Of a stretch of DNA of 64,000 nucleotides, positions 1 through 64,000 are shown piece by piece (position 1 is the stretch's first letter; the number at the start of each line of letters is the position of its first letter). The DNA lies in assembly GCF_004802635.2 (NCBI RefSeq), contig NZ_CP046052.1, positions 3,286,001-3,350,000 on the forward strand, written 5' to 3'. This DNA comes from Methylocystis heyeri. GTDB taxonomy: Bacteria; Pseudomonadota; Alphaproteobacteria; Rhizobiales; Beijerinckiaceae. The position numbers and the translations under genes were made by a program. The notes under the pieces were generated by a model. The model was given only the letters and a program-made list of their open reading frames with translations, was not told the DNA's origin and ran no database searches.

Positions 1-1
1 C

Positions 2-49
2 GACAAAATCTGGCCCGGCCTGATCCTGCGGGACAACAGCGTGGAGTGA
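2..49 (+). CDS. 3' end of an unidentified gene
   Basis: An open frame enters from the left edge and ends at a TGA at 47-49, giving about 15 C-terminal residues ending in DNSVE. The fragment is too short to assign to a family, and the frame could be fortuitous. It matters because it would place a same-strand gene just upstream of the orphan gene that starts at 157. Confidence 0.35.
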   Translation, partial: DKIWPGLILRDNSVE

Positions 50-156
50 TTTCGTCAGGAAGCCGACGGCACAGCGCTTGCGTTTTATGTTGCGACGCCC
101 TCGCGACGAGGAAATTTGTCGCAAAGGCAGCATTCGCAAGTGCAGGAAGAACGTCA

Positions 157-636
157 ATGAGATTATCTGAACAATTCGCTTCGGCGACCATCGAACAGAT
201 CAAAGCCGCGCTCGACGGCGGGAAGCTCGTGATCTATTCGACCGGCCGGCCGCCGAGCGCCGACCACGCCGTCACTCGCAGCTCGGTGCTCGCGACCTTC
301 ACATTCGCTGCGCCCGCCTTCGCTCCCGACGACGCCGACGGGGCGCTGAAGCCGGCTTTCGCCGAGGCCCCGGTTCTGGCCGTCAATGTCGGAACGCCGG
401 GCTGGGCGCGCGCCTCCTCCGCCGACGGCGCGACCGTGGTGGATTTTTCGATCGGCCCCGGCTCTGGAGAGATCAAGCTCGACAGCGTGTCCGCGACCGC
501 CGGCTTTCCGCTGAACGTCGTGAAAATCGCGGCCTCGCTTCCGGCCGAAAAGGTCGAGTGGACGAAGTCCGAGTTCGGCCATGTTTTCGTGACCAACGCC
601 GACAACGAGTTCCGCAAGCTTTCCATGAGAGGCTAA
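157..636 (+). CDS. hypothetical protein resembling small phage tail-region proteins
   Basis: 159 residues. The ATG at 157 is chosen because a good Shine-Dalgarno (AGGAAGA, 144-150) lies just upstream; the open frame extends further 5' but without such a signal. Residues 15-50 read as 'ALDGGKLVIYSTGRPP...' followed by 'LATFTFAAPAF'. This resembles small conserved proteins in phage tail modules, which often carry 'LxIYSGxQPA' and 'LATLTLsxPAF' stretches, but the match is by eye only. There is no signal peptide and no membrane segment. No other phage gene follows, so it is an orphan in this window; the module could lie to the left of the edge. Function unknown. Confidence 0.6.
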   Translation: MRLSEQFASATIEQIKAALDGGKLVIYSTGRPPSADHAVTRSSVLATFTFAAPAFAPDDADGALKPAFAEAPVLAVNVGTPGWARASSADGATVVDFSIGPGSGEIKLDSVSATAGFPLNVVKIAASLPAEKVEWTKSEFGHVFVTNADNEFRKLSMRG

Positions 637-737
637 AGCTTTCGGATGACGCTGGAAGAGCCCGGCTCGTCCAGCGTCTGCAGCTGACCCGACAAGCGCC
701 TCTGGGATGAGGCGCAAGATCGGCCGGAAACCCTGTT

Positions 738-857
738 ATACGGCTTCCGCGAGATCGCTTCGCGATCCGCAAAAGCGACCGCCGCAAAAATCACCGATCG
801 GCATCGATTTTTGCGGCGAACGAATACGAAATGCCGCTCCAAACGAGCGGATTTCGT
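738..857 (+). repeat. dispersed palindromic repeat family A, copy 1
   Basis: About 120 bases that recur in inverted orientation at 51714-51833 with roughly ten differences by eye. It contains several short inverted repeats, including GATCGC-TTC-GCGATC (about 753-767), a CCGCAAAAATC...GATTTTTGCGG arm pair, and CCGCTC...GAGCGG near the 3' end. It abuts the stop codon of the SmbP-like gene on the opposite strand and fills the gap between two converging genes, so it could also stop transcription. No coding potential is apparent. Confidence 0.85.
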
Positions 858-858
858 A

Positions 859-1197
859 TTACTTCGCCATTTCGAGGTGTTTGAGCGCCTCTTCGGCATG
901 GGTCGTTCCGATATCGGCGTGGCCCATTTCACCATGTTCGACCGCCGCCTTGAGGTGGGTTATGCCCTCGGCGACATGCGGATTGGCCTTGGCCTTTTCC
1001 GCGGCTTCGGCGTGCGTCAATGCGGCCTTGGCGTGAGCGACCAGCTGATCCGCATGGCCGGCCTTGCCGGTGGAAATAGCCTCTTTGGTATGGGTGATCG
1101 CCTCGGCTACGTGGTCTTCCGCGGCGAGACTCAAACGAGGAGCTGAAACGAACGCCAGTCCAAGGGCGAAGGCGAAAACGGCAGATCTACGATTCAT
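859..1197 (-). CDS. SmbP-like small metal-binding protein, periplasmic
   Basis: 112 residues starting at the ATG at 1197, which is preceded by GGGAGAG. Residues 1-26 form a signal peptide ending in a LAA cleavage-type site, so the product is probably periplasmic. The mature part is a helical, Ala/His/Glu-rich protein with 11 histidines. It is built as a tandem duplication: His 29, 36, 48, 55 and 62 recur exactly 45 residues later as His 74, 81, 93, 100 and 107, and the GHAD and THAE motifs occur in both halves. This matches the small metal-binding protein family typified by Nitrosomonas SmbP, which binds several copper or other divalent ions. Metal buffering in the periplasm is inferred. A repeat (738-857) lies directly at its 3' end. 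Confidence 0.75.
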   Translation of the reverse strand: MNRRSAVFAFALGLAFVSAPRLSLAAEDHVAEAITHTKEAISTGKAGHADQLVAHAKAALTHAEAAEKAKANPHVAEGITHLKAAVEHGEMGHADIGTTHAEEALKHLEMAK

Positions 1198-1319
1198 GGT
1201 TCTCTCCCAATGCGGGCGCTCGACGACGCCCGCCGCATCTTCTTCTTCCCCGCCGCCGAAGCGGCGAGGGTGAAGACGGAACGCGCGAACGCAGCCAAAG
1301 TTGCGTGGGAAAGCCCTGC

Positions 1320-1718
1320 CTAGCGCCGCGAACCCATGCTCATCAGGCGGAGAATGAACCAGGCCGGCACGACGATCGCCGCTCCAACCAGCAGATAATT
1401 CAGCAGTTCCCGAACTGCGCCGAAACCGAGCGCGGCGATGCGGTTGAAGAAATCCTGAACCCCGCGAAGAATGTCCATCGGGCGGATGTCCAGCCACATC
1501 AGCAAAGCGCCGACGACGAGGGAAACGAAAAAAAGCCTGGCGAAGACGGATCCCGGCGAGCCGCCGAGGAAATCTTCAAATGCGTTGTTCCGCGCCATTT
1601 CGTCGTCTCTCTCCGTCCTGGGATGGTCTTCGAGAAGCCTGCGGCCGTCCTCGGCGCCGGCGTCCCGATGCGGCGGGTCGATATGCGGCCAGTTGGCGAA
1701 AGGATTGGGATCGCTCAT
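1320..1718 (-). CDS. DUF6460 family membrane protein
   Basis: 132 residues. The polar N-terminal half includes an acidic and basic stretch (about 1-45). It is followed by the conserved block 'FLGGSPGSVFARL' (about 49-61) and two hydrophobic segments (about 60-78 and 105-125), the second ending in a basic tail. This arrangement is characteristic of the small DUF6460 inner-membrane proteins of Hyphomicrobiales, whose role is unknown. It sits alone between the SmbP-like gene and another small exported protein, all on the minus strand with gaps too long for certain cotranscription. Confidence 0.7.
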   Translation of the reverse strand: MSDPNPFANWPHIDPPHRDAGAEDGRRLLEDHPRTERDDEMARNNAFEDFLGGSPGSVFARLFFVSLVVGALLMWLDIRPMDILRGVQDFFNRIAALGFGAVRELLNYLLVGAAIVVPAWFILRLMSMGSRR

Positions 1719-1782
1719 CGAGGCTCCTGCCGGCCAAGGGAATGGTTCACCTGGAATTCGTTTTTGAAGACGAGCGCTGCTT

Positions 1783-2214
1783 TCAGCTTTTCTCGCCGTT
1801 CGATTCTTCTTTGAACAGCCGCATCATGCGACGCATAAAGCGCTCGGTAAAGGACATCGCGCGCTCGAAATCTTCTTCTTTCGGCAGCGGCGAAAATCCG
1901 CCTTGGCCCTGGCCTGCCGCAGCCTTGAGTTCCGCATTCTCGCGACGCAGCTTTGCGATTTCGTTTTCGAGCGCGCTTCTCTCGTCGGCGCCGATCCGGC
2001 ACAGGGACAGGCCGTTCTCCACGGCGCAGAAGGAAACCGCGCCGGTCTCCTTGTCGAGGCGCAGGAAGCCCCCTTGCGTAGGACTCATCGAAAAGCGGCC
2101 CTCCTGCGAGGGCGCGGAAGCTTGCGGCGCGGGCGAAGGCGCCTCGGCCAATGCGGTTCCCTCGGCGCCGCAAATGAGAAAAGCCAAGAGCAACGCAAGA
2201 AGCCACCTCTGCAT
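1783..2214 (-). CDS. exported hypothetical protein with coiled-coil segment
   Basis: 143 residues from the ATG at 2214, supported by GGAAAGGA 8 bases upstream; a longer open frame extends further 5' but lacks a signal peptide there. Residues 1-23 form a signal peptide. Residues 40-75 contain 'DKETGAVSFC' and a second Cys (LCRIG, Cys72), so a disulfide is possible. Residues 76-100 are a heptad-like charged helix (ENEIAKLRRENAELK), and the C-terminus is Met/Arg-rich and basic. Similar small exported proteins are common in Rhizobiales; no function is known. Periplasmic or membrane-associated location is inferred. Confidence 0.65.
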   Translation of the reverse strand: MQRWLLALLLAFLICGAEGTALAEAPSPAPQASAPSQEGRFSMSPTQGGFLRLDKETGAVSFCAVENGLSLCRIGADERSALENEIAKLRRENAELKAAAGQGQGGFSPLPKEEDFERAMSFTERFMRRMMRLFKEESNGEKS

Positions 2215-2344
2215 GACGGCGATCCTTTCCCGGCTGGAGCATGTGGCGGCCCAGGAGCGCGTTGGATGGATCCGAACGCGCTCCAACGCAGCAGCAGCAA
2301 AGATGGGGAAGGCCTCCAGCCTCGTCAATGGCGGGTCGGCGCCG

Positions 2345-2448
2345 GGAGTCTTTTCGGTTCAGAGAGAACCGGAAAGACTCCGGGTTTTGTTTTTTGATGG
2401 CGTTTTCTTCGCGCGAACCGGCATCCGCTCCGCTCGAAAACACTCTAC
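2345..2448 (+). repeat. dispersed repeat family B, copy 1
   Basis: The left part is a strong hairpin: GGAGTCTTTTCGGTTC (2345-2360), a 5-base loop, and GAACCGGAAAGACTCC (2366-2381), with one mismatch in 16 pairs, followed by a T-rich stretch. The right part carries GCGTTTTCTTCGCGCGAA and ends GCTCGAAAACACTCT. A diverged copy lies in reverse orientation at 28070-28172. It touches the 3' end of the FTR1 gene and may serve as its transcription terminator. Confidence 0.75.
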
Positions 2449-3287
2449 TCCGCGGGGGTTCCTATCGCGGCCGGCGGGCGCGGACGGGGAGCGGGCGCGG
2501 CCAATCTGGTCGCGAACACGATCGCGGCGACAGTCCCCGCATAGACGAGACCCTGCATCACGGAGGGCTGGTCAGAATAGCCGACGAGCGTATGCAGCAC
2601 CCGCCCGAGCAGGCTGTTGTCAGGGAGAATGGACGAGGTGTCCCACATCGTCTGGGACAGGGCCGTGGCGACGCCCGCCTGCTGCAGGAAGGAAATCGAC
2701 TGCGACGCCAGGCCGGCCGCCAGCAGCGTCACCAGCACCGAAGTCACGGCGAACAGGCGGCGCGGGGGAATGACCACCAATCCATAGAAAGTCAGCACGC
2801 TGAGCAAGGCCCCGAGCCCAAGCCCGGCGAAGCCCCCGAGAACGACGTTCATGCCGGATTCGCCCGAAACCAGAATGCCGTAAAGGAACAGAACCACCTC
2901 GGCGCCTTCGCGCAGCACCGCGACGCCCACCACCACGGCCAGCGCGACGAAGGTTCTGTCGCCCGCGGCCACGGCGCGGCCGACGTCGGAGAGTTCCTGC
3001 GCCAGTTCACGGCCATGGCGCGCCATCCAGATATTGTGCCAGGCCAGCATCAGAACCGCGAGGCCGAGAATTGTGGCGTTGAACAGTTCCTGCCCGCGGC
3101 CCGCGACCGCGGCGGAGAGTTGCTCCGCGAAGACGGCGACCAGAAGCGCGCCGGCGACGCCCGCGGCGACGCCCCCCGCGATCCAGCTTCGCGAACCCGC
3201 CACGCCGCGCGTGACCGCCAGCGCGATGCCGACGATGAGGCCCGCCTCGATGACCTCGCGAAAGACGATTATGAGCGCACCCAGCAT
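2445..3287 (-). CDS. FTR1/EfeU-family iron permease
   Basis: 280 residues, a typical length for the family. It has about seven hydrophobic segments and the two hallmark REXXE iron-translocation motifs, REVIE at 10-14 and REGAE at 126-130. FTR1 proteins move ferric iron across the inner membrane after oxidation or binding by a periplasmic partner. The cupredoxin gene lies 19 bases upstream on the same strand, so the two form an operon. No EfeB peroxidase or FtrB/FtrD subunit is present, so this is a reduced two-gene version of an EfeUO/FtrABCD-like importer. Iron as substrate follows from the family. Confidence 0.9.
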   Translation of the reverse strand: MLGALIIVFREVIEAGLIVGIALAVTRGVAGSRSWIAGGVAAGVAGALLVAVFAEQLSAAVAGRGQELFNATILGLAVLMLAWHNIWMARHGRELAQELSDVGRAVAAGDRTFVALAVVVGVAVLREGAEVVLFLYGILVSGESGMNVVLGGFAGLGLGALLSVLTFYGLVVIPPRRLFAVTSVLVTLLAAGLASQSISFLQQAGVATALSQTMWDTSSILPDNSLLGRVLHTLVGYSDQPSVMQGLVYAGTVAAIVFATRLAAPAPRPRPPAAIGTPAE

Positions 3288-3306
3288 TGGCCTTCCTGTC
3301 CTGCGG

Positions 3307-3645
3307 TTATTCGACGATAAGGAAACCTTCCGCCGTGTCCTCGTGATAGTCGCCGAAGAAGCGATATTTGCCGGGACCGAGCGGGCGAATGCGAATGGCG
3401 GTCGCAGCGCCCCCCGCGATCACCTTCTCGACGCGCAAAGGCTTGCTCTCGAATTCTTCCGGGGTCGGGTCCAGGTTCTTCACGGTCAGCACGATCGGCG
3501 TGTTGGCGGGAGCATGGATTTCCGCCGGGGAGAAACGGTGGTCCTTGATCGAAACGCTCAAGCTCGCCTCTTGAGCGAGCGCCGATCCGAAGGCCATCGA
3601 AGCAAGACCCGCGCCGATCAAATATATTTTCGCCAAATATGACAT
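3307..3645 (-). CDS. periplasmic cupredoxin-domain protein partnering FTR1
   Basis: 112 residues from the ATG at 3645, with GGAGAG about 10 bases upstream; an earlier in-frame start lacks such a site. Residues 1-24 are a signal peptide (ending ALA-QE). The remainder is a single cupredoxin-like beta domain (VSIKDHRFSPAEI near the start; FFGDYHE near the end). The usual Cys ligand of blue copper proteins is absent, as in EfeO-type cupredoxin_1 domains. Adjacent to the FTR1 permease, it is probably the periplasmic iron or copper-binding component. The 260 bases upstream (3646-3905) hold its promoter; I could not recognise a convincing Fur, RirA or Irr box there. Confidence 0.8.
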   Translation of the reverse strand: MSYLAKIYLIGAGLASMAFGSALAQEASLSVSIKDHRFSPAEIHAPANTPIVLTVKNLDPTPEEFESKPLRVEKVIAGGAATAIRIRPLGPGKYRFFGDYHEDTAEGFLIVE

Positions 3646-3905
3646 CTTTGCGCTCTCCAAAGGCTGAGAATCCACGCCCATGCCGATCATTTAAGGCGTG
3701 AAATCGTTAAGATCGCGAGCATGGGCGTCGCAAGGCCCGAAGCTTTCCGGACGATACGCGGGCTCGACCGGCTCACGGTCGAAAGCTATCAGGCCGTACA
3801 GAGCGGTCAACGAATCTAATCTGGACGATTTCCAATCTGATTTACTGCAATCTTTTCGTCTCGACTTATCGCGCATCTTTCCAGCGCGAGTCGTTCGCCC
3901 AAAAG

Positions 3906-4247
3906 CTAGGCAGGGTAGCCGTGCCTCGCCTTGCTCGCGCGCAGGAGCGCAGCCGCTTTCGAGTCCTGCCCTGCGGCGCAGGCGGACTGGGCTTCTCCGA
4001 TTTCGCTCTGAATCTTGTCGTAGACGCTCTTGTCGACATGGCCCATGGAGAGGTCGTTGTCCATGATGGCGCGATAGCGCGCTATGGCGCCGCCGCAGCC
4101 CGCCCCCTCAGGCAGCCTCAAATCCGAAGGCGTTGCGCTCGGGCTCGCCGGGGCCGGGCCGGGCTCGGGCCGGTTGGCGCTGTTGCAGCCACCGAGGACG
4201 CAGGAAAAAAACGCCGCCGCCAGCATAGCCCCTTCGCGCAGCCTCAT
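3906..4247 (-). CDS. small putative lipoprotein
   Basis: 113 residues from the ATG at 4247, preceded by GAGGAG. The N-terminus has a lipobox, L-G-G-C, with the Cys at about residue 21, so it should be lipidated and membrane-anchored. A Pro/Ala-rich linker follows, then a conserved C-terminal domain with Cys residues (GCGG..., ACAAG) and 'HVDKSVYDKI' and 'RASKARHGYP' blocks, seen in other Rhizobiales hypothetical proteins. It lies upstream of the iron uptake pair on the same strand but 260 bases away, so co-regulation is uncertain. Function unknown. Confidence 0.65.
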   Translation of the reverse strand: MRLREGAMLAAAFFSCVLGGCNSANRPEPGPAPASPSATPSDLRLPEGAGCGGAIARYRAIMDNDLSMGHVDKSVYDKIQSEIGEAQSACAAGQDSKAAALLRASKARHGYPA

Positions 4248-4304
4248 CGACAACTCCTCGAATTCCTGCAGCCCGGCGCGAAATCGCGGGGCGCGCGTTC
4301 TCAT

Positions 4305-4328
4305 CGCAAAAGCAGGCCGGCTTTTGCG
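4305..4328 (-). terminator. hairpin after the META-domain gene
   Basis: Perfect 9-bp inverted repeat, CGCAAAAGC with a 6-base loop then GCTTTTGCG, located 12 bases beyond the stop codon of the minus-strand gene at 4340. There is no long T-run, so termination efficiency is uncertain. Confidence 0.45.
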
Positions 4329-4339
4329 GCGAAGACAAA

Positions 4340-4822
4340 TCACATCGAGCGGGTGAAGCGCATCGAGCCGCCGCCCTTGAACGCCTTCATGATCAGATCG
4401 TCGCCCTTGGTGTCCCAGTAGGGGCCGCTGAGCAGGATGCCCCAGAATTCGCGCTCATAGGCCTGCGCGGACTGGTCGCAGGTCAACTCGGTGAAGGCCG
4501 GCATGGCGCGCGGCCCGAGGCGGTTGGGGCCGATGACGAAAATGCCCGAAAAATTCTTGCATCCGGAAGAGCCCGTGGCGCGCCCTGTCGAGTCGATCCG
4601 CAGCCAGATCTCCTTGGGCGGCGCCTTACCGTTGATGTCGGTGAGCGTGAAGCTCTGATTATGAGGGAAGGGCTGATAACGCGGAATGGCGCCGCTCTCC
4701 GCGTTTTCGTCCTTCTGCTGTCCCTGATCGTCCTGCGCCGGCTTGTTTTTCTTGGCCTCGGCGGGGAAGGAAAAGACGAGAACACAGGCGAGCGCCGCGA
4801 GCGCTGTCGGCAGTTTTTTCAT
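4340..4822 (-). CDS. META domain-containing exported protein (HslJ-like)
   Basis: 160 residues. Residues 1-23 are a signal peptide (cut after AEA). A Lys/Gln/Glu-rich linker (about 24-45) precedes a META/HslJ domain: FTLTDINGKAPP, then GRATGSSGCKNFSG, then TELTCD with 'YEREFWGIL' and 'GGGSMRF' near the end. The two Cys residues (in GCKNF and LTCD) are the usual conserved pair of the fold and may form a disulfide. META proteins are outer-envelope proteins linked to stress resistance in other bacteria, but no enzyme activity is known. Confidence 0.75.
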   Translation of the reverse strand: MKKLPTALAALACVLVFSFPAEAKKNKPAQDDQGQQKDENAESGAIPRYQPFPHNQSFTLTDINGKAPPKEIWLRIDSTGRATGSSGCKNFSGIFVIGPNRLGPRAMPAFTELTCDQSAQAYEREFWGILLSGPYWDTKGDDLIMKAFKGGGSMRFTRSM

Positions 4823-4879
4823 CAGGGGGTCCCTTTTGGCCGAGGATCGGCGATCAGTTTCTTAAAAATCGTGCGGGCG

Positions 4880-5875
4880 TCACAACATGCTCGGCAGGAC
4901 GCGATCCGGCGGCCGGTGCCCGTCCATGAAAGTCTTTATATTGATAATGACCTTCTCGCCCATGTCGATGCGGCCCTCGATCGTGGCCGAGCCCATGTGG
5001 GGCAGCAGCGTGACCTTTCCGCCCCTGGCGAGCTTGAGCAGCTTCGGCGATACGGCGGGCTCGTGCTCGAACACGTCGAGTCCCGCGCCGGCGAGTTCAT
5101 CGGTCTCCAGCATGCGCACCAGCGCGTTTTCGTCGACGATCTCCCCGCGCGCGGTGTTCACCAGAATGGCGTGGGGGCGCAGATGTTTCAGCCGCCGCGC
5201 CGAGAGAAGATGATAGGTCCCCGGCGTATGGGGACAGTTGATCGAGACGATATCCACCCGCGCCAGCATCTGGTCGAGCGATTCCCAATAGGTCGCCTCG
5301 AGCTGCTCTTCAATCTCGACGGGAACGCGGCGGCGGTTGTGGTAATGTATCGACAGCCCGAAGGCGTTGGCTCTGCGGGCGAGAGCCTGCCCGATTCGTC
5401 CCATGCCCACGATCCCGAGGCGCTTGCCGGTGATGCGCCGGCCGAGCATCCAGGTCGGCGACCAGCCCGACCAGCTGCCGTCGTTGATGGCGTTGGCGCC
5501 CTCGACCACCCGGCGCGCGACCGCGAGGATCAGCGCCATGGTCATGTCGGCGGTGTCCTCGGTCAGGACTCCTGGCGTATTGGTGACCGTGATCGAGCGG
5601 CGAAGCGCCGAAGCGACGTCGATGTGATCGACGCCATTGCCGAAATTGGCGATCAGCTTCATCTGCTCGCCGGCCTGCGCGATGAGACCGGAATCGATGC
5701 GGTCGGTGATGGTCGGAACCAGCACATCCGCCGTGCGCATCGCCTCGGCGAGTTCTTCATGGGTCGCTGGCCGGTCGGTCACGTTGAGGCGGGTGTCGAA
5801 CAACTCGCACATGCGGGTTTCGATGACCTCGGGGAGTCGACGTGTCACAACTACAAGCGGCTTCTTCTTCGCCAT
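4880..5875 (-). CDS. D-2-hydroxyacid dehydrogenase, GyaR/glyoxylate reductase type
   Basis: 331 residues from the ATG at 5875, which has GGGAGAC upstream; a longer frame begins at 5944. The protein reduces a 2-oxoacid such as glyoxylate or hydroxypyruvate with NAD(P)H. Visible motifs are the Rossmann GxGxxG at G157-G162 (GMGRIG) and the catalytic triad Arg243 (VNTARGE), Glu272 (HEP) and His293 (LPHMGS). In an organism with a serine cycle such an enzyme could run hydroxypyruvate or glyoxylate reduction, but substrate cannot be read from sequence. It is divergent from the SH3-domain gene at 6184, sharing a 308-base intergenic region (5876-6183) in which I see no clear operator. Confidence 0.88.
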   Translation of the reverse strand: MAKKKPLVVVTRRLPEVIETRMCELFDTRLNVTDRPATHEELAEAMRTADVLVPTITDRIDSGLIAQAGEQMKLIANFGNGVDHIDVASALRRSITVTNTPGVLTEDTADMTMALILAVARRVVEGANAINDGSWSGWSPTWMLGRRITGKRLGIVGMGRIGQALARRANAFGLSIHYHNRRRVPVEIEEQLEATYWESLDQMLARVDIVSINCPHTPGTYHLLSARRLKHLRPHAILVNTARGEIVDENALVRMLETDELAGAGLDVFEHEPAVSPKLLKLARGGKVTLLPHMGSATIEGRIDMGEKVIINIKTFMDGHRPPDRVLPSML

Positions 5876-6183
5876 CTGCGCGTCCGTCTCCCAGATGAGT
5901 TTCTTTCTTCTCGTATCAGGAAACCTGCGTTTCCGATACGCCAATTTTCCGGGCCGCGGCGGCGCTTCGGGGGTGTCGCGCCCCTGCCCGACAGGACCGT
6001 CTCAACCCTGCCTTAACTGCGATGGGCGAAAAAGAAAGAGCTTGAACGCCGCTCCGCTTTCGCCCTGTTCGCGGAAGGCGGCCGACGCCCACAAGACGGT
6101 CCCACAGACCGCCCGACCAACGCCGGCGCATGCAGCCGGAGCGCCCGGACGCCGGCCGGCGCTGCATATAAGGATCAGACGAC

Positions 6184-6726
6184 ATGTTCGCGCAGGCAAC
6201 GGGCGCCGCCAGGGCCTTCCTCTCCACTCTGATTCTCGGCGCGGGCCTCGTCGCTCCGTTTGCGCCGTCGCGCCCCGCCCTTGCGCAGCAGGCCCAACTG
6301 GGGCCGGTCAGCAAACTGCCGCTGCCGCGCTACGTCAGCCTGAAATCCGACCGCGTCAATCTGCACGAGGGGCCCAGCAAGGACCATCGCACGCTGTGGC
6401 TCTTCGAGCGCGCGGGATTGCCGGTGGAAATCACCGCGGAGTTCGAAATCTGGCGCAAAATCAGGGACTCCGAGGGTACGGAGGGCTGGGTGCTGCACTC
6501 GCTGCTCTCGGGCCGCCGCACCGCTTTGGTCGCGCCCTGGAAGAAAGAGCCGCAAACGCTCACCGCCAGCGATCACACGACCCCGGTGGCGAGGCTCGCG
6601 CCCGGCGTCATCGGCATGCTCAAACGCTGCGATGGGCAGTGGTGCCGCATCATGGGCCAGGGCTTCGACGGCTATATGAAGCAGGAAAACCTGTGGGGCG
6701 TCTATCCGGGCGAGAAGGTCGACTGA
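6184..6726 (+). CDS. exported protein with two bacterial SH3-like domains
   Basis: 180 residues. Residues 1-35 are a signal peptide ending ALA-QQ. Two SH3_4-type repeats follow: the first about 48-110 (RVNLHEGPSKDHRTLW ... GWVLHSLLSG) and the second about 115-175 (APGVIGMLKRCDGQWCRI ... YMKQENLWGVYPGE). The pair Cys-x4-Cys in the second repeat is typical. Such proteins sit in the periplasm and are thought to bind peptidoglycan or partner proteins. The gene is commonly found divergent from a 2-hydroxyacid dehydrogenase in Rhizobiales, as it is here. Confidence 0.8.
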   Translation: MFAQATGAARAFLSTLILGAGLVAPFAPSRPALAQQAQLGPVSKLPLPRYVSLKSDRVNLHEGPSKDHRTLWLFERAGLPVEITAEFEIWRKIRDSEGTEGWVLHSLLSGRRTALVAPWKKEPQTLTASDHTTPVARLAPGVIGMLKRCDGQWCRIMGQGFDGYMKQENLWGVYPGEKVD

Positions 6727-6818
6727 TCCGGCGTTCTGCGCCCGCCCGCGACCTCGGGCCCGGCAATTGGAAACTTCGCAAAATTATTGAAATTGAGAGG
6801 CGTTCCCGACGCCTCGAT

Positions 6819-7286
6819 TCAGGCGTCGTCGCGCCGCAGCCGGACGATCACGTCCACCCGGGCGACCTTCAGCCCGGCGGGCGGCGCCGGAAGATTGGCG
6901 ACTGCGATGTTGGAGCCGGGAATATCGTAGAGCTCTTCGTCGTCCTCGAACAGAAAATGATGATGTTCCGAGGTGTTGGTGTCGAAATAGACCCGCGCTC
7001 CGTCGACCGCGATTTCGCGCAGCAGCCCGGCGGCGGTGAACTGGTGCAGGGTATTGTAGACGGTGGCCAGCGACACCGGCATCTGCGCGGCGGTCGCCTC
7101 CTCGAACAGCCGTTCGGCTGTGACATGCCGGTCGCCCTTGCCGAAAAGCAGCTCTCCGAGCGCGACGCGCTGCCGGGTCGGCCGCAGTCCCGCCGCGTTG
7201 AGACGCGCCGCCAACGCCTGCGGGAGGTCGCCGCGGGTTTCGGCCGAGCTGTCGTCGAGCGTGATGTTGCAAGGCTCCGAGTTCAT
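6819..7286 (-). CDS. irr: iron response regulator Irr, Fur family
   Basis: 155 residues. Fur-family winged helix: GLRPTRQRVALGELLF (33-48) and the recognition-helix region VSLATVYNTLHQF (71-83). The dimerisation part has ARVYFDTNTSEHHHFLFED with the triple His (108-110) that marks Irr and binds heme and metal. Irr represses heme synthesis and activates iron uptake under iron limitation in Rhizobiales, being inactivated by heme. The N-terminal Cys-Pro heme regulatory motif of Bradyrhizobium Irr is absent; there is a lone Cys6. This shorter form is common outside Bradyrhizobium. Its targets may include the FTR1 pair 3 kb away, but no ICE box was identified. Confidence 0.9.
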   Translation of the reverse strand: MNSEPCNITLDDSSAETRGDLPQALAARLNAAGLRPTRQRVALGELLFGKGDRHVTAERLFEEATAAQMPVSLATVYNTLHQFTAAGLLREIAVDGARVYFDTNTSEHHHFLFEDDEELYDIPGSNIAVANLPAPPAGLKVARVDVIVRLRRDDA

Positions 7287-7386
7287 AATGTCATACTATG
7301 TTCGGGCGGACGCCCTGACAACTCCCATTCTCATATTTATGTCGCACCGCACCCAGGCGCTGCCCGAAGGCGCGCCGGAGCCCCGG

Positions 7387-8518
7387 CTATTCCACATCCT
7401 CGACCTTCTCCGGCCCGCCGCCATAAACCCTTTGGGCGAGGGACGCCTGCATGAAGGAATCGAGCTCGCCGTCCAGCACTTCCGCCGGCGTGCCGGAGGT
7501 ATGGCCGGTGCGCAGGTCCTTCACCAGCTGGTAGGGCTGGAGCACATAGGAGCGGATCTGGTGGCCCCAGCCGATTTCGGTCTTGGAGGCGGCGACCGCA
7601 TTGGCCTCGGCCTCGCGGCGTTCCAGTTCTTTCTCGTAGAGTCGCGCGCGCAGCATGTTCCAGGCGGTGGCCCGGTTCTTGTGCTGGGAGCGCTCGGCCT
7701 GGCAGGCCACCACGATTCCCGAAGGAATATGGGTGATGCGTATCGCGGAGTCGGTGGTGTTGACGTGCTGTCCGCCCGCTCCGGAGGAGCGGTAGGTGTC
7801 GATGCGGCAATCGCTTTCGTTGACCTCGATTTCGATCCTGTCGTCGACGACGGGATAGACCCAGACCGAGGCGAAGCTGGTGTGCCGCCTTGCGTTGGAG
7901 TCGAAAGGCGAGATGCGAACGAGCCGGTGCACGCCCGATTCGGTCTTGGCCCAGCCGTGGGCGTTGTGGCCCTTGATGAGAAGTGTCGCCGATTTGAGCC
8001 CGGCTTCGTCGCCGGCGGTCTCTTCGATCACCTCGACCTTGAACTTCTTGCGCTCGGCCCAGCGGGCGTACATGCGGAACAGCATGCGCGTCCAGTCGCA
8101 GCTTTCGGTGCCGCCGGCGCCCGAATGCACTTCGAGATAAGTGTCGTTGCCGTCGGCCTCTCCCGAGAACAGCGCCTCCATCTGCAGCCTGTGCGTTTCC
8201 GCGAGCACGGCTTTCAGGGAGGCGACGCCTTCGCTCTCGGTCGCGGCGTCGTTCTCCATCTCGCCGAGTTCGACGAGGGTCACGGCGTCGTCGACATCCC
8301 GGTCGAGCTTTTGCAGAGCCCCGAGCCTTTCTTCGAGCTCGTTGCGTTCGCGCATGATTTTCTGCGCCTGCTCCGCGTCGTTCCAGAGATCGGGGTCTTC
8401 GACCTTGGCGTTCAGTTCCGCGAGGCGGCGCGTCGATTGTTCGACGTCAAAGATGCCTCCTCAGCAGTCCCATGGACCGCTCGATGTCGTCTTTAAGCGC
8501 TTGGGGTTCGGCGCGCAT
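7387..8518 (-). CDS. prfB: peptide chain release factor 2, with programmed +1 frameshift
   Basis: RF2 recognises UGA and UAA stops and triggers peptide release. The gene is split between two frames. The ATG at 8518 (AGGAA upstream) starts a 23-codon leader ending HL, then an in-frame TGA at 8449-8447. Skipping one T gives GAC and continues in the frame that ends at 7387, for 376 residues in all. The slip sequence is AGGAGG-CAT-CTT-TGA-C. The main frame carries the anticodon-like SPF motif (RISPFDSN) and the catalytic GGQ (AGGQHVN, near residue 248). The frame up to the first internal ATG (8355) encodes the N-terminal helices of domain 1, so translation without the shift would lose them. RF2 level is thus self-regulated. 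Confidence 0.95.
8446..8461 (-). promoter_or_regulatory. RF2 programmed +1 frameshift site
   Basis: On the minus strand this reads AGGAGG CAT CTT TGA C. The Shine-Dalgarno-like AGGAGG three bases before CTT, the slippery CTT, and the UGA followed by C are the established elements of RF2 autoregulatory frameshifting. Low RF2 makes the ribosome pause at UGA and slip +1. Confidence 0.95.
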
Positions 8519-8617
8519 GGTTTCCTAAAGCTTTCCGGTTGGCCGCATCCCCTCCGGGGCGCGGCGCGAACATGGCCGGAACCTAAGGATGCGCGCGCCC
8601 GATGTAAAGGGCGCTGC

Positions 8618-8627
8618 GCCTCTCGCC
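8618..8627 (+). repeat. left target-site duplication of the ISAs1 element
   Basis: GCCTCTCGCC, identical to 9829-9838 on the other side of the element. A 10-bp duplication is within the usual range for ISAs1 insertions and shows the element arrived by transposition and has not since been rearranged. Confidence 0.95.
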
Positions 8628-9828
8628 CAGGGCTATCGCATTTGACCGAGGACGGATCTGGCGAAGGCGTCGGACCATCCGGAGCGCTTGCGCTTCCGTC
8701 GGATGGAGATTTCCGGCCTTGCTCGCTTGAGGACGTTGAGGGCGAGCTTTCGGATGGTCGCGAGATTTTCGGCGCCGTGATCCTTGCGGTTGCGGGCCCT
8801 GTCCTCGTCGAAGGTCACGTCCAGCACCCAGTGGACGCCGTTCTCGATGCTCCAGTGGGCGCGAACCGCCTTGGCGAAGGCTTCGGCGGACAGCTTTGCG
8901 GAAGAAAGATAGTAGCGGCAGGACCGCGTGATCCTGCCGTCGCGCTCGACCTCTGTCTCGATCCGCCCGATGGTCGAAAGCTGCGGCATCGCCGGGCGAT
9001 CCTTGTCGCCCTTTGGAAACAGCCAGCCGACATCGTGAACGACCGCGTGGCGACGCGTCTCCACCCGGCCATGATCGGCGTCCGTCGTCTCGAATGTCCC
9101 GGCGATGCAAGCTTCGGGGTCGGCCAGAAACGTCTCCACATCTTTCAGTGTCGCCGGGCGGTTGGCCTTCAGGGCGAACAGCCAGTCGCCGCCGCGGTCG
9201 AGCACCTTCTGCGCCGTCGGAGCGTTGCAGTGGATGGCGTCGGCGGTCACCAGCGCGCCGGTCAGGTCGAGCAGATCGATGAGCGCCCGGGCCGCAGTGA
9301 TCTCGTTGCCGCCGTCCTCCACCGCCTTCTGGCCGATGACCAGCTTCGCATCGGCGGCGAAGGCCGTCACCACATGCAGCGCCGAGGCGCCTTTGGCCTT
9401 GTCGAAGGAGCGGCGCAGCGTCTTGCCGTCGATGGCGACGACGCCCGCGCCATCCTCGCCCAGCGCCTCCAGAAAGCGCCCGAAACAGGCCGCCAGCGCC
9501 TCCGGGTCGATCTGCCGGAACAGACGCGAAAACGTGTCGTGGCTCGGCAAGCCGTTCTCGAGGCTCAGGACTTCACGAAACAGCTCTTCCCGGTCCTCGG
9601 CAAAGTCGGCAAATTCGACGCAGCCCTCGCAGCCGCAGATCGACGCCGTCAGCGCGATCATCAGAATATCCAGCAACTCGTGCCGCGTGGCGTTGCCGCT
9701 GCGCGGATCGGGAACATCCCGCAAGATCGTGATCAACAGGCTCATCGGCTCCTCGCGAATCGGAACCAATGACAGAATCCATTCAACAGCCCGGCGCTAC
9801 CTCATTTCGTCAAATGCGATTCCCCTGG
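8628..9828 (-). mobile_element. complete ISAs1-family insertion sequence (1201 bp)
   Basis: Terminal inverted repeats of 19 bp: CAGGGCTATCGCATTTGAC at 8628-8646 and the complement of CAGGGGAATCGCATTTGAC at 9810-9828, with two differences. A perfect 10-bp direct repeat flanks the element. A single intact transposase gene fills it. The stop codon of the transposase lies inside the left repeat. It is inserted in what was a 127-bp divergent intergenic region between prfB and prfC; its right end is 28 bases from the prfC start codon. Confidence 0.97.
8633..9745 (-). CDS. ISAs1 family transposase
   Basis: 370 residues from the ATG at 9745, preceded by GAGGAG; an alternative ATG at 9769 adds eight residues. 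The N-terminal DDE_Tnp_1-associated region carries DVPDPRSGNATRHELLDIL and the Cys-rich GCEGC. The DDE catalytic set is visible as VAIDGKTLR (Asp), VTADAIHCN (Asp) and HWSIENGVHW (Glu). The frame is uninterrupted, both ends of the element are present, and the protein is full length, so the element is probably still active. Confidence 0.95.
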   Translation of the reverse strand: MSLLITILRDVPDPRSGNATRHELLDILMIALTASICGCEGCVEFADFAEDREELFREVLSLENGLPSHDTFSRLFRQIDPEALAACFGRFLEALGEDGAGVVAIDGKTLRRSFDKAKGASALHVVTAFAADAKLVIGQKAVEDGGNEITAARALIDLLDLTGALVTADAIHCNAPTAQKVLDRGGDWLFALKANRPATLKDVETFLADPEACIAGTFETTDADHGRVETRRHAVVHDVGWLFPKGDKDRPAMPQLSTIGRIETEVERDGRITRSCRYYLSSAKLSAEAFAKAVRAHWSIENGVHWVLDVTFDEDRARNRKDHGAENLATIRKLALNVLKRARPEISIRRKRKRSGWSDAFARSVLGQMR

Positions 9829-9838
9829 CCTCTCGCCT
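9829..9838 (+). repeat. right target-site duplication of the ISAs1 element
   Basis: GCCTCTCGCC, identical to the left copy at 8618-8627. Confidence 0.95.
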
Positions 9839-9856
9839 CAAACCGCGGAAAGGTTT

Positions 9857-11482
9857 ATGACCGGCGCCATGAACGCCCCCGCCCCCAACGCAAAACTCGC
9901 CGATCCGATCGCCCGGCGCCGCACCTTCGCGATCATCTCGCATCCCGACGCCGGCAAGACCACGCTGACGGAAAAGCTGCTGTTGTTCGGCGGCGCGATC
10001 CAGCTCGCCGGGGCGGTGAAGGCCAAGCGCAACGCCCAGCAGACGCGCTCCGACTGGATGAGCATCGAGCGCGAGCGCGGCATTTCGGTCGTCACCTCGG
10101 TGATGACCTTCGAATATGGCGACTGCGTCTTCAACCTGCTCGACACCCCGGGCCATGAGGACTTCTCGGAAGACACCTACCGCACGCTCTCGGCGGTGGA
10201 CGCCGCGGTGATGGTGATCGACGCCGCCAAGGGCATCGAGGCGCGCACGCGCAAGCTGTTCGAGGTCTGCCGCCTGCGCGACATCCCCATCGTCACCTTC
10301 ATCAACAAGCTCGACCGCGAGGGCCGCGATCCTTTCGAGCTGCTCGACGAAATCGAAAAAACCCTGGCGCTCGACACCACCCCAATCACCTGGCCGATCA
10401 GCAAGGGCAAGACTTTCGCCGGCACCTATTGCTTTGCGACAAGATCCGTCCGCAAGCTCGACAAGGACGACGAGGAGCTGAAGGTCTCGGGGCTGGACGA
10501 TCCCGCCCTGACCGCGCTGCTGCCGCCCTTCGAGGCCGACCAATGGCGCGAGGAGGCGATGCTGGCCGAGGAGGGCAGCAAACCGTTTGATCTTGCCGCC
10601 TTCCGCGAAGGCCATCTGACCCCGGTGTTCTTCGGCAGCGCGCTGCGCAATTTCGGCGTGCGCGACCTCATCGACGCCATGGCCGCCTATGCGCCCTCGC
10701 CGCGGGGCCAGCAGGCCGACAAGCGGCTGGTCGAGGCCAATGAGCCGAAAATGACCGGCTTCGTCTTCAAGATTCAGGCGAATATGGACCCCAACCACAG
10801 GGACCGCATCGCCTTCATGCGCATCTGTTCGGGCCGTCTCCAGCGCGGCATGAAAGCCAAGCTGGTCCGCACCGGCAAGACCACCGCGCTCAACGCGCCG
10901 CAGTTCTTCTTCGCCCGCGATCGCTCGATCGCCGACGAAGCCTTCGCCGGCGACGTGGTCGGCCTGCCCAATCATGGCCTGCTGCGCATCGGCGACACGC
11001 TGACCGAGGGCGAAGACCTCGTCTTCCGCGGCGTGCCGAGCTTCGCCCCGGAAATCCTACGCCGCATCGTGATCGGCGACGCCATGAAGGCCAAGAAGCT
11101 GCGCGAAGCCTTGACTCAGCTCGCCGAGGAAGGCGTGGTGCAGCTCTTCATCCCGCATGACGGCTCCGGCGCCATCGTCGGCATGGTGGGCGCGCTGCAG
11201 CTCGACGTGCTGGCGACGCGGCTTTCCAGCGAATATGGCCTCGACACCAAATATGAAACCTCGCGCTTCACGCTGTGCCGCTGGATCTCCAGCGAGGACA
11301 AGGCGGTGCTGAAGAGCTTCATCGAGTCGCATGGCTCGGCCATCGCCGACGACATCGACGGCGATCCGGTCTTCATGGCGCCATCGGCCTATTCGCTGAA
11401 CTACGACGCCGAGCGGAACACGAAGATCGTGTTTTCGGACGTCAAGGACTATCAAAAAGCGAGCGCTGGCAAAAAGGGCTGA
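9857..11482 (+). CDS. prfC: peptide chain release factor 3
   Basis: 541 residues, normal for RF3. A translational GTPase that removes RF1/RF2 from the ribosome after peptide release. G-motifs are visible: G1 in SHPDAGKTTL, G3 in LDTPGHEDF, and G4 in INKLDRE. The C-terminal part (LRRIVIGDAMKAKKL onward) is the RF3_C domain. GGAAAGG lies three bases before the ATG at 9857; a second ATG at 9869 is a possible start. The ISAs1 element ends 28 bases upstream, so only 18 bases of native upstream DNA remain and the original promoter has probably been displaced. Confidence 0.95.
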   Translation: MTGAMNAPAPNAKLADPIARRRTFAIISHPDAGKTTLTEKLLLFGGAIQLAGAVKAKRNAQQTRSDWMSIERERGISVVTSVMTFEYGDCVFNLLDTPGHEDFSEDTYRTLSAVDAAVMVIDAAKGIEARTRKLFEVCRLRDIPIVTFINKLDREGRDPFELLDEIEKTLALDTTPITWPISKGKTFAGTYCFATRSVRKLDKDDEELKVSGLDDPALTALLPPFEADQWREEAMLAEEGSKPFDLAAFREGHLTPVFFGSALRNFGVRDLIDAMAAYAPSPRGQQADKRLVEANEPKMTGFVFKIQANMDPNHRDRIAFMRICSGRLQRGMKAKLVRTGKTTALNAPQFFFARDRSIADEAFAGDVVGLPNHGLLRIGDTLTEGEDLVFRGVPSFAPEILRRIVIGDAMKAKKLREALTQLAEEGVVQLFIPHDGSGAIVGMVGALQLDVLATRLSSEYGLDTKYETSRFTLCRWISSEDKAVLKSFIESHGSAIADDIDGDPVFMAPSAYSLNYDAERNTKIVFSDVKDYQKASAGKKG

Positions 11483-11572
11483 AGACCTCGCCTCCGTGAG
11501 TGAGCGCCCCTGCAACTTTCGGCGGCCTGAGCGGTTGCTCTCCTTGTCGGCATTCGAGCAACAAGGCGCATT

Positions 11573-12088
11573 ATGCTTGGCGCAAACCGCGCGCTGGCCA
11601 TCGTCGGCGCAGCCATCGTCTCCCCCGCGCTGGCGCAGTCGCAGACGCCGCTCGGCGGCGTGGTCAAGGATTTGAGCTGCGAAATGCGCGCCTACGACCG
11701 TTGCGCCGGGGATTTCTGCTATGACTCGAAACGCGGAGAAAGCACCGGAACCGGCGGCAAGGTCGGCCTGAGCTCCAAGGCCTTCAATTTCAACTTCGCC
11801 GACAACACGGCGAGCGTCGGCGAAGAATACGCCAAAAACATCTCCAGGCGCTGGCCCATCAGGATCGTCGAGACATCCCCGGCCGTCGTGAACAAGCCCA
11901 TGTTCGTGAAGCTCAAGATCGCCACCGACCTCGGCGAATACAGCGCCCTCGTCGTCGCGACGCCGATTCCCGAGGGCGGCGGCTATAGTTTCGGCTTCGG
12001 CGTCGTGAGCCCGCGGCCCTATGGAGACCAGCCCGTGGCAGGCGTCGACCGGACCATCAACAGCGGCGATTGCAAGCCGGTGTTCTGA
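11573..12088 (+). CDS. exported hypothetical protein
   Basis: 171 residues with an N-terminal signal peptide (about 1-21, ending ALA-QS). The mature protein has a Cys-rich start (SCEMRAYDRCAGDFCYD), a beta-strand-rich centre (FNFNFADNTASVGEEYAKNI; FVKLKIATDLGEYSALVV) and a lone C-terminal Cys (SGDCKPVF), suggesting disulfides in the periplasm. I do not recognise the family. It lies 90 bases downstream of prfC on the same strand with a weak AAGG ribosome site, and converges on the decarboxylase gene with a 13-base gap. Confidence 0.65.
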   Translation: MLGANRALAIVGAAIVSPALAQSQTPLGGVVKDLSCEMRAYDRCAGDFCYDSKRGESTGTGGKVGLSSKAFNFNFADNTASVGEEYAKNISRRWPIRIVETSPAVVNKPMFVKLKIATDLGEYSALVVATPIPEGGGYSFGFGVVSPRPYGDQPVAGVDRTINSGDCKPVF

Positions 12089-12101
12089 TCGGTCGCCCCG
12101 C

Positions 12102-13604
12102 CTAATCCTGCGACAATCGGGTCCGCCCCGGTCCCTTCGGCGCCTCGGCGAGCGGCTCTGGATGCGGCTCCCTCAGCGCCCGCCGCCGCATCGCCTCCAG
12201 CAGCTCCATGAAACGGTCGATGTCGGCCTCATGGGTGCGATGGTTGATGATCGCGGCCCGTATCGCCGGAACGCCGTCCAATATGGTCAGCGAGGGCGCC
12301 GCCTCGCCGCTCTCGTGCAGATCCATCACGATCTCGCGGGCGAGGCTTCCGTCCGGATCGTCGGCTGCGCCGAAGCAAACAATGTTCAGCGTCACCGGCG
12401 CCCGCATGATGAAATTCGGCGAGGCCTGGATCAGCCCCTCGAGACGGCGGGCCATGCGGCAGGTCTGCTCTATACAGGCCCCCAGCCGCTCGACCCCATA
12501 GCTCTCGATTGTGAACCATGTTTTGAGGGCCCGAAAACTGCGGGAGAGGTCGGGGCCGAGGTCGCAGGGCCAGGTTTCGCCGGCGGCGAGCCCTCGCGGC
12601 GCCCGCGAGAGATAGGCTGCGTCCGCGGCGAAGGCGCGCCGGTGAAGCTTCGGGTCGCGCACCAGGATGAAGCCGGCGTCATAGGGAACATGCAGCCATT
12701 TGTGAAAATCGAAGGCGATGCTGTCGGCCCGCTCCAGCCCTTTCACCAGCGGCTTGAGCTTGGGCGACAAGGCCGCCAGCGCGCCGAAGGCGCCGTCGAT
12801 GTGAAACCAGATGTCTTCTTCCTGGGCGACGTCGGCGACAGCGTCGAGGTCGTCCACCGCGCCGGTGTCGACCGTCCCGGCGCTGCCGACGACCATGAAG
12901 GGCGTCAGCCCGGCGGCGCGGTCGGCCGCGATGGCGTGCTGGAGGTCGGCTATGCGCATCGCGCGGCGTTCATCGGAGGCGATCAGCCGCAGATGGCGGG
13001 CGCCGAGCCCCGAAAGCTCCATCGCCTGACGCACGCAATTATGCACCTCGCGCGAGGCGTAGGCGACCAGCACCGAATCGAGCGCGTTCAGCCCGTTGAG
13101 CCGGACATTCCGCGCGCCCGCCGCCCGCTCGCGGGCGACCAGCAGGGAGAGGAAGTTGGCCATCGAGGCGCCGGTGACGAAAATCCCCGAGGCCTCGGGC
13201 GGAAAGCCGAAAGCCTGCGCCATCCACAGGGCGATCTGGCGCTCGACGTCGAGCGCGATGTGGTTGCGTCCGCCGCAATTGGAGTCGAGCCCGGCGGCCA
13301 GCATTTCGGCCACCATGCCGACGGGCGTGCCGGCCCCCTGCACCCAGCCCATGAACATGGGGTGGGCGTTTCCGATGGCGTAGGGCTTGATGTAGCGGTC
13401 GAAGTCCTGAAGCGTGCGCGCTAGCCCTTTGCCCTCGAGAGGCAGCTCGCGCCGGAAGCGCGCTTTCGCCTCCGGGCTGGCTTCGCGCCAAACCGGCCGC
13501 TCGCGAATATCGCGGATGTGGTCGATCATGGCGTCCAGAGCGCCATGGGCCTCGGCGCGAAACGCCTCCCAATCGGCCGGATCCAGGTCTTTCGATTCGC
13601 TCAT
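12102..13604 (-). CDS. group II pyridoxal-phosphate-dependent decarboxylase
   Basis: 500 residues. Fold-type I enzyme of the aromatic-amino-acid/glutamate decarboxylase group. The PLP-binding Lys is Lys302 in FDFHKWLHVPYD, the preceding His is the usual HK pair, and the aspartate that pairs with the pyridine nitrogen lies in FHIDGAFGA. HPMFMGW and GGRNHIA in the N-terminal third are typical of this group. The C-terminus is a short Pro-rich tail. Substrate (aromatic amino acid, Glu or another) cannot be told. It stands apart from its neighbours, converging with 11573-12088. Confidence 0.85.
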   Translation of the reverse strand: MSESKDLDPADWEAFRAEAHGALDAMIDHIRDIRERPVWREASPEAKARFRRELPLEGKGLARTLQDFDRYIKPYAIGNAHPMFMGWVQGAGTPVGMVAEMLAAGLDSNCGGRNHIALDVERQIALWMAQAFGFPPEASGIFVTGASMANFLSLLVARERAAGARNVRLNGLNALDSVLVAYASREVHNCVRQAMELSGLGARHLRLIASDERRAMRIADLQHAIAADRAAGLTPFMVVGSAGTVDTGAVDDLDAVADVAQEEDIWFHIDGAFGALAALSPKLKPLVKGLERADSIAFDFHKWLHVPYDAGFILVRDPKLHRRAFAADAAYLSRAPRGLAAGETWPCDLGPDLSRSFRALKTWFTIESYGVERLGACIEQTCRMARRLEGLIQASPNFIMRAPVTLNIVCFGAADDPDGSLAREIVMDLHESGEAAPSLTILDGVPAIRAAIINHRTHEADIDRFMELLEAMRRRALREPHPEPLAEAPKGPGRTRLSQD

Positions 13605-13759
13605 GCTCGCTGGCCTGCCCGCAAGAGAAGGGGCCGCAGTTGCGGGTGTCTGTCCATTCGCCGCGCGTCTCCAGCAGTCGGGCGATCGCCAGTCGTTTCA
13701 GGTGGAATAGCGGGATTTGGCTATGGCTTGCAACAGCCGGGGCGTCCCCTTGCGTCAGG

Positions 13760-14407
13760 TCAGGCGCGAAGGCCCACCGGACAGGCGACCCCGGTCCCGC
13801 CCAGGCCGCAATAGCCGTCGGGGTTTTTGGCGAGATATTGCTGATGTCCCTCCTCGGCGTAATAAAATGGCGGCGTGGGGCCGATCTCCGTTGTGATCGC
13901 GCCATAGCCGCGATCCGACAGCGCCGCCTGAAAGGCGCCGCGAGAAGCCTCGGCGGCCGAAAGCTGGCCGGGAGAGGAGGCGAAGACGGCCGAGCGATAC
14001 TGGGTTCCGACGTCGTTGCCCTGCCGCATCCCCTGGGTGGGATCGTGACTCTCCCAGAACAGCTTCAGAAGCCGCTCGAAGGGCATGACGAGGGGATCGT
14101 AGACCACCAGGACGACCTCGGCGTGTCCGGTTCTTCCGGTGCAGACGTCGGCATAGGTCGGGTTGCGCGTGGTTCCGCCGGCGTAGCCGACGGCCGTGAC
14201 ATGAACGCCTTCCCCCGCCTGCCAGAATTTACGCTCGGCGCCCCAAAAGCATCCCATGCCGAACAGGACTGTCTGCATCCCGGGCGGAAAAGGCGGGTCC
14301 AGCGGCCTGCCTGTGACAAAATGCCGCTCGCCATGAAAGACCGGCGTCGTCCGATCGGGAAGCGGGGTCGGGGCCGCTCCGCCGAAAATTCCAGGATAGA
14401 GCGCCAT
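13760..14407 (-). CDS. msrA: peptide methionine-S-oxide reductase MsrA
   Basis: 215 residues with AGGGGAA before the start. Reduces the S form of methionine sulfoxide using thioredoxin, repairing oxidised proteins. The catalytic motif is GCFWG with Cys53, and resolving Cys residues are at 200 and 209 (GYCGLGG, VACP), as in the longer three-Cys MsrA type. GHAEVV and [18 protein letters not shown] are the conserved substrate-pocket blocks. No signal peptide, so it is cytoplasmic. It lies just downstream of a small membrane protein on the same strand (24-base gap). Confidence 0.95.
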
Positions 14408-14431
14408 GTTTCGGATTCCCCTAGCGCCGGT

Positions 14432-14740
14432 TCATTCGGCCAGTGGGCCGACCTCGGTCCGTTCCTTGTGGCTGGCCACGAAAAGCGCGCCGCCGGCGAC
14501 GCAGAAAGCGACGCTGAGCGGAATCCACGCCAGCAGATAGAATAGCGCGCCGGACGCGATCGACCCGAGAGAAGAGTCGATATCCGCTCTGGCCGACGGA
14601 TTTGCCCCCTGCAACATGCTTGCCAGCGTGATAATGTAGAAATTGCCCCCGGCGAGGGAGCGCGCTCCGTCGACGACGAGCGCGACGAAGCCCGCGCCAA
14701 GAAAAACAACCCCCGCGAGGCGGATCAACAGTCGCAGCAT
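14432..14740 (-). CDS. small inner-membrane hypothetical protein
   Basis: 102 residues with two hydrophobic segments, about 5-25 and 62-85, separated by a polar loop containing NPSARADIDSSLG. The tail is short and acidic. Similar two-pass proteins are widespread in Rhizobiales without known role. It probably shares a transcript with msrA immediately downstream. Confidence 0.6.
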   Translation of the reverse strand: MLRLLIRLAGVVFLGAGFVALVVDGARSLAGGNFYIITLASMLQGANPSARADIDSSLGSIASGALFYLLAWIPLSVAFCVAGGALFVASHKERTEVGPLAE

Positions 14741-14957
14741 GAGCCCGAAGCCGAAAAAGACGAGCGCAAACGCCCAAGGGTTTTATAGGGTGCGCGATCG
14801 GTTTCTGTCCACGCGGGAATAAGCCGGCCCGGCGCCGAACAGACACAAAACCCCTGTTCGCGGGCTTTAGCATTATTCGTCGAGCTCGCTATGTGAAAAT
14901 GTGCGGAGTTGTGAGATTGTCTGTCGCAGACACGGGCCCCCGGTGGAATTTTGGCGT

Positions 14958-15650
14958 ATGAACCTCGCGGACATCCTCAGCAAGGTGGCTCAACCGCCCA
15001 AAGGGCATTTCCAGAGCTTCTTCGGGTCCTCCGCGGAAAAGGCGATCCGGGCCATCGTCGCGAGGCTTCCGGACGCCGTCTCGCCGCGGCATCTGACCTG
15101 GCTCGGCGTCGGCGGAGGGATCGTCGCGGCCGTCGCCCTGCTGGCGAGCCGGCAATCTTTCGCCTGGACGCCTCTCATCCCGATCGGGGTCTTCCTGAAC
15201 TGGCTCGGCACCTCGCTCGACGGCCCTTTGGCCCGGGCGCGCCATCTCGAGCGCCCCAGCCAGGGCCTGCTCGACCATAGCGCCGATCTCGGCACCCAGC
15301 TTCTCATCATTCTGGCTTTCGGCTTCTCGCCGTTCTTTTCGCTGGCCTCGGCGGCGGTGGTGCTGGCCTGCTACCTGCTCTACTCGAGCTATACCTATAT
15401 CAGGGCGACCGCGCGCGTACCCGGGCAAATGGCCTATATCGGCATCGGCACCACGGAGTTTCGGGCGATGCTGGCGGTGTGGCCTTTCATCGCCATCGCC
15501 CTCGGCATAGACGAGCGCGGCGCGAGCGGACTGACGAAGCTCGACGAGGTCGTCATCGCTCTCGGCAGCGTGACGGTCGCGGGATTGATCGTGAAAATCG
15601 TTCTCGACGCGCGCAAGATCGCCCTGACCCAGGGCAAGCGGGATTTTTAG
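14958..15650 (+). CDS. CDP-alcohol phosphatidyltransferase family membrane protein
   Basis: 230 residues from the ATG at 14958; a longer frame reaches 14901. Membrane enzymes of this family exchange CMP for an alcohol on CDP-diacylglycerol or transfer CDP-alcohols. The signature is present with a deviation: DGPLAR, then D19 and D23 in register (LLDHSAD), but the glycine normally at position 15 is Gln, with Gly at 16. At least five hydrophobic segments follow. The substrate is not evident; PgsA, PssA and inositol-phosphate synthases are the usual possibilities. It converges on kdpE. Confidence 0.75.
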   Translation: MNLADILSKVAQPPKGHFQSFFGSSAEKAIRAIVARLPDAVSPRHLTWLGVGGGIVAAVALLASRQSFAWTPLIPIGVFLNWLGTSLDGPLARARHLERPSQGLLDHSADLGTQLLIILAFGFSPFFSLASAAVVLACYLLYSSYTYIRATARVPGQMAYIGIGTTEFRAMLAVWPFIAIALGIDERGASGLTKLDEVVIALGSVTVAGLIVKIVLDARKIALTQGKRDF

Positions 15651-15672
15651 AGCAATCTGAAGCGCGCGTCGC

Positions 15673-16365
15673 TCAGAGCCCGGCCTCCGCAAAGCGATAT
15701 CCCGCTCCGAGCTCGGTGAGGATGAGCTTCGGATTGGCCGGATCCTCCTCGATCTTGGCGCGCAGCTGGCCGATGAAGACGCGCAGATACTGCGAATCGT
15801 CGACATGCGCAGGCCCCCAGACCGCCGACAGCAATTGCCGATGGGTCAGGAGACGCCCTTCGCCCCGCGCGAGATGCGCGAGGAGGTCGTATTCCTTCGG
15901 CGTCAGCTTGATCGGCATCCCGGCGCGCGCGACCAGCCTGCGCCCGAGATCGATCACGAGATCGCCTCGCTCGATCCGCTCCACCTTGACGCCGTCGCGC
16001 GAGGCGTGCCTCAGCGCCGCGCGCAGCCGCGCCATCAGTTCGCCGATCGCGAAGGGCTTTTCCACATAATCGACCGCCCCGGCGTCGAGCGCCATGATCT
16101 TTTCCGCTTCGCGGTCGCGGGCGGAGAGAACGAGGATCGGGGTCTTCGAGAAAGCGCCGGCCTGGGCGATCACTTCCTTGCCGTCCATGTCGGGAAGGCC
16201 GAGATCCAGCAGAACGACGTCGGGCGCGCGGGCTGCGATGGCGCGAAGCGCCTCCTTGCCGCTCTCCGCGGACAGCACCTCATAACCGCAGGCGGTGAGG
16301 GCGGGGCGCAGGCACCGGAGAATCTCCGCTTCGTCGTCGACGACGAGAATTCTCTCTCCGCTCAT
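15673..16365 (-). CDS. kdpE: KDP operon response regulator KdpE
   Basis: 230 residues. OmpR/PhoB-type regulator. The receiver domain (about 4-118) has the acidic pair Asp10-Asp11, the phosphoacceptor Asp54 (VLLDLGLPD) and the switch Lys (VEKPF). The C-terminal winged helix contains LTPKEYDLLAHLA and LRVFIGQLRAKIEEDP. Phosphorylated KdpE activates kdpFABC under K+ limitation. Its start overlaps the kdpD stop by 4 bases, implying translational coupling, and it is the last gene of the operon. Confidence 0.97.
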   Translation of the reverse strand: MSGERILVVDDEAEILRCLRPALTACGYEVLSAESGKEALRAIAARAPDVVLLDLGLPDMDGKEVIAQAGAFSKTPILVLSARDREAEKIMALDAGAVDYVEKPFAIGELMARLRAALRHASRDGVKVERIERGDLVIDLGRRLVARAGMPIKLTPKEYDLLAHLARGEGRLLTHRQLLSAVWGPAHVDDSQYLRVFIGQLRAKIEEDPANPKLILTELGAGYRFAEAGL

Positions 16366-19055
16366 CCTATCTTCCCTTTGGTTTGAGCGGCCGGAAAGCG
16401 CAACACCATGCGCGCGCCGCGCCTGCGCGCCGCCGGACTCTGCGCCGTTATGGTTCCGCCCATCGCCTCGACGAGGCCGCGGCAGATCGAAAGTCCGAGG
16501 CCCGTCCCGGCCTTGCGCCCGTCGGGACGCCCACCGCGGTAGAATTTCTCGAAAATGCGTTCGAGATCGCCGGGCTTCACCCCGGGCCCTTCGTCGGTGA
16601 CGGTCACGACGACATCCCCGCCCTCCTGCCGCGCGTGAATGCTCACGGGTCCGCCGCCGCCATATTTATGAGCGTTGTCCAGCAGGTTGAACAGCACCTG
16701 CTCGAGGAGATTCGCATCGGCGCGGATGAAGGGAAGATCCGGCGCGACGCTGATCGTGATCTTGCCGTCCGCGAAAACTTTTCGAATGCGCTGGGCGGCC
16801 GCCCGAATGGCGTCGGGAACCTCCACCCAGTCGCGCCGGACTTCGAGCGCTCCGGCTTCGATCCGCGACATGTCGAGAAGATTCTTGACGAAGCGCGAAA
16901 GTCTGCCCGCTTCCTCCTCGATCGAGGCCAGCAGATCCTGCCGCTCGGGCCCGGACATTTTGTCCCCGAGTTCGCGCAGGCTCGTCACCGCCCCGGTGAT
17001 GGAGGCGAGCGGCGTGCGCAGATCGTGGGAAAGCGACGAAAGCAGCGTCGTCCGCAGCTTTTCGTTTTCTTCGAGAGCCGCGGCGTGGATGGATTTGTCG
17101 ATGAGCTGGGCGCGGTCGACCGCGATCGCGGTCTGATCGAGAATGGAAGACAGGGTCCTGTCGTCCTGCGGAGACAGCGGCTCGTCGGGATTTTTGGGAT
17201 GAACCCCGCAAACCCCGACCACCCCGCGCGGGGTGGTCAGCGGGCGAAACTGGAAACGCACATTGGGCAATGTTCCCGTTCGCCAGCCCGAAGCCTCCGC
17301 CTTTTCGAAAGCCCAGCGGGCGGCGCTCATTTCGCCGACTTCCAGCGCATCCAGCGGAGGCCAGGCGGCGGCGAGGCGCAACTCGCCCTCCTGCGGGGCG
17401 AGCGCAACCACGCATTGCGCGCCCAGGGCTTTCTGGGCCTGGGCGGTCGCCACCCAGGCGACATCCTCCAAGGCCGCCGCCGCCGAAACTTTTCGGGAGA
17501 ATTCGAACAAGGCCCGTCCCGCGTCGATCCGCTGCGTCATCTGGAGCGAATGTTCCCGTGCGCGGCCGGCGAGAAGCCCCGTGATCACGGCGACGACCAG
17601 GAACATCAGCAGGGCGAGGAATTCCTGCGGCTGCGAGATCGAAAAGTTATAGAGCGGCTCGACGAAGAAGAAATCGAAGGCGAGGAAAGAGAAAAACGAC
17701 GCCGCGATCGCCGAGGAGAGACCGAAACGCACCGCGCATAAAATGACCGCGACGAGAAAGATCATCGACAGATTCGGCAAATGCAGCCAGTGATCGAGCA
17801 CAAAGCCGAGACCGACCGCAACGCCAACCGTCGCCGCAGCCGCCGCGATCCCCCCTGCGAGCGACACGGGAGAAGCGATCGCCGGTTTGCCCGGCGCCGG
17901 CGGGACCGCTTCGTCCATCACGACGTGAACCGCGATGTCGCGCGAGCGCCTCACCAGCTCCTGAGTCAGCGATGGCCGCAACATGCCGGCGAAGCGTCCG
18001 GCGCGCGAACGGCCGAGCACGATCTGGGTGAAATTCTCCCGGCGCGCGAAGCGCAGCAGTTCGCCTGCGAGATCCTGCGCAGAAAGCCGCTCGGTCGAGG
18101 CGCCGAGCCGCTCGGCGAGACGCAAGGCGTCATCCACGCGCTTGACCCGCGCGGCGTCGGCCTCTTCCTCTCCCGGCCGCTCGACGAAAACCGCGGTCCA
18201 TTCCGCGTTGAGGCCGCTCGCGAGGCGCGCCGCCGCGCGCACCACGATCTCGGAGGAAAAGTCCGCTCCGACGCAGACCAGCAGACGCTCGGCCGTGGGC
18301 CAGGGACCCTCGATGGCGTGCTGGCGCAGATAGTCGACGACCTGATCGTCGACCCGTTCCGCGGTCCTGCGCAAGGCGAGCTCCCGCAAGGCGGTCAGAT
18401 TGCCCGGCGTGAAGAAATTCGTCGCAGCCAGCCGCGCGGTCTGTGGAAAATAGACCTTGCCGTCGTGCAGGCGCTGAATCAGCTCGTCGGGCGTGACATC
18501 GACGAGAATTACATCCGAAGCCGAACTCAACACGCGGTCCGGCACGGTCTCGCGGACCTTTACGCCCGTTATGCGCGCCACGACGTCGGCGAGGCTTTCG
18601 AGATGCTGGATATTGAGCGCGGTCCAGACGTCGACGCCGGCCTCCAGCAGTTCCTCGATGTCCTGCCAGCGCTTGGGGTGGCGGCTGTCGGGCGCGTTGG
18701 TGTGAGCGAGTTCGTCGACGACGATCAGCTTGGGCCTGCGCTCCAGCGCCGCGTCGATGTCGAACTCCTCTATGACATGGCCGCGGTAATGCGCCTCGCG
18801 CCGGGGCAGGATCTCGAGCCCCTCCAGCAGCGCCTGCGTCTCCTGGCGGCCATGCGTCTCGACGAGACCGACAACCACATCCGCGCCGTCCGCGCTGACG
18901 GCCCGGGCGCGCTCCAGCATCGCATAGGTCTTGCCGACGCCGGGCGCAGCGCCGAGGAAAATGCGCAGCCTGCCGCGGGTTTCTGAGCCCGCGGCGGCGA
19001 GCAATGCGTCCGGATCGGGACGGCGGTCGAAATTTCGGTTCAATGGCGGCGGCAA
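16362..19055 (-). CDS. kdpD: osmosensitive K+ sensor histidine kinase KdpD
   Basis: 897 residues, the usual size. The N-terminal KdpD domain has the Walker-like GAAPGVGKT (about 35-43) and is followed by a UspA-like domain (about 245-370). Four closely spaced transmembrane helices follow (about 395-495), then a GAF-like region. The transmitter has the H-box SLSHDLRTPLASI with His677, N-box DNAHKYG and G-boxes DEGPGVKP and GTGLGLSICRG. The start is TTG at 19055. It senses low K+ and controls kdpFABC through KdpE. It lies 24 bases after kdpC on the same strand. Confidence 0.97.
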   Translation of the reverse strand: MPPPLNRNFDRRPDPDALLAAAGSETRGRLRIFLGAAPGVGKTYAMLERARAVSADGADVVVGLVETHGRQETQALLEGLEILPRREAHYRGHVIEEFDIDAALERRPKLIVVDELAHTNAPDSRHPKRWQDIEELLEAGVDVWTALNIQHLESLADVVARITGVKVRETVPDRVLSSASDVILVDVTPDELIQRLHDGKVYFPQTARLAATNFFTPGNLTALRELALRRTAERVDDQVVDYLRQHAIEGPWPTAERLLVCVGADFSSEIVVRAAARLASGLNAEWTAVFVERPGEEEADAARVKRVDDALRLAERLGASTERLSAQDLAGELLRFARRENFTQIVLGRSRAGRFAGMLRPSLTQELVRRSRDIAVHVVMDEAVPPAPGKPAIASPVSLAGGIAAAAATVGVAVGLGFVLDHWLHLPNLSMIFLVAVILCAVRFGLSSAIAASFFSFLAFDFFFVEPLYNFSISQPQEFLALLMFLVVAVITGLLAGRAREHSLQMTQRIDAGRALFEFSRKVSAAAALEDVAWVATAQAQKALGAQCVVALAPQEGELRLAAAWPPLDALEVGEMSAARWAFEKAEASGWRTGTLPNVRFQFRPLTTPRGVVGVCGVHPKNPDEPLSPQDDRTLSSILDQTAIAVDRAQLIDKSIHAAALEENEKLRTTLLSSLSHDLRTPLASITGAVTSLRELGDKMSGPERQDLLASIEEEAGRLSRFVKNLLDMSRIEAGALEVRRDWVEVPDAIRAAAQRIRKVFADGKITISVAPDLPFIRADANLLEQVLFNLLDNAHKYGGGGPVSIHARQEGGDVVVTVTDEGPGVKPGDLERIFEKFYRGGRPDGRKAGTGLGLSICRGLVEAMGGTITAQSPAARRRGARMVLRFPAAQTKGKIG

Positions 19056-19079
19056 GACGAAACCTGTGCTTTCCTCTCG

Positions 19080-19679
19080 CTATTGCAGCGCGTCCAGCGC
19101 CAGATTGAGCATTAGCACATTTACCCGCGGCTCGCCGAAGAGACCAAGAGCCCGTCCCTCGACATGCTCCTCGACCAGCGCCCGCACCCGCGCCTCATTC
19201 AGCTTGCGCGCCCTGGCGACGCCGGCGACCTGCGCCAGCGCATATTGGGGAGAAATATGCGGATCTAGGCCCGAGCCCGAAGTCGTCGCAGCGTCGGCGG
19301 CCACCACATCGATGCGCCCCGCGGCGAATTCGGATTCTATCGTGGCGTTGACCCGTTCGATCAGTTTCTTCGACGTCGGTCCGAGATTGGAGCCGGACGA
19401 AGCGGCGGCGTTATAGGGCGCGTCCACGCTCTTGTCGGGATTGGCGGGGTCCGGGGCGCTGGTCGCGGAAGGCCTGGCGTGGAAATACCCGTCGCCCACG
19501 AAATTCTGGCCGATCAGCGCCGAGCCCACCACGACGCCGCCTCTCTCGACGGCGCTCCCATTGGCCTGGGCGGAAAAAGCGATCTGCGCCACGCCTGTGA
19601 TCGCCAGCGGATAGGCGAGGCCCGTCACGAGAGTGAGCAGGAACAGCAGGACGAAAGCCGGACGAATTTGGCTCAACAT
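19080..19679 (-). CDS. kdpC: K+-transporting ATPase subunit KdpC
   Basis: 199 residues from the ATG at 19679 (AAAAGGAG upstream). One N-terminal membrane helix (about 9-30) and a periplasmic domain with GSALIGQNF, YFHARPSA, the SSGSNLGPTSKKL block and DPHISPQYA. KdpC stabilises the KdpA-KdpB complex and raises K+ affinity. The start lies 14 bases beyond kdpB. Confidence 0.97.
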   Translation of the reverse strand: MLSQIRPAFVLLFLLTLVTGLAYPLAITGVAQIAFSAQANGSAVERGGVVVGSALIGQNFVGDGYFHARPSATSAPDPANPDKSVDAPYNAAASSGSNLGPTSKKLIERVNATIESEFAAGRIDVVAADAATTSGSGLDPHISPQYALAQVAGVARARKLNEARVRALVEEHVEGRALGLFGEPRVNVLMLNLALDALQ

Positions 19680-19693
19680 GCCGGTAACTCCTT

Positions 19694-21805
19694 TTAGGCC
19701 AAGCGAAGCGCTTGAACGACGAGGTCGATGAGCTTGATGCCGACGAAAGGCGCGATCAGCCCGCCTGCCCCGTAAATGAGAAGATTGCGCCGCAGCAGCG
19801 CGGCCGCGCCCACCGGCCTGTATTCCACCCCGCGCAGCGCCAGCGGGATGAGGGCGACGATGATGAGGGCGTTGAAGATCACCGCCGACAGGATCGCCGA
19901 TTGGGACGACGCCAGCCGCATCACGTTCATCGCCTCGAGTTCGGGATAGGCGGCGACGAACAGTGCGGGAATGATCGCGAAATACTTCGCGACGTCGTTG
20001 GCGATCGAGAAGGTCGTCAAGGCGCCGCGGGTCATCAGCAGCTGCTTGCCGATGGCGACGACCTCGATGAGCTTGGTCGGATCGGAATCGAGATCGACCA
20101 TATTGCCGGCTTCGCGCGCCGCCTGGGTTCCGGTCTGCATGGCGACGCCGACATCCGCCTGGGCCAGGGCCGGAGCGTCGTTGGAGCCGTCTCCGCACAT
20201 GGCGATCAGCCGCCCGCCCTGCTGCTCCTTGCGGATATAGGCGAGCTTGTCCTCCGGCGTCGCCTGGGCGATGAAATCGTCGACGCCGGCTTCTCCAGCT
20301 ATGGCGGCGGCCGTGGTCGGATTGTCGCCCGTCACCATCACCGTCTTGATGCCCATGGCGCGCAGGGCGGCGAAACGCTCTTTGATGCCGGGCTTCACGA
20401 TGTCCTTGAGATAGACGACGCCGAGCAGACGGCCGTTGTCGGAGACGGCGAGCGGCGTGCCGCCCGCCCGGGAAATCCGCTCGACGGTTTTGTGGAAGCC
20501 GTCCGGGATCTTTGTTTCCGCGATCTGGGCGAGGATGGCGTCCACCGCGCCCTTGCGCAGCGCGCGGCCGGCGATATTGACGCCGGATATGCGCGTCTGG
20601 GCCGAAAAAGGCACCACCGTCATTTCGGCGCACGGGTCCGGATCGGACGCGGCGCCCGCTCCTTCGAGCGCCGGCTCGGGCGCTTCGACAGAAAATGGCG
20701 CGCGCACATCATAGCGGGACTGCGCCAGAGCGACGATCGAGCGGCCTTCCGGCGTTTCGTCGGCGAGGGACGCCAGCAGAACCGCCTCTGCGAGCTCGCG
20801 TTCGGTCGCCGCGCCCACGGGGATGAATTCATCCGCCATGCGATTGCCGAAAGTGATCGTGCCGGTCTTGTCGAGCAGCAGCGTATCGACGTCGCCGGCT
20901 GCCTCCACGGCGCGGCCCGAAGTCGCGATGACGTTGAAGCGGATAAGCCGATCCATTCCGGCGATGCCGATCGCGGAAAGAAGGCCGCCGATCGTCGTCG
21001 GAATGAGGCAGACCAGCAAAGCGATGAGGACGCTGACCGAGAGCGTCGTTCCCGAATAGGCGGCGAGCGGCCACAGCGTCACGCAGACGATCAGAAAGAT
21101 GATCGTGAGCCCCGAGAGAAGGATGGACAGCGCCAATTCATTCGGCGTCTTTTGCCGCTGCGCGCCTTCGACCAGCGCGATCATGCGATCGATGAAAGTG
21201 GATCCGGGCTCGGCCGTCACCTTGACCTTGATCCAGTCGGAAAGCACGGTGGTGCCGCCGGTCACGGCCGAACGGTCGCCGCCGGCCTCGCGAATGACTG
21301 GCGCGGATTCGCCGGTGATGGCCGATTCATTTACCGAAGCGACGCCCTCGATGATTTCGCCGTCGCAAGGGATCACATCCCCGGCTTCGACCAGCACCAC
21401 GTCGCCGAGCTTGAGATCGAGCGCCGAGACCCCCTGAACGACATCTTTCATACCGCTTTTGCCGGCGGGGTCGATGAGGCGCTTGGCGTGCGTCTCGGTG
21501 CGGGTGCGCCGCAGCGAGTCGGCCTGCGCCTTGCCGCGTCCCTCCGCCACCGCCTCGGCGAAATTGGCGAAAAGCACGGTGAACCAGAGCCACGCCGTGA
21601 TCTGGCCGGTGAAGCCGGCCGTTCCCGTATTGGCGAGAAGATCGCGAACGAAAAAAACGGTGACGACGACAGAGACCATCTCGGTGACGAAAATCACCGG
21701 GTTTTTGGCGAGCTTCCGCGGATCCAGCTTGACGAAAGCGTCCCTGGCGGCGCCTCTGACGATCGGCCAATCGAGCAGGCCGGCGGCGGTGGATTTCCTG
21801 GACAT
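19694..21805 (-). CDS. kdpB: K+-transporting P-type ATPase subunit KdpB
   Basis: 703 residues. Hydrolyses ATP to drive high-affinity K+ uptake through KdpA. The phosphorylation motif is DKTGT with Asp312, the actuator motif is TGES (164-167), and the hinge motif is GDGSND near residue 530. The [12 protein letters not shown] segment in the membrane is typical of KdpB. Length and motif order match the E. coli subunit. The gaps to kdpA (12 bases) and kdpC (14 bases) indicate one transcript. Confidence 0.98.
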
Positions 21806-21817
21806 TCTACCAGCTCC

Positions 21818-23530
21818 TTAAAAGCTCTTTCCGGCCTGCAGCAGGAAATGTTCGACGATCGGCCCGAGCGCGAGCGCCGGGAAATATTGCAGCAGGTAGA
21901 GCACGACGATCACCCCCAGCAGCAGTCCGACAAAGAGAGGACCGTGGGTGGGGAAAGTGCCGCTCGACGCCGCGATCTTCTTCTTTGCGGCGAAGGAGCC
22001 GGCGAGCGCGAGCACGGGCGCGATATAGGCGAAGCGGCCGACGAACATGGCGATTCCCAGCGTCGCGTTGAACCACTGGTTGTTGCCGTTGAGGCCCGCG
22101 AAAGCCGAACCGTTGTTCGCGGTGGTGGAGGCGAAGGCGTAGATCACCTCCGACAATCCGTGGGGTCCCGAATTGCCGAGATAATTGTCGGTCACGAGCT
22201 TCAGCATGACCGAAGCCGCCGTAAAGCCGAGGACCGTCGCCGGGTAGATCAATATTGCGAGCATGGCGAGCTTCATCTCGCGCACCTCGATCTTCTTGCC
22301 GAGATATTCCGGCGTGCGCCCGACCATCAGCCCCGCGACGAAGACGGCGATGACCGCGAGAATGAGGAAGCCATAGAGCCCCGCTCCGACGCCGCCGGGC
22401 GAGATGCAGCCGAGCAGCATGTTGAAGAGCGGAACCAGTCCGCCGAGGGGCGTGAAGGAATCATGCATCGCGTTCACCGAGCCGGTGCTGGTGCCCGTCG
22501 TCGCCGTTGCGTAGAGCGCGCTCATGGCCACGCCGAAACGCACCTCCTTGCCTTCCATATTGCCGGGTGCGGCGTCGACGCCCATTTCCGAAAGCAGGGG
22601 GTTGCCAGCGGCCTCCGCCCAATAGGCGACCGCAACGCCCGCTATCAGAACGATCGACATTGCGATGACGATGGCCCGGCCCTGGCGCGGATCGAGCACA
22701 GCGCGCCCGAAGGCGAAGACGGTCGCGAAAGGAATGACCAGCAGCGCCCATATTTCCAGGAGATTGGTCCAGGCGTTGGGGTTCTCGAAAGGATGCGCGG
22801 CGTTGGCGTTGAAGAAGCCGCCGCCGTTGGTGCCGAGCTCCTTGATGGCTTCCTGGCTGGCGACGGGACCAATGGAAATGACCTGCTTTGCGCCTTCGAG
22901 CGTCGTCGCCTCGAGGGCGCCCTGCAAGGTTTGCGGAACGCCGAGCGCGACGAGAACCAGCGAAAAGACGATCGCCATCGGCAGCAGGAGATAGAGCGTC
23001 GCCCGGGTCATATCGACCCAGAAATTCCCCAGCGTCTTCGATTCCGCGCGCGAAAAAGCGCGGATCAGCGCGAAGGCCACCGCAAGGCCCGTCGCCGCGG
23101 ACACGAAATTATGCACTGTGAGGCCGAGCATCTGCGTGAGATGACTCATGGTCGTCTCGCCGCTGTAGTTCTGCCAGTTGGTGTTGGTGATGAAGCTCAG
23201 CGACGTGTTGAAGGAAAGGTCCGGCGCCACGCCGTCGAATCCGCGCGGGTTGAGCGGCAGAAAATTCTGCAGCCGCTGCAACGCGTAAAGGGAGAGAAAA
23301 CCCGCGACGCTGAACGCCAGCATCGACATGGCGTAGGCGAGCCAGCCCTGCTCCCGTCCGGCGTCGACGCCGGCGAGCCGATAGAAGGCGCGCTCGACCG
23401 GCGCGCCGAGGGCGGACAAGGGCGTCCGCTCGCCTTCCATGACGCGGCGAATATATCCGCCGAGCGGCGCCGCGGCCGCGAAGACGAGCAACAAGGTGAC
23501 GGCTATCTGGATAAAGCCTGCCAGTGACAT
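21818..23530 (-). CDS. kdpA: K+-transporting ATPase subunit KdpA
   Basis: 570 residues from the ATG at 23530, with GGGAG upstream; a longer open frame to 23650 has no ribosome site. KdpA is the channel-like subunit with four pseudo-repeats carrying selectivity-filter glycines; visible examples are [11 protein letters not shown] and [19 protein letters not shown]. About ten hydrophobic segments. It is separated from kdpF by 231 bases, which is unusual because kdpF and kdpA normally abut. Confidence 0.97.
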
Positions 23531-23761
23531 GAAACGCTCCCGCGATTGGACCGCGATTAGAGCGCATAGCCGCAAAAGTTTTCGCGCGACGGCAATGCGC
23601 TGTATGTAATGATGTGATTGATCGGCTCGAGAGCGGCTCTCTCGACACACCCGATCCCCTCACCCTGAGGAGCCCGCTGACGCGCTTTCAGGCGACGTGA
23701 GAGGCCGCTCGAATTCCATATGTCTCTCGCGCTCGAACGATTCCGTTCGAATGTGGGAGCG
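23531..23761 (-). other. 231-bp spacer between kdpF and kdpA
   Basis: No open frame of its own is convincing. It holds short inverted repeats: CGAACG-ATTC-CGTTCG within a larger CGCTC...GAGCG pair (about 23729-23763), a GAGAGC...GCTCTC pair (about 23629-23643), and a CCCTCACCCTGAGGAG segment typical of alphaproteobacterial REP-like repeats. It is probably repeat-derived and could attenuate or process the kdp message. Confidence 0.5.
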
Positions 23762-23848
23762 CTAGAATTCTTCAGGACGAAGCAGAGTGTAGAGAAGATA
23801 GGCGCAAAGCAGCGCCGCGACGACGAGACCGATAAGCGGCTCCAGCAT
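23762..23848 (-). CDS. kdpF: KdpF membrane microprotein
   Basis: 28 residues, MLEPLIGLVV... ending LLRPEEF. One transmembrane helix with the conserved 'Y-x2-Y-x-LL-R-P-E-x-F' tail of KdpF, the small stabilising subunit of the Kdp ATPase. GGGAGAG precedes the ATG at 23848. It lies upstream of kdpA in the same direction. It is far shorter than usual gene-calling limits, hence easily missed. Confidence 0.9.
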   Translation of the reverse strand: MLEPLIGLVVAALLCAYLLYTLLRPEEF

Positions 23849-23860
23849 GGAACTCTCCCG

Positions 23861-23944
23861 TCAAAGACGCGTCAGGCCGCGCGCATAAGCGGCGACGACG
23901 ATAAAAAGCGCCAGGCCGAGGCCGAGATAGGCGAGGTCGAGCAT
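23861..23944 (-). CDS. second KdpF-like membrane microprotein
   Basis: 27 residues beginning MLDLAYLGLGLALF and ending YARGLTRL, with one predicted transmembrane helix. A strong ribosome site (AGGGGGAT) precedes the ATG at 23944. It ends 12 bases before the kdpF start, so the two are cotranslated. Similar tiny proteins starting 'MxDLxYxxLG' occur ahead of kdpF in other alphaproteobacteria. The role is not established; a Kdp accessory or leader peptide is plausible. Confidence 0.75.
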   Translation of the reverse strand: MLDLAYLGLGLALFIVVAAYARGLTRL

Positions 23945-24272
23945 TTGCGATCCCCCTTGAGTTTCGGGCCGGAAAATGAACTCGTCCGCATCAGGTTTCT
24001 ATAGGGAACGCGCGATACCGTATAAGGACTTTATAAAGAAGCAGCCTATCGCTCGTTCGTGGCGAAGGCGTAACAGGGCGAGCGAGCCGCCCGCCACAGC
24101 GAAAACGATACCGGCGCGGTTCATAATCGGCAAGCGGCGAAGACAAACTCCAACCGCGCCCGGCGCAATTCGCCCCCAAAGAGAAAAATGGTCGCAGAGG
24201 CCGAATTTCCTGGTAAATCGCCGCCGGGAGCGAAGCTTCCGTCTCCTCCGGCGGCAATCCTGAATGAGGCGA
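23945..24272. other. kdp promoter region and 3' region of the alcohol dehydrogenase gene
   Basis: 328 bases without a gene. On the minus strand, upstream of the first microprotein, an AT-rich tract at about 24018-24040 contains the palindrome CTTTATAAAG and 'TTATAC', a reasonable place for the kdp promoter and a KdpE site, though no consensus is proven. At the far end GCCGCCGG (24220-24227) and CCGGCGGC (24248-24255) form a hairpin downstream of the alcohol dehydrogenase stop codon at 24273, probably its terminator. Confidence 0.45.
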
Positions 24273-25421
24273 TTACAACGCGTTGGTCAGGATGTCGGCG
24301 ATCGTTTCCCGAGTATAGACATCGGCGATTCCAAAGGCGCCGACATTGCCCAGCGCATTTTCGACGATGGCCGGGATTTGCGTTTCCCCAAGGCCCAACT
24401 GCGAAAGGCGCGTCGGCGTGCCGATCTTGTCGAACCAGGCTTCCAGAGCGGCGACGCCCTGCTCGGCGGTGTCGACCCCGAACACGGTCGCGGCAAATCG
24501 CTTGAACTGCGCCGGATTGCGGCTCAGGCTCCATTTCATCCATGCCGGCATCACCACGGAAAGACCGGCGCCGTGGGGCACGTTGAAAAGGGCGGAGATC
24601 GCATGCTCGATGGCGTGGTTGGGCCAACTGGAGCCCGAAACGCCGGCCGAGGTGAGGCCGTTCAGAGCCAGCGTCGCCGCCCAGGCGAACTGGCCGCGGG
24701 CGTCGTCGTCCTCGGGATCGACCAATAGCGCCTCGGTGGTCTCGATCACCGTGTTGATGAGAGCTTCCACGAGCCGGGATTGCAACTTCGGATGCTCCGC
24801 CGCCGTGAAATAGCCCTCGATCAAATGAGCGATGACGTCCGAAGCCGAATAAACCAGATATTCCCGCGAAACGCTCCGCATCAGCGTGGGGTTGACGATG
24901 GACGCCACGGGAAACAGCGCCGGAGACATGATGAAGAATTTTTCCCTGGTCTCTTCATTTGTGACCACGGCCGCCGCGTTCATCTCGCTGCCGGTCGCAG
25001 CCAAAGTCAGGATGGCGAACAAAGGTAGCGCCGACTCGATGCCCGCTTTCCCGACAAAAAGATCCCAGACGTCGCCGTCATAGCGAAGGCCGGCGGCGAT
25101 CGCCTTGGCGCTGTCGAGGACCGAGCCGCCGCCGACGCTCAATATGGCGTCGACCTGATGGGCGCGTCCCAGCGAGACGGCTTCCCGCACCTTGGAAATC
25201 ACAGGATTGCTGACGATGCCGCCAAGTTCGACCCAAGCGACGCCCTTTTCCGCGAGGCTCCGCGCGACGACGTCGAAAAGGCCTTCGCGCTTGATCCGCT
25301 CGCTGCCGTAGCAGAGCAGAACCTTCTTGACGCCATGCTCGGAAAGATGCCGACCAATCGTTTGCTCCTTGCCGAGGCCGAATTCGATTTTGGTCGGATT
25401 GAAGAATGTAAAATTTTCCAC
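24273..25421 (-). CDS. iron-containing alcohol dehydrogenase, YqhD/BDH type
   Basis: 382 residues from the GTG at 25421; the encoded start VENFTFFNPTKIEFG aligns with the family's usual MENFxFxNPTKI and GGGGGCGAG precedes it. A longer frame to 25511 encodes an unrelated basic extension. Motifs: GGGSVLDSAKAIA for NAD(P)H binding, and metal ligands in SASDVIAHLIEGY, SWPNHAIEHAI and VPHGAGLS. YqhD-type enzymes reduce short-chain aldehydes with NADPH and protect against them. The AraC regulator is divergent next to it, as yqhC is to yqhD in E. coli. Confidence 0.9.
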   Translation of the reverse strand: MENFTFFNPTKIEFGLGKEQTIGRHLSEHGVKKVLLCYGSERIKREGLFDVVARSLAEKGVAWVELGGIVSNPVISKVREAVSLGRAHQVDAILSVGGGSVLDSAKAIAAGLRYDGDVWDLFVGKAGIESALPLFAILTLAATGSEMNAAAVVTNEETREKFFIMSPALFPVASIVNPTLMRSVSREYLVYSASDVIAHLIEGYFTAAEHPKLQSRLVEALINTVIETTEALLVDPEDDDARGQFAWAATLALNGLTSAGVSGSSWPNHAIEHAISALFNVPHGAGLSVVMPAWMKWSLSRNPAQFKRFAATVFGVDTAEQGVAALEAWFDKIGTPTRLSQLGLGETQIPAIVENALGNVGAFGIADVYTRETIADILTNAL

Positions 25422-25519
25422 GTGCTCGCCCCCAGGATTGCCGACGCCGCTCTCTCGGGATCGCCGCGATCCCCGGCCGTAAAGTCCATGCGACTTATCC
25501 TTTAAAAACATTGGGCCTG

Positions 25520-25542
25520 CGGGCGGTATAACGTCCCGCCCG
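25520..25542. promoter_or_regulatory. inverted repeat between the dehydrogenase and its AraC regulator
   Basis: CGGGCGG (25520-25526), nine bases, CCGCCCG (25536-25542): perfect 7-bp arms in the 209-base divergent region. It could be an operator or simply a hairpin. AraC proteins usually prefer direct repeats, so this assignment is tentative. Confidence 0.3.
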
Positions 25543-25630
25543 ATTTCTTGCCCGATCCTCCGACGCGCTGTTCTTTTATGGAAAAATTGGCGGCGTCCAT
25601 ATTACTCTCCGCCGGACCGAGGAGGGCGAC

Positions 25631-26620
25631 ATGCCGAACGAGGACATCGCCGCGCTGCATGAGATGCTGGCCCGGGTTATCGATCGCTGGACCCGAGGGG
25701 TCTCGGATTGTTCGACCGCGATCCGCAACCTCGGCTTCTTTCGCCGCGAAGCGCCGGTTCCGCCCGCAGTCTGCCTGATCGAGCCCAGCGTCGTGCTCGT
25801 CTCTCAGGGGAAAAAGCAGATTTTTGTCGGAGGCGAAGCGTTTCCTTACGACACCGAGCGCTTTCTGATCACATCGCTCGATATCCCCGCCAATTCGGAA
25901 ACGATCGCAGCCAGCCGGGAGAGCCCTTGTCTGGGGCTGGCCCTGACGCTTGATCTGCGCATCGTGGCGGAGTTGATCGCGCAAGGCGGCCTGCCGCCGC
26001 CGCAGGATCCGCCGAGCGGCAGAGGGCTGGTGATCGGCACGCTCACCCCCGCCATTTTGGGGCCGATCAAGCGTCTGGTGGATTTGCTCGACGAACCCGC
26101 CGCCATTCCGGTAATTGCGCCGCTCATCCAGAGAGAAATCCATTACCGCCTGCTGATGAGCGATCAGGCGGCGCGTCTATGGCAAATCGCCTCGGTCGGC
26201 AGCCAAAGCCATCGGATCGCGCGGGCCATCGACTGGCTGAAGATGAATTACGCCTCGCCCTTCCGGGTCGAGGATCTGGCCGCCCGCGCCCTGATGAGCC
26301 CGTCGACCTTCCACCACCACTTTCGGCAACTTACGGCCATGAGCCCCTTGCAATACCAGAAGTGGCTGCGGCTCAATGAAGCGCGCCGGTTGATGCTGAA
26401 CGAACGCCGGGACGCCGCGGAGGCGGCGTTCCATGTCGGTTATGAAAGTCCATCGCATTTCAGCCGGGACTACAACCGCCTCTTTGGGGCGTCGCCGAAA
26501 CGGGACATCAAGGCGTTGCGCCGAAACGCCGAAGATCCGGCCCGGTCGGCTCTGGCGCCGAATCCTCATGCCGGTACGGCTGCGCCGGCGCCGGAGATAA
26601 TAGCCGCCGCGCTCCGTTGA
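25631..26620 (+). CDS. AraC-family transcriptional regulator
   Basis: 329 residues with GAGGAGGG before the ATG at 25631. The N-terminal AraC_N-type effector domain (about 20-170) has the family blocks EPSVVLVSQGKKQIFVGG and FLITSLDIPA. The C-terminal pair of helix-turn-helix motifs (about 195-290) includes SPFRVEDLAARALMSPSTFHHHF and HVGYESPSHFSRDYNRLFG. It matches the YqhC group, which activates the neighbouring aldehyde reductase gene in response to aldehydes. Divergent placement with the YqhD-like gene supports the same role here. The Ala/Pro-rich C-terminal tail is unremarkable. Confidence 0.9.
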   Translation: MPNEDIAALHEMLARVIDRWTRGVSDCSTAIRNLGFFRREAPVPPAVCLIEPSVVLVSQGKKQIFVGGEAFPYDTERFLITSLDIPANSETIAASRESPCLGLALTLDLRIVAELIAQGGLPPPQDPPSGRGLVIGTLTPAILGPIKRLVDLLDEPAAIPVIAPLIQREIHYRLLMSDQAARLWQIASVGSQSHRIARAIDWLKMNYASPFRVEDLAARALMSPSTFHHHFRQLTAMSPLQYQKWLRLNEARRLMLNERRDAAEAAFHVGYESPSHFSRDYNRLFGASPKRDIKALRRNAEDPARSALAPNPHAGTAAPAPEIIAAALR

Positions 26621-26708
26621 AAGGCTGGAGGTGAAAATCACGCCGGCGCGACGCAGGGCTTCGACGCCCGGACGAATCCGTCCGGGCGAGAGCGCCCCTA
26701 TGGGATTC

Positions 26709-27926
26709 TCACCCCCGCGCGACTCTCGGCGCCACATTGTGCAATCTGTGGTCGGCGGAATCGAAGAAGCGCCGCAGATTACGCGCCGCCTGACGAATGC
26801 GCTGTTCGTTCTCGACCAGCGCCAGTCTCAGAAAACCTTCGCCATGCTCGCCAAAGCCGACGCCGGGCGCCACCGCCACGTCGGCCTTTTCGATCAGCAG
26901 GCTGGAAAATTCGAGACTGCTCAGTCCGGCGAAGCGCTCCGGCACCGGGGCCCAGGCGAACATCGACGCGGTGGGCGACGGGATGTTCCACCCCGCCTGC
27001 GCAAAGCTCTCGACCATCACGTCGCGGCGCTTCTTGTAGATTGAGCGCATCTCCTTGATGCAGTCGTCGGGGCCGTTGAGGGCTGCAGCCGCGGCCACCT
27101 GTATCGGCGTGAAGGCGCCGTAATCGAGATAGCTCTTCACCCGCGCCAGCGCCGCGCAAAGCCGTTCGTTGCCGACGGCGAAGCCCATGCGCCAGCCCGC
27201 CATGGAATAGGTCTTGGACATGGAGGTGAATTCCACGGTGACGTCGAAGGCGCCGGGAACCTGCAACACCGAGGGCGGCGGGTCGTCGTCGAAATAGACC
27301 TCGGCGTAGGCGAGATCGGACAGCACGAAAATCTCGTGCTTTTTCGCGAAGGCCACCAGATCCTTGTAGAAATCGAGCGACGCCACCGTGGCCGTGGGAT
27401 TTGCGGGATAGCACGCGACCACCGCGATGGGCTTGGGGATCGAATGTTTGACCGCGCGCTCGAGCGCCTCGAAATATTGCGGGGTGGGATCGGCCGGGAC
27501 CGAACGGATCACGCCGCCCGCCATCAGGAATCCGAAAGCGTGGATGGGATAGGAAGGATTGGGCACCAGCACGACGTCGCCGGGGGCCGTGATCGCCTGC
27601 GCCATATTGGCGAAGCCCTCTTTCGAGCCCAGCGTCGCGACGACCTGCGTGTCGGGATCGAGTTCGACGCCGAAGCGGCGCCGGTAGTATCCCGCCTGCG
27701 CGCGCCGCAGGCCGGCGATGCCCTTGGAGGCGGAATATCTGTCGGTGCGCGGCCGTCCCGCGGTCTCGACCAGTTTTTCGATCACATGCTTGGGCGCCGG
27801 CAGGTCCGGATTGCCCATGCCGAGATCGATGATGTCGGCGCCGCCCGCGCGCGCTTTCGCCTTGAGCCGGTTGACCTGCTCGAAGACATAAGGAGGAAGG
27901 CGCTTGATGCGATAGAAATCCGACAT
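26709..27926 (-). CDS. class I aminotransferase, AlaC/DapL-like
   Basis: 405 residues from the ATG at 27926 (MSDFYRIKRLPPYVFEQV, the family's usual start). PLP-dependent transaminase of fold type I. The Schiff-base Lys is Lys238 in TSMSKTYSMAGWRMGF, with YPANPTATVAS and the C-terminal Arg in GFLRLALVEN. Proteins of this type are annotated either as alanine:oxoglutarate transaminase or LL-diaminopimelate aminotransferase; alphaproteobacteria usually make lysine by the succinylase route, so the alanine function is preferred. In many relatives the next gene is homoserine dehydrogenase; here a repeat cluster lies upstream instead. Confidence 0.88.
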   Translation of the reverse strand: MSDFYRIKRLPPYVFEQVNRLKAKARAGGADIIDLGMGNPDLPAPKHVIEKLVETAGRPRTDRYSASKGIAGLRRAQAGYYRRRFGVELDPDTQVVATLGSKEGFANMAQAITAPGDVVLVPNPSYPIHAFGFLMAGGVIRSVPADPTPQYFEALERAVKHSIPKPIAVVACYPANPTATVASLDFYKDLVAFAKKHEIFVLSDLAYAEVYFDDDPPPSVLQVPGAFDVTVEFTSMSKTYSMAGWRMGFAVGNERLCAALARVKSYLDYGAFTPIQVAAAAALNGPDDCIKEMRSIYKKRRDVMVESFAQAGWNIPSPTASMFAWAPVPERFAGLSSLEFSSLLIEKADVAVAPGVGFGEHGEGFLRLALVENEQRIRQAARNLRRFFDSADHRLHNVAPRVARG

Positions 27927-27973
27927 TAACGAAGTCCGCTGAGGGTTGAGAACCAAGTTGGCGTTCCAGAGCG

Positions 27974-28066
27974 CGTTCATGTTTCAGGGAAACATGAACG
28001 CCCTCCAAGCTTTTGTTTCAACGCATTTCCCACGCCGAACCGGCGTCCGCTTTCGGCTGGAAACGC
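27974..28066 (-). repeat. dispersed repeat family C, copy 1
   Basis: Two modules that recur in the same order at 39798-39894 in the opposite orientation. The first (28022-28066, minus) is GCGTTTCCAGCCGAA...TTCGGCG..GGAAA, an imperfect hairpin. The second (27974-28000) is a 12-bp perfect stem, CGTTCATGTTTC, loop AGG, GAAACATGAACG. It lies upstream of the aminotransferase gene. Confidence 0.75.
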
Positions 28067-28069
28067 TCC

Positions 28070-28172
28070 AGTGTGTTTTCGAGCGACGTGGATAAAGCTC
28101 GCGTCAAGAAAACACGATCGAACAGGGAAAGCCGGCGTCTTTCCGGTTCAATCTGAATCGGAACGACTCTAG
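28070..28172 (-). repeat. dispersed repeat family B, copy 2
   Basis: Reverse-orientation diverged copy of 2345-2448: GAGTCGTTCCGATTCA/TGAACCGGAAAGACGCCGG then GTGTTTTCTTGACGCGA and GCTCGAAAACACA on the minus strand. Directly adjacent to family C copy 1, so the 27927-28242 gap (316 bases) is almost wholly repeat DNA. Confidence 0.65.
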
Positions 28173-28242
28173 AGCATTTTTGCCCCGGGAGGAAAACCCG
28201 AAATTCCCCCGGCCGCGGGCGCGCCGTCGTCGTGTTTGCGCG

Positions 28243-28698
28243 CTAGTCGCGATTTTTTTTGGGCGAAGGGCGCGCGGCGGGCGAATCCGGCGTCTTGACG
28301 CGGGCCGCGGCCTTCCGGTTCCGCTCCAAAGCCTTTTCGAGGTCCGCTCCCAGCGCGTCCAGCTCGGCCGCGGATTTCTTGTTTGAGGATTTGTCGGTCG
28401 GAGCCAGCGGCTTGTAGTCGAGCGAGGACGAATCGGGCCGCGCCTTCTCGACGAAATCGGCCGACGGGGCGGGTTCGGCGCGAAGATGAAGGGCGTCCAG
28501 CGCCCTGCCCACCGCTTCGCCGCCGCTCTGCGGCGACTCCTGCGCCAGAGCTTGCCCGCCAAACCACAGAAAAGCCCAGGCGAGGCCCAATTTTGCTGCA
28601 GTGCAAAATAACCTGGACGCGCCCGCGCCGCTTATGTCACATTGCGTTAGCGTGCGTAGGGCACTAAATGCTGGGTCGGAACCGGAGCGCATTCGCAT
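28243..28698 (-). CDS. hypothetical protein upstream of phaC, probably exported
   Basis: The conserved part is the C-terminal 100 residues: EAVGRALDALHLRAEPAPSADFVEKARPDSSSLDYKPLAP, then KSAAELDALGADLEKALERNR and a Lys/Arg/Pro tail. A 'DFVxxxRPxxxxLDYxP' block followed by 'KxxAEL' is shared by Rhizobiales proteins of unknown function. A signal-peptide-like stretch (TAAKLGLAWAFLWFGGQALAQE) precedes it, but there is no ATG just before it; the ATGs at 28698, 28692 and 28743 lack ribosome sites, so the start is uncertain. It is divergent from phaC. Confidence 0.55.
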   Translation of the reverse strand: MRMRSGSDPAFSALRTLTQCDISGAGASRLFCTAAKLGLAWAFLWFGGQALAQESPQSGGEAVGRALDALHLRAEPAPSADFVEKARPDSSSLDYKPLAPTDKSSNKKSAAELDALGADLEKALERNRKAAARVKTPDSPAARPSPKKNRD

Positions 28699-28814
28699 CC
28701 GCACAATTGATTGATCAGTGACGGCGTGCGTCGCTAGGGGCATAGTGTTGAGATAACAGAATCCGGACCGCTTGGCCACCGGCCGCGTGTCAGGATCGAT
28801 GGACAGGAATGAGC

Positions 28815-31010
28815 ATGGCCGCCGATCACGAACCAGGCAGGGAGCCTGGACCGGTCAATAAGCCGGCGAAAAGCGTCGCGCAAACTGTTTCCTGGAGCAA
28901 CAAAATCAAAAAGACAGCCGTTAAGGAAGAGAGCGCCAAAGCTCCGGCCGCGGCGAGGCTGCGTTCTCGCACGGCGCTCAAGGAATCCGTCTCCGCCGTC
29001 GCGCCTTTCGCCCCGCCGATCGAATTGCCGCCCGAAGCCCCGGAGGCGACGACGCCCGAACCCGCGCCCCGGGTTCGCCGCGCCCCGGCGAAAAAGGCCA
29101 AAACGCCCAGAGCCAAGGCGGCTCCGGCGCAAGCCGCCGAGCCTCCTCGCACCCCGGACGCCGGGCCTCCCCAAGCGATCGGCGCCGCGCCGAACCCCGA
29201 CGCCGATCGCGAGCCCCGCGAGAACCACGCCCCTCACGCCCCGACGGGAGAATTCGACGCCGCAGCGGAAAACCTCGCCAAGCTCGTCGATCAGGGACGC
29301 CGCGTTCTGGCCGCGGCGATGAGCGCGCCCGACCTCAACGAAACCCGCAGCGAACTGGCGCTGGAAATCGCGGACGCCACAAGGACGCTCGGCTCAGTTG
29401 CGGAATACTGGATGCTGCAGCCGGAGCGCACCGCCAAGGCGCAGGCGGCCTTGCTGAGCGGGCTCAACGACATCTGGAGCCAGACGCTGCGGCGCTTCGC
29501 CGGGGAGGACAGGCCTCCGGTGGTGCCGCCCGATCCCTCCGACAAGCGCTTCGCCTCGGCGGACTGGACCAATAATCCGTTCTTCGATTGCCTGCGCCAG
29601 TCTTATTTGCTCACCACGCAATGGGCGAACGACATGGTGGAGCATAGCGAGGGCCTCGATTCCCAGACCCGCTCCAAAGCGGCCTTCTATACGAGGCTGA
29701 TCTCCAGCGCCTTGTCGCCGTCCAATTTCGTCGCCACCAATCCCGAGCTGCTGCGGGCCACCCTGGCCGCGCGCGGCGGAAATCTGGTCCGCGGAATGGA
29801 AATGCTCGCCGAAGATCTTTCGGCCGGCGGCGGCACGCTGAAAATCCGCCAGACCGACCAGAGCAAGTTCCGCCTCGGCGTCGAAATGGCGACGACGCCC
29901 GGCAAGGTGATTTTCCGCAACGAGGTCATGGAGCTCATTCAATATGCTCCGACCACTCCCGAGGTCTACGCCCGGCCGCTGCTGATCGTGCCGCCCTGGA
30001 TCAATAAATATTATGTGATGGACCTCAATCGCGAGAAAAGCTTCGTGCGCTGGGCGGCGGCGCAGGGGCTGACGGTCTTCATCATCTCCTGGGTCAATCC
30101 GGACGTGAGCAAAGCCGACCTCGGCTTCGAAGACTACATGCATATGGGGATACTGACCGCGCTCGACGCCATCGAGCAGGCGACGGGGGAAAAACGCATC
30201 GCGGCCGCAGGCTATTGCGTCGGCGGCACGCTGCTCGCCTCGACACTCGCCTATATGGCGGCCAAGCGCGACAAGCGCATCGACAGCGCGACCTTCTTCG
30301 CCACCCAGGTCGACTTCTCCGAAGCCGGCGACATGCAGATTTTCGTCGACGAGGCGAAGCTTGCCGCCCTGGAGGAGACGATGGCCAAGACCGGCTATCT
30401 CGAAGGCGTCAAGATGGCCAACACTTTCAACATGTTGCGGCCGAACGAGCTGGTCTGGAACTATGTCGTCAACAATTATCTGAAAGGGGAATCCCCCTCC
30501 GCTTTCGACCTTCTGGCCTGGAACGCGGACAGCACGCGCATACCGCGCGCCAACCATTCCTTCTACCTGCGCAACTGCTATCTCGAAAACAACCTCACCC
30601 GCGGGGAGATGGTCATCGACGGGGTCAAGCTGAACCTCAAGAAAGTGACCGTTCCGATCTATGAGATCGCCGCCAGGGAGGACCATATCGCGCCGGCCCG
30701 GTCGGTCTTCATCGGTGCGCAATATTTTGGCGGCCCGGTGAAATTCGTGCTCGGCGGCGCGGGTCACATCGCGGGGATCATCAATCCGCCCGACAAGCGC
30801 AAATATCAATATTGGATAGGCGGCCCGCCCGTCGGCGCCTATGAGGACTGGCTGAAGAAGGCCCATGAGACCAAGGGCTCATGGTGGCCGGACTGGCTGG
30901 AATGGATGAAATCACAGGCGCCCAAGAAGGTTCCCGCCCGCGAGCCCGGCTCGGGAAAGCTCGCGCCGGTCTGCGATGCGCCCGGAGAATATGTGCAGGT
31001 GAAAGCCTGA
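28815..31010 (+). CDS. phaC: class I poly(3-hydroxyalkanoate) synthase PhaC with long N-terminal extension
   Basis: 731 residues from the ATG at 28815, which has AGGA at correct spacing; an ATG six bases earlier is too close. Polymerises (R)-3-hydroxyacyl-CoA into storage granules. The lipase-like box is GYCVGG with nucleophile Cys468; the other catalytic residues are Asp623 (REDHIAP) and His651 (GAGHIAG). The PhaC N-terminal domain begins near residue 170. The first 140 residues are a disordered Ala/Pro/Lys-rich segment (APAKKAKTPRAKAAPAQAAEPP), making the protein about 130 longer than usual class I enzymes. No phaA, phaB or phasin adjoins; a PhaJ-like gene lies at 57638. Confidence 0.95.
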   Translation: MAADHEPGREPGPVNKPAKSVAQTVSWSNKIKKTAVKEESAKAPAAARLRSRTALKESVSAVAPFAPPIELPPEAPEATTPEPAPRVRRAPAKKAKTPRAKAAPAQAAEPPRTPDAGPPQAIGAAPNPDADREPRENHAPHAPTGEFDAAAENLAKLVDQGRRVLAAAMSAPDLNETRSELALEIADATRTLGSVAEYWMLQPERTAKAQAALLSGLNDIWSQTLRRFAGEDRPPVVPPDPSDKRFASADWTNNPFFDCLRQSYLLTTQWANDMVEHSEGLDSQTRSKAAFYTRLISSALSPSNFVATNPELLRATLAARGGNLVRGMEMLAEDLSAGGGTLKIRQTDQSKFRLGVEMATTPGKVIFRNEVMELIQYAPTTPEVYARPLLIVPPWINKYYVMDLNREKSFVRWAAAQGLTVFIISWVNPDVSKADLGFEDYMHMGILTALDAIEQATGEKRIAAAGYCVGGTLLASTLAYMAAKRDKRIDSATFFATQVDFSEAGDMQIFVDEAKLAALEETMAKTGYLEGVKMANTFNMLRPNELVWNYVVNNYLKGESPSAFDLLAWNADSTRIPRANHSFYLRNCYLENNLTRGEMVIDGVKLNLKKVTVPIYEIAAREDHIAPARSVFIGAQYFGGPVKFVLGGAGHIAGIINPPDKRKYQYWIGGPPVGAYEDWLKKAHETKGSWWPDWLEWMKSQAPKKVPAREPGSGKLAPVCDAPGEYVQVKA

Positions 31011-31029
31011 AAAAATCGGTTCGCGTCGA

Positions 31030-31062
31030 GCGATCCAGAGCGCCTGAAACGCTCTGGATCGC
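31030..31062. terminator. bidirectional hairpin between phaC and the convergent membrane gene
   Basis: Perfect 13-bp stem, GCGATCCAGAGCG (31030-31042) and CGCTCTGGATCGC (31050-31062), with a 7-base loop. It sits 20 bases after the phaC stop and 18 bases before the convergent gene's stop. No T-run follows, so a factor-assisted or repeat-derived terminator is likely. Confidence 0.6.
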
Positions 31063-31079
31063 GATGTTGCGCGAAGCCG

Positions 31080-31895
31080 TCACTCCGCAGGAGGCGCCTC
31101 GGCGGCGCTTTTTGCGACTTCGGCGGCGCCCGAAGAAGAAGCGCCCTTTCTTTGAGCCCAACGCCCGGCGACATAGGCCCACCACGGCTCGCCCACATGC
31201 AGATGGCGGCGCAGCGGCGTCTTGATGATCGCCAGCACGAGGCCGATGCTGAAAAGACACCAGACCGCAGGCCATTCGTTGATGTTGTTGGTGGTCAGCG
31301 CGGCCACGAACGGCCCCGCCACATAGGAAAACAACGTGAAGCGCCAGCTGCCGATCAGCGCGGGCAGCACGAAGGCCGTCAGCGGATAGGAAAGGAAGCC
31401 GCGGCCGAGCCAGGCGTTGTCCGCCATGCTGTTGCCGATGCCGTTGGTGGGCACGAGCCAGGCGAGATGCCATTCGCCGTGAACGGTGCAGAGATATTCC
31501 CCGCACAGCGGACGCCCGATCTGGCAATGGCCCGCCCAGGAGAAGGGATAGAGCTGGACCAGCATCGCGATCGAGCCGACGAAACAGGCGGCGTAAGCCC
31601 ATGGCGCCGCCTTGCGCGCGGCTTCCTTGGGCATGAAATACAGCGCCACGGAATTAATGAAGAAAGGCTGGAAGGCGATATGGAGATAACCGAACAGGGT
31701 CATCATCTGGTTTAGCGGCGAGTCGCATTGATCGAGAACCCGATAGCTTACCGCCTGCAACGCTTCCATGCTGGCGAAGTAGAGCAGGCACACCCAGAGA
31801 GCCAAAGGCTCCGGATCGCGCTTCAACGCCGAATAAGCGGCCCCCGCGATGCCTGTCGCCGCGAGTACAGTCGATGCTTCCCCACTCCAGCACAT
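31080..31895 (-). CDS. multi-pass membrane protein of the MCWSGEAS family
   Basis: 271 residues from the ATG at 31895, giving the family's conserved start MCWSGEASTVLAATGI. About seven hydrophobic helices. Conserved polar residues within or near membranes include FASMEALQAVSY, DQCDSPLNQ and LGYLHIAFQPFF, and two cysteines in a loop (GRPLCGEYLC). This matches the DUF5765/DUF6629-like membrane family of unknown function; I am not sure which number applies. The C-terminus is an Ala-rich cytoplasmic tail. Convergent with phaC. Confidence 0.65.
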   Translation of the reverse strand: MCWSGEASTVLAATGIAGAAYSALKRDPEPLALWVCLLYFASMEALQAVSYRVLDQCDSPLNQMMTLFGYLHIAFQPFFINSVALYFMPKEAARKAAPWAYAACFVGSIAMLVQLYPFSWAGHCQIGRPLCGEYLCTVHGEWHLAWLVPTNGIGNSMADNAWLGRGFLSYPLTAFVLPALIGSWRFTLFSYVAGPFVAALTTNNINEWPAVWCLFSIGLVLAIIKTPLRRHLHVGEPWWAYVAGRWAQRKGASSSGAAEVAKSAAEAPPAE

Positions 31896-32070
31896 GATTT
31901 TTTTATCCGTTAGCCGCTCTTGGCTGACCCGATACACGATTGCGCGGCAGCGTCAATCGAGATCGAGGCTCGCGCGCGGGAATTGTCGCAAATTATCAAC
32001 CTTAACCGCCCATTAACCGCGGAAACCGAGGATCGTCGCAAACGCGCAGGCGTCCGAGGGAGAGAATTCG

Positions 32071-32637
32071 ATGGCCGACAACGACCTTTCGCTACCGCCC
32101 CGTAGCGGCGGCAAGGTTTATGGAGAGATGCGGTCGCGCATCGAGGAAGCCGCCGATGAATCCCACAGCGGCTCCGGCCTGCGCAGGCAGTTCTGGATCG
32201 CGCTGGCGGCCTCGATCGTCGCTGGCTGCGGGGTGGGGCTCTCGTTCGGCGAGCGCACGGGCGTGAGGCCGGCGATCGAGGCGGGAACGCGACCGGACGC
32301 CGCCAGATCCGTCCGCGCCGGCGGCGGCGAAGACGCCGCGAGCCTCACCGAAGAGCTGCGAGCCCTCCGCGCCCAGATCGAACAAATGCGCCATCTCGTC
32401 GAAAACCAGAGAGCGACGGAAAGGCTCAAAGCGCTGGAGGCCTCGCAGAACGCCGGCCAGGAGGCGACCCAGACGCTCGAGAAGGCCGCAGCGGCCTTGA
32501 CCTCCCGCGTCGACGACATCGACCGCCGCCTCACCCGGCTGGTGCGGGCGGGAGTCGATTTCACCCCCGTCGGCGCCACCGGGAGAAACGAGCCTCTTCC
32601 CCAGCCGGGAAAGACGGGAATGAAAAAAGCGCGCTGA
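32071..32637 (+). CDS. single-pass membrane protein with coiled coil
   Basis: 188 residues. A short cytoplasmic N-terminus precedes one transmembrane helix at about 42-60 (FWIALAASIVAGCGVGLSF). A long charged helix follows (about 88-155, EELRALRAQIEQMRHLVENQRATERLKALEAS and DDIDRRLTRLVRAG), predicted as coiled coil. The C-terminal tail is Gly/Pro-rich and basic. Similar proteins occur in Rhizobiales with no defined role. No operon partner; the next gene on the strand is 330 bases away. Confidence 0.6.
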   Translation: MADNDLSLPPRSGGKVYGEMRSRIEEAADESHSGSGLRRQFWIALAASIVAGCGVGLSFGERTGVRPAIEAGTRPDAARSVRAGGGEDAASLTEELRALRAQIEQMRHLVENQRATERLKALEASQNAGQEATQTLEKAAAALTSRVDDIDRRLTRLVRAGVDFTPVGATGRNEPLPQPGKTGMKKAR

Positions 32638-32967
32638 GCCGCTCCACCACGCGTTCGACTCGAGCGCATTTCCTCAGGAATCGAGAGACTTTCGCGACCA
32701 GAACGCGCTTCAGCTATTTCATTATCGGGTCGCGCCGGCCCCCAGCCGAGGGCCGGTTCGGGATATTGACATCCGTCTGTCACATCTATTGGCCATGTGC
32801 TGACGCAATGGTAGAGAGCCAGCCTGGACGACCCGGCCTGCGGCCGGGAAAGTCTCCGCGCATTCAAAACCTGAACGACGCCGACGGCGCGACGCATCTC
32901 CAAAGGGGAAGGCGTCGCGGCGCCCGGCTGCGCCCGCCCGAAACAGCCTAGCCAGCGAAAAGATCGC
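32638..32967 (+). other. 330-base upstream region of the ABC transporter genes
   Basis: No convincing gene; a 61-codon frame at 32766-32951 has no ribosome site. A TTGACA (-35-like) lies at 32766-32771. Just after it an imperfect inverted repeat, GTCACAT (32779-32785) and ATGTGCTGAC (32795-32804), could be an operator. The first 75 bases contain palindromic CGCGTTC...GAACGCG arms that look repeat-derived or like a terminator for the preceding gene. Confidence 0.4.
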
Positions 32968-34707
32968 ATGACGCAGCAACCTCTTATCGCTTTCGCCGGC
33001 GGCCGGCGCGCGAATCTGCCAAATCTCTGGGACGCCGCGGCGCTCATTCTGGTGCTGGGCGTATTCGTGCTCATGAGCTACGGCTCGCGCGGCATGACCT
33101 CGCCGCTGAGCGCTCCCGAAACCGCCGCTCTCTCGCTCGACTACTGGAAACTTCCCTATTACGGGCTGCGCACCACGCTGCGCATGTTCGCGGCGATCGT
33201 CGTCTCGCTGGTCTTCACTTTCACCTATGCGACGCTCGCCGCTAAAAGCCGGCGCGCGGAGATGGTTTTGATTCCGCTGCTGGACGTGCTGCAGTCGGTG
33301 CCGATCCTCGGCTTTCTTTCCTTCACGGTCACTTTTTTCCTCCAGCTCTTTCCCGGATCGACGCTGGGCGCCGAATGCGCCGCCATATTCGCGATATTCA
33401 CCAGCCAGGCCTGGAACATGGCCTTCTCCTTCTACCAATCGCTGAGGACCGTGCCCCGCGACCTCGAGGAAGTCGCCGCCAATTTCCGCCTCACGCCCTG
33501 GCAGAAGTTCTGGCAGCTGGAGACGCCCTTCGCAATGCCCGGCCTGATCTGGAACATGATGATGTCGATGTCCGGCGGCTGGTTCTTCGTGGTGGCGTCC
33601 GAAGCGATCTCGGTCGGCGACGTCAATGTCCGCCTTCCCGGCGTCGGCTCTTATCTCGCCCTCGCCATCGACCAGAGGCGCATCGACTGCGTCGCGGCGG
33701 CGGTGGTGGCGGTGGCGCTCATCATTCTCGCCTACGACCAGCTGCTGTTCCGGCCGATCGTCGCCTTCGCCGACAAATTCCGGGTCGAGCTGACGGCCTC
33801 GCAGACCACGGCGGATTCCTGGGTGCGCGATCTTTTCTTGAGGACGCGCTGGATGCAGCGGATCATGACCGGCCCCGCCAGGCTGCTGCACGCCGCGTCG
33901 CTGCTTAAAATGCGGCGGCCCGCCGCGGCGCGGCGCAAGGGCCCGCCCAACCCCAGGATCGAGCTTGTTCTCGACCTCGTCTGGTATGCGATCCTCGGCG
34001 CCGCGCTTTTCGCCAGCGTATCGATGATCGTCAATTTCATCCGCCAGGGCGTCGGCGTGGACGAGGTGAAGACCGTCGCGACCCTGACCTTCTACACGCT
34101 GCTGCGCGTGATGGCGCTGATCGCCATCGCGACGGCCATATGGCTGCCGATCGGGGTCTGGATCGGCCTGCGGCCGCGCATCGCCGAAAAAGCCCAGCCT
34201 TTCGCGCAGTTCCTCGCGGCCTTTCCCGCCAATGTGCTGTTCCCGATCGCGGTGATCGCCATATTGCGGTTCCACCTCAATCCCGACATCTGGCTGTCCG
34301 TCCTCATCGTGTTCGGCACCCAGTGGTATATTCTCTTCAATGTCATCGCCGGCGCCAGCGCCTTCCCGAACGATCTGCGCGAGGCGGCGCAAAATTTCGG
34401 CATCAAGGGCTGGAGCTGGTGGAAGAACGTAATCCTGCCCGCGGTCTTCCCCTATTACATCACCGGCGCCATCACGGCCTCGGGAGGCTCGTGGAACGCC
34501 TCGATCGTCGCGGAATATGTGAAATGGGGCGACGACACCGTATCCGCCAACGGGGTCGGAGCCTATATCGCGCGGGCGACCGCGGATGGCGACTATCCCA
34601 AGATCGTTCTCGGCGTCGCCGCCATGAGCATCGTCGTCATTCTGATCAACCGACTGTTCTGGCGTCGGCTCGCCTCGATCGGCGAGCGCCGTCTGCGGCT
34701 TTTGTGA
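32968..34707 (+). CDS. ABC transporter permease, two fused BPD domains (nitrate/sulfonate/bicarbonate type)
   Basis: 579 residues with two binding-protein-dependent transport permease domains in one chain, about 60-255 and 355-570. Each has an EAA loop for the ATPase: EEVAANFRLTPWQKFWQLETP and REAAQNFGIKGWSWWKNVILP. About twelve hydrophobic segments. The fusion supplies both membrane halves. Related single-domain permeases (NrtB, SsuC, TauC, CmpB) import nitrate, sulfonates, taurine or bicarbonate. The matching ATPase starts 9 bases after its stop. No substrate-binding protein gene is in the window, so the substrate is unknown. Confidence 0.88.
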   Translation: MTQQPLIAFAGGRRANLPNLWDAAALILVLGVFVLMSYGSRGMTSPLSAPETAALSLDYWKLPYYGLRTTLRMFAAIVVSLVFTFTYATLAAKSRRAEMVLIPLLDVLQSVPILGFLSFTVTFFLQLFPGSTLGAECAAIFAIFTSQAWNMAFSFYQSLRTVPRDLEEVAANFRLTPWQKFWQLETPFAMPGLIWNMMMSMSGGWFFVVASEAISVGDVNVRLPGVGSYLALAIDQRRIDCVAAAVVAVALIILAYDQLLFRPIVAFADKFRVELTASQTTADSWVRDLFLRTRWMQRIMTGPARLLHAASLLKMRRPAAARRKGPPNPRIELVLDLVWYAILGAALFASVSMIVNFIRQGVGVDEVKTVATLTFYTLLRVMALIAIATAIWLPIGVWIGLRPRIAEKAQPFAQFLAAFPANVLFPIAVIAILRFHLNPDIWLSVLIVFGTQWYILFNVIAGASAFPNDLREAAQNFGIKGWSWWKNVILPAVFPYYITGAITASGGSWNASIVAEYVKWGDDTVSANGVGAYIARATADGDYPKIVLGVAAMSIVVILINRLFWRRLASIGERRLRLL

Positions 34708-34716
34708 GGCTTTCGC

Positions 34717-36027
34717 ATGATCGACAATTCTTCGCGCAACCCTCCCCTTCTCTCCATCGACAATGTCTCGCAGACCTATGTCCGCGGCGCAGATAAAGGC
34801 GCGACCGTTCTCGACAAGATCTCGCTCACGCTGAACGAGGGCGAAATCGTCGGGCTGCTCGGGCGCTCCGGCTGCGGAAAATCGACCCTGCTGCGCATCG
34901 TCTCGGGCCTCAACCGGCCGAGCGACGGCGAAGTGATCTATCGCGGGGAGCCGGTCGCTGGCCCGGTCGACGGCATAGCCATGGTGTTCCAGAGCTTTGC
35001 CCTGTTTCCCTGGCTCACCGTGCTCGCCAATGTGGAGCTCGGGCTTCGCGCCAAGGGCGTCCCCGAAGCCGAGGCCCGCAAACGCGCGCTGCAGGCCATC
35101 GACATCATCGGCCTCGACGGCTTCGAAAACGCCTATCCGAAGGAAATCTCGGGCGGCATGCGCCAGCGCGTCGGCTTCGCCCGCGCCCTGGTGGTGGCGC
35201 CGAGCATTCTGCTGATGGACGAGCCTTTCTCCGCCCTCGACGTGCTCACCGCCGAGACGCTGCGCACCGACCTTCTCGATCTCTGGGTCGAAGGCCGCAT
35301 GCCGATCAAATCGATCCTGATGGTCACGCACAACATCGAGGAATCGGTGCTGATGTGCGACCGCATCGTGGTGCTGTCGTCCAACCCGGGCCGCATCGCC
35401 GCCGAAATCAGGGTCACGCTGCAGCATCCCCGCAATCGCCTCGATCCCGAATTCCGCCAGCTCGTCGATCAGATCTATGCGCTGATGACGCGCCGCGCCG
35501 ACGTCAAAACCAACTCCGGCTCCTTCCCCGGCCTCGGCATCGGCATGGCCCTGCCCACCGTGTCGACCAATACTCTCGCCGGCATGATCGAGGAGGTCGC
35601 CGCCCCGCCCTATGACGGCAAGGCCGACCTGCCCGCTCTCGCCGACAGCCTGCAACTCGAGATCGACGATCTCTTCCCGGTCGCCGAAACCCTGCAGCTC
35701 TTGCGTTTCGCCGAGCTCGCCGAAGGCGACATCAAGCTGACGCTCGCGGGCAGGCGCTTCGCCGAGATGGACGTCGACCAGCGCAAGAAACTGTTCGGCG
35801 ACCATCTCCTGTCCTATGTGCCGCTCGCGCAGCGCATCCGCCGCGTGCTGGACGAACGCCCGTCCCACCACGCGCCGGCGACCCGCTTCCGCGAGGAGCT
35901 CGAGGATTACATGAGCGAGGATTATGCCGAGACGACCCTGAAAAGCGTCACCACCTGGGGCCGCTATGGGGAGATCTTCGCCTATGACGAAAGCACCCAG
36001 TCCTTCAGCCTGGAGAATCCGCAGTAA
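34717..36027 (+). CDS. ABC transporter ATPase with C-terminal AAA-associated domain
   Basis: 436 residues. The N-terminal ABC ATPase (about 8-250) has Walker A GRSGCGKST, Q-loop QSFALFPW, signature SGGMRQRVG, Walker B LLMDEPFSALD and the switch His in VTHNIEES. It is of the NrtD/SsuB/TauB group. The C-terminal 150 residues (GKADLPALADSLQLEIDDLFPVAETLQLL onward) form an AAA_assoc_C domain, a winged-helix-like add-on seen in SBP-less relatives and probably regulatory. Its last 23 bases overlap the convergent glycosyltransferase gene. Confidence 0.9.
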   Translation: MIDNSSRNPPLLSIDNVSQTYVRGADKGATVLDKISLTLNEGEIVGLLGRSGCGKSTLLRIVSGLNRPSDGEVIYRGEPVAGPVDGIAMVFQSFALFPWLTVLANVELGLRAKGVPEAEARKRALQAIDIIGLDGFENAYPKEISGGMRQRVGFARALVVAPSILLMDEPFSALDVLTAETLRTDLLDLWVEGRMPIKSILMVTHNIEESVLMCDRIVVLSSNPGRIAAEIRVTLQHPRNRLDPEFRQLVDQIYALMTRRADVKTNSGSFPGLGIGMALPTVSTNTLAGMIEEVAAPPYDGKADLPALADSLQLEIDDLFPVAETLQLLRFAELAEGDIKLTLAGRRFAEMDVDQRKKLFGDHLLSYVPLAQRIRRVLDERPSHHAPATRFREELEDYMSEDYAETTLKSVTTWGRYGEIFAYDESTQSFSLENPQ

Positions 36028-37267
36028 TCGCAACCTTCCGCGCCAGCGCCGCTTCATAGACCACGAGCGTCTCAGCGACATGCCGCGACAGGGTGGGAGG
36101 ATTTCGCCAGTAGGACTCGTAAGCCCCCTGCGCCAGCCGGGCGACCTGGGCGTCGTCCGCCATGCGGCGCAGGGCCTGCGAAAGGGAAGCGGCGTCGCCG
36201 CTCGCAAACCACAGGCCCTCGCTTCCGTCCGCGATTTCATCGCGCGCGGCGCAGATGTCGGAAACGATCACCGGCGTTCCCATCGCCTTGGCCTCCAGCG
36301 CCGTGAGACCCAGCCCTTCGTACCATAGCGACGGAAACACCAGCGCGCGCGCGGCGCGCATCGCCTCGCGCACCTTCGCGGGGCTGCGCCAGCCGAGCAG
36401 CCGCGCCCTGGGATATTTCGCGCGCAGCTCGCCCGCCGCCGGTCCGTCGCCGATAAAGACCGCGGCGACGCCGGCCGCCTCGGCTGCTTGCGCAAACAGC
36501 GCGGCGCCCTTTTCGGCCGAAAGACGCCCGACGAAGAGGAAGTCTCCCGTGGCCGGCGCCGGCTTGGGTCCGAGCGGCTCGGCTTCGACCGGATTGCAAA
36601 CCCGGTGAACCGCCGCGCCTTTCGGCAGGAAAGAGGGCAGCAGCTTTTCCTGCAAAGGCGAGATCAGAATGAAATCGCGAAAAACCGAGGGGAAGCCGGA
36701 AAGCTCGGCGATCGTCAGGCGGGCGTTGCGCCACAGCTTGAAGGGATAGTTGCGGGAATCGCAATTGGTCGCCCAGCAGGCGGCCGACATCGGCTCGCGA
36801 TGGCAAACGCGATCGCTGCGATAGTCGTAAAATCCGCCATTGGGGCAGAACAGGAAATACTCGTGCATGGTGTAGACCGCCGGGAGGCCGGAGGCCGCGA
36901 TGGCCCGGCCGATCGAAGGCGACAGGGCCTTGGCCCAGCCATGCACATGAATGATCGTGTTTTCCCGCGGCAGGCCCCGCAACACCCCGCTCAGCGCCTT
37001 CGCCGCCTCGAGGTTCCAGATTCCCTGCATCGCCGCGGCGGCGCGCGAGGGATTTTCCAGAATGTCGCGCTGGCCGAGACAGACGGTTCTTATCCCGGCC
37101 GCGGAGAGGCGCTCGTCGACCGGGCCGCAGGCGCAGAAAAACACCGGCGTCGCGCCCGCCGCGGCGAGTCCGAGCGCGCTTTCTATCGCAACCTTGGACT
37201 GACCGCCGCTGACGTAGCCGTGATCCACCAGGATCACGACGTTGAGATTGCGAACATCCAGAGGCAA
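36005..37267 (-). CDS. family 4-type glycosyltransferase (GT-B fold)
   Basis: 420 residues from a TTG at 37267 with GGAG eight bases upstream. The N-terminal half has HGYVSGGQSKVAIESALGL and IHVHGWAKALSP, with a Cys-rich loop (RVCHREPMSAACWATNCDSR) typical of this subgroup. The C-terminal half has the donor-binding GRLSAEKG and the E-x7-E motif (SLWYEGLGLTALEAKAMGTPVIVSD). It probably transfers a sugar in surface polysaccharide or glycolipid synthesis; donor and acceptor are not evident. Its 3' end overlaps the ABC ATPase gene on the other strand by 23 bases. Confidence 0.85.
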   Translation of the reverse strand: MPLDVRNLNVVILVDHGYVSGGQSKVAIESALGLAAAGATPVFFCACGPVDERLSAAGIRTVCLGQRDILENPSRAAAAMQGIWNLEAAKALSGVLRGLPRENTIIHVHGWAKALSPSIGRAIAASGLPAVYTMHEYFLFCPNGGFYDYRSDRVCHREPMSAACWATNCDSRNYPFKLWRNARLTIAELSGFPSVFRDFILISPLQEKLLPSFLPKGAAVHRVCNPVEAEPLGPKPAPATGDFLFVGRLSAEKGAALFAQAAEAAGVAAVFIGDGPAAGELRAKYPRARLLGWRSPAKVREAMRAARALVFPSLWYEGLGLTALEAKAMGTPVIVSDICAARDEIADGSEGLWFASGDAASLSQALRRMADDAQVARLAQGAYESYWRNPPTLSRHVAETLVVYEAALARKVAITADSPG

Positions 37268-37362
37268 TTGGGACTCCGATCAAAACGGCGGGCGGCGGTT
37301 GCGCGGAAGATACGCCCGGCGTCTTAATCGAACCCGAAGAGCCGGCGAGCTCGCGCCATTCG

Positions 37363-38631
37363 CTACGGCGCGGGGTTTTCCGGCTCCACCCGGCTTTTGA
37401 CGGAGGCGCCCGGCGACGGCGGATCCGCGTCGCCGTCATATTGATAATCCCGCGTCCAGGGGCGGCGGCCCCAGCCGTTTTTGACGGGCTTGTAGAGCAG
37501 CAATTGGGCGACCGACAGAGAGCCGCGCTCGAAGGCCGCGGCCATGGCGGCGAGATAGACTTTCCAGATCCGGTAGCGCTCCACGCCCGCGGCCTCGATC
37601 GCCTCTTGCTCGCGCGCTTCGAGGCGACGCGACCAGCGCTCCAGCGTGCGAATGTAATGCGGCCGCAAGTCCTCCACGTCGACGACTTCGAAACCTGCGC
37701 CCGAAGCTTCCGAAACGACGCGGGAAAGCGGCGCAAGAGCGCCGCCCGGGAACAGATATTTGTCTATCCGGCCGCCCGGGGCCGGCCGCGCCTCGCGCGA
37801 GCTATCCCGCGCCACCATTCCCTGATTGAGGAAGACGCCGCCCGGCCGCAGAAGGTCGGACGCCTTTTGAAAATGGGCCGGGAGATTGCGCGATCCGACA
37901 TGCTCGTAGACGTCGACCGAGACGATCTTGTCGAAAGCGGCCTCCTCGACGTCGCGATAGTCTTGCAGCCTGATTTCGATATCGTCGTCCACGAGGCGCT
38001 CTCGCGCATATCGGCTCTGGGGCTCGCTGAGCGTCACGCCGAGCCCGACCGCCCCGCGGCGCTGGGCGGCCCAGCGAAGCAGCCCGCCCCATCCGCAGCC
38101 GATATCGAGCAGGCGGTCCCCCGGCCTCAACAGCAGCTTGCGGCAGATATGCTCGAGCTTCTGCTCCTGCGCCGTGTCGATGTCCTCGCTGCCGCTGCGG
38201 AAATAGGCGCAGCTGTAGATCATGCGCTCGTCGAGCCACAGCCGGTAGAAATCATTCGAGGCGTCATATTGGTAGCGGACATGCGAGGCGTCGACGCCGG
38301 TCGAACCGATGCGCGCCAGCATCGCCATGAAGCGTGTCAGAACCTGCAGCACAGGCGCGCTCTCCAGACGCTCGGCGAGGACGACTCCGGCCTGGAGGAT
38401 TTCCTCGACCGAGCCGTCGACGACGATCTCCCCCTGGATGTAAGCGTCGGCCAAAGCGCCGAAGTCCCCTCCGATCAGCGCTCTCAAAAGTTTCGGCGAG
38501 CGAAGAAAGACCGTGACCTGCGGCGACGGAACGAAATCGACGGCCTCGCCGTCCCGGAAGACGAGGCGCAACGACGGCGGGCGGCCTCCGCGAGAGCAAA
38601 GATACCGCAGCGTCTCGGAACGCAGAGACAT
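37363..38631 (-). CDS. cyclopropane-fatty-acyl-phospholipid synthase family methyltransferase
   Basis: 422 residues with GGAGGG upstream of the ATG. The N-terminal lipid-binding part (about 1-115) includes VRYQYDASNDFYRLWLDERMIYSCAYF at its border. The SAM-binding domain has LLDIGCGWGGLLRWAA and VSVDVYEHVG, and the C-terminal part has PGGRIDKYLFPGG. It is expected to methylenate unsaturated fatty acids in membrane phospholipids, or to be one of the several non-CFA paralogues common in Rhizobiales. The C-terminal tail after DYQYDGD is Pro-rich and not conserved. The 254 bases upstream (38632-38885) show no feature I can name. Confidence 0.88.
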   Translation of the reverse strand: MSLRSETLRYLCSRGGRPPSLRLVFRDGEAVDFVPSPQVTVFLRSPKLLRALIGGDFGALADAYIQGEIVVDGSVEEILQAGVVLAERLESAPVLQVLTRFMAMLARIGSTGVDASHVRYQYDASNDFYRLWLDERMIYSCAYFRSGSEDIDTAQEQKLEHICRKLLLRPGDRLLDIGCGWGGLLRWAAQRRGAVGLGVTLSEPQSRYARERLVDDDIEIRLQDYRDVEEAAFDKIVSVDVYEHVGSRNLPAHFQKASDLLRPGGVFLNQGMVARDSSREARPAPGGRIDKYLFPGGALAPLSRVVSEASGAGFEVVDVEDLRPHYIRTLERWSRRLEAREQEAIEAAGVERYRIWKVYLAAMAAAFERGSLSVAQLLLYKPVKNGWGRRPWTRDYQYDGDADPPSPGASVKSRVEPENPAP

Positions 38632-38885
38632 CGGACGTCATCCCTCCGCTCGGGTTCCCGAGACCATTCCGCCATTCGCGCTTTTCGCAAAAGATCCGCG
38701 GCGACTGCAGGAATAGAATAGGCCCGCAGCGGAAATCGCCAAGGCCGGCGTTTCCCTCGGGCCGGCTGACAAGGGAGACGGCGGATTGGCGAGGCCGTAT
38801 TTCTACGGGAAGCCTCAAATGGCGATCGGCGTGAAGATTGCGGTGAAAACCGCGCACAAGCCGACAGGCTCCCGAAAGGAAGCGC

Positions 38886-39770
38886 TCAGCGGCCCTGCAC
38901 CTCCGGCACCGCTTGCGACGGGCCGAAGATGACCTGAGAGGGATCGCGTTCGATGCTGCGAACCGCGCGATCGAGCGAATCCACCGCCTTGCGCGCATCC
39001 ACAGCCAGCTCCTCATATTGGCGCAATCCGGTCGAGGAGAATTTATTGATGTTGCCGGCGATGCTCTTGATGGTTTTGGGGTCGAGCGCCTTGATAGCCT
39101 TGTCGGCGTCGGCGATCAGGCCGTCGAGATGGGACGCGACCGGCTTGAGGGAGTGAACGACGTCGGCGGCGTCGCGGATGAAGGCGCCGGTCGGCGCGCT
39201 GTTGTCGGCGAGCGTCTTGGTGAAGGCTTCGACGTTTTTCAGCGTCGCGGTGATGTTGGACGAATTGGCGTCGAGCAGCTTGTCGAGCTTGTCGACCATC
39301 TCGATGGCCCTGCCCGAAAGGCGCTGCACATTTTCCAGGAGGTTGGCGATCTCGGAGCGCTCCGCGGTGATTCGCGGATAGGCCTCGCCGGGCTTCTTCA
39401 CGATCTCGGGCGCGCCGGGCGTGCCGCCCACGAGCGAGACGACGCCGACGCTGGTGAAGCCGCGCTGTTCCAGCCTCGCCCGGGTGTCGGCCTTAACAGG
39501 CGTCTTTCTGTCGATATTGATGAGAACGTCGACCTGGCTGGGATCGTCCGGGTCGATCTCGAGGCTCGTGACTTCGCCGACCTTGAGGCCGTTGAACATC
39601 ACGGCGCTACCGCGGGTCAGCCCTTCGACGGAGCCGCGCACGACGAGCTGATAGGTCTGATAGAGCGCCAGCTTGCTCGGTCCCGAGATCCAGAAGACGA
39701 AAAGAAAGCCGCCGATCGCCACCGCGAGAGTAAAGAGGCCGATGAGCGCGAAATGGGCGCGGGTTTCCAT
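38886..39770 (-). CDS. mlaD: MlaD/MCE-domain lipid transport protein
   Basis: 294 residues with AAGGA before the ATG. One N-terminal transmembrane helix (about 8-28) anchors it. The MCE domain spans about 38-120 (YQLVVRGSVEGLTRGSAVMFNGLKVGEV, then RARLEQRGFTSVGVVSLVGG). A long helical C-terminal region (about 140-275) follows, as in proteins that form periplasmic needles or rings. With MlaE and MlaF it moves phospholipids between the two membranes. A repeat lies in the 130-base gap between it and mlaF. Confidence 0.9.
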   Translation of the reverse strand: METRAHFALIGLFTLAVAIGGFLFVFWISGPSKLALYQTYQLVVRGSVEGLTRGSAVMFNGLKVGEVTSLEIDPDDPSQVDVLINIDRKTPVKADTRARLEQRGFTSVGVVSLVGGTPGAPEIVKKPGEAYPRITAERSEIANLLENVQRLSGRAIEMVDKLDKLLDANSSNITATLKNVEAFTKTLADNSAPTGAFIRDAADVVHSLKPVASHLDGLIADADKAIKALDPKTIKSIAGNINKFSSTGLRQYEELAVDARKAVDSLDRAVRSIERDPSQVIFGPSQAVPEVQGR

Positions 39771-39797
39771 TTTTCGTCCTTATTGCGGCGGCGCCTT

Positions 39798-39894
39798 GAG
39801 CGTTTCCAGCCGAAGCAGACGCCGGTTCGGCGCTGGAAACGCATTGAGAACAATAACCTATAGCCTTTTCATTTCATGTTCCGTGGAACATGAA
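39798..39894 (+). repeat. dispersed repeat family C, copy 2, inside the mla operon
   Basis: Module one: GCGTTTCCAGC (39800-39810) pairs with GCTGGAAACGC (39832-39842) around an inner CCGAA...TTCGG. Module two: a perfect palindrome, TTCATGTTCC-GT-GGAACATGAA (39873-39894). The same two modules recur in inverse orientation at 27974-28066. It separates mlaF from mlaD and ends 6 bases before the mlaF stop. Confidence 0.8.
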
Positions 39895-39900
39895 AAGGCT

Positions 39901-40725
39901 CTAGCCGTCCGGTTTGCGTTCCAGAGTCCCTATCAGCCTGTTGCCGCGCGTGCCGTGGAAATAGGCGCGCAGCCAGGGTTGATCCGAGGCCAACAGTTCC
40001 TGAAGCGAACCGACGCCGATCACCTTGCCCTGGGAGAGCGCAGCGACGCGGTCGCAGATCGAGTATAGGCTGTCGAGGTCATGCGTCACCATGAATACGG
40101 TAAGCCCCAGGGTTTTCTGCAGGGTGGCGATCAATTCGTCGAAGTCGGCCGCGCCGATGGGATCTAGTCCCGAAGTGGGCTCGTCGAGAAAGAGGAGCTC
40201 GGGATCGAGCGCGAGCGCCCTTGCGAGCGCGGCGCGTTTGATCATGCCGCCGGACAGCTCGGACGGAAGCTTTTCAGCGGCGTCGGCGGGCAGGCCGACC
40301 AGCTTGAGCTTCAGCAGGGCGAGATCGTCCATGAAGCTCTGCGAGAGATCCCTGTTCTCGCGCATCGGCATCTGGATGTTCTGCTTGACCGTGAGCCCGG
40401 AAAACAGGGCTCCGTTCTGGAACAGGACGCCCCAGCGCTGCTCCAGCAGGCGCAGCTCGCGCGGCGGCAAGGCGTCGCGATCCTGCCCGAACAGTCTGAT
40501 CGAGCCCGCCTTTTTCTGCACGAGGCCGAGGATGGTGCGCATCAACACCGATTTGCCCTGCCCCGAACCGCCGACGAAGCCCAGGACCTCTCCCCGGCGC
40601 ACGTCGAGATCGAGGCCGTCCATCACCCTGTGGGCGCCGAATTCGACGATCAGGCCGCGGACGGAAATCAGGATTTCGGGATCGTTTCCCGCAGAGGGCC
40701 CGTTGATGGCGGCGACGGCGTTCAT
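39901..40725 (-). CDS. mlaF: MlaF-type ABC transporter ATPase
   Basis: 274 residues. Walker A GGSGQGKSVLMR, signature ELSGGMIKRAALARAL, Walker B LLFLDEPTSGLD and switch His in VTHDLDS. The EFGAHRVMDGLDLDV start and the C-terminal KVIGVGSLQELLASDQPWLRAYFHG stretch are typical of MlaF. It powers the MlaE permease for phospholipid transport. It begins 8 bases after the mlaE stop on the same strand. Confidence 0.93.
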   Translation of the reverse strand: MNAVAAINGPSAGNDPEILISVRGLIVEFGAHRVMDGLDLDVRRGEVLGFVGGSGQGKSVLMRTILGLVQKKAGSIRLFGQDRDALPPRELRLLEQRWGVLFQNGALFSGLTVKQNIQMPMRENRDLSQSFMDDLALLKLKLVGLPADAAEKLPSELSGGMIKRAALARALALDPELLFLDEPTSGLDPIGAADFDELIATLQKTLGLTVFMVTHDLDSLYSICDRVAALSQGKVIGVGSLQELLASDQPWLRAYFHGTRGNRLIGTLERKPDG

Positions 40726-40733
40726 GATTCTGG

Positions 40734-41882
40734 TCAGTAGCTGATCGAGGCGAAAAACATAGCGAAAAGTCCGTCCACTATGATGACCATGAAGATGCTT
40801 TTGACCACGGCGGCGGTGACCTGGCGTCCGAGCGATTCGGCCGAGCCCATGGTCGCCAGCCCGTCCTGCGTGGAGATGACGCCGATGACCAGGGCCATGA
40901 ACGGCGCCTTTATGATTCCAACCATGAATGTGTTGACGCCGATCGCCTCCTGAAGGAGCGAGATGAACGCCGCCGGGCTGATTCCGGCGTATCCCCAGGA
41001 AACCAGCAGGCCGCCGAACAGGGCCGCCATGTCCGCGATGACGGTCAGGAGCGGCAGCGAAACCGCGAGAGCCAGAACCCGGGGCACCACCAGAACCTCG
41101 ATCGGCGACAGGCCCATGACGCGCAGTGCGTCGACTTCCTCTCGCATCTTCATCGAGCCGAGCTCCGCCGTGATGGCCGAACCCGATCGTCCGGCGATCA
41201 TGATGGAGGTGAGCAGCACGCCGAGCTCGCGCAGCACCAATATGCCGATGAGATCGACCGAATAGCTGGTCGCGCCGAATCTCATGAGCTGGAAGATGCC
41301 CTGCTGGGCGACGATAGACCCCACCGCCAGATTGATCAGCAGAATGATCGGAATGCTGCGCAGGCCGAACATTTCCATCTGATAGACCAGCGACGTGCCG
41401 CGAAAGAGACGCGGCGCCAGCATCGTGCGTCCCAGGGCGACGACGAATTCGCCGAGGAAGCCGGTTCCCCGATAAAACTCCCGCGCCGCGTTCACCACCG
41501 AGGCGCCGAGATCGGCCAAAAGATCGACGATCAGAAAGCCGGGCGCGGCCCTCGCGGGGGCGACCGCCGCGAAGGCGGTTTCATCGAGCAGCAGCCGCTG
41601 CTCCGCTCTTGTTCCTTCGAACGCGACGGCCGCGCCCGCGCGGGTCAGGGTTTCCCTTGCGCGGTTGAGCAGCAGCGCTCCCGCCGTGTCGAGCCGGGCG
41701 ACCGCGCTCATGTCGATGACCACGGAGCCTGCCTTGCCGCCCTTCGCCAGGATTGATTTCCCGGCGCGCTCCAGCCCCCGGGAAGCCGCCAGGGTCCAGT
41801 CGCCGGTCAGGGAAAGCCGCTTGACGTCGCCGCTTGCGGAGAGGGCGACGTCTGGTCGGTTCGCCAAAAGGTCTGACGCCAT
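40734..41882 (-). CDS. mlaE: MlaE-type permease with N-terminal STAS domain
   Basis: 382 residues, longer than E. coli MlaE because an STAS-like domain (about 14-110, with SVVIDMSAVARLDTAGALLL) is fused to its N-terminus; in E. coli that part is the separate protein MlaB. The permease domain (about 125-380) has five or so hydrophobic segments and the conserved EVDALRVMGLSPIEVLVVPR cytoplasmic loop. First gene of the mlaE-mlaF-mlaD operon. No MlaC or MlaA gene is nearby. Confidence 0.92.
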   Translation of the reverse strand: MASDLLANRPDVALSASGDVKRLSLTGDWTLAASRGLERAGKSILAKGGKAGSVVIDMSAVARLDTAGALLLNRARETLTRAGAAVAFEGTRAEQRLLLDETAFAAVAPARAAPGFLIVDLLADLGASVVNAAREFYRGTGFLGEFVVALGRTMLAPRLFRGTSLVYQMEMFGLRSIPIILLINLAVGSIVAQQGIFQLMRFGATSYSVDLIGILVLRELGVLLTSIMIAGRSGSAITAELGSMKMREEVDALRVMGLSPIEVLVVPRVLALAVSLPLLTVIADMAALFGGLLVSWGYAGISPAAFISLLQEAIGVNTFMVGIIKAPFMALVIGVISTQDGLATMGSAESLGRQVTAAVVKSIFMVIIVDGLFAMFFASISY

Positions 41883-42041
41883 ATCGCCTCGTCGCGGCCA
41901 TGCGGAAAGGGCTGCGAAATCGCCTAAATTCCCGGGAGGAAGCCAAAAAGCTTGCGAATCGTCTTAAGCTCGCCGATCCCCAATGTCGAGGGCGGCCGCG
42001 CTGCGGTCAATGCGCCAGACCCGCTTTTTGTTGGAGACAAA

Positions 42042-43025
42042 ATGCCGACCAAGCTCGCGATAGCTACCGAAGCCTTTCCCATAAGGGGCGTTTTCGCGAT
42101 CTCCCGGGGCGCCAAGACAAAGGCCGAGGTGGTCACGGTCCGGCTGCGCAGACGCGGGGCCGAAGGCTGGGGCGAATGCGTGCCCTATGGGCGCTATGGG
42201 GAAAGCGTCGAAAGCGTGACCGCCGCGATCGAAGGCGTGCGCGCCGCGATCGAAGCCGGCGCCGACCGCGAGGCGGTGCAAAAACTGCTGCCCCCCGGCG
42301 CGGCGCGCAACGCGGTCGATTGCGCCCTGTGGGATCTCGACGCCAAGCTTTCCGGGATTCCGGCGTTTCGCGCCGCCGGTCTCCCCGAACCCAAGCCCTT
42401 GACGACGGCCTATACGCTTTCGGTCGGGGCGCCGGACGAAATGTTCGCCGCGGCCTGCGCCGCCGCGGGTCGCCCCCTGCTGAAAATAAAGCTCGCCGGC
42501 GCCGGCGATCCCGAGCGTCTCGCCGCGGTGCGGGCGGGAGCGCCGGGAGCGCAGCTGATCGTCGACGCCAATGAGGCCTGGCGGGAGGAGAATCTCCTCT
42601 ACAACATGGAGGCCTGCGCAAAAGCCGGGGTCATATTGATCGAACAGCCCCTGCCGGCGGGCGAGGACGCGGGCCTGAGCCGCATGGACCGCATCGTGCC
42701 GGTGTGCGCTGACGAAAGCGCGCATGATCGCGCCGGCCTCGCCGAGTTGCGGAACCGCTACGACGCCGTGAACATCAAGCTCGACAAGACCGGGGGGCTG
42801 ACCGAGGCCCTCGCCGTCGCAGAAAAGGCCAAGGAACTCGGCTTTAAGGTCATGGCCGGCTGCATGGTCGGAAGCTCACTCGCCATGGCGCCCGCCGTCC
42901 TCATCGGACAGCTCGCCGATTTCGTCGATCTCGACGGACCGCTGCTCCTCGCCCGCGACCGGGAGCCGGGCCTGCGCTACGAAGGCTCCGCGGTCTGGCC
43001 GCCGCTTCCCGATCTCTGGGGCTGA
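42042..43025 (+). CDS. dgcA: L-Ala-D/L-Glu (dipeptide) epimerase, enolase superfamily
   Basis: 327 residues from the ATG at 42042 (TTGGAG upstream); the open frame extends further 5' without a site. Metal-dependent epimerase acting on murein-derived dipeptides. Catalytic Lys pair K148-x-K150 (LLKIKLAG), metal ligands Asp175 (VDANEAW), Glu201 (IEQPLP) and Asp224 (CADES), and the second base Lys246 (NIKLDKTGG). GCMVGSSLAM near the end completes the pocket. It is likely used in peptidoglycan recycling. Convergent with the rhodanese gene 10 bases away. Confidence 0.85.
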   Translation: MPTKLAIATEAFPIRGVFAISRGAKTKAEVVTVRLRRRGAEGWGECVPYGRYGESVESVTAAIEGVRAAIEAGADREAVQKLLPPGAARNAVDCALWDLDAKLSGIPAFRAAGLPEPKPLTTAYTLSVGAPDEMFAAACAAAGRPLLKIKLAGAGDPERLAAVRAGAPGAQLIVDANEAWREENLLYNMEACAKAGVILIEQPLPAGEDAGLSRMDRIVPVCADESAHDRAGLAELRNRYDAVNIKLDKTGGLTEALAVAEKAKELGFKVMAGCMVGSSLAMAPAVLIGQLADFVDLDGPLLLARDREPGLRYEGSAVWPPLPDLWG

Positions 43026-43035
43026 CGCCGGAAAG

Positions 43036-43371
43036 TCAGAGCCCTTTTTCGACCTCGAGATTGGCGCCGAGCCAGCCGAGAATGCCGCCGCCGAAATGGG
43101 TGTCGAGGTCGCGCCGGCCCGCGAGCCGCGCCATCTCCATCGCAGAGACCGAACGGCGCCCCGAGCGACAATAGATGATCACTTTCTTGCCCTCGGGCGC
43201 GACCGGGATTTTGGCGGGGTCGAATTTCGACAGCGGGTTGAACTGGGCCCCCTTGATATGGCCGGAGGCGTATTCGTCGGCCTCGCGCACGTCGACGAGG
43301 ATGAGGGAGCCGTTTTCGACGCCCTGTTTGAGATCGTCGAGGTTGATGTCGTTGAAAGGGAAGGAAGTCAT
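43036..43371 (-). CDS. single-domain rhodanese-like sulfurtransferase
   Basis: 111 residues from the ATG at 43371. Typical single rhodanese domain: LILVDVREADEYASGHIKGA (23-42) and active-site Cys68 in YCRSGRRS. The active loop is six residues (C-R-S-G-R-R), as in thiosulfate-type sulfurtransferases. Cytoplasmic, no signal peptide. It probably carries persulfide sulfur, with the physiological donor unknown. Confidence 0.88.
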   Translation of the reverse strand: MTSFPFNDINLDDLKQGVENGSLILVDVREADEYASGHIKGAQFNPLSKFDPAKIPVAPEGKKVIIYCRSGRRSVSAMEMARLAGRRDLDTHFGGGILGWLGANLEVEKGL

Positions 43372-43475
43372 CTGGCGGGTCCTGCAAGGTGAAACTCCAG
43401 ACTTGCCATGGGAGGAGTCTGTTGTCCAGAAAATGGGGCCGGGGCGGCAGGGGCTGGAATTGAGAAAGCCACGCC

Positions 43476-44006
43476 TCACGCACGCGACGCCGAGAGATAA
43501 GCGTTCATCTTCGCGACGACTTCTTCGGTCGGCGCGTCGATGAACTGGGCGGGGATGGCCAACGGGGTTCCGAACTGCTTTCGGTTTGTGAACCGGGCGT
43601 TTTGACAGAACGGGTTCGTCACGAAACGGAGCATCGCCGCATCTTTTGCAAAGACGACGATGAAGGGTGTCTTCTGGTCGAAGAACCCGTGCTTTCCGAC
43701 GCCGAGTTCGACGCGCTCGACCGCCGACCAGGGCAGGAAACCCGCCTTGTCCGGGCTGTCGTCGAAAAACCCGTCGGCGTCGACGATCAGGCAGGGAGCG
43801 CGCCGCGCCAATCGCAGGACATAGAGGGTTGCGGCGAAAACGAACGCCGGCGCCGTGAAGGCGGCGATGAAGACCGGTTTTGGGATCAAGCCGGCGCTTG
43901 GACGAGGCCACCAAACAATGACGGCGGCGCAGACGGCGATGCAGGCTGCTGCGAGGCCAAGCTGAGCGAGAACCACAATCCTGTTTGGGCGCAAGACCAG
44001 CGACAT
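43476..44006 (-). CDS. STM3941-family membrane protein
   Basis: 176 residues from the ATG at 44006; an upstream TTG at 44042 is in frame but less likely. Two transmembrane helices at the N-terminus (about 11-35 and 42-64) are followed by a soluble PH-like domain with ADGFFDDSPDKAGFLPWSAVERVELGVG and a C-terminal AQFIDAPTEEVVAKMNAYL helix. The overall architecture matches the STM3941 family, whose role is unknown. The next gene on the strand (44085) is also uncharacterised and 78 bases away. Confidence 0.65.
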   Translation of the reverse strand: MSLVLRPNRIVVLAQLGLAAACIAVCAAVIVWWPRPSAGLIPKPVFIAAFTAPAFVFAATLYVLRLARRAPCLIVDADGFFDDSPDKAGFLPWSAVERVELGVGKHGFFDQKTPFIVVFAKDAAMLRFVTNPFCQNARFTNRKQFGTPLAIPAQFIDAPTEEVVAKMNAYLSASRA

Positions 44007-44084
44007 GATCGAGGATCCGAAATAGACGGTGCGTCGGTCCAAAGCTCGCGCCTATAGAATTGTTCTCGAACGGCGCGGAAAAAT

Positions 44085-44945
44085 CTACGATACCCACTCG
44101 GGCGGAAAACGCACGAGAAAGCCCGTTCCTGCCTCGTGATCTTCTTCTTCCAGGCTGCTCGGATCCAGGCTCCAGAGAGCCGCCAGGCGCAGAAGATCTA
44201 TTTCATCGGGCGTCGCGTAGGGTACAAGCTTTCTTGTTTCGGCGTGGGATAATCCCTGTTGCTGCAAGGCTTCGCGGCGCTCTTCGCGCGCCTCCTCCTC
44301 CGAAAAGAGCGCGTCGTTCACTTCCGAAAGGGGGAGGGCGGAGAGATCGGCGAACTGCAACTGCGCTTCCTCGGGGGTTTGCGCCCCGACATTTTCCCAA
44401 CATTCTGAATCATTGAAGGCGGAGGCACGGAAGACTTTCCCGTCGATGGCCCGCATCCAGGCCACGAAGCCCGTGACACGGTAGCTGCCGAAGAATTGAA
44501 CGTCGCTGAAATGGGGGAGGAGACGTCCGATCAGGGCGTCGAATTTTCGTCCTGTTCCGTCGAGCCACTCCGAGCCTCTCGCCGGATGCGGCATCCAGAT
44601 CCCGCCGGCGATGAAGACCCATCGGTCTAACGGGGGTGAGATAAACACCCAGTGTTCACGTCCGGCCGCAAGATGTAGGCCCGTCGCCCAATTGGCTGGC
44701 TTTGAGTCGGCAAAGCCGAGCGCCTTCAGGACGGCTTCCGGCGTGGCGTCGCGAATGGCGAACCACATCATCTTGAAGCCGAATGCGACAGGCCTATCGG
44801 GCGTCGCGTCGATCAAATCTTCCGCCTTTTGGGCCGGCGGCTCGGGCACCACCGGCCGCGGCTCGGGGTCGGCGCGCGTATGTGGCGGATGGGAAGGGGG
44901 GCTGCGGCCGAGAAGGAGCGAAACGACCGAACGGAATTTGATCAA
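44085..44945 (-). CDS. uncharacterised protein of about 286 residues
   Basis: 286 residues from a TTG at 44945, with GAGGA five to six bases upstream. A Pro-rich linker (about 17-41) precedes a globular domain (about 50-190) containing GLHLAAGREHWVFISPPLDRWVFIAGG and YRVTGFVAWMRAIDGKVFRASAF. Then follows a charged helix rich in Glu and Arg (EEEAREERREALQQQG) and a C-terminal PSSLEEEDHEAGTGFLVRF. No membrane segment. The FIxPPxDxWVFIAG pattern recalls immunity- or SMI1-like domains, but I could not place it in a family. Function unknown. Confidence 0.6.
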   Translation of the reverse strand: MIKFRSVVSLLLGRSPPSHPPHTRADPEPRPVVPEPPAQKAEDLIDATPDRPVAFGFKMMWFAIRDATPEAVLKALGFADSKPANWATGLHLAAGREHWVFISPPLDRWVFIAGGIWMPHPARGSEWLDGTGRKFDALIGRLLPHFSDVQFFGSYRVTGFVAWMRAIDGKVFRASAFNDSECWENVGAQTPEEAQLQFADLSALPLSEVNDALFSEEEAREERREALQQQGLSHAETRKLVPYATPDEIDLLRLAALWSLDPSSLEEEDHEAGTGFLVRFPPEWVS

Positions 44946-44976
44946 TCGATCCTCGCTCTATGTCGGTATTTGGAGC

Positions 44977-46296
<1,320 letters not shown>

Positions 46297-46322
46297 CGTC
46301 GTTTCGGCGTGGCCGCATCGGC

Positions 46323-46985
46323 TCAGAGTTCCTCGGAGGGCTTCCGAAGGGGTGAAAAACTCATGCGGTGATAAGGAGTTGGACCGAACTTCTCGATCGC
46401 CGAGAGATGACGCGGAACCCCGTAACCGGCGTTTTCCGCGAAGCCATATTCGGGGTGTCGCTCCGCCAATCGACGCATCATGGCGTCCCTCATCACTTTT
46501 GCGACGATGGACGCCGCGGCGATCGATAAAGAAATGGCGTCGCCCTTGACGATGGCTTCGCCCCGGCAGGGAAGATCGGGAAGAAACCGTCCGTCGACCA
46601 GCGCGTAGGCGGGCCGGACCGAGAGGCCGGCAGCGGCCCGCGTCATCGCCAGCAAGGCCGCCCTGCGGATGTTGAGCGCGTCTATTTCGGCTGCGGTTGC
46701 AAAGGCGAAGGACACCGAAAGGGCGCTTTCACAGATCAGAGCGAAGGCGGTTTCTCGCGCTTTGGCGGTCAATGCTTTGGAATCATTGACCCCTTGCGGA
46801 GGTTGGTCCGGGTTCAAAATGACGGCCGCCGCGCAGACCGGGCCCGCGAGCGGCCCGCAGCCGACTTCGTCGATGCCTGCGAGCGGCCATAATCCCCTGC
46901 CGCGAAAACGGCTGTCGTGGGAGAAATCGAGTTCCGTTTTCCTTGGGCCGCTCAATGTCGCAAATCCTGGCTCGAACCTTTTCAT
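46323..46985 (-). CDS. rnhB: ribonuclease HII
   Basis: 220 residues. Cleaves the RNA strand of RNA-DNA hybrids and single ribonucleotides in DNA. Metal-binding acidic residues are visible at Asp39-Glu40 (GIDEVG), the Asp in YALVDGR, and Glu in ERHPEYGF. The normally invariant GRG of 'DExGRGPLAGPV' is GCG here (Cys43); this arginine contacts the ribonucleotide. KGDAISLSIAAASIVAKVMRD is well conserved. In alphaproteobacteria it commonly neighbours ccrM, as here. Confidence 0.92.
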   Translation of the reverse strand: MKRFEPGFATLSGPRKTELDFSHDSRFRGRGLWPLAGIDEVGCGPLAGPVCAAAVILNPDQPPQGVNDSKALTAKARETAFALICESALSVSFAFATAAEIDALNIRRAALLAMTRAAAGLSVRPAYALVDGRFLPDLPCRGEAIVKGDAISLSIAAASIVAKVMRDAMMRRLAERHPEYGFAENAGYGVPRHLSAIEKFGPTPYHRMSFSPLRKPSEEL

Positions 46986-47037
46986 GAGGTTAAGCCGCCC
47001 CGGCGAGCCGGCGCAACGGCGCTTCTTCCCGCCCAGG

Positions 47038-48213
47038 TCAAAACAGCGAAAGCTGTTCGCCTTCGCGCCTGGGCCTCTGGAACAGATCGCAGCGCAGACG
47101 TGTCGCGCCGAAGCCGAGACGGGAAGCCGCGACCTCGAACCTGCGGCCGATCATCCAGGCATAAGGGCCCTCGCCCTTCAGGCGGCTCTCGAACGCGGCG
47201 TCATAGAGCTTGCCGTCTCTGGTGGAGCGGATCAGCGAAAGCACATGGCGCGCCTTATCCGGGTAATGCGCGACGAGCCATTCGGTGAATATCTCCCTCA
47301 CTTCGAGCGGCAGGCGCAGCATCACATAGCCGGCCTCCCGCGCGCCCGCGGCATGGGCTCGGGTCAATATAGTCTCGATTTCGGGATCGTTGATCCCCGG
47401 AATGATGGGAGCCACCATGACCGCCGTGGGAATTCCGGCGGCGCTGAGCTTTTCTATCGTTTCCAGCCGGAGTCGCGGCGAAGCGGCGCGGGGCTCCATC
47501 TTGCGCGCGAGCGCGCCGTCGAGCGTCGTAATGGAGATCGCGACCTTGGCGAGGCCCTTGCGCGCCATGGGCGCCAGAATGTCGATGTCCCGCGTCACCA
47601 GCGCCGATTTGGTGACGATGCCGACAGGGTGATCGGCGCGCTGCAGCGTCTCCAGCACGCCGCGCATGACGCGGAAGCGTTTTTCGGTCGGCTGGTAGGG
47701 ATCGGTGTTGGTTCCGATGGCGATGGTCTTCGGCGCATAGCCCGGCGCGGAAAGCTCGCGCTCCAGAAGCTGCGCCGCGCCTTCCTTCACGAAAATCTCG
47801 GTCTCGAAATCGAGACCGGGAGAGCAGCCCATATAGGCGTGGGTCGGACGCGCGAAACAATAAACGCAGCCGTGTTCGCAGCCCCGGTAGGGGTTGATCG
47901 AACGGTCGAAGGCGATATCCGGGGAATCGTTGCGGGTGATGACGCTGCGCGGGCGTTCGATATGGATGTTGGTCTTTAAGGGATCGAGAGTCTCCAGCGA
48001 ACCCCAGCCGTCGTCGATCTGCTCCCGGACGCTGGGCTCGTAGCGGCCGCTCCGCTTCGAGATCGCGCCGCGCCCGCGACGGCGCTCGGCTGCGACGACA
48101 TCCGCCGCGACGATTTCGGGCGCGGACGAAGAAGATTCCCGCGACCGGCGCGCAGACCTGCCGTCCGGCGCCCGAGAGGCCGCATGATTTACGGAACTTT
48201 CGAGAGCGCTCAT
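47038..48213 (-). CDS. PA0069-family radical SAM protein (SplB-like)
   Basis: 391 residues. The radical SAM cluster motif is C-x3-C-x2-C at Cys112, Cys116 and Cys119 (GCEHGCVYCFARPTH), with the SPL-related GTNTDPYQPTEKR and GIVTKSALVTRDIDIL further on. The N-terminal 70 residues are basic and poorly conserved. Proteins of this group resemble spore photoproduct lyase but their substrate is not established. P. aeruginosa PA0069 is a known member of the LexA regulon, and a double LexA-type operator lies upstream of this gene, pointing to DNA-damage induction. Confidence 0.85.
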   Translation of the reverse strand: MSALESSVNHAASRAPDGRSARRSRESSSSAPEIVAADVVAAERRRGRGAISKRSGRYEPSVREQIDDGWGSLETLDPLKTNIHIERPRSVITRNDSPDIAFDRSINPYRGCEHGCVYCFARPTHAYMGCSPGLDFETEIFVKEGAAQLLERELSAPGYAPKTIAIGTNTDPYQPTEKRFRVMRGVLETLQRADHPVGIVTKSALVTRDIDILAPMARKGLAKVAISITTLDGALARKMEPRAASPRLRLETIEKLSAAGIPTAVMVAPIIPGINDPEIETILTRAHAAGAREAGYVMLRLPLEVREIFTEWLVAHYPDKARHVLSLIRSTRDGKLYDAAFESRLKGEGPYAWMIGRRFEVAASRLGFGATRLRCDLFQRPRREGEQLSLF

Positions 48214-48366
48214 CGCGACGCCGCCTCCTCAACCCCGTTGCCGTTCTTGACGCCCGGCTTGCGGCCCGAAGCCACGCCGCGGGGACCGCCACGGCGGACC
48301 CGGGCCGCAAGCCGAACTAACCTACGCGCACACCGCTCACGCACGACGACGGTTAACCGCCTGACA

Positions 48367-48400
48367 GAACATACACCGAACAAAAGAACATTTAGCGAAC
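48367..48400 (-). promoter_or_regulatory. tandem alphaproteobacterial LexA (SOS) boxes
   Basis: On the minus strand: GTTC-N7-GTTC-N4-GTTC-N7-GTTC. The four GAAC half-sites on the plus strand are at 48367-48370, 48378-48381, 48386-48389 and 48397-48400. GTTC-N7-GTTC is the established LexA site of alphaproteobacteria, and two complete sites in 34 bases are very unlikely by chance. They lie 154 bases upstream of the radical SAM start codon in the 336-base gap 48214-48549, in which I see no other feature. Confidence 0.85.
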
Positions 48401-48549
48401 AGTTTCGGCGCTGTCAACAGCTTGGCGCCGTCGAGCGGGGGCCGAAGCGCCTTGGAGGACGGACGAAATTTCACGGGCGCGCCAAGCCACGCCCGGCCGA
48501 TCAGGCTCTGTGGGAGTATGTCTAGTGAAAAAGCGGCCTATCCGCCGAC

Positions 48550-49017
48550 TCAGGCCGCCGGCGGGGTTTCGGTGGGCTTGGCCGCGGCGCGCCGGCGCCT
48601 CGGCTTGCGCACGCCTATGCTTTTCCATTCATTGGGCGCGAGGTCTATGGTCCGGGGCCCTCTGCGCGGGTCGGGGCGCAGACGCCGGGCGATGTCGGCG
48701 CGAATCGAGGGCGCCTTGAGCGCGAGGCCGACGAGATCGGAGGCGAAGCCGGGCAGGATCAGCAGCAGCGAACCGAGCGCCTGCAATCCGCCGTCCATCA
48801 TATTGGGGCTCGCGCCGGGCTTGGTTTCGCTCTTGCCCATCCTGCGGCGCAGATATTCGATCAAGCGCTTGATATCGAGCAGGCCGAGCAGGGTCGTGCC
48901 GGCGCCGAGGGCGATCGCCGCCAGCAGTCCGAGGATTTGCACCACCAGCACGAAGGCGACGACTTCGATAAAGAGCCATCCGCCTACCGCATAGGCGACG
49001 ATTTTCGACCTGTTCAC
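48550..49017 (-). CDS. fxsA: FxsA family membrane protein
   Basis: About 155 residues if it starts at the GTG at 49017; a TTG at 49026 or start further upstream near GGAGG (49038-49042) cannot be excluded. FxsA-type: two or three hydrophobic segments (WLFIEVVAFVLVVQILGLLAAIAL, GSLLLILPGFASDLVGLAL), GTTLLGLLDIKRL, and a basic Pro-rich tail. FxsA proteins are inner-membrane proteins named for suppression of phage exclusion. It is divergent from timA. In many alphaproteobacteria fxsA, timA, mltA and smr sit together, as here. Confidence 0.82.
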   Translation of the reverse strand: MNRSKIVAYAVGGWLFIEVVAFVLVVQILGLLAAIALGAGTTLLGLLDIKRLIEYLRRRMGKSETKPGASPNMMDGGLQALGSLLLILPGFASDLVGLALKAPSIRADIARRLRPDPRRGPRTIDLAPNEWKSIGVRKPRRRRAAAKPTETPPAA

Positions 49018-49135
49018 GCGTGTCAATCGTTTCAGCGAGCCTCCGCCAGCTTCCCGTCGAATAGATCGGCATTGATTCGTGACTTGCAACTACCGACATG
49101 CTACCGCAAAATCCCAACCCGAGGGAGTGACCTCT

Positions 49136-49828
49136 TTGCCCAACGACGGATCCTTCGACCCTTCCCTCCTCGTCTTCGCGGCGCTTGCGGTGTTTGTGAT
49201 CTGGAAGCTGCGCTCGGTGCTCGGCATGCGCTCGGACCGCGACTCGGCGGAGCCCAGCCGCTTCCAGCCGCTCGGCGCTCCTTCTCGCAACCCGCAGTTC
49301 GAGCCGCGGCCGGCGGGCGCCGCCGCATCCGCCGAGAACGCCGACCGCTGGCGGGGCATGGCCGAGAAGGGCGGCGAGGCCTGGAACGGACTGGAGGCGA
49401 TCGCCGCCGCAGACCCCGGATTTTCCGGTCCCGCCTTCATGGAAGGGGCCCGCAAAGCCTATGAAATGGTCGTTCACGCCTTCGCCGTCGGCGATCGGGA
49501 CACGTTGCGCCGCCTGCTTTCCGACGAGGTCTGCAATAATTTCCTGGTCGAGATAAACTCCCGCGAAGCCCGGGGAGAAACGATGGAGTCCGTGCTGGTC
49601 TCGATCGACCAGGCGAGCGTCGAAGACGCGCGCGCGCTGCCCCGCTCCAACAGCATAACGGTGCGCTTTTCCAGCAAACTCATCACGGCCCGCAAGAACA
49701 AGGACGGCGCGGTCATCGAGGGCGATCTCGAGCGCGCCGCGCCGATCGTCGACCTGTGGACGTTCGCGCGCGACCCGGGAAGCCGCGACCCCAATTGGAA
49801 GCTCGTCGCGACCGAAGCCGCGCGCTGA
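49136..49828 (+). CDS. timA: TimA/Tim44-like putative adaptor protein
   Basis: 230 residues from the TTG at 49136; GAGGGAG seven bases upstream decides this start over an in-frame ATG at 49079. A single N-terminal transmembrane helix (about 8-25) is followed by a variable linker and a Tim44-like domain (about 75-230) containing FMEGARKAYEMVVHAFAVGDRDTLRRLLSDEV and the C-terminal VDLWTFARDPGSRDPNWKLVATE. This alphaproteobacterial relative of mitochondrial Tim44 is thought to act at the membrane. The mltA start follows 3 bases later. Confidence 0.9.
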   Translation: MPNDGSFDPSLLVFAALAVFVIWKLRSVLGMRSDRDSAEPSRFQPLGAPSRNPQFEPRPAGAAASAENADRWRGMAEKGGEAWNGLEAIAAADPGFSGPAFMEGARKAYEMVVHAFAVGDRDTLRRLLSDEVCNNFLVEINSREARGETMESVLVSIDQASVEDARALPRSNSITVRFSSKLITARKNKDGAVIEGDLERAAPIVDLWTFARDPGSRDPNWKLVATEAAR

Positions 49829-49831
49829 CCC

Positions 49832-50923
49832 GTGAAGCCGCCTCCCTGGGTCGACGGCGAGCCCCTGCCCTTCGCCGCGCTCGAAGGGTTCGAAAACGAC
49901 GATCTCGATTGCGCCTTTGAGACATTCCTGCGCTCGGCGAAGATCCACCTGGAGGGCGCGCCGGAGCTGCGGCCCGCGCTGGCCCCTCCCCCGAGCCTCT
50001 TGGCGGCCTCCCGCGCCGCCCTGTCTCACAAAGGCGACGCCCGCGGGTTCTTCACGGACTGGTTCGCCCCTTTCCGCGTGAAGGGAGACGGTTTCCTCAC
50101 CGGCTATTACGAGGTCGAGGTCGAGGCGCGCCGCTCCCGAGAGCCCGGTTTCGCCACCCCGGTCCTGCCGCGTCCGCGCGACCTCGAGACCCTCAACGAA
50201 GCGCCGCTCCTTTCCTCCGGCGTCGCCCTCACCAGCGCCCGACGGCGTTCCGACGGCCGGCTGGAGCCGTTCGAGGAGCGAAGCGAAATCGAACAATCCG
50301 ACCCTTCGCGCTTTGGCGAGCCGATCGCCTGGCTGCGCGATCCGGTCGAGCTTTTCCTCATCCAGGTGCAGGGCTCCGCGCGGCTGCGCTTCCCGGACGG
50401 CCCGGCGGCGGCGCTGACCTATGACGGGCGCAACGGCCATCCCTATTCCTCGGTCGGACGCCTTCTGATCGAGCGCGGCGCCGTGCCGGCCGAGCGCATG
50501 TCGCTCGAAACGCTCAAGGAGGCCCTGAGGAGGCTGGGCCAGAAGCCGGGAGAAGAAGGCCGACTGCTCATGCAGCAGAACAAATCCTATGTCTTCTTTC
50601 GGCTCGACACGTCTTCCGAACGCGCTCTCGGTCCCATCGGCGGCCAGGGCGCGCCGCTGGTCCCGCTGCGCTCCATAGCGGTGGACCGCGGGCTTTGGCC
50701 TTACGGCCTGCCGTTTTTCATTCGCGCGACGGTTCCCTGGGAGGGCGGGACGCCGACCGCCTTTGCGCGGCTGATGATCGCGCAGGACACCGGTTCGGCG
50801 ATTCTGGGCCCGGCCCGCGCCGACCTTTATTTCGGGACCGGCCCTCACGCCGGGAGCCTTGCGGGCGGCCTGCGCCATGGCGCCGAATTCACCGCGCTTC
50901 TGCCGCTCGCGCACCCCGCGTAA
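49832..50923 (+). CDS. mltA: membrane-bound lytic transglycosylase A family
   Basis: 363 residues from a GTG at 49832. It cuts the glycan strands of peptidoglycan, forming 1,6-anhydromuramic acid ends. The MltA domain (about 80-235) has GDGFLTGYYEVEVEARR, FLIQVQGSARLRF and YDGRNGHPYSS. The C-terminal 3D domain (about 265-355) has the Asp residues of SIAVDRGLWPYG, IAQDTGSAI and ARADLYFG. No ribosome site is visible, so translation probably couples to timA, which ends 3 bases earlier. No clear signal peptide or lipobox, as in other short alphaproteobacterial forms. Confidence 0.88.
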   Translation: MKPPPWVDGEPLPFAALEGFENDDLDCAFETFLRSAKIHLEGAPELRPALAPPPSLLAASRAALSHKGDARGFFTDWFAPFRVKGDGFLTGYYEVEVEARRSREPGFATPVLPRPRDLETLNEAPLLSSGVALTSARRRSDGRLEPFEERSEIEQSDPSRFGEPIAWLRDPVELFLIQVQGSARLRFPDGPAAALTYDGRNGHPYSSVGRLLIERGAVPAERMSLETLKEALRRLGQKPGEEGRLLMQQNKSYVFFRLDTSSERALGPIGGQGAPLVPLRSIAVDRGLWPYGLPFFIRATVPWEGGTPTAFARLMIAQDTGSAILGPARADLYFGTGPHAGSLAGGLRHGAEFTALLPLAHPA

Positions 50924-51030
50924 AATTGAAGCGGGCTCGCGCAGCGCGCGCCAATTTACGAATGCGGCGCGATTCTTTATCGCTCGGATGGAGTGTTGGA
51001 GCGGAAAGGGCGCCAGTCGCGGAAATCTTC

Positions 51031-51609
51031 ATGACCGAGCAGACAAAAACCTACTCGCGCCTCAAGACGCCTACCGCCCAGGATCTGGAGCTATGGTCGG
51101 CGGTGACCGCGGACGTCCGCCCTTTTCGCGCAAGGCCCACGCAGCAAAAGCCCAAGGCCCCGGCGCAGCCGGCGGAGCCCCGCCCGATCGCGACGCTCAT
51201 AGCGCATCGGGACGCGCCGCCCGCGCCCCGCTCCGCGCCGCCCCTGACCGACATCGACTATCAGACCCGCAAGAAAATCCGACGCGGCCGGCTGGATGTG
51301 GACGCCAAACTCGATCTGCACGGCATGCGCCAGGAGGAAGCCCACAATACGCTGGTCGCCTTCCTGCGCCGCGCCCAATCGAACGGAGCCAAAGTGGCGA
51401 TCGTCGTGACCGGAAAGGGCCGCTCCAACGACGAGGGCGGCGTCCTGCGGCGCATGACCCCGCTTTGGCTGCAAGCGCCCAACCTGCGCGATGTGGTGGT
51501 GGGATTTGGCGAAGCGTCGCGCAACCACGGCGGCGAAGGCGCGCTTTATGTGCGTATCCGCAGATTGGAGAAGGGGCGCAAGGCCCTTGCCGACACATTT
51601 CGGCGATAG
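51031..51609 (+). CDS. Smr/MutS2-type nuclease domain protein
   Basis: 192 residues from the ATG at 51031, with GGAA upstream. The disordered N-terminal part (about 1-85, Pro/Ala-rich) precedes an Smr domain (about 98-175) with the conserved LDLHGM (metal/DNA-binding) and TGKGRSNDEGG...LRRMTPLWL. Stand-alone Smr proteins nick DNA or RNA and have been linked to recombination control and ribosome rescue. It lies after timA-mltA on the same strand, the standard order in Rhizobiales. Confidence 0.87.
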   Translation: MTEQTKTYSRLKTPTAQDLELWSAVTADVRPFRARPTQQKPKAPAQPAEPRPIATLIAHRDAPPAPRSAPPLTDIDYQTRKKIRRGRLDVDAKLDLHGMRQEEAHNTLVAFLRRAQSNGAKVAIVVTGKGRSNDEGGVLRRMTPLWLQAPNLRDVVVGFGEASRNHGGEGALYVRIRRLEKGRKALADTFRR

Positions 51610-51713
51610 AGAACGCTCCCAAAAGAATCGCTCTTACACTGTCTGCATCGCTGCACGCCCTCCGCGTTCAGGCTCAGGCGCCTAAAGGCGAATCAGGCTT
51701 CTCCGGGGTCAAA

Positions 51714-51833
51714 TGAAATCCGCTCGATTGGAGCGGCGTTTCATATGCGTTCGCCGCAAAAATCGATGCAGATCGGTGATTTTTCGCGACGTTCGCTTCT
51801 GCGGATCGCGAAGCGATCTCGCGGAAGCCGTAT
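51714..51833 (-). repeat. dispersed palindromic repeat family A, copy 2
   Basis: Inverse of 738-857, about 91 percent identical by eye. It lies in the 239-base gap between the convergent smr and hemY genes, next to the hemY stop codon. Like copy 1, it sits at the 3' end of a minus-strand gene. Confidence 0.85.
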
Positions 51834-51848
51834 CGAAGCCGCGCAGCC

Positions 51849-53252
51849 TCAGCTCGAGGCTTCCGCCGGAGGGGCGGAGACGGCCGCGATCTCCGCCTGC
51901 GCCGCGCGGCCCGTTCCGATGAAAGCCGCGGGGATGTTGGGGCGGCCGTCGGTCGTGACGCCATGGCCGCCGTCGGGGGGCGGAGCCCATTCGAAGGCGT
52001 CGAGGCGTCCGCTTTTCGGCGAAATCGGGGCCCATGACCTGGAGACGACCCCGTCGGCGATCCAGACCGGATCGCGCGGCGCCCGCGAGCCGCGCGCCAG
52101 CCATTCGCGCACCGGGCCGCTCGGCCCGTGTTCGGCGTCCTCGATCTCGGCCATGAGCAGGCAGGTATGGGCCGTCGGGTGCTGGCCCTCGGCGATCAAA
52201 GGCGCCAGAGCCTCGCGGGCCTTGGTGAAATTGCGGGCGGACAGGGCCGCCTGCGCCATGAGATGGCGGCTTTCCGGCGCAGCCGGGGCGAGCTGCGCCA
52301 GCTTCTCGACGAAGCTCAGGATCTGGGCGTTGGATTCGGCGGGGACCGCCGCGATATAGGCCGCTCCGAGATCGGGATGCGGCGACTTCGGCCACACCGT
52401 CTCGATCAGCTTCGTCGCCTGCTTCCTGTCGCCGTGGCCGACCAGCACTTTCGCCGCGACGCCGGCCGCGGGCACGAAATTGGGGCGGCGCTTCAGGGCG
52501 AGACGCGCGAGATGCAGGGCCTCGTGCGGATGTTCGTCCTGCTTCTGCATCGCCATGGCGGTCTCTATGACCGCGCGCAGCCTTTGCGCGGCGACGACGT
52601 CGATCGCCTTGCTCTTTAGATTGTCTTCCAACGCGGCCCGGGCTTTGTCCCAGTCGCCCTGGGCGGCGTGATGCTCCAGCACCGCCGCGCCCGCCCATGG
52701 CAGCGGCGCGATCTCATGCGCCGCCTTGGCGAAATGATGGGCGGCTTCGACATCGTCGCGCCGGCGCGCCTCGATATGAAGACCGCGCAACCCCAGCAGC
52801 TTGGTTTCGGGAGCGAGGGTCATTTCGTGGAAAGCGGCTTCCGCCTTCCTGCGGTCGCCCTCGAGCTGGGCCGCCTGGGCCTTGAGATATTGCGCAAGCG
52901 GCTCGTCGGGCAGCTGGCGTTCGGCTTCGGCGGCGGCCTTGCGGGCCGAAGCGGCGTCGCCGACGCCGACGGCGATGATGCCGCGCGAAAGCGCCCGGAA
53001 CCCTTTCTCGCGCCGGCGTCCGATCGAACCTTCACGCAGGCGGAAGGGGAGCCGGAACACCGCAGAAAGTATCGTCCAGCCGAGAATCAGTCCGGCGGCG
53101 AGAAGCAGAACGGCTCCGACCGCGACCGGAATTGAGGTGTCGATGTGATAAGCGCCCCAGTCGAGCGTCAGGGAGCCCGGCTGATCGATGACCCATTCGA
53201 GCCCGTAGGCCAGGGCCGCGAGCGCGACGATGAAAAGCAGAATGAACCACAT
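51849..53252 (-). CDS. hemY: HemY-domain membrane protein with TPR-like repeats
   Basis: 467 residues. Two N-terminal membrane helices (about 1-20 and 42-65) frame the HemY_N region (GAYHIDTSIPVAVGAVLLLAA). TPR-like helical pairs follow through about residue 400 (ASARKAAAEAERQLPDEPLAQYLKAQAAQ, then NFVPAAGVAAKVLVGHGDRKQA). The C-terminal DPVWIADGVVSRSWAPISP is conserved in alphaproteobacterial HemY. The protein is associated with tetrapyrrole genes but is not an enzyme. Its start lies 18 bases after the mitofilin-like gene, forming an operon. Confidence 0.9.
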   Translation of the reverse strand: MWFILLFIVALAALAYGLEWVIDQPGSLTLDWGAYHIDTSIPVAVGAVLLLAAGLILGWTILSAVFRLPFRLREGSIGRRREKGFRALSRGIIAVGVGDAASARKAAAEAERQLPDEPLAQYLKAQAAQLEGDRRKAEAAFHEMTLAPETKLLGLRGLHIEARRRDDVEAAHHFAKAAHEIAPLPWAGAAVLEHHAAQGDWDKARAALEDNLKSKAIDVVAAQRLRAVIETAMAMQKQDEHPHEALHLARLALKRRPNFVPAAGVAAKVLVGHGDRKQATKLIETVWPKSPHPDLGAAYIAAVPAESNAQILSFVEKLAQLAPAAPESRHLMAQAALSARNFTKAREALAPLIAEGQHPTAHTCLLMAEIEDAEHGPSGPVREWLARGSRAPRDPVWIADGVVSRSWAPISPKSGRLDAFEWAPPPDGGHGVTTDGRPNIPAAFIGTGRAAQAEIAAVSAPPAEASS

Positions 53253-53270
53253 GATCGAGCGTTTCCCGCT

Positions 53271-54752
53271 TTAATTCTTGTTGTGTCCGAGCCCTGCGAC
53301 CGCTCCGGCGACGAGAGAGGCGACGGCTTCTTCCGCATCCCGGCGCTTGTTCAGAGCTTCGGCGAAATCCTGCGTCTCGGCGCGCTCCTTCTCCGGGAGC
53401 TTGGCCAGGGCTTCGCTTGCGGCGTCGAAATCTCCCCGCGCAAGCGCGCTCTCCACCTTCTGCAGGACTTCATTGACGGCCGCGGCGACCTGGGCCTCGC
53501 CGACCGGGCGCACCCGGACCAGTTTCTCGGCGTCGTGCAGGAGCTGGCCGGCGAGGGATCCCGAAGGCGCGGGATGGCTTTCCTCCGCGCGCAGACGCTG
53601 CGCCGCGCCCTTGAACTCCGCCAGCAGATGAGCCGCCGTGGGGGCGCCTTTCTCGGCATAGGGGGAAAGCGGCGTGAGCAGCTGCGGATCGACGCCGCGC
53701 TCGCCGAGCGCCGAAAGCTGCGCCGCATAGGGACGGCCGCGCTCGAAGGATTGCTGCAGCGAGTGAGCGAGCGAGAGCACCTCGACCCCGACCGCGTTTT
53801 TCGCCGGCGGCGGCGCAGCCGCCTCGGCCGCTTCGGGCGCGACCCGGCTTTCGCTCTTGGGCTGGTCGAGCCGCTCCCGCAATTCTTTTATCTCGCTTGC
53901 GAGTTCGTCTATGCGCCCCTCCAGCGCGGCGTAATAGCCGGCGGCGTCGATTTCGGACGAAGACTTCTCGGTCGCAGGCTTGCCCACGCGCTCCTGGGCC
54001 TGGCGCGCCGTCTCGGCCGCGTCGCGCACGGCCGCCTCCAGCTGTTCGATCCTTTTCAGGAGGCCCTGGGTTTGAGCGTCGTGAGCCGGCGGTTCCGCGC
54101 CCGGCCCCGATACGTAAGGCGTAGCCGGCGTGGAGGGCGATGTCGCGGGCGGCGCGGCGCGCTCCGCCCTGGGGCCCGGGACCGGCTTCATGTCCTGGGG
54201 AGCGGCCCATCCCGGCGCCGCCTTGGCGGGGGCGGGCGGCTCGGGCGCGGCCTTTTCGGCTGCGGGAGCCTTTTGGGCTTCGGCCGACTTGAGGTCGCTT
54301 TTCAAGCTCGCGACGCGGACGGGCTCGGCCTCCTCCTGGCCGCGGAGCTTCCTGATCAGGGCCGAGAATTTAACGTCGGCTCCGATCGCGAAGGCGCGCG
54401 GATCCTTGACCGCGTCGTCGATCATGTCGCTGATGGCGCGGAGCCGCGCGTCCTTGTCCTTGAACGCGACAGCCGCAGCGCCGACGCCGCCCAGCAGCAG
54501 CGCGACGGCCGCCGTCGAAACGAACAGTTTCCGGAGGAATCCTCCGCCTTTACGCGGCGGAGGGGCGATCGCCGGCTCCGGCTCAGGCTCGGCGACGGCG
54601 GGCGGGGCCTCGGCCGCCTCGGGCAGCGCGCTCAGGCTCTCCTCTGCGAACAGCTCATGGTCGTCGCCGCGCTCCTCGCGATGCGGCTCCAGGGGCGCAG
54701 CATCCTCGACCCCGTGCGGGGCGTTCGGATCAATATGTTCGTTTTTAGACAT
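53271..54752 (-). CDS. mitofilin-like (Mic60-type) inner-membrane protein
   Basis: 493 residues from the ATG at 54752 (GAGGAAA upstream). One transmembrane helix at about 74-96 follows an acidic Pro-rich cytoplasmic N-terminus. A long Pro/Ala-rich stretch, then a coiled coil (about 240-320, RIEQLEAAVRDAAETARQAQERV; YAALEGRIDELASEIKELRERL), leads to a C-terminal domain (about 340-490) with SLAHSLQQSFERGRPYAAQL, FDAASEALAKLPEKERAETQDF. Length, topology and position before hemY match the alphaproteobacterial homologue of mitochondrial Mic60. Such proteins are implicated in intracytoplasmic membrane shape. The usual upstream hemD is missing here. Confidence 0.8.
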   Translation of the reverse strand: MSKNEHIDPNAPHGVEDAAPLEPHREERGDDHELFAEESLSALPEAAEAPPAVAEPEPEPAIAPPPRKGGGFLRKLFVSTAAVALLLGGVGAAAVAFKDKDARLRAISDMIDDAVKDPRAFAIGADVKFSALIRKLRGQEEAEPVRVASLKSDLKSAEAQKAPAAEKAAPEPPAPAKAAPGWAAPQDMKPVPGPRAERAAPPATSPSTPATPYVSGPGAEPPAHDAQTQGLLKRIEQLEAAVRDAAETARQAQERVGKPATEKSSSEIDAAGYYAALEGRIDELASEIKELRERLDQPKSESRVAPEAAEAAAPPPAKNAVGVEVLSLAHSLQQSFERGRPYAAQLSALGERGVDPQLLTPLSPYAEKGAPTAAHLLAEFKGAAQRLRAEESHPAPSGSLAGQLLHDAEKLVRVRPVGEAQVAAAVNEVLQKVESALARGDFDAASEALAKLPEKERAETQDFAEALNKRRDAEEAVASLVAGAVAGLGHNKN

Positions 54753-54868
54753 TATCGTTTCCTCGCCTGCGCTCCTTATAAACGAGCCGGGCCCCGGTTG
54801 AAACGGTCGCGGGGCCCGCATTGAACGGGATTTTCAGAGCGCTCTTGTCGGCTTCCCAACGTTTGGGA

Positions 54869-55738
54869 TCAGCCGGCGGCGGCCATCAGGGCGAGAGTGC
54901 GGCGCGCGCCTTCGAGGTGAAGCCGCTCGACCATCCGCCCGTCGATTTGCACGACGCCCTTGTCGGCGTTTTCCGGCAAATCGAATGCGGCCAGGATTTT
55001 TCTGGCGAATTCGACCTCCTCCGCGTCGGGCGCGAAAATCTCGTTCACCGGCCCGATCTGCGACGGATGGATCAGCATTTTTCCATCCATGCCGAGATCG
55101 CGGCCCTGCTCGGCCTCGCGGCGCAGGCCGGCTTCGTCGTTGAAATCGTTGTATATGCCGTCGATGATCTCGATGCCGTGAACCCGCACCGCCAGAACGC
55201 CGGCCGAAAGCCAGGACAAAAGCGCCGGCCGGCCCGGCGTGAGCCGCGCCCGGGTGGATTTGGCGATGTCGTTCGGCCCCAGCACCAGAACCTCCAGCCG
55301 GGAGGCGGGGTCGTCGGCCGCGCTCGCGATTTTCTCGATATCGAACAAAGCCCGGGGGGTCTCGATCATCGCCCATATGCGCGTATGCGCGGGCGCCCCG
55401 GCGGCGGCGGCGTCCGCGGCGGCGGCGAGCACGTCCTCGCGAGAATTGACCTTGGGGATCACGATCGCGGCCGGCCCCGCCGGCGCGACCGCCGCCATGT
55501 CCTCGGCATACCATTCCGAGCCCCTGGCGTTCACCCGGATCACGACCAGACGCTCGCCATAGCCGCCGTCCCTCACCGCCGCGACGGCCTGTTCCCGGGC
55601 CAGAGACTTCATGTTCTCGGCCACGCCGTCTTCGAGCTCGAACATCAGGACGTCGGCTTTCAGCGTCTTGCCTTTTTCCAGAGCGCGCGCGTTGGACGCC
55701 GGCATCGCCAGCATGCTGCGTTTCAACCTCGAAATCAT
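54869..55738 (-). CDS. HpcH/HpaI-CitE family CoA-ester lyase
   Basis: 289 residues from the ATG at 55738 (MISRLKRSMLAMPASN, the usual start). TIM-barrel aldolase of the CitE/malyl-CoA lyase group. The metal ligands are in LMFELEDGV (Glu/Asp) and MIETPRALFDIEKI (Glu); the Arg in VVIRVNARGSEWYAEDM and the C-terminal KMLIHPSQIGPVNEIFAP block match the family. It is shorter than true malyl-CoA lyases of the serine cycle and closer to CitE-like or malyl-CoA thioesterase proteins. Substrate uncertain. The open frame extends upstream to 55972 in a different, non-conserved sequence. Confidence 0.85.
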   Translation of the reverse strand: MISRLKRSMLAMPASNARALEKGKTLKADVLMFELEDGVAENMKSLAREQAVAAVRDGGYGERLVVIRVNARGSEWYAEDMAAVAPAGPAAIVIPKVNSREDVLAAAADAAAAGAPAHTRIWAMIETPRALFDIEKIASAADDPASRLEVLVLGPNDIAKSTRARLTPGRPALLSWLSAGVLAVRVHGIEIIDGIYNDFNDEAGLRREAEQGRDLGMDGKMLIHPSQIGPVNEIFAPDAEEVEFARKILAAFDLPENADKGVVQIDGRMVERLHLEGARRTLALMAAAG

Positions 55739-55955
55739 GCCCCTCCCCTTTCGCGCCCGCCGGCGTATCGCTCGCTGGAGCGCTCCGGCTTTCGAACGGC
55801 GCGTCTTTTCAATGGCCCGACGAAGGCGATGGATTCTTCTCTTGCCTGCGGGCGCTCGCTCCACAATAAGGTAGCCGCCGCCTCGACGCCAACATGGGTT
55901 TGCGCGGGGCGCATCGTCTTCGAGGAGCCGCGGCGCGGCGGAGGTTGTTGAGCTT

Positions 55956-56681
55956 TTGCAGACCCATGACAAGAACGCCGGCGGATCCCGCGCCGCGCCC
56001 CTGCCGAGCCATCTCGTGGCGGGCTACGAAACTTTTCTTTCCGGACGTTTTCCGGGCGAGCACGAGCGCTTCCGCGATCTCGCCGAAAAAGGGCAGCGCC
56101 CCGCCACCATGGTCATCGGCTGCTGCGACTCGCGGGTCTCCCCCGAGGTGATTTTCGACGCGGGGCCGGGCGAGCTCTTCGTGCTGCGCAATGTCGCCAA
56201 TCTCATCCCGCCTTTCGAGCCCGACGACCATTATCACGGCGCGTCGGCGGCCCTGGAATATGCGGTGATGTCGCTCAAAGTGCAGCATATCGTGGTTCTC
56301 GGCCACGCCCAGTGCGGCGGCGTGGCGGCTTTCGCCGAGAGCCTCGCCAATCCCGGCGGCCCGCCCTTGTCGGAGGGCGATTTCATCGGCCGCTGGATCA
56401 AGCTTCTCGCCCCGGCTGCGGAACGCGCCGGGCAGCCGCCTGCCGCCCCCGGCCGCGCCTATCTCGAGCGCCTGGAATGCGAGGCGATCAAGCAGGGCTT
56501 GCGCAATCTGCGCAGCTTCCCCTGGATTCGCGCCGTCGAAGAAAGCGGCCGGCTGCAGCTCCACGGCGCCTATTTCGGCGTGATGGACGGCCGGCTGCTC
56601 GCGCTCGACGAGACGAGCGGGGCTTTCGAGCCGGTGGCGAGCGCGGCCCATGCCGCAGCGATAGGAAGCGCGAGATTTTGA
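55956..56681 (+). CDS. beta-class carbonic anhydrase
   Basis: 241 residues from a TTG at 55956 with GGAGG upstream; no ATG is available earlier in the conserved part. Interconverts CO2 and bicarbonate. Zinc ligands Cys57 (CCDSR with Asp58 and Arg60), His117 and Cys120 (GHAQCGG) are all present. DHYHGASAALEYAV is conserved in the family. Cytoplasmic. Together with serine-cycle or carboxylating metabolism it would supply bicarbonate, but that is inference. A HAD-family gene starts 23 bases downstream. Confidence 0.93.
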   Translation: MQTHDKNAGGSRAAPLPSHLVAGYETFLSGRFPGEHERFRDLAEKGQRPATMVIGCCDSRVSPEVIFDAGPGELFVLRNVANLIPPFEPDDHYHGASAALEYAVMSLKVQHIVVLGHAQCGGVAAFAESLANPGGPPLSEGDFIGRWIKLLAPAAERAGQPPAAPGRAYLERLECEAIKQGLRNLRSFPWIRAVEESGRLQLHGAYFGVMDGRLLALDETSGAFEPVASAAHAAAIGSARF

Positions 56682-56704
56682 ACTCTCCAACCAAAGGATC
56701 GGCC

Positions 56705-57586
56705 GTGAACCCGATTCCCATGGCGGCGGGTCTTTCCGAGATGGCCTCCCGCTACGACGCCATTCTATGCGACGTCTGGGGCGTGCTGATCGACGGGATT
56801 TCTCATTTCGCCTCGGCGGCCCACGCGCTGAAGCGCTTTCGGGCCGGTGGCGGAACCGTCGTCCTCGTCACCAACGCTTCGCGCCCCAACGACGAAGTGC
56901 GGCGCCAGCTGTTTGGCCTCGGCCTGCCGCAGGATTGCTTCGACGATCTCGTCTCGGCGGGAGAGCTGACCCTGCAGGAGATCGTCGCGCGTAAAAATCA
57001 GGCCTGCTGTCATCTCGGCCCGCCTCGCGACGACGGCCTGTTCAAAGAGGCGAACAGGCGGCTACGCGGCGCGCTGCGGCTGGTCGGCCCGGAGGAGGCC
57101 GATTATGTCGTCTGCACCGGCCTCGTCGACGAAGACCATGAAACGCCGCAGGATTACGATGATCGACTCGCGACATTCAGGCGCCGCGGCATCCCCATGC
57201 TTTGCGCCAATCCCGACATTGTCGTGGGCGTGGGCGGCCGCCTCTACTGGTGCGCAGGCGCGCTGGCCCGGCGATACGAGGAGATGGGCGGGGAAGCCGT
57301 CATGTTCGGCAAGCCCCATGCGCCGATTTATCGGGCTGCCCTCGATCGTATCGCAGCTTTGAAGGGAAAAATCGACAAATCACGCGTTCTCGCGATCGGA
57401 GACGGAGCCGAAACCGATCTTGCGGGAGCGGGCGGCGCCGGTCTTGATTGTCTCTTCATCACGCAGGGCGTCCACCGCGAAGAACTCTATCGCACCGACG
57501 GCGCTCTCGACTGCGCGGCTCTCGAGCGGCTGATCGCCGCCGCAAAAACCAAGCCGGCGGCTTTGGCGCGCCGCGTTGTGTGGTAA
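56705..57586 (+). CDS. TIGR01459-type HAD hydrolase
   Basis: 293 residues from the GTG at 56705, preceded by AGGATCGG; an ATG at 56720 is possible. Class IIA HAD phosphatase: nucleophile motif AILCDVWGVLIDG near residue 22, motif II TNASRPN, and C-terminal GKPHAPIYRAAL and AIGDGAETDLAGA. Similar proteins are annotated as sugar phosphatases of the NagD group; substrate unknown. It follows the carbonic anhydrase by 23 bases on the same strand. Confidence 0.87.
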   Translation: MNPIPMAAGLSEMASRYDAILCDVWGVLIDGISHFASAAHALKRFRAGGGTVVLVTNASRPNDEVRRQLFGLGLPQDCFDDLVSAGELTLQEIVARKNQACCHLGPPRDDGLFKEANRRLRGALRLVGPEEADYVVCTGLVDEDHETPQDYDDRLATFRRRGIPMLCANPDIVVGVGGRLYWCAGALARRYEEMGGEAVMFGKPHAPIYRAALDRIAALKGKIDKSRVLAIGDGAETDLAGAGGAGLDCLFITQGVHREELYRTDGALDCAALERLIAAAKTKPAALARRVVW

Positions 57587-57637
57587 TAGGAAAAATAAAA
57601 GCAACCGCCCATCCTGGCCAACCCCACCGGTGAAACC

Positions 57638-58102
57638 ATGTCCACGCCGTTCAAGATTTACTATTTCGAGGATCTCAGCCTCGGGATGCGCGAGACCCTG
57701 ATGAAGGCCGTGATGGACGACGACGTTATCGCTTTCGCGGATCTTTCCGGAGACCGCAACCCGATCCACCTTTCGGACCATTTCGCCAGCAAGACCCGTT
57801 TCGGCGAACGCATCGTTCACGGCCTCTACACGGCGGCGCTCATTTCAACCGTGATCGGCATGTATCTGCCGGGCCCCGGCTCGGTCTATCTTTCCCAGAC
57901 CTTGAATTTTCGCGCCCCGGTCAAGATCGGCGACGTCATCAATGTGGTGGTGGAAGTGGTCGAGCTGGTCGAAAAGGGACGGCGCGCCAAGCTGAAATGC
58001 GAATGTCTGGTCGACGGCAAGGTCGTGCTCGACGGCGAAGCCATCGTCATGGTTCCGAGCCGCGAACAGGCCAGCCGCCCGGCGGTCCCGGCTTCCGCCT
58101 GA
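57638..58102 (+). CDS. MaoC-like (R)-specific enoyl-CoA hydratase (PhaJ-type)
   Basis: 154 residues. Hot-dog fold hydratase. The hydratase-2 motif is intact: DLSGDRNPIHLSDHFAS with Asp39, Asn41, His44 and Asp47, then RIVHGLY. It hydrates crotonyl- or other enoyl-CoA to the (R)-3-hydroxyacyl-CoA used by PHA synthase, linking it to phaC 27 kb away. MaoC proteins also serve other acyl-CoA pathways, so PhaJ is probable rather than proven. Confidence 0.85.
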   Translation: MSTPFKIYYFEDLSLGMRETLMKAVMDDDVIAFADLSGDRNPIHLSDHFASKTRFGERIVHGLYTAALISTVIGMYLPGPGSVYLSQTLNFRAPVKIGDVINVVVEVVELVEKGRRAKLKCECLVDGKVVLDGEAIVMVPSREQASRPAVPASA

Positions 58103-58212
58103 GCCTCGTCGAGGCCGAGGCGCGCTGCGGCCTCGCGCAATCAGCCTGCCCGCGCGCACGGTTCCGTCCGGACGCGGGAAATCGGAACCTTTAGTCTTTC
58201 CGGGAAGACGCC

Positions 58213-59172
58213 GTGCCCGACGCCGCGCATCAGTTCATTGTCGCTCGCGATCCCGCGTCGCCGCCGCCCGGCCTCGAAGGGGCGGTGCTGGCGCTCGGCA
58301 ATTTCGACGGCCTGCATCGCGGGCACAAAGGGGTCATCGCGAGGGCCAAAGCGCTGGCCCGGAGGCTCGGCAAACCCTGCGCCGTCCTCACCTTCGAGCC
58401 GCATCCGGCCGATTTCTTCGCCGGCAGGCGCGTCATATTCCGCCTGACCCCGCTCGACGCCAAAGCCGCCCTGTTGTTCCGCCTCGGGCTCGACGGCATG
58501 ATCATCATGAGTTTCGACGCCGGCTTTGCGGCGCTGACGGCCGAGCAATTCACCTGCGACATATTGTCGCAGCGCCTTGGGGCGTCCGCCGTGGTCGCGG
58601 GCTACGATTTCCGTTTCGGGGCCAAGAGGCGGGGCGACGCGGAGTTTCTGCAGCGCGAAGGCGCCCGTCTCGGCTTTGCGGTCGAGATCGTGGAGCGCAT
58701 CTCCAATGACGAAGCCGGCAGTCTCGACGCGGTTTCTTCCACCGCGACTCGCGAAGCGCTGGAGCGGGGGGATGTCGGGCTTGCCCGCAGTCTGCTTGGA
58801 AACCCCTATTTCATCGAGGGCGACGTCATCCATGGCGAGAAGCGCGGCCGCAAGCTGGGCTTTCCCACCGCCAATATAGCGCTCGATCCCTCCAACCGGC
58901 TGCGTTTTGGCGTCTATGCCGTGACGCTGGAGGCGCGCGGCGTCGTGCATCAGGGCGTGGCGAGCTTCGGTCGCCGGCCGACCTTCGACGACGGCGCCCC
59001 GCTGCTCGAGGTTTTCGTGTTCGATTTTTCCGGCGATCTTTATGACCAGCGGGTCGAGGTCGTATTTTACGGCTTCATCCGGGGCGAGGAGAAATTCGCC
59101 GGCGTGGATGAACTCGTCGCGCGCATGAAGCTCGACGCGGCGGAGGCGAAGGAAATCCTCGCGAGGGGGTGA
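58213..59172 (+). CDS. ribF: bifunctional riboflavin kinase/FAD synthetase
   Basis: 319 residues from a GTG at 58213 (GGGAAGA upstream). Converts riboflavin to FMN and FMN to FAD. The N-terminal nucleotidyltransferase has ALGNFDGLHRGHKGVI and the AVVAGYDFRFGAKRRGD block. The C-terminal kinase has GEKRGRKLGFPTANI and YDQRVEVVFYGFIRGE. Full length. It stands alone with a small membrane gene following. In many Rhizobiales ribF precedes ileS and lspA; here the order ribF, small orf, ileS keeps part of that arrangement. Confidence 0.95.
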   Translation: MPDAAHQFIVARDPASPPPGLEGAVLALGNFDGLHRGHKGVIARAKALARRLGKPCAVLTFEPHPADFFAGRRVIFRLTPLDAKAALLFRLGLDGMIIMSFDAGFAALTAEQFTCDILSQRLGASAVVAGYDFRFGAKRRGDAEFLQREGARLGFAVEIVERISNDEAGSLDAVSSTATREALERGDVGLARSLLGNPYFIEGDVIHGEKRGRKLGFPTANIALDPSNRLRFGVYAVTLEARGVVHQGVASFGRRPTFDDGAPLLEVFVFDFSGDLYDQRVEVVFYGFIRGEEKFAGVDELVARMKLDAAEAKEILARG

Positions 59173-59251
59173 TTGCGAGCCGCCGCCTCCCTTTGCAGAA
59201 GCTCTTGCAACCGCCATATGATAGCCAGTCCGCAAAGACCGGAGAATGCGC

Positions 59252-59557
59252 GTGGCGAGCGATAACGGATCGCCTTTCGAGACCCCGAAGGGCCAGATCG
59301 AGATACTTCCCCCCGAGGAGCGAGACCGCCCCATCGGCGACGGTTTCGAATATTCGAGCGGCTTCGGGCGGGTGAAGATCGTCAGGCTCGGCCCCCTCTC
59401 CAGCCTCGCCGTATTCGCCGCCATCTGTCTGGCGATGGCGCTGGGCCTCGTCTTTATCGGGGGAGCGCTTCTTTTCATTCTGCCGATCGCCGGCCTGCTC
59501 GCCGCGGGAGCCGCGCTCTACGGCCTCTTTGGCAATCAATTCAAGCGGCTGCGTTAA
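59252..59557 (+). CDS. small two-pass membrane protein
   Basis: 101 residues from the GTG at 59252. GGAGA (59241-59245) abuts the in-frame ATG at 59246 but is correctly spaced for the GTG, so the GTG is preferred. A polar N-terminal 45 residues (ILPPEERDRP) precede two hydrophobic stretches, about 49-70 and 75-95, and a basic FKRLR tail. Function unknown; lies between ribF and ileS. Confidence 0.65.
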   Translation: MASDNGSPFETPKGQIEILPPEERDRPIGDGFEYSSGFGRVKIVRLGPLSSLAVFAAICLAMALGLVFIGGALLFILPIAGLLAAGAALYGLFGNQFKRLR

Positions 59558-59774
59558 GCTTCGTCGATTCCCCCTTTTCGCGCCGGCCCTGGCCTGCTAA
59601 GGCTTTTGGATGACGCTACGCGCCTTCATTCGAATTACCGGCCCGGCCCGCGCTCGCAGTTGACGACTCGCGCGGGGTCGGGTTTTCGCGCTTGAAAAGC
59701 GCCTCCTCGCCAGCTCATCGCAATTCTAAGCGCGTTGTCCTAGTCGCGCCGCGCGCAACAGCCCGGTTTCCTCA

Positions 59775-62700
59775 ATGAACGACACCGATTCCAAGGCCGC
59801 CGTCGATTATTCCACGAGCCTCTATCTGCCGCGCACGGATTTTCCGATGCGCGCCGGCCTGCCGCAGCAGGAGCCCAAGATCCTCGCCCGCTGGGAGGAG
59901 ATCGGCCTTAACGAGCAGATGCGCGAGGCCGGCGAGGGCCGCCCCAAATTCGTGCTGCACGACGGGCCCCCTTACGCCAACGGCAACATCCATATCGGCC
60001 ACGCGCTGAACAAGATTCTCAAGGATGTCGTGACCCGCAGCCAGCGCATGACCGGGAAGGATTGCGCCTATGTGCCGGGCTGGGACTGCCACGGCCTGCC
60101 GATCGAATGGAAGATCGAGGAAGAAAACTACCGCGCCAAGGGCAAGAAGAAGCCCGACTTCTCCGACCCCGAGGCCATGGTCGCCTTCCGCCGGGAATGC
60201 CGCGCCTATGCCGAAAAATGGCTTATCCAGCAGCGCGAGGAGTTCAAGCGGCTCGGCGTCGCCGGCGAATGGGAGCGCCCCTACACCACCATGGCCTATC
60301 CGGCCGAGGCGCGCATCGCCGCGGAGATCCTGAAATTCGCCGAGAATGGCCTGCTCTATCGCGGCTCCAAGCCGGTGATGTGGTCGGTGGTGGAGAAAAC
60401 CGCCCTCGCCGAGGCCGAAGTCGAATATGAGGACCATGTCAGCGACACGGTGTTCGTGGCGTTTCCCACGGGCCAGGGTCCTTCGGTGGTCATCTGGACA
60501 ACGACGCCCTGGACGCTGCCCGGCAACCGGGCGATCTCTTTTTCGCACAAGATCGCCTATGGGCTTTATCGGGTGACCCAGGCCCCCGAGGGCAATTGGA
60601 CCAAGACCGGCGCGGAATATATCTTAGCGGACAAGCTCGCCGAGGGCGCGTTCAAGGCGGCCAGGGTCGAAAGCTTCGAGCGCGTTCGGGACGTGGCCGC
60701 CGCGGAGCTCGCCGGCCTGACCTGTTCTCATCCCCTCGCGCATCTGGGCTATGATTTCCCAGTCCCCCTGCTCGACGGCGACCATGTCACCGACGACACC
60801 GGCACGGGTTTCGTCCACACCGCCCCCGGCCACGGCCGCGAGGACTTCGATATCTGGATGGCCAGCGGGCGCATGCTGGCCGACCGCGGAATAGAGACGC
60901 GCATTCCCTATACGGTCGACGAGGACGGCTTCTACACCGCCGACGCGCCGGGTTTTGCGGGCAAACGCGTGCTGACTGAAAAGGGCGACAAGGGCGACGC
61001 CAACGAGGCCGTCATCGCGGCGCTGGTCGAGGCCGGCAATATCCTCTCCCGCGGGCGGCTCAAGCACCAATATCCGCACAGCTGGCGCTCCAAGAAGCCG
61101 GTGATCTTCCGCAATACGCCGCAGTGGTTCATCGCCATGGACAAGCCGCTCGGCCCTTCCCACCCTCCCCTCGAGGGGGAGGGTCGCGCTGCAAGCGCGG
61201 GGTGGGGTGAGGCGACGGCTACGATGGGGCACAACGCCCCGACGCTGCGCCATCTCGCGCTTTCGGAGATCGCGCGCACGCAATGGACGCCGCGGGCGGG
61301 CGAGAACCGCATCACCGGCATGATCGCCAATCGACCCGATTGGGTGGTCTCGCGCCAGCGCGCCTGGGGCGTGCCGATCGCGCTGTTCGTGAAGAAAGGA
61401 ACCCACGAACCGCTCATCGACCCGCGCGTAAACGCCCGTATCGTCGCCGCCTTCGAAAAAGAGGGCGCCGACGCCTGGTTCGAAGCCGGCGCGGCGCAGC
61501 GTTTTCTTGCGCCCGAGCACGATCCGGCGGACTATGAAAAAGTCTCCGACGTACTCGACGTGTGGTTCGATTCCGGCTCCACCCATGCTTTCGTGCTGGA
61601 AGACCCGGAAGCCTTCCCGACGCTGAAAGGCATCCATCGCAAGCGCGACGGCGGCGAGGACGAGATCATGTATCTCGAAGGCTCGGACCAGCATCGCGGC
61701 TGGTTTCATTCCTCGCTGCTCGAATCCTGCGGCACGCGCCATCGCGCGCCCTATGACGCCGTTCTCACCCATGGCTTCGTGCTGGACGAGAAGGGCCGCA
61801 AAATGTCCAAATCTCTCGGCAATGTGGTCGCCCCGCAAAAGGTGATTTCAGATTCGGGAGCCGACATCTTGCGTCTTTGGGTCTGCGCCTTCGACTACGC
61901 CGACGACCTCCGGGTCGGGCCGGAAATCCTGAAGACTTTCGTGGAAACCTACCGCAAGCTGCGCAACACCATTCGCTGGATGCTGGGCACGCTGGCGCAT
62001 TACGCGCCCGGCGAGCGCGACCTGCTCCACGCGCCGGAGCTCGAGCGGCTCATGCTGCATCGGCTGGTCGAACTCGACGAACAGGTCCGCACCGCCTATG
62101 CCGCCTATGATTTCAAGAAGATCGTAGCGCTGCTGACCCCGTTCATGACCAGCGATCTCTCGGCTTTCTACTTCGACATCCGCAAGGATGCGCTTTATTG
62201 CGATCCGCCATCCAGCGCCAAGCGCCGTGCGGCGCTCGCGACGATCGAACAGATCTTCCGCTGCCTGACGACCTGGCTCGCCCCGATCCTCGTCTTCACT
62301 GCGGAAGAAGCCTGGCTGTCGCGTTATCCCGGCGCCGGCTCCGTGCACCTCGAGCTCTTCCCCGACGTTCCGTCGCATTGGCGCGACGAGGCCCTGGCGC
62401 AAAAATGGAGCGACATTCGCGCGATCCGCGCCGTCGTCACCGGCGCGCTGGAGCTGGAGCGGGCGCAAAAACGCATCGGCTCCTCGCTGGAGGCGGCGCC
62501 TGTGGTCTATATCGCCGACCCCAAGCTGCGACTCGCGCTCGACGGCGTCGATTTCGCGGAAGTCTGCATCACTTCCGACATCGTCCTCGATACCGAATCC
62601 GAAGCGCCCGCCGACGCCTTCCGGCTCGAAGAGACCAGGGGCGTGGCGGTCGCCTTTGCGCCGGCGGCGGGGGTCAAATGCGCGCGCTCATGGCGCTATT

Positions 62701-62795
62701 TCGATCCCGCCGCCGCCGACCCCGCTTACCCCGACGTCACTCCGCGCGACGCCGAGGCGCTGCGCGAACTCGCAGAGGCGGGGCTTTGGCCTTGA
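59775..62795 (+). CDS. ileS: isoleucyl-tRNA synthetase
   Basis: 1006 residues. Class I synthetase charging tRNA-Ile. HIGH is present in [18 protein letters not shown] in [10 protein letters not shown], and the editing (CP1) domain has [10 protein letters not shown]. The anticodon-binding domain follows from about residue 710. Between the motif [10 protein letters not shown] and [15 protein letters not shown] lies an in-frame 26-residue stretch (about 461-486) absent from normal IleS; its DNA is a palindromic repeat (61153-61230). No ribosome site is clear upstream of the ATG, and the 217 bases upstream (59558-59774) show no recognisable leader. Confidence 0.96.
61153..61230 (+). repeat. palindromic repeat element inserted in the ileS reading frame
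   Basis: An outer stem CCCACCC / GGGTGGGG encloses two hairpins, CCCTCCCC-TCGAG-GGGGAGGG (61163-61183) and CGCGCT-GCA-AGCGCG (61185-61199), giving a cruciform. The translation [18 protein letters not shown] is a well-known product of alphaproteobacterial coding-region repeats. The element keeps the frame open and adds about 26 residues. Confidence 0.85.
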
Positions 62796-62835
62796 GCGGC
62801 GCGTCTGAGGCCGCGCCGGCAGGGACGCCGGCGCA

Positions 62836-64000
62836 GTGAAGGTCCTGTTTGCATTCTTGACGAACTCGGTCGCGAATTTCGTGATCGGCCTCATGGTCGC
62901 CAAATATCTCGGCCCCGAGGAATACGGCCGGTTCGCCATCGCCTTCTCGATCACCGCGGTGGTTCAGACCGCGCTGTTCGACTGGCTGCGCCTCTCCGCG
63001 ACGCGCTTCTATTCGGAGCGCGTGCGGGACAATCAGCCGGTGGTGCGCGCGAGCCTCGACGTGTCCTTCATCGCGGTGACGGGAGCGCTGGGGCTTTCCA
63101 CCTTCCTGTTCGGATTTTTCGGCCCCGCCCTCGATTTCGAAAGCGAACTGATCCTGCTCGCCCTGCTGGCCGCAGTTGTGAACGGGCTGTTCGATTATTC
63201 CACCGCTTTGGTCAGGGCGCGCTTCGAGGACGAACTCTACGGCCGGCTCGTGCTCGGCAAGAACCTGCTGTCCCTGATCCTCACCGGAGGGGGGGCCCTG
63301 TTGTTCCATTCCGCAGCGGTGGCGATGGGCGGCGCGATCCTCAGCCTGCTCGGGACCGTCGTCGCCGCGCGCGCCTCGTTGACGGACACGGGGGCCTCGC
63401 TCGTCGCCGCCCGTTTCAAGACCGCCAGGACGCTGGCGGCCTATAGCGCGCCGATCGTCGCGGCTCATCTGATCTATCAGGCCATTCCCCTGGCGACGCG
63501 TTCGGTCGTCGCCAGCGTCTACGACCTCGCCGAGACGGGGCAATTCGCCCTCGCCTTCGACCTCGGCATGCGCGCCGTTCTGGCGCTGGGGCAGGCTCTG
63601 GACGTCCTGCTGTTCCAGATCGCCGTGGCGGCGCATGAAAACTACGGCGACTACAGGGCGCGGCGGCAGGTCGGCCGCAACATGGCCGTGGTGCTAGCCT
63701 TTCTGCTGCCGGCCTGCGCCGGGGTCTATCTGGTGATGCCCTCGATCGAGCTCTTGATCGTGCCGAGCCAGTATCGCGGCCCCTTCGGCCATTATCTGAA
63801 CCTTCAGCTGCCCGGGCTTTTCGCCATGGGGATGATCCTTTTCGGCGTCAATCCCGTGTTCCAGATCGCCAAGAAAACGGCCCCGATGGTCGGCGCGGCT
63901 CTGTTCGCCAGCGCCGGAGGTCTGCTGATACTCGCGATCCTGCCCTGGGGAAAGGACGCCTCCAATCTCGCGCTGGCGCAATGCGGCGCCTATATCGCGG
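62836..64000 (+). CDS. polysaccharide biosynthesis flippase (Wzx/MATE-like), 5' part
   Basis: 388 residues are visible before the window ends; the frame is still open. It starts at a GTG at 62836. The N-terminus KVLFAFLTNSVANFVIGLMVAKYLGPEEYGRFAIAFS is characteristic of O-antigen/polysaccharide flippases (PF01943/MVIN superfamily). At least nine hydrophobic segments are seen. It moves lipid-linked sugars across the inner membrane; the polymer involved is unknown. It follows ileS by 40 bases on the same strand but is probably an independent gene. Confidence 0.8.
   Translation, partial: MKVLFAFLTNSVANFVIGLMVAKYLGPEEYGRFAIAFSITAVVQTALFDWLRLSATRFYSERVRDNQPVVRASLDVSFIAVTGALGLSTFLFGFFGPALDFESELILLALLAAVVNGLFDYSTALVRARFEDELYGRLVLGKNLLSLILTGGGALLFHSAAVAMGGAILSLLGTVVAARASLTDTGASLVAARFKTARTLAAYSAPIVAAHLIYQAIPLATRSVVASVYDLAETGQFALAFDLGMRAVLALGQALDVLLFQIAVAAHENYGDYRARRQVGRNMAVVLAFLLPACAGVYLVMPSIELLIVPSQYRGPFGHYLNLQLPGLFAMGMILFGVNPVFQIAKKTAPMVGAALFASAGGLLILAILPWGKDASNLALAQCGAYIA

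Follow-up and report, generated by a model that had tools for sequence, protein, structure and literature searches.

Two GAAC-N7-GAAC boxes upstream of a PA0069-family radical SAM gene in Methylocystis heyeri very probably form a tandem LexA operator, which would make this gene inducible by DNA damage. The boxes lie in a 64,000-nucleotide stretch of the genome that was analyzed as a whole and is referred to here as the window. On its forward strand they read GAACATACACCGAAC (48367-48381) and GAACATTTAGCGAAC (48386-48400), separated by the spacer AAAA, and their GAAC half-sites start at 48367, 48378, 48386, and 48397. The ATG of the gene is at 48213 and the gene-proximal box starts 154 bases beyond it; the two perfect boxes and their distance from the gene, as given in a preliminary description of this DNA, were both confirmed in the sequence. 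The features of the region, all on the minus strand, are as follows.

48412..48417 (-), -35 hexamer TTGACA, perfect, found by eye
48389..48394 (-), possible -10 hexamer TAAATG, inside box 1, placed from its 17-base spacing to the -35 hexamer
48386..48400 (-), predicted LexA box 1, GTTCGCTAAATGTTC in the gene's direction, overlapping the probable -10 hexamer
48367..48381 (-), predicted LexA box 2, GTTCGGTGTATGTTC in the gene's direction, 19 bases downstream of box 1
48255..48314 (-), long, very stable, GC-rich hairpin between the operator and the start codon, in the 5' leader (z -2.51)
47038..48213 (-), PA0069-family radical SAM protein, 391 aa, with cluster cysteines C112, C116, and C119
46323..46985 (-), rnhB, ribonuclease HII, 52 bases downstream of the radical SAM gene

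An FxsA-family gene (48550-49089) is oriented in the same direction as the radical SAM gene and ends before the boxes, which leaves the radical SAM gene as the only clear target. The preliminary description had equated the box with the alphaproteobacterial LexA consensus, and this motif is indeed stated in the excerpted text of PMC3323433 and PMC8565304. We therefore regard the pair as a well-supported candidate LexA operator for an SOS gene of a kind already known.

Conservation and genomic distribution of the box

The comparison of upstream regions across Rhizobiales homologues that had been proposed at the outset was carried out on several sets of genomes, which may share species. Read in the gene's orientation, GTTC-N7-GTTC was found upstream of the homologue in 76 of 80 Rhizobiales loci. 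A reversed control pattern was found in three of the 80, one of which overlaps a real box, and the background was four boxes in 1097 same-strand tiles of 660 bases taken elsewhere in the same loci. The four misses were inspected individually. Two of them (L049 and L056) have a LexA-like box turned round relative to the PA0069-family gene, one (L013) has two boxes with one mismatch each, and in the last (L039) the locus begins 22 bases upstream of the match. Among same-order genomes, with strand taken into account, the box was present in 30/30 and the exact reversed control in 6/30. The same-family set had it in 9 of 11, with a one-mismatch box in both misses.

Conservation extended to the other orders of the class. 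Of 67 such genomes with a strong match to the protein, the 59 for which a place was listed were all examined, giving the box in 54 and the reversed control in one. Three of the five misses carry one-mismatch boxes, which weigh little because the reversed control reaches 26/59 when one mismatch is allowed.

By count, a single box is unremarkable. Three were found in the window against 1.93 expected, and the 4.73 Mb genome holds 126 box patterns compared to 70 for the reversed control. Such frequencies would fit repeats that arose by chance or that bind another regulator with GTTC half-sites, an account we consider highly improbable given that the box is conserved upstream of homologues, that recA and lexA carry the same motif, and that other LexA motifs take the place of the box outside the class. 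The operator is judged to be real because of its conservation upstream of homologues. The arrangement is also uncommon: among 100 sites listed of the 126, the pair in the window was the only one found by eye within 40 bases.

These 100 sites were ranked with a matrix built from 52 distinct homologue boxes. The site upstream of recA, 57 bases before the open reading frame (ORF), had the highest score; box 1 ranked 9th and box 2 12th, above the sites of comM, at the 5' end of its ORF, and lexA. Only one gene in the genome scored over the cut-off for lexA, and its box lies about 100 bases upstream of the ORF. The bacterium thus carries the same motif at both its own recA and lexA, as expected for a LexA operator. 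A box was also found 30 bases upstream of the ORF of a DNA polymerase III alpha gene, which is probably dnaE2. The genes next to other high-ranking sites either are not known to act in SOS or had no Pfam match. Our look at the regulon covered 20 of the 100 listed sites, hand-picked for plausible spacers, and is a sample of the full regulon; a Pfam scan of 20 ORFs from 14 stretches placed 10 above the cut-off, several of which, a glycosyl transferase and a porin among them, are not known to take part in the SOS response.

Three sites from this survey are recorded here in their own right. The second-best of the 100 listed boxes (L211:1433-1447; C1:600332-600346) is inside a long ORF, immediately ahead of the part for a PLD-like nuclease domain (PF13091). 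If the ORF really starts after the box, as it may, it could be an SOS-controlled nuclease. The recA box (L210:1460-1474; C1:334059-334073) is flanked by recA on one side and on the other by a divergent haem-NO-binding (HNOB) gene, possibly under the same control. A LexA-like box in the opposite orientation (L215:1449-1463; C1:1236348-1236362) lies 100 bases before the ORF of a C-5 cytosine methylase.

Predicted promoter and tandem form

A scan of the region for consensus promoters listed none. The -35 hexamer TTGACA is nevertheless perfect by eye, and the TAAATG placed 17 bases from it, inside box 1, is a weak match to TATAAT, agreeing at three of six positions. A recount of the promoter and the second box altered our description of the promoter and left the odds for a LexA operator unchanged. 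The spacing recurs among relatives. In a group of 21 close sequences chosen by kinship, the window among them, seven have TTGAC at precisely this 17-base distance from box 1, compared with none of 102 others. This difference suggests joint evolution of the promoter and the operator within the close group.

The tandem form was counted in the same way, with the others including the first 40 of the 59 genomes from other orders. A second box at an offset of 18-20 was found in 9 of the 21 close sequences (window included), with seven or eight of the eight half-site letters, and in 3/102 others, each with six of eight; in the remaining 12 close sequences no second box was found at this offset. The second box is perfect in the window and in L006, L011, and L192, and has the form ATTC-N7-GTTC in four close sequences, among them G187 (L193) of the same genus.

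The regulatory cycle that we infer from this layout, comprising LexA binding, the exact promoter, the transcription start, occupancy of both boxes, and induction, would be as follows. As long as the DNA is undamaged, the -10 region would be covered by a LexA dimer on box 1, and the first transcribed bases by a second dimer on box 2. Such a two-dimer block would lower leakage and keep the gene tightly off. DNA damage would activate RecA, LexA would then cleave itself, and the radical SAM gene would be switched on.

Most relatives have one box, and LexA might act through box 1 alone, with box 2 a non-functional repeat that arose by chance or is being lost. The matrix score of box 2 is below that of box 1, and partial repeats do arise elsewhere, with 6 of the 102 others reaching six of eight letters at offset 25. 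Against this, several members of the Methylocystaceae and Beijerinckiaceae, among them the congener noted above, have the second box at a nearly fixed offset, although recurrences among relatives are not independent events, and the second box is perfect in four sequences. We consider a single functional box unlikely and retain the tandem operator as the preferred reading. Among the matches listed in our literature search for tandem GTTC-N7-GTTC, none, going by its title or the start of its abstract, clearly dealt with an alphaproteobacterial operator of this kind. The doubled box, as a tandem form at the level of a lineage, is the new detail of this analysis.

The radical SAM enzyme and predicted LexA control in other lineages

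The assignment of the gene to the PA0069 type in the preliminary description held up: the protein scored 545.7 bits against a curated cut-off of 360 for the PA0069 family (NF033668). For the Rv2578c family it reached 232.1 bits, short of the cut-off of 430. The three cysteines of the CX3CX2C motif (C112, C116, C119) are invariant in 38/38 aligned sequences, and no fourth invariant cysteine was found among them; the best other cysteine columns reached 11, 9, and 9 of 38. One of the 9/38 columns, at residue 161, is at a position we take to be near the fourth-cysteine spacing of spore photoproduct lyase. In that lyase, C140 is the hydrogen-donor fourth cysteine and a tyrosine directly follows the cluster motif. 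The aligned PA0069-family sequences differ from it in having no fourth invariant cysteine and mostly phenylalanine after the motif (F in 32/38, Y in 6/38).

The AlphaFold model was moderate (mean pLDDT 70.8, with residues 1-66, 112-118, 123-137, and 337-343 below 50), and its top three fold matches were spore photoproduct lyase structures (4k9r, 4fhf, 4fhe; E 3.9e-07 to 5.1e-06), at 14-15% identity and TM-scores of 0.41-0.49. Sequence searches returned no lyase chain, either with the single sequence (0 matches to E 0.1) or with a 38-row profile (10 matches to E 1). Despite the best fold match, a photolyase or spore photoproduct lyase label was rejected on the absence of a fourth invariant cysteine. 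Going by the model, the enzyme would function in the manner of SplB-like proteins, although it lacks a defining lyase feature. It probably acts by radical chemistry on damaged DNA carrying some lesion. We know of no substrate for a PA0069-family enzyme, and for this reason an annotated radical SAM protein becomes a concrete candidate for DNA repair. The organism's own genome, rated 100% complete, had no match at E 0.001 to the DNA photolyase family PF00875, which would make a repair role simpler to test in this lineage.

The operator sequence changes outside the class. In the rest of the phylum, 60 genomes had a strong match, and the upstream region was examined in 46 of these; the remainder were 13 with no listed place and G393, excluded because too little upstream sequence was available. 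CTGT-N8-ACAG was found upstream of the gene in 30/46, its control in 0/46, and GTTC-N7-GTTC in 0/46, whereas within the class CTGT-N8-ACAG was found in 0/59 and its control in 5/59. We take Pseudomonas PA0069 to be SOS-induced as well, a view with which the CTGT-N8-ACAG counts agree. The 16 genomes with no exact CTGT-N8-ACAG comprise two in which TTAGTA-N4-TACTAA, which we take to be the Xanthomonas LexA motif, lies at -79 (perfect in G090, one mismatch in G302), one (G395) with a one-mismatch CTGT-N8-ACAG at -81, and 13 with nothing convincing. The idea, put forward from the window alone, that SOS control of this enzyme is kept while the operator sequence differs is thus borne out by the motif counts, with one sequence inside the class and another in most genomes outside it. 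Judged by these predicted sites, PA0069-family genes across the proteobacteria keep their link to the damage response. Retention of LexA control while the LexA binding sequence changes is a strong sign of a core damage-response product.

Continued LexA control of the gene despite a changing operator has been published before: PMC3323433 describes splB under LexA in alpha- and betaproteobacteria with differing motifs and concludes that it is a conserved target. What our case appears to share with it is LexA control of an SplB-like radical SAM gene through class-specific motifs, splB and the PA0069 family being likened here by description rather than by locus tags. The gene is called a photolyase in that paper, unlike here, and its section 8 describes no tandem operator. 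The excerpted texts of PMC7739468, PMC8565304, and PMC9380542 report SOS radical SAM genes in Gram-positives, Balneolaeota, Bacteroidetes, and Streptomyces; these systems resemble ours in having a radical SAM gene in a LexA network and differ in their motifs and in belonging to other phyla. As excerpted, PMC8151990 lists a RecA-dependent DNA repair photolyase, PMC3765255 ties SplB-like enzymes to SOS gene neighborhoods, and PMC6473078 and PMC12907096 give the alphaproteobacterial LexA motif, with this gene not among the excerpted contents. One paper that names PA0069 uses it only as a tag site. Our literature search found no work joining PA0069 with LexA, and nothing for Rv2578c with LexA or Methylocystis with LexA. 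We assume that the radical SAM genes in the LexA networks of other phyla probably belong in part to other subfamilies, such as the Rv2578c family.

Taken at its broadest, the PA0069 family might be a nearly universal SOS enzyme in the proteobacteria that carry it, controlled through at least three operator sequences, acting on a lesion other than the spore photoproduct without the lyase cysteine, working with ribonuclease HII in Rhizobiales, and placed under tandem-tightened control in methanotroph relatives. We offer this combination tentatively and think it rather doubtful as a whole.

Leader and downstream genes

The GC-rich hairpin in the leader has no other full-length copy in the genome. 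It was rejected as a conserved RNA element since it is not consistently shared by relatives: among 13 sequences, each shuffled 60 times and one of them from the window, z varied between -3.46 and +0.88, and a further two that had no exact box were left unfolded.

Downstream, rnhB follows the radical SAM gene in the same orientation in 72 of the 80 Rhizobiales loci, a synteny that suggests a possible functional link with the enzyme. The operator could then control a multigene SOS unit in which rnhB and perhaps ccrM join the radical SAM gene, so that RNase HII and CcrM methylation would rise with damage. The short gap to rnhB in the window, at 52 bases, fits such a unit, as does ccrM coming next in the same direction in 15/80 loci. 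Against it, the median gap between the two genes in relatives is longer, at 102 or 223 bases for the furthest or nearest possible rnhB start (70 of the 72 loci, those with a start found), a terminator-like hairpin of eight pairs lies at 47066-47046, ccrM has its own 170-base leader, and outside the order rnhB was near the gene in 1/20 loci. We regard a multigene unit as a real but lesser possibility, and control of the radical SAM gene as the main reading. SOS control of CcrM was set aside because ccrM has its own leader signals and follows in only 15 of the loci. Its leader (46153-46322) contains two GANTC sites and a one-mismatch TTAA-N7-TTAA, presumably a CtrA-like motif, as if ccrM had a cell-cycle promoter of its own.
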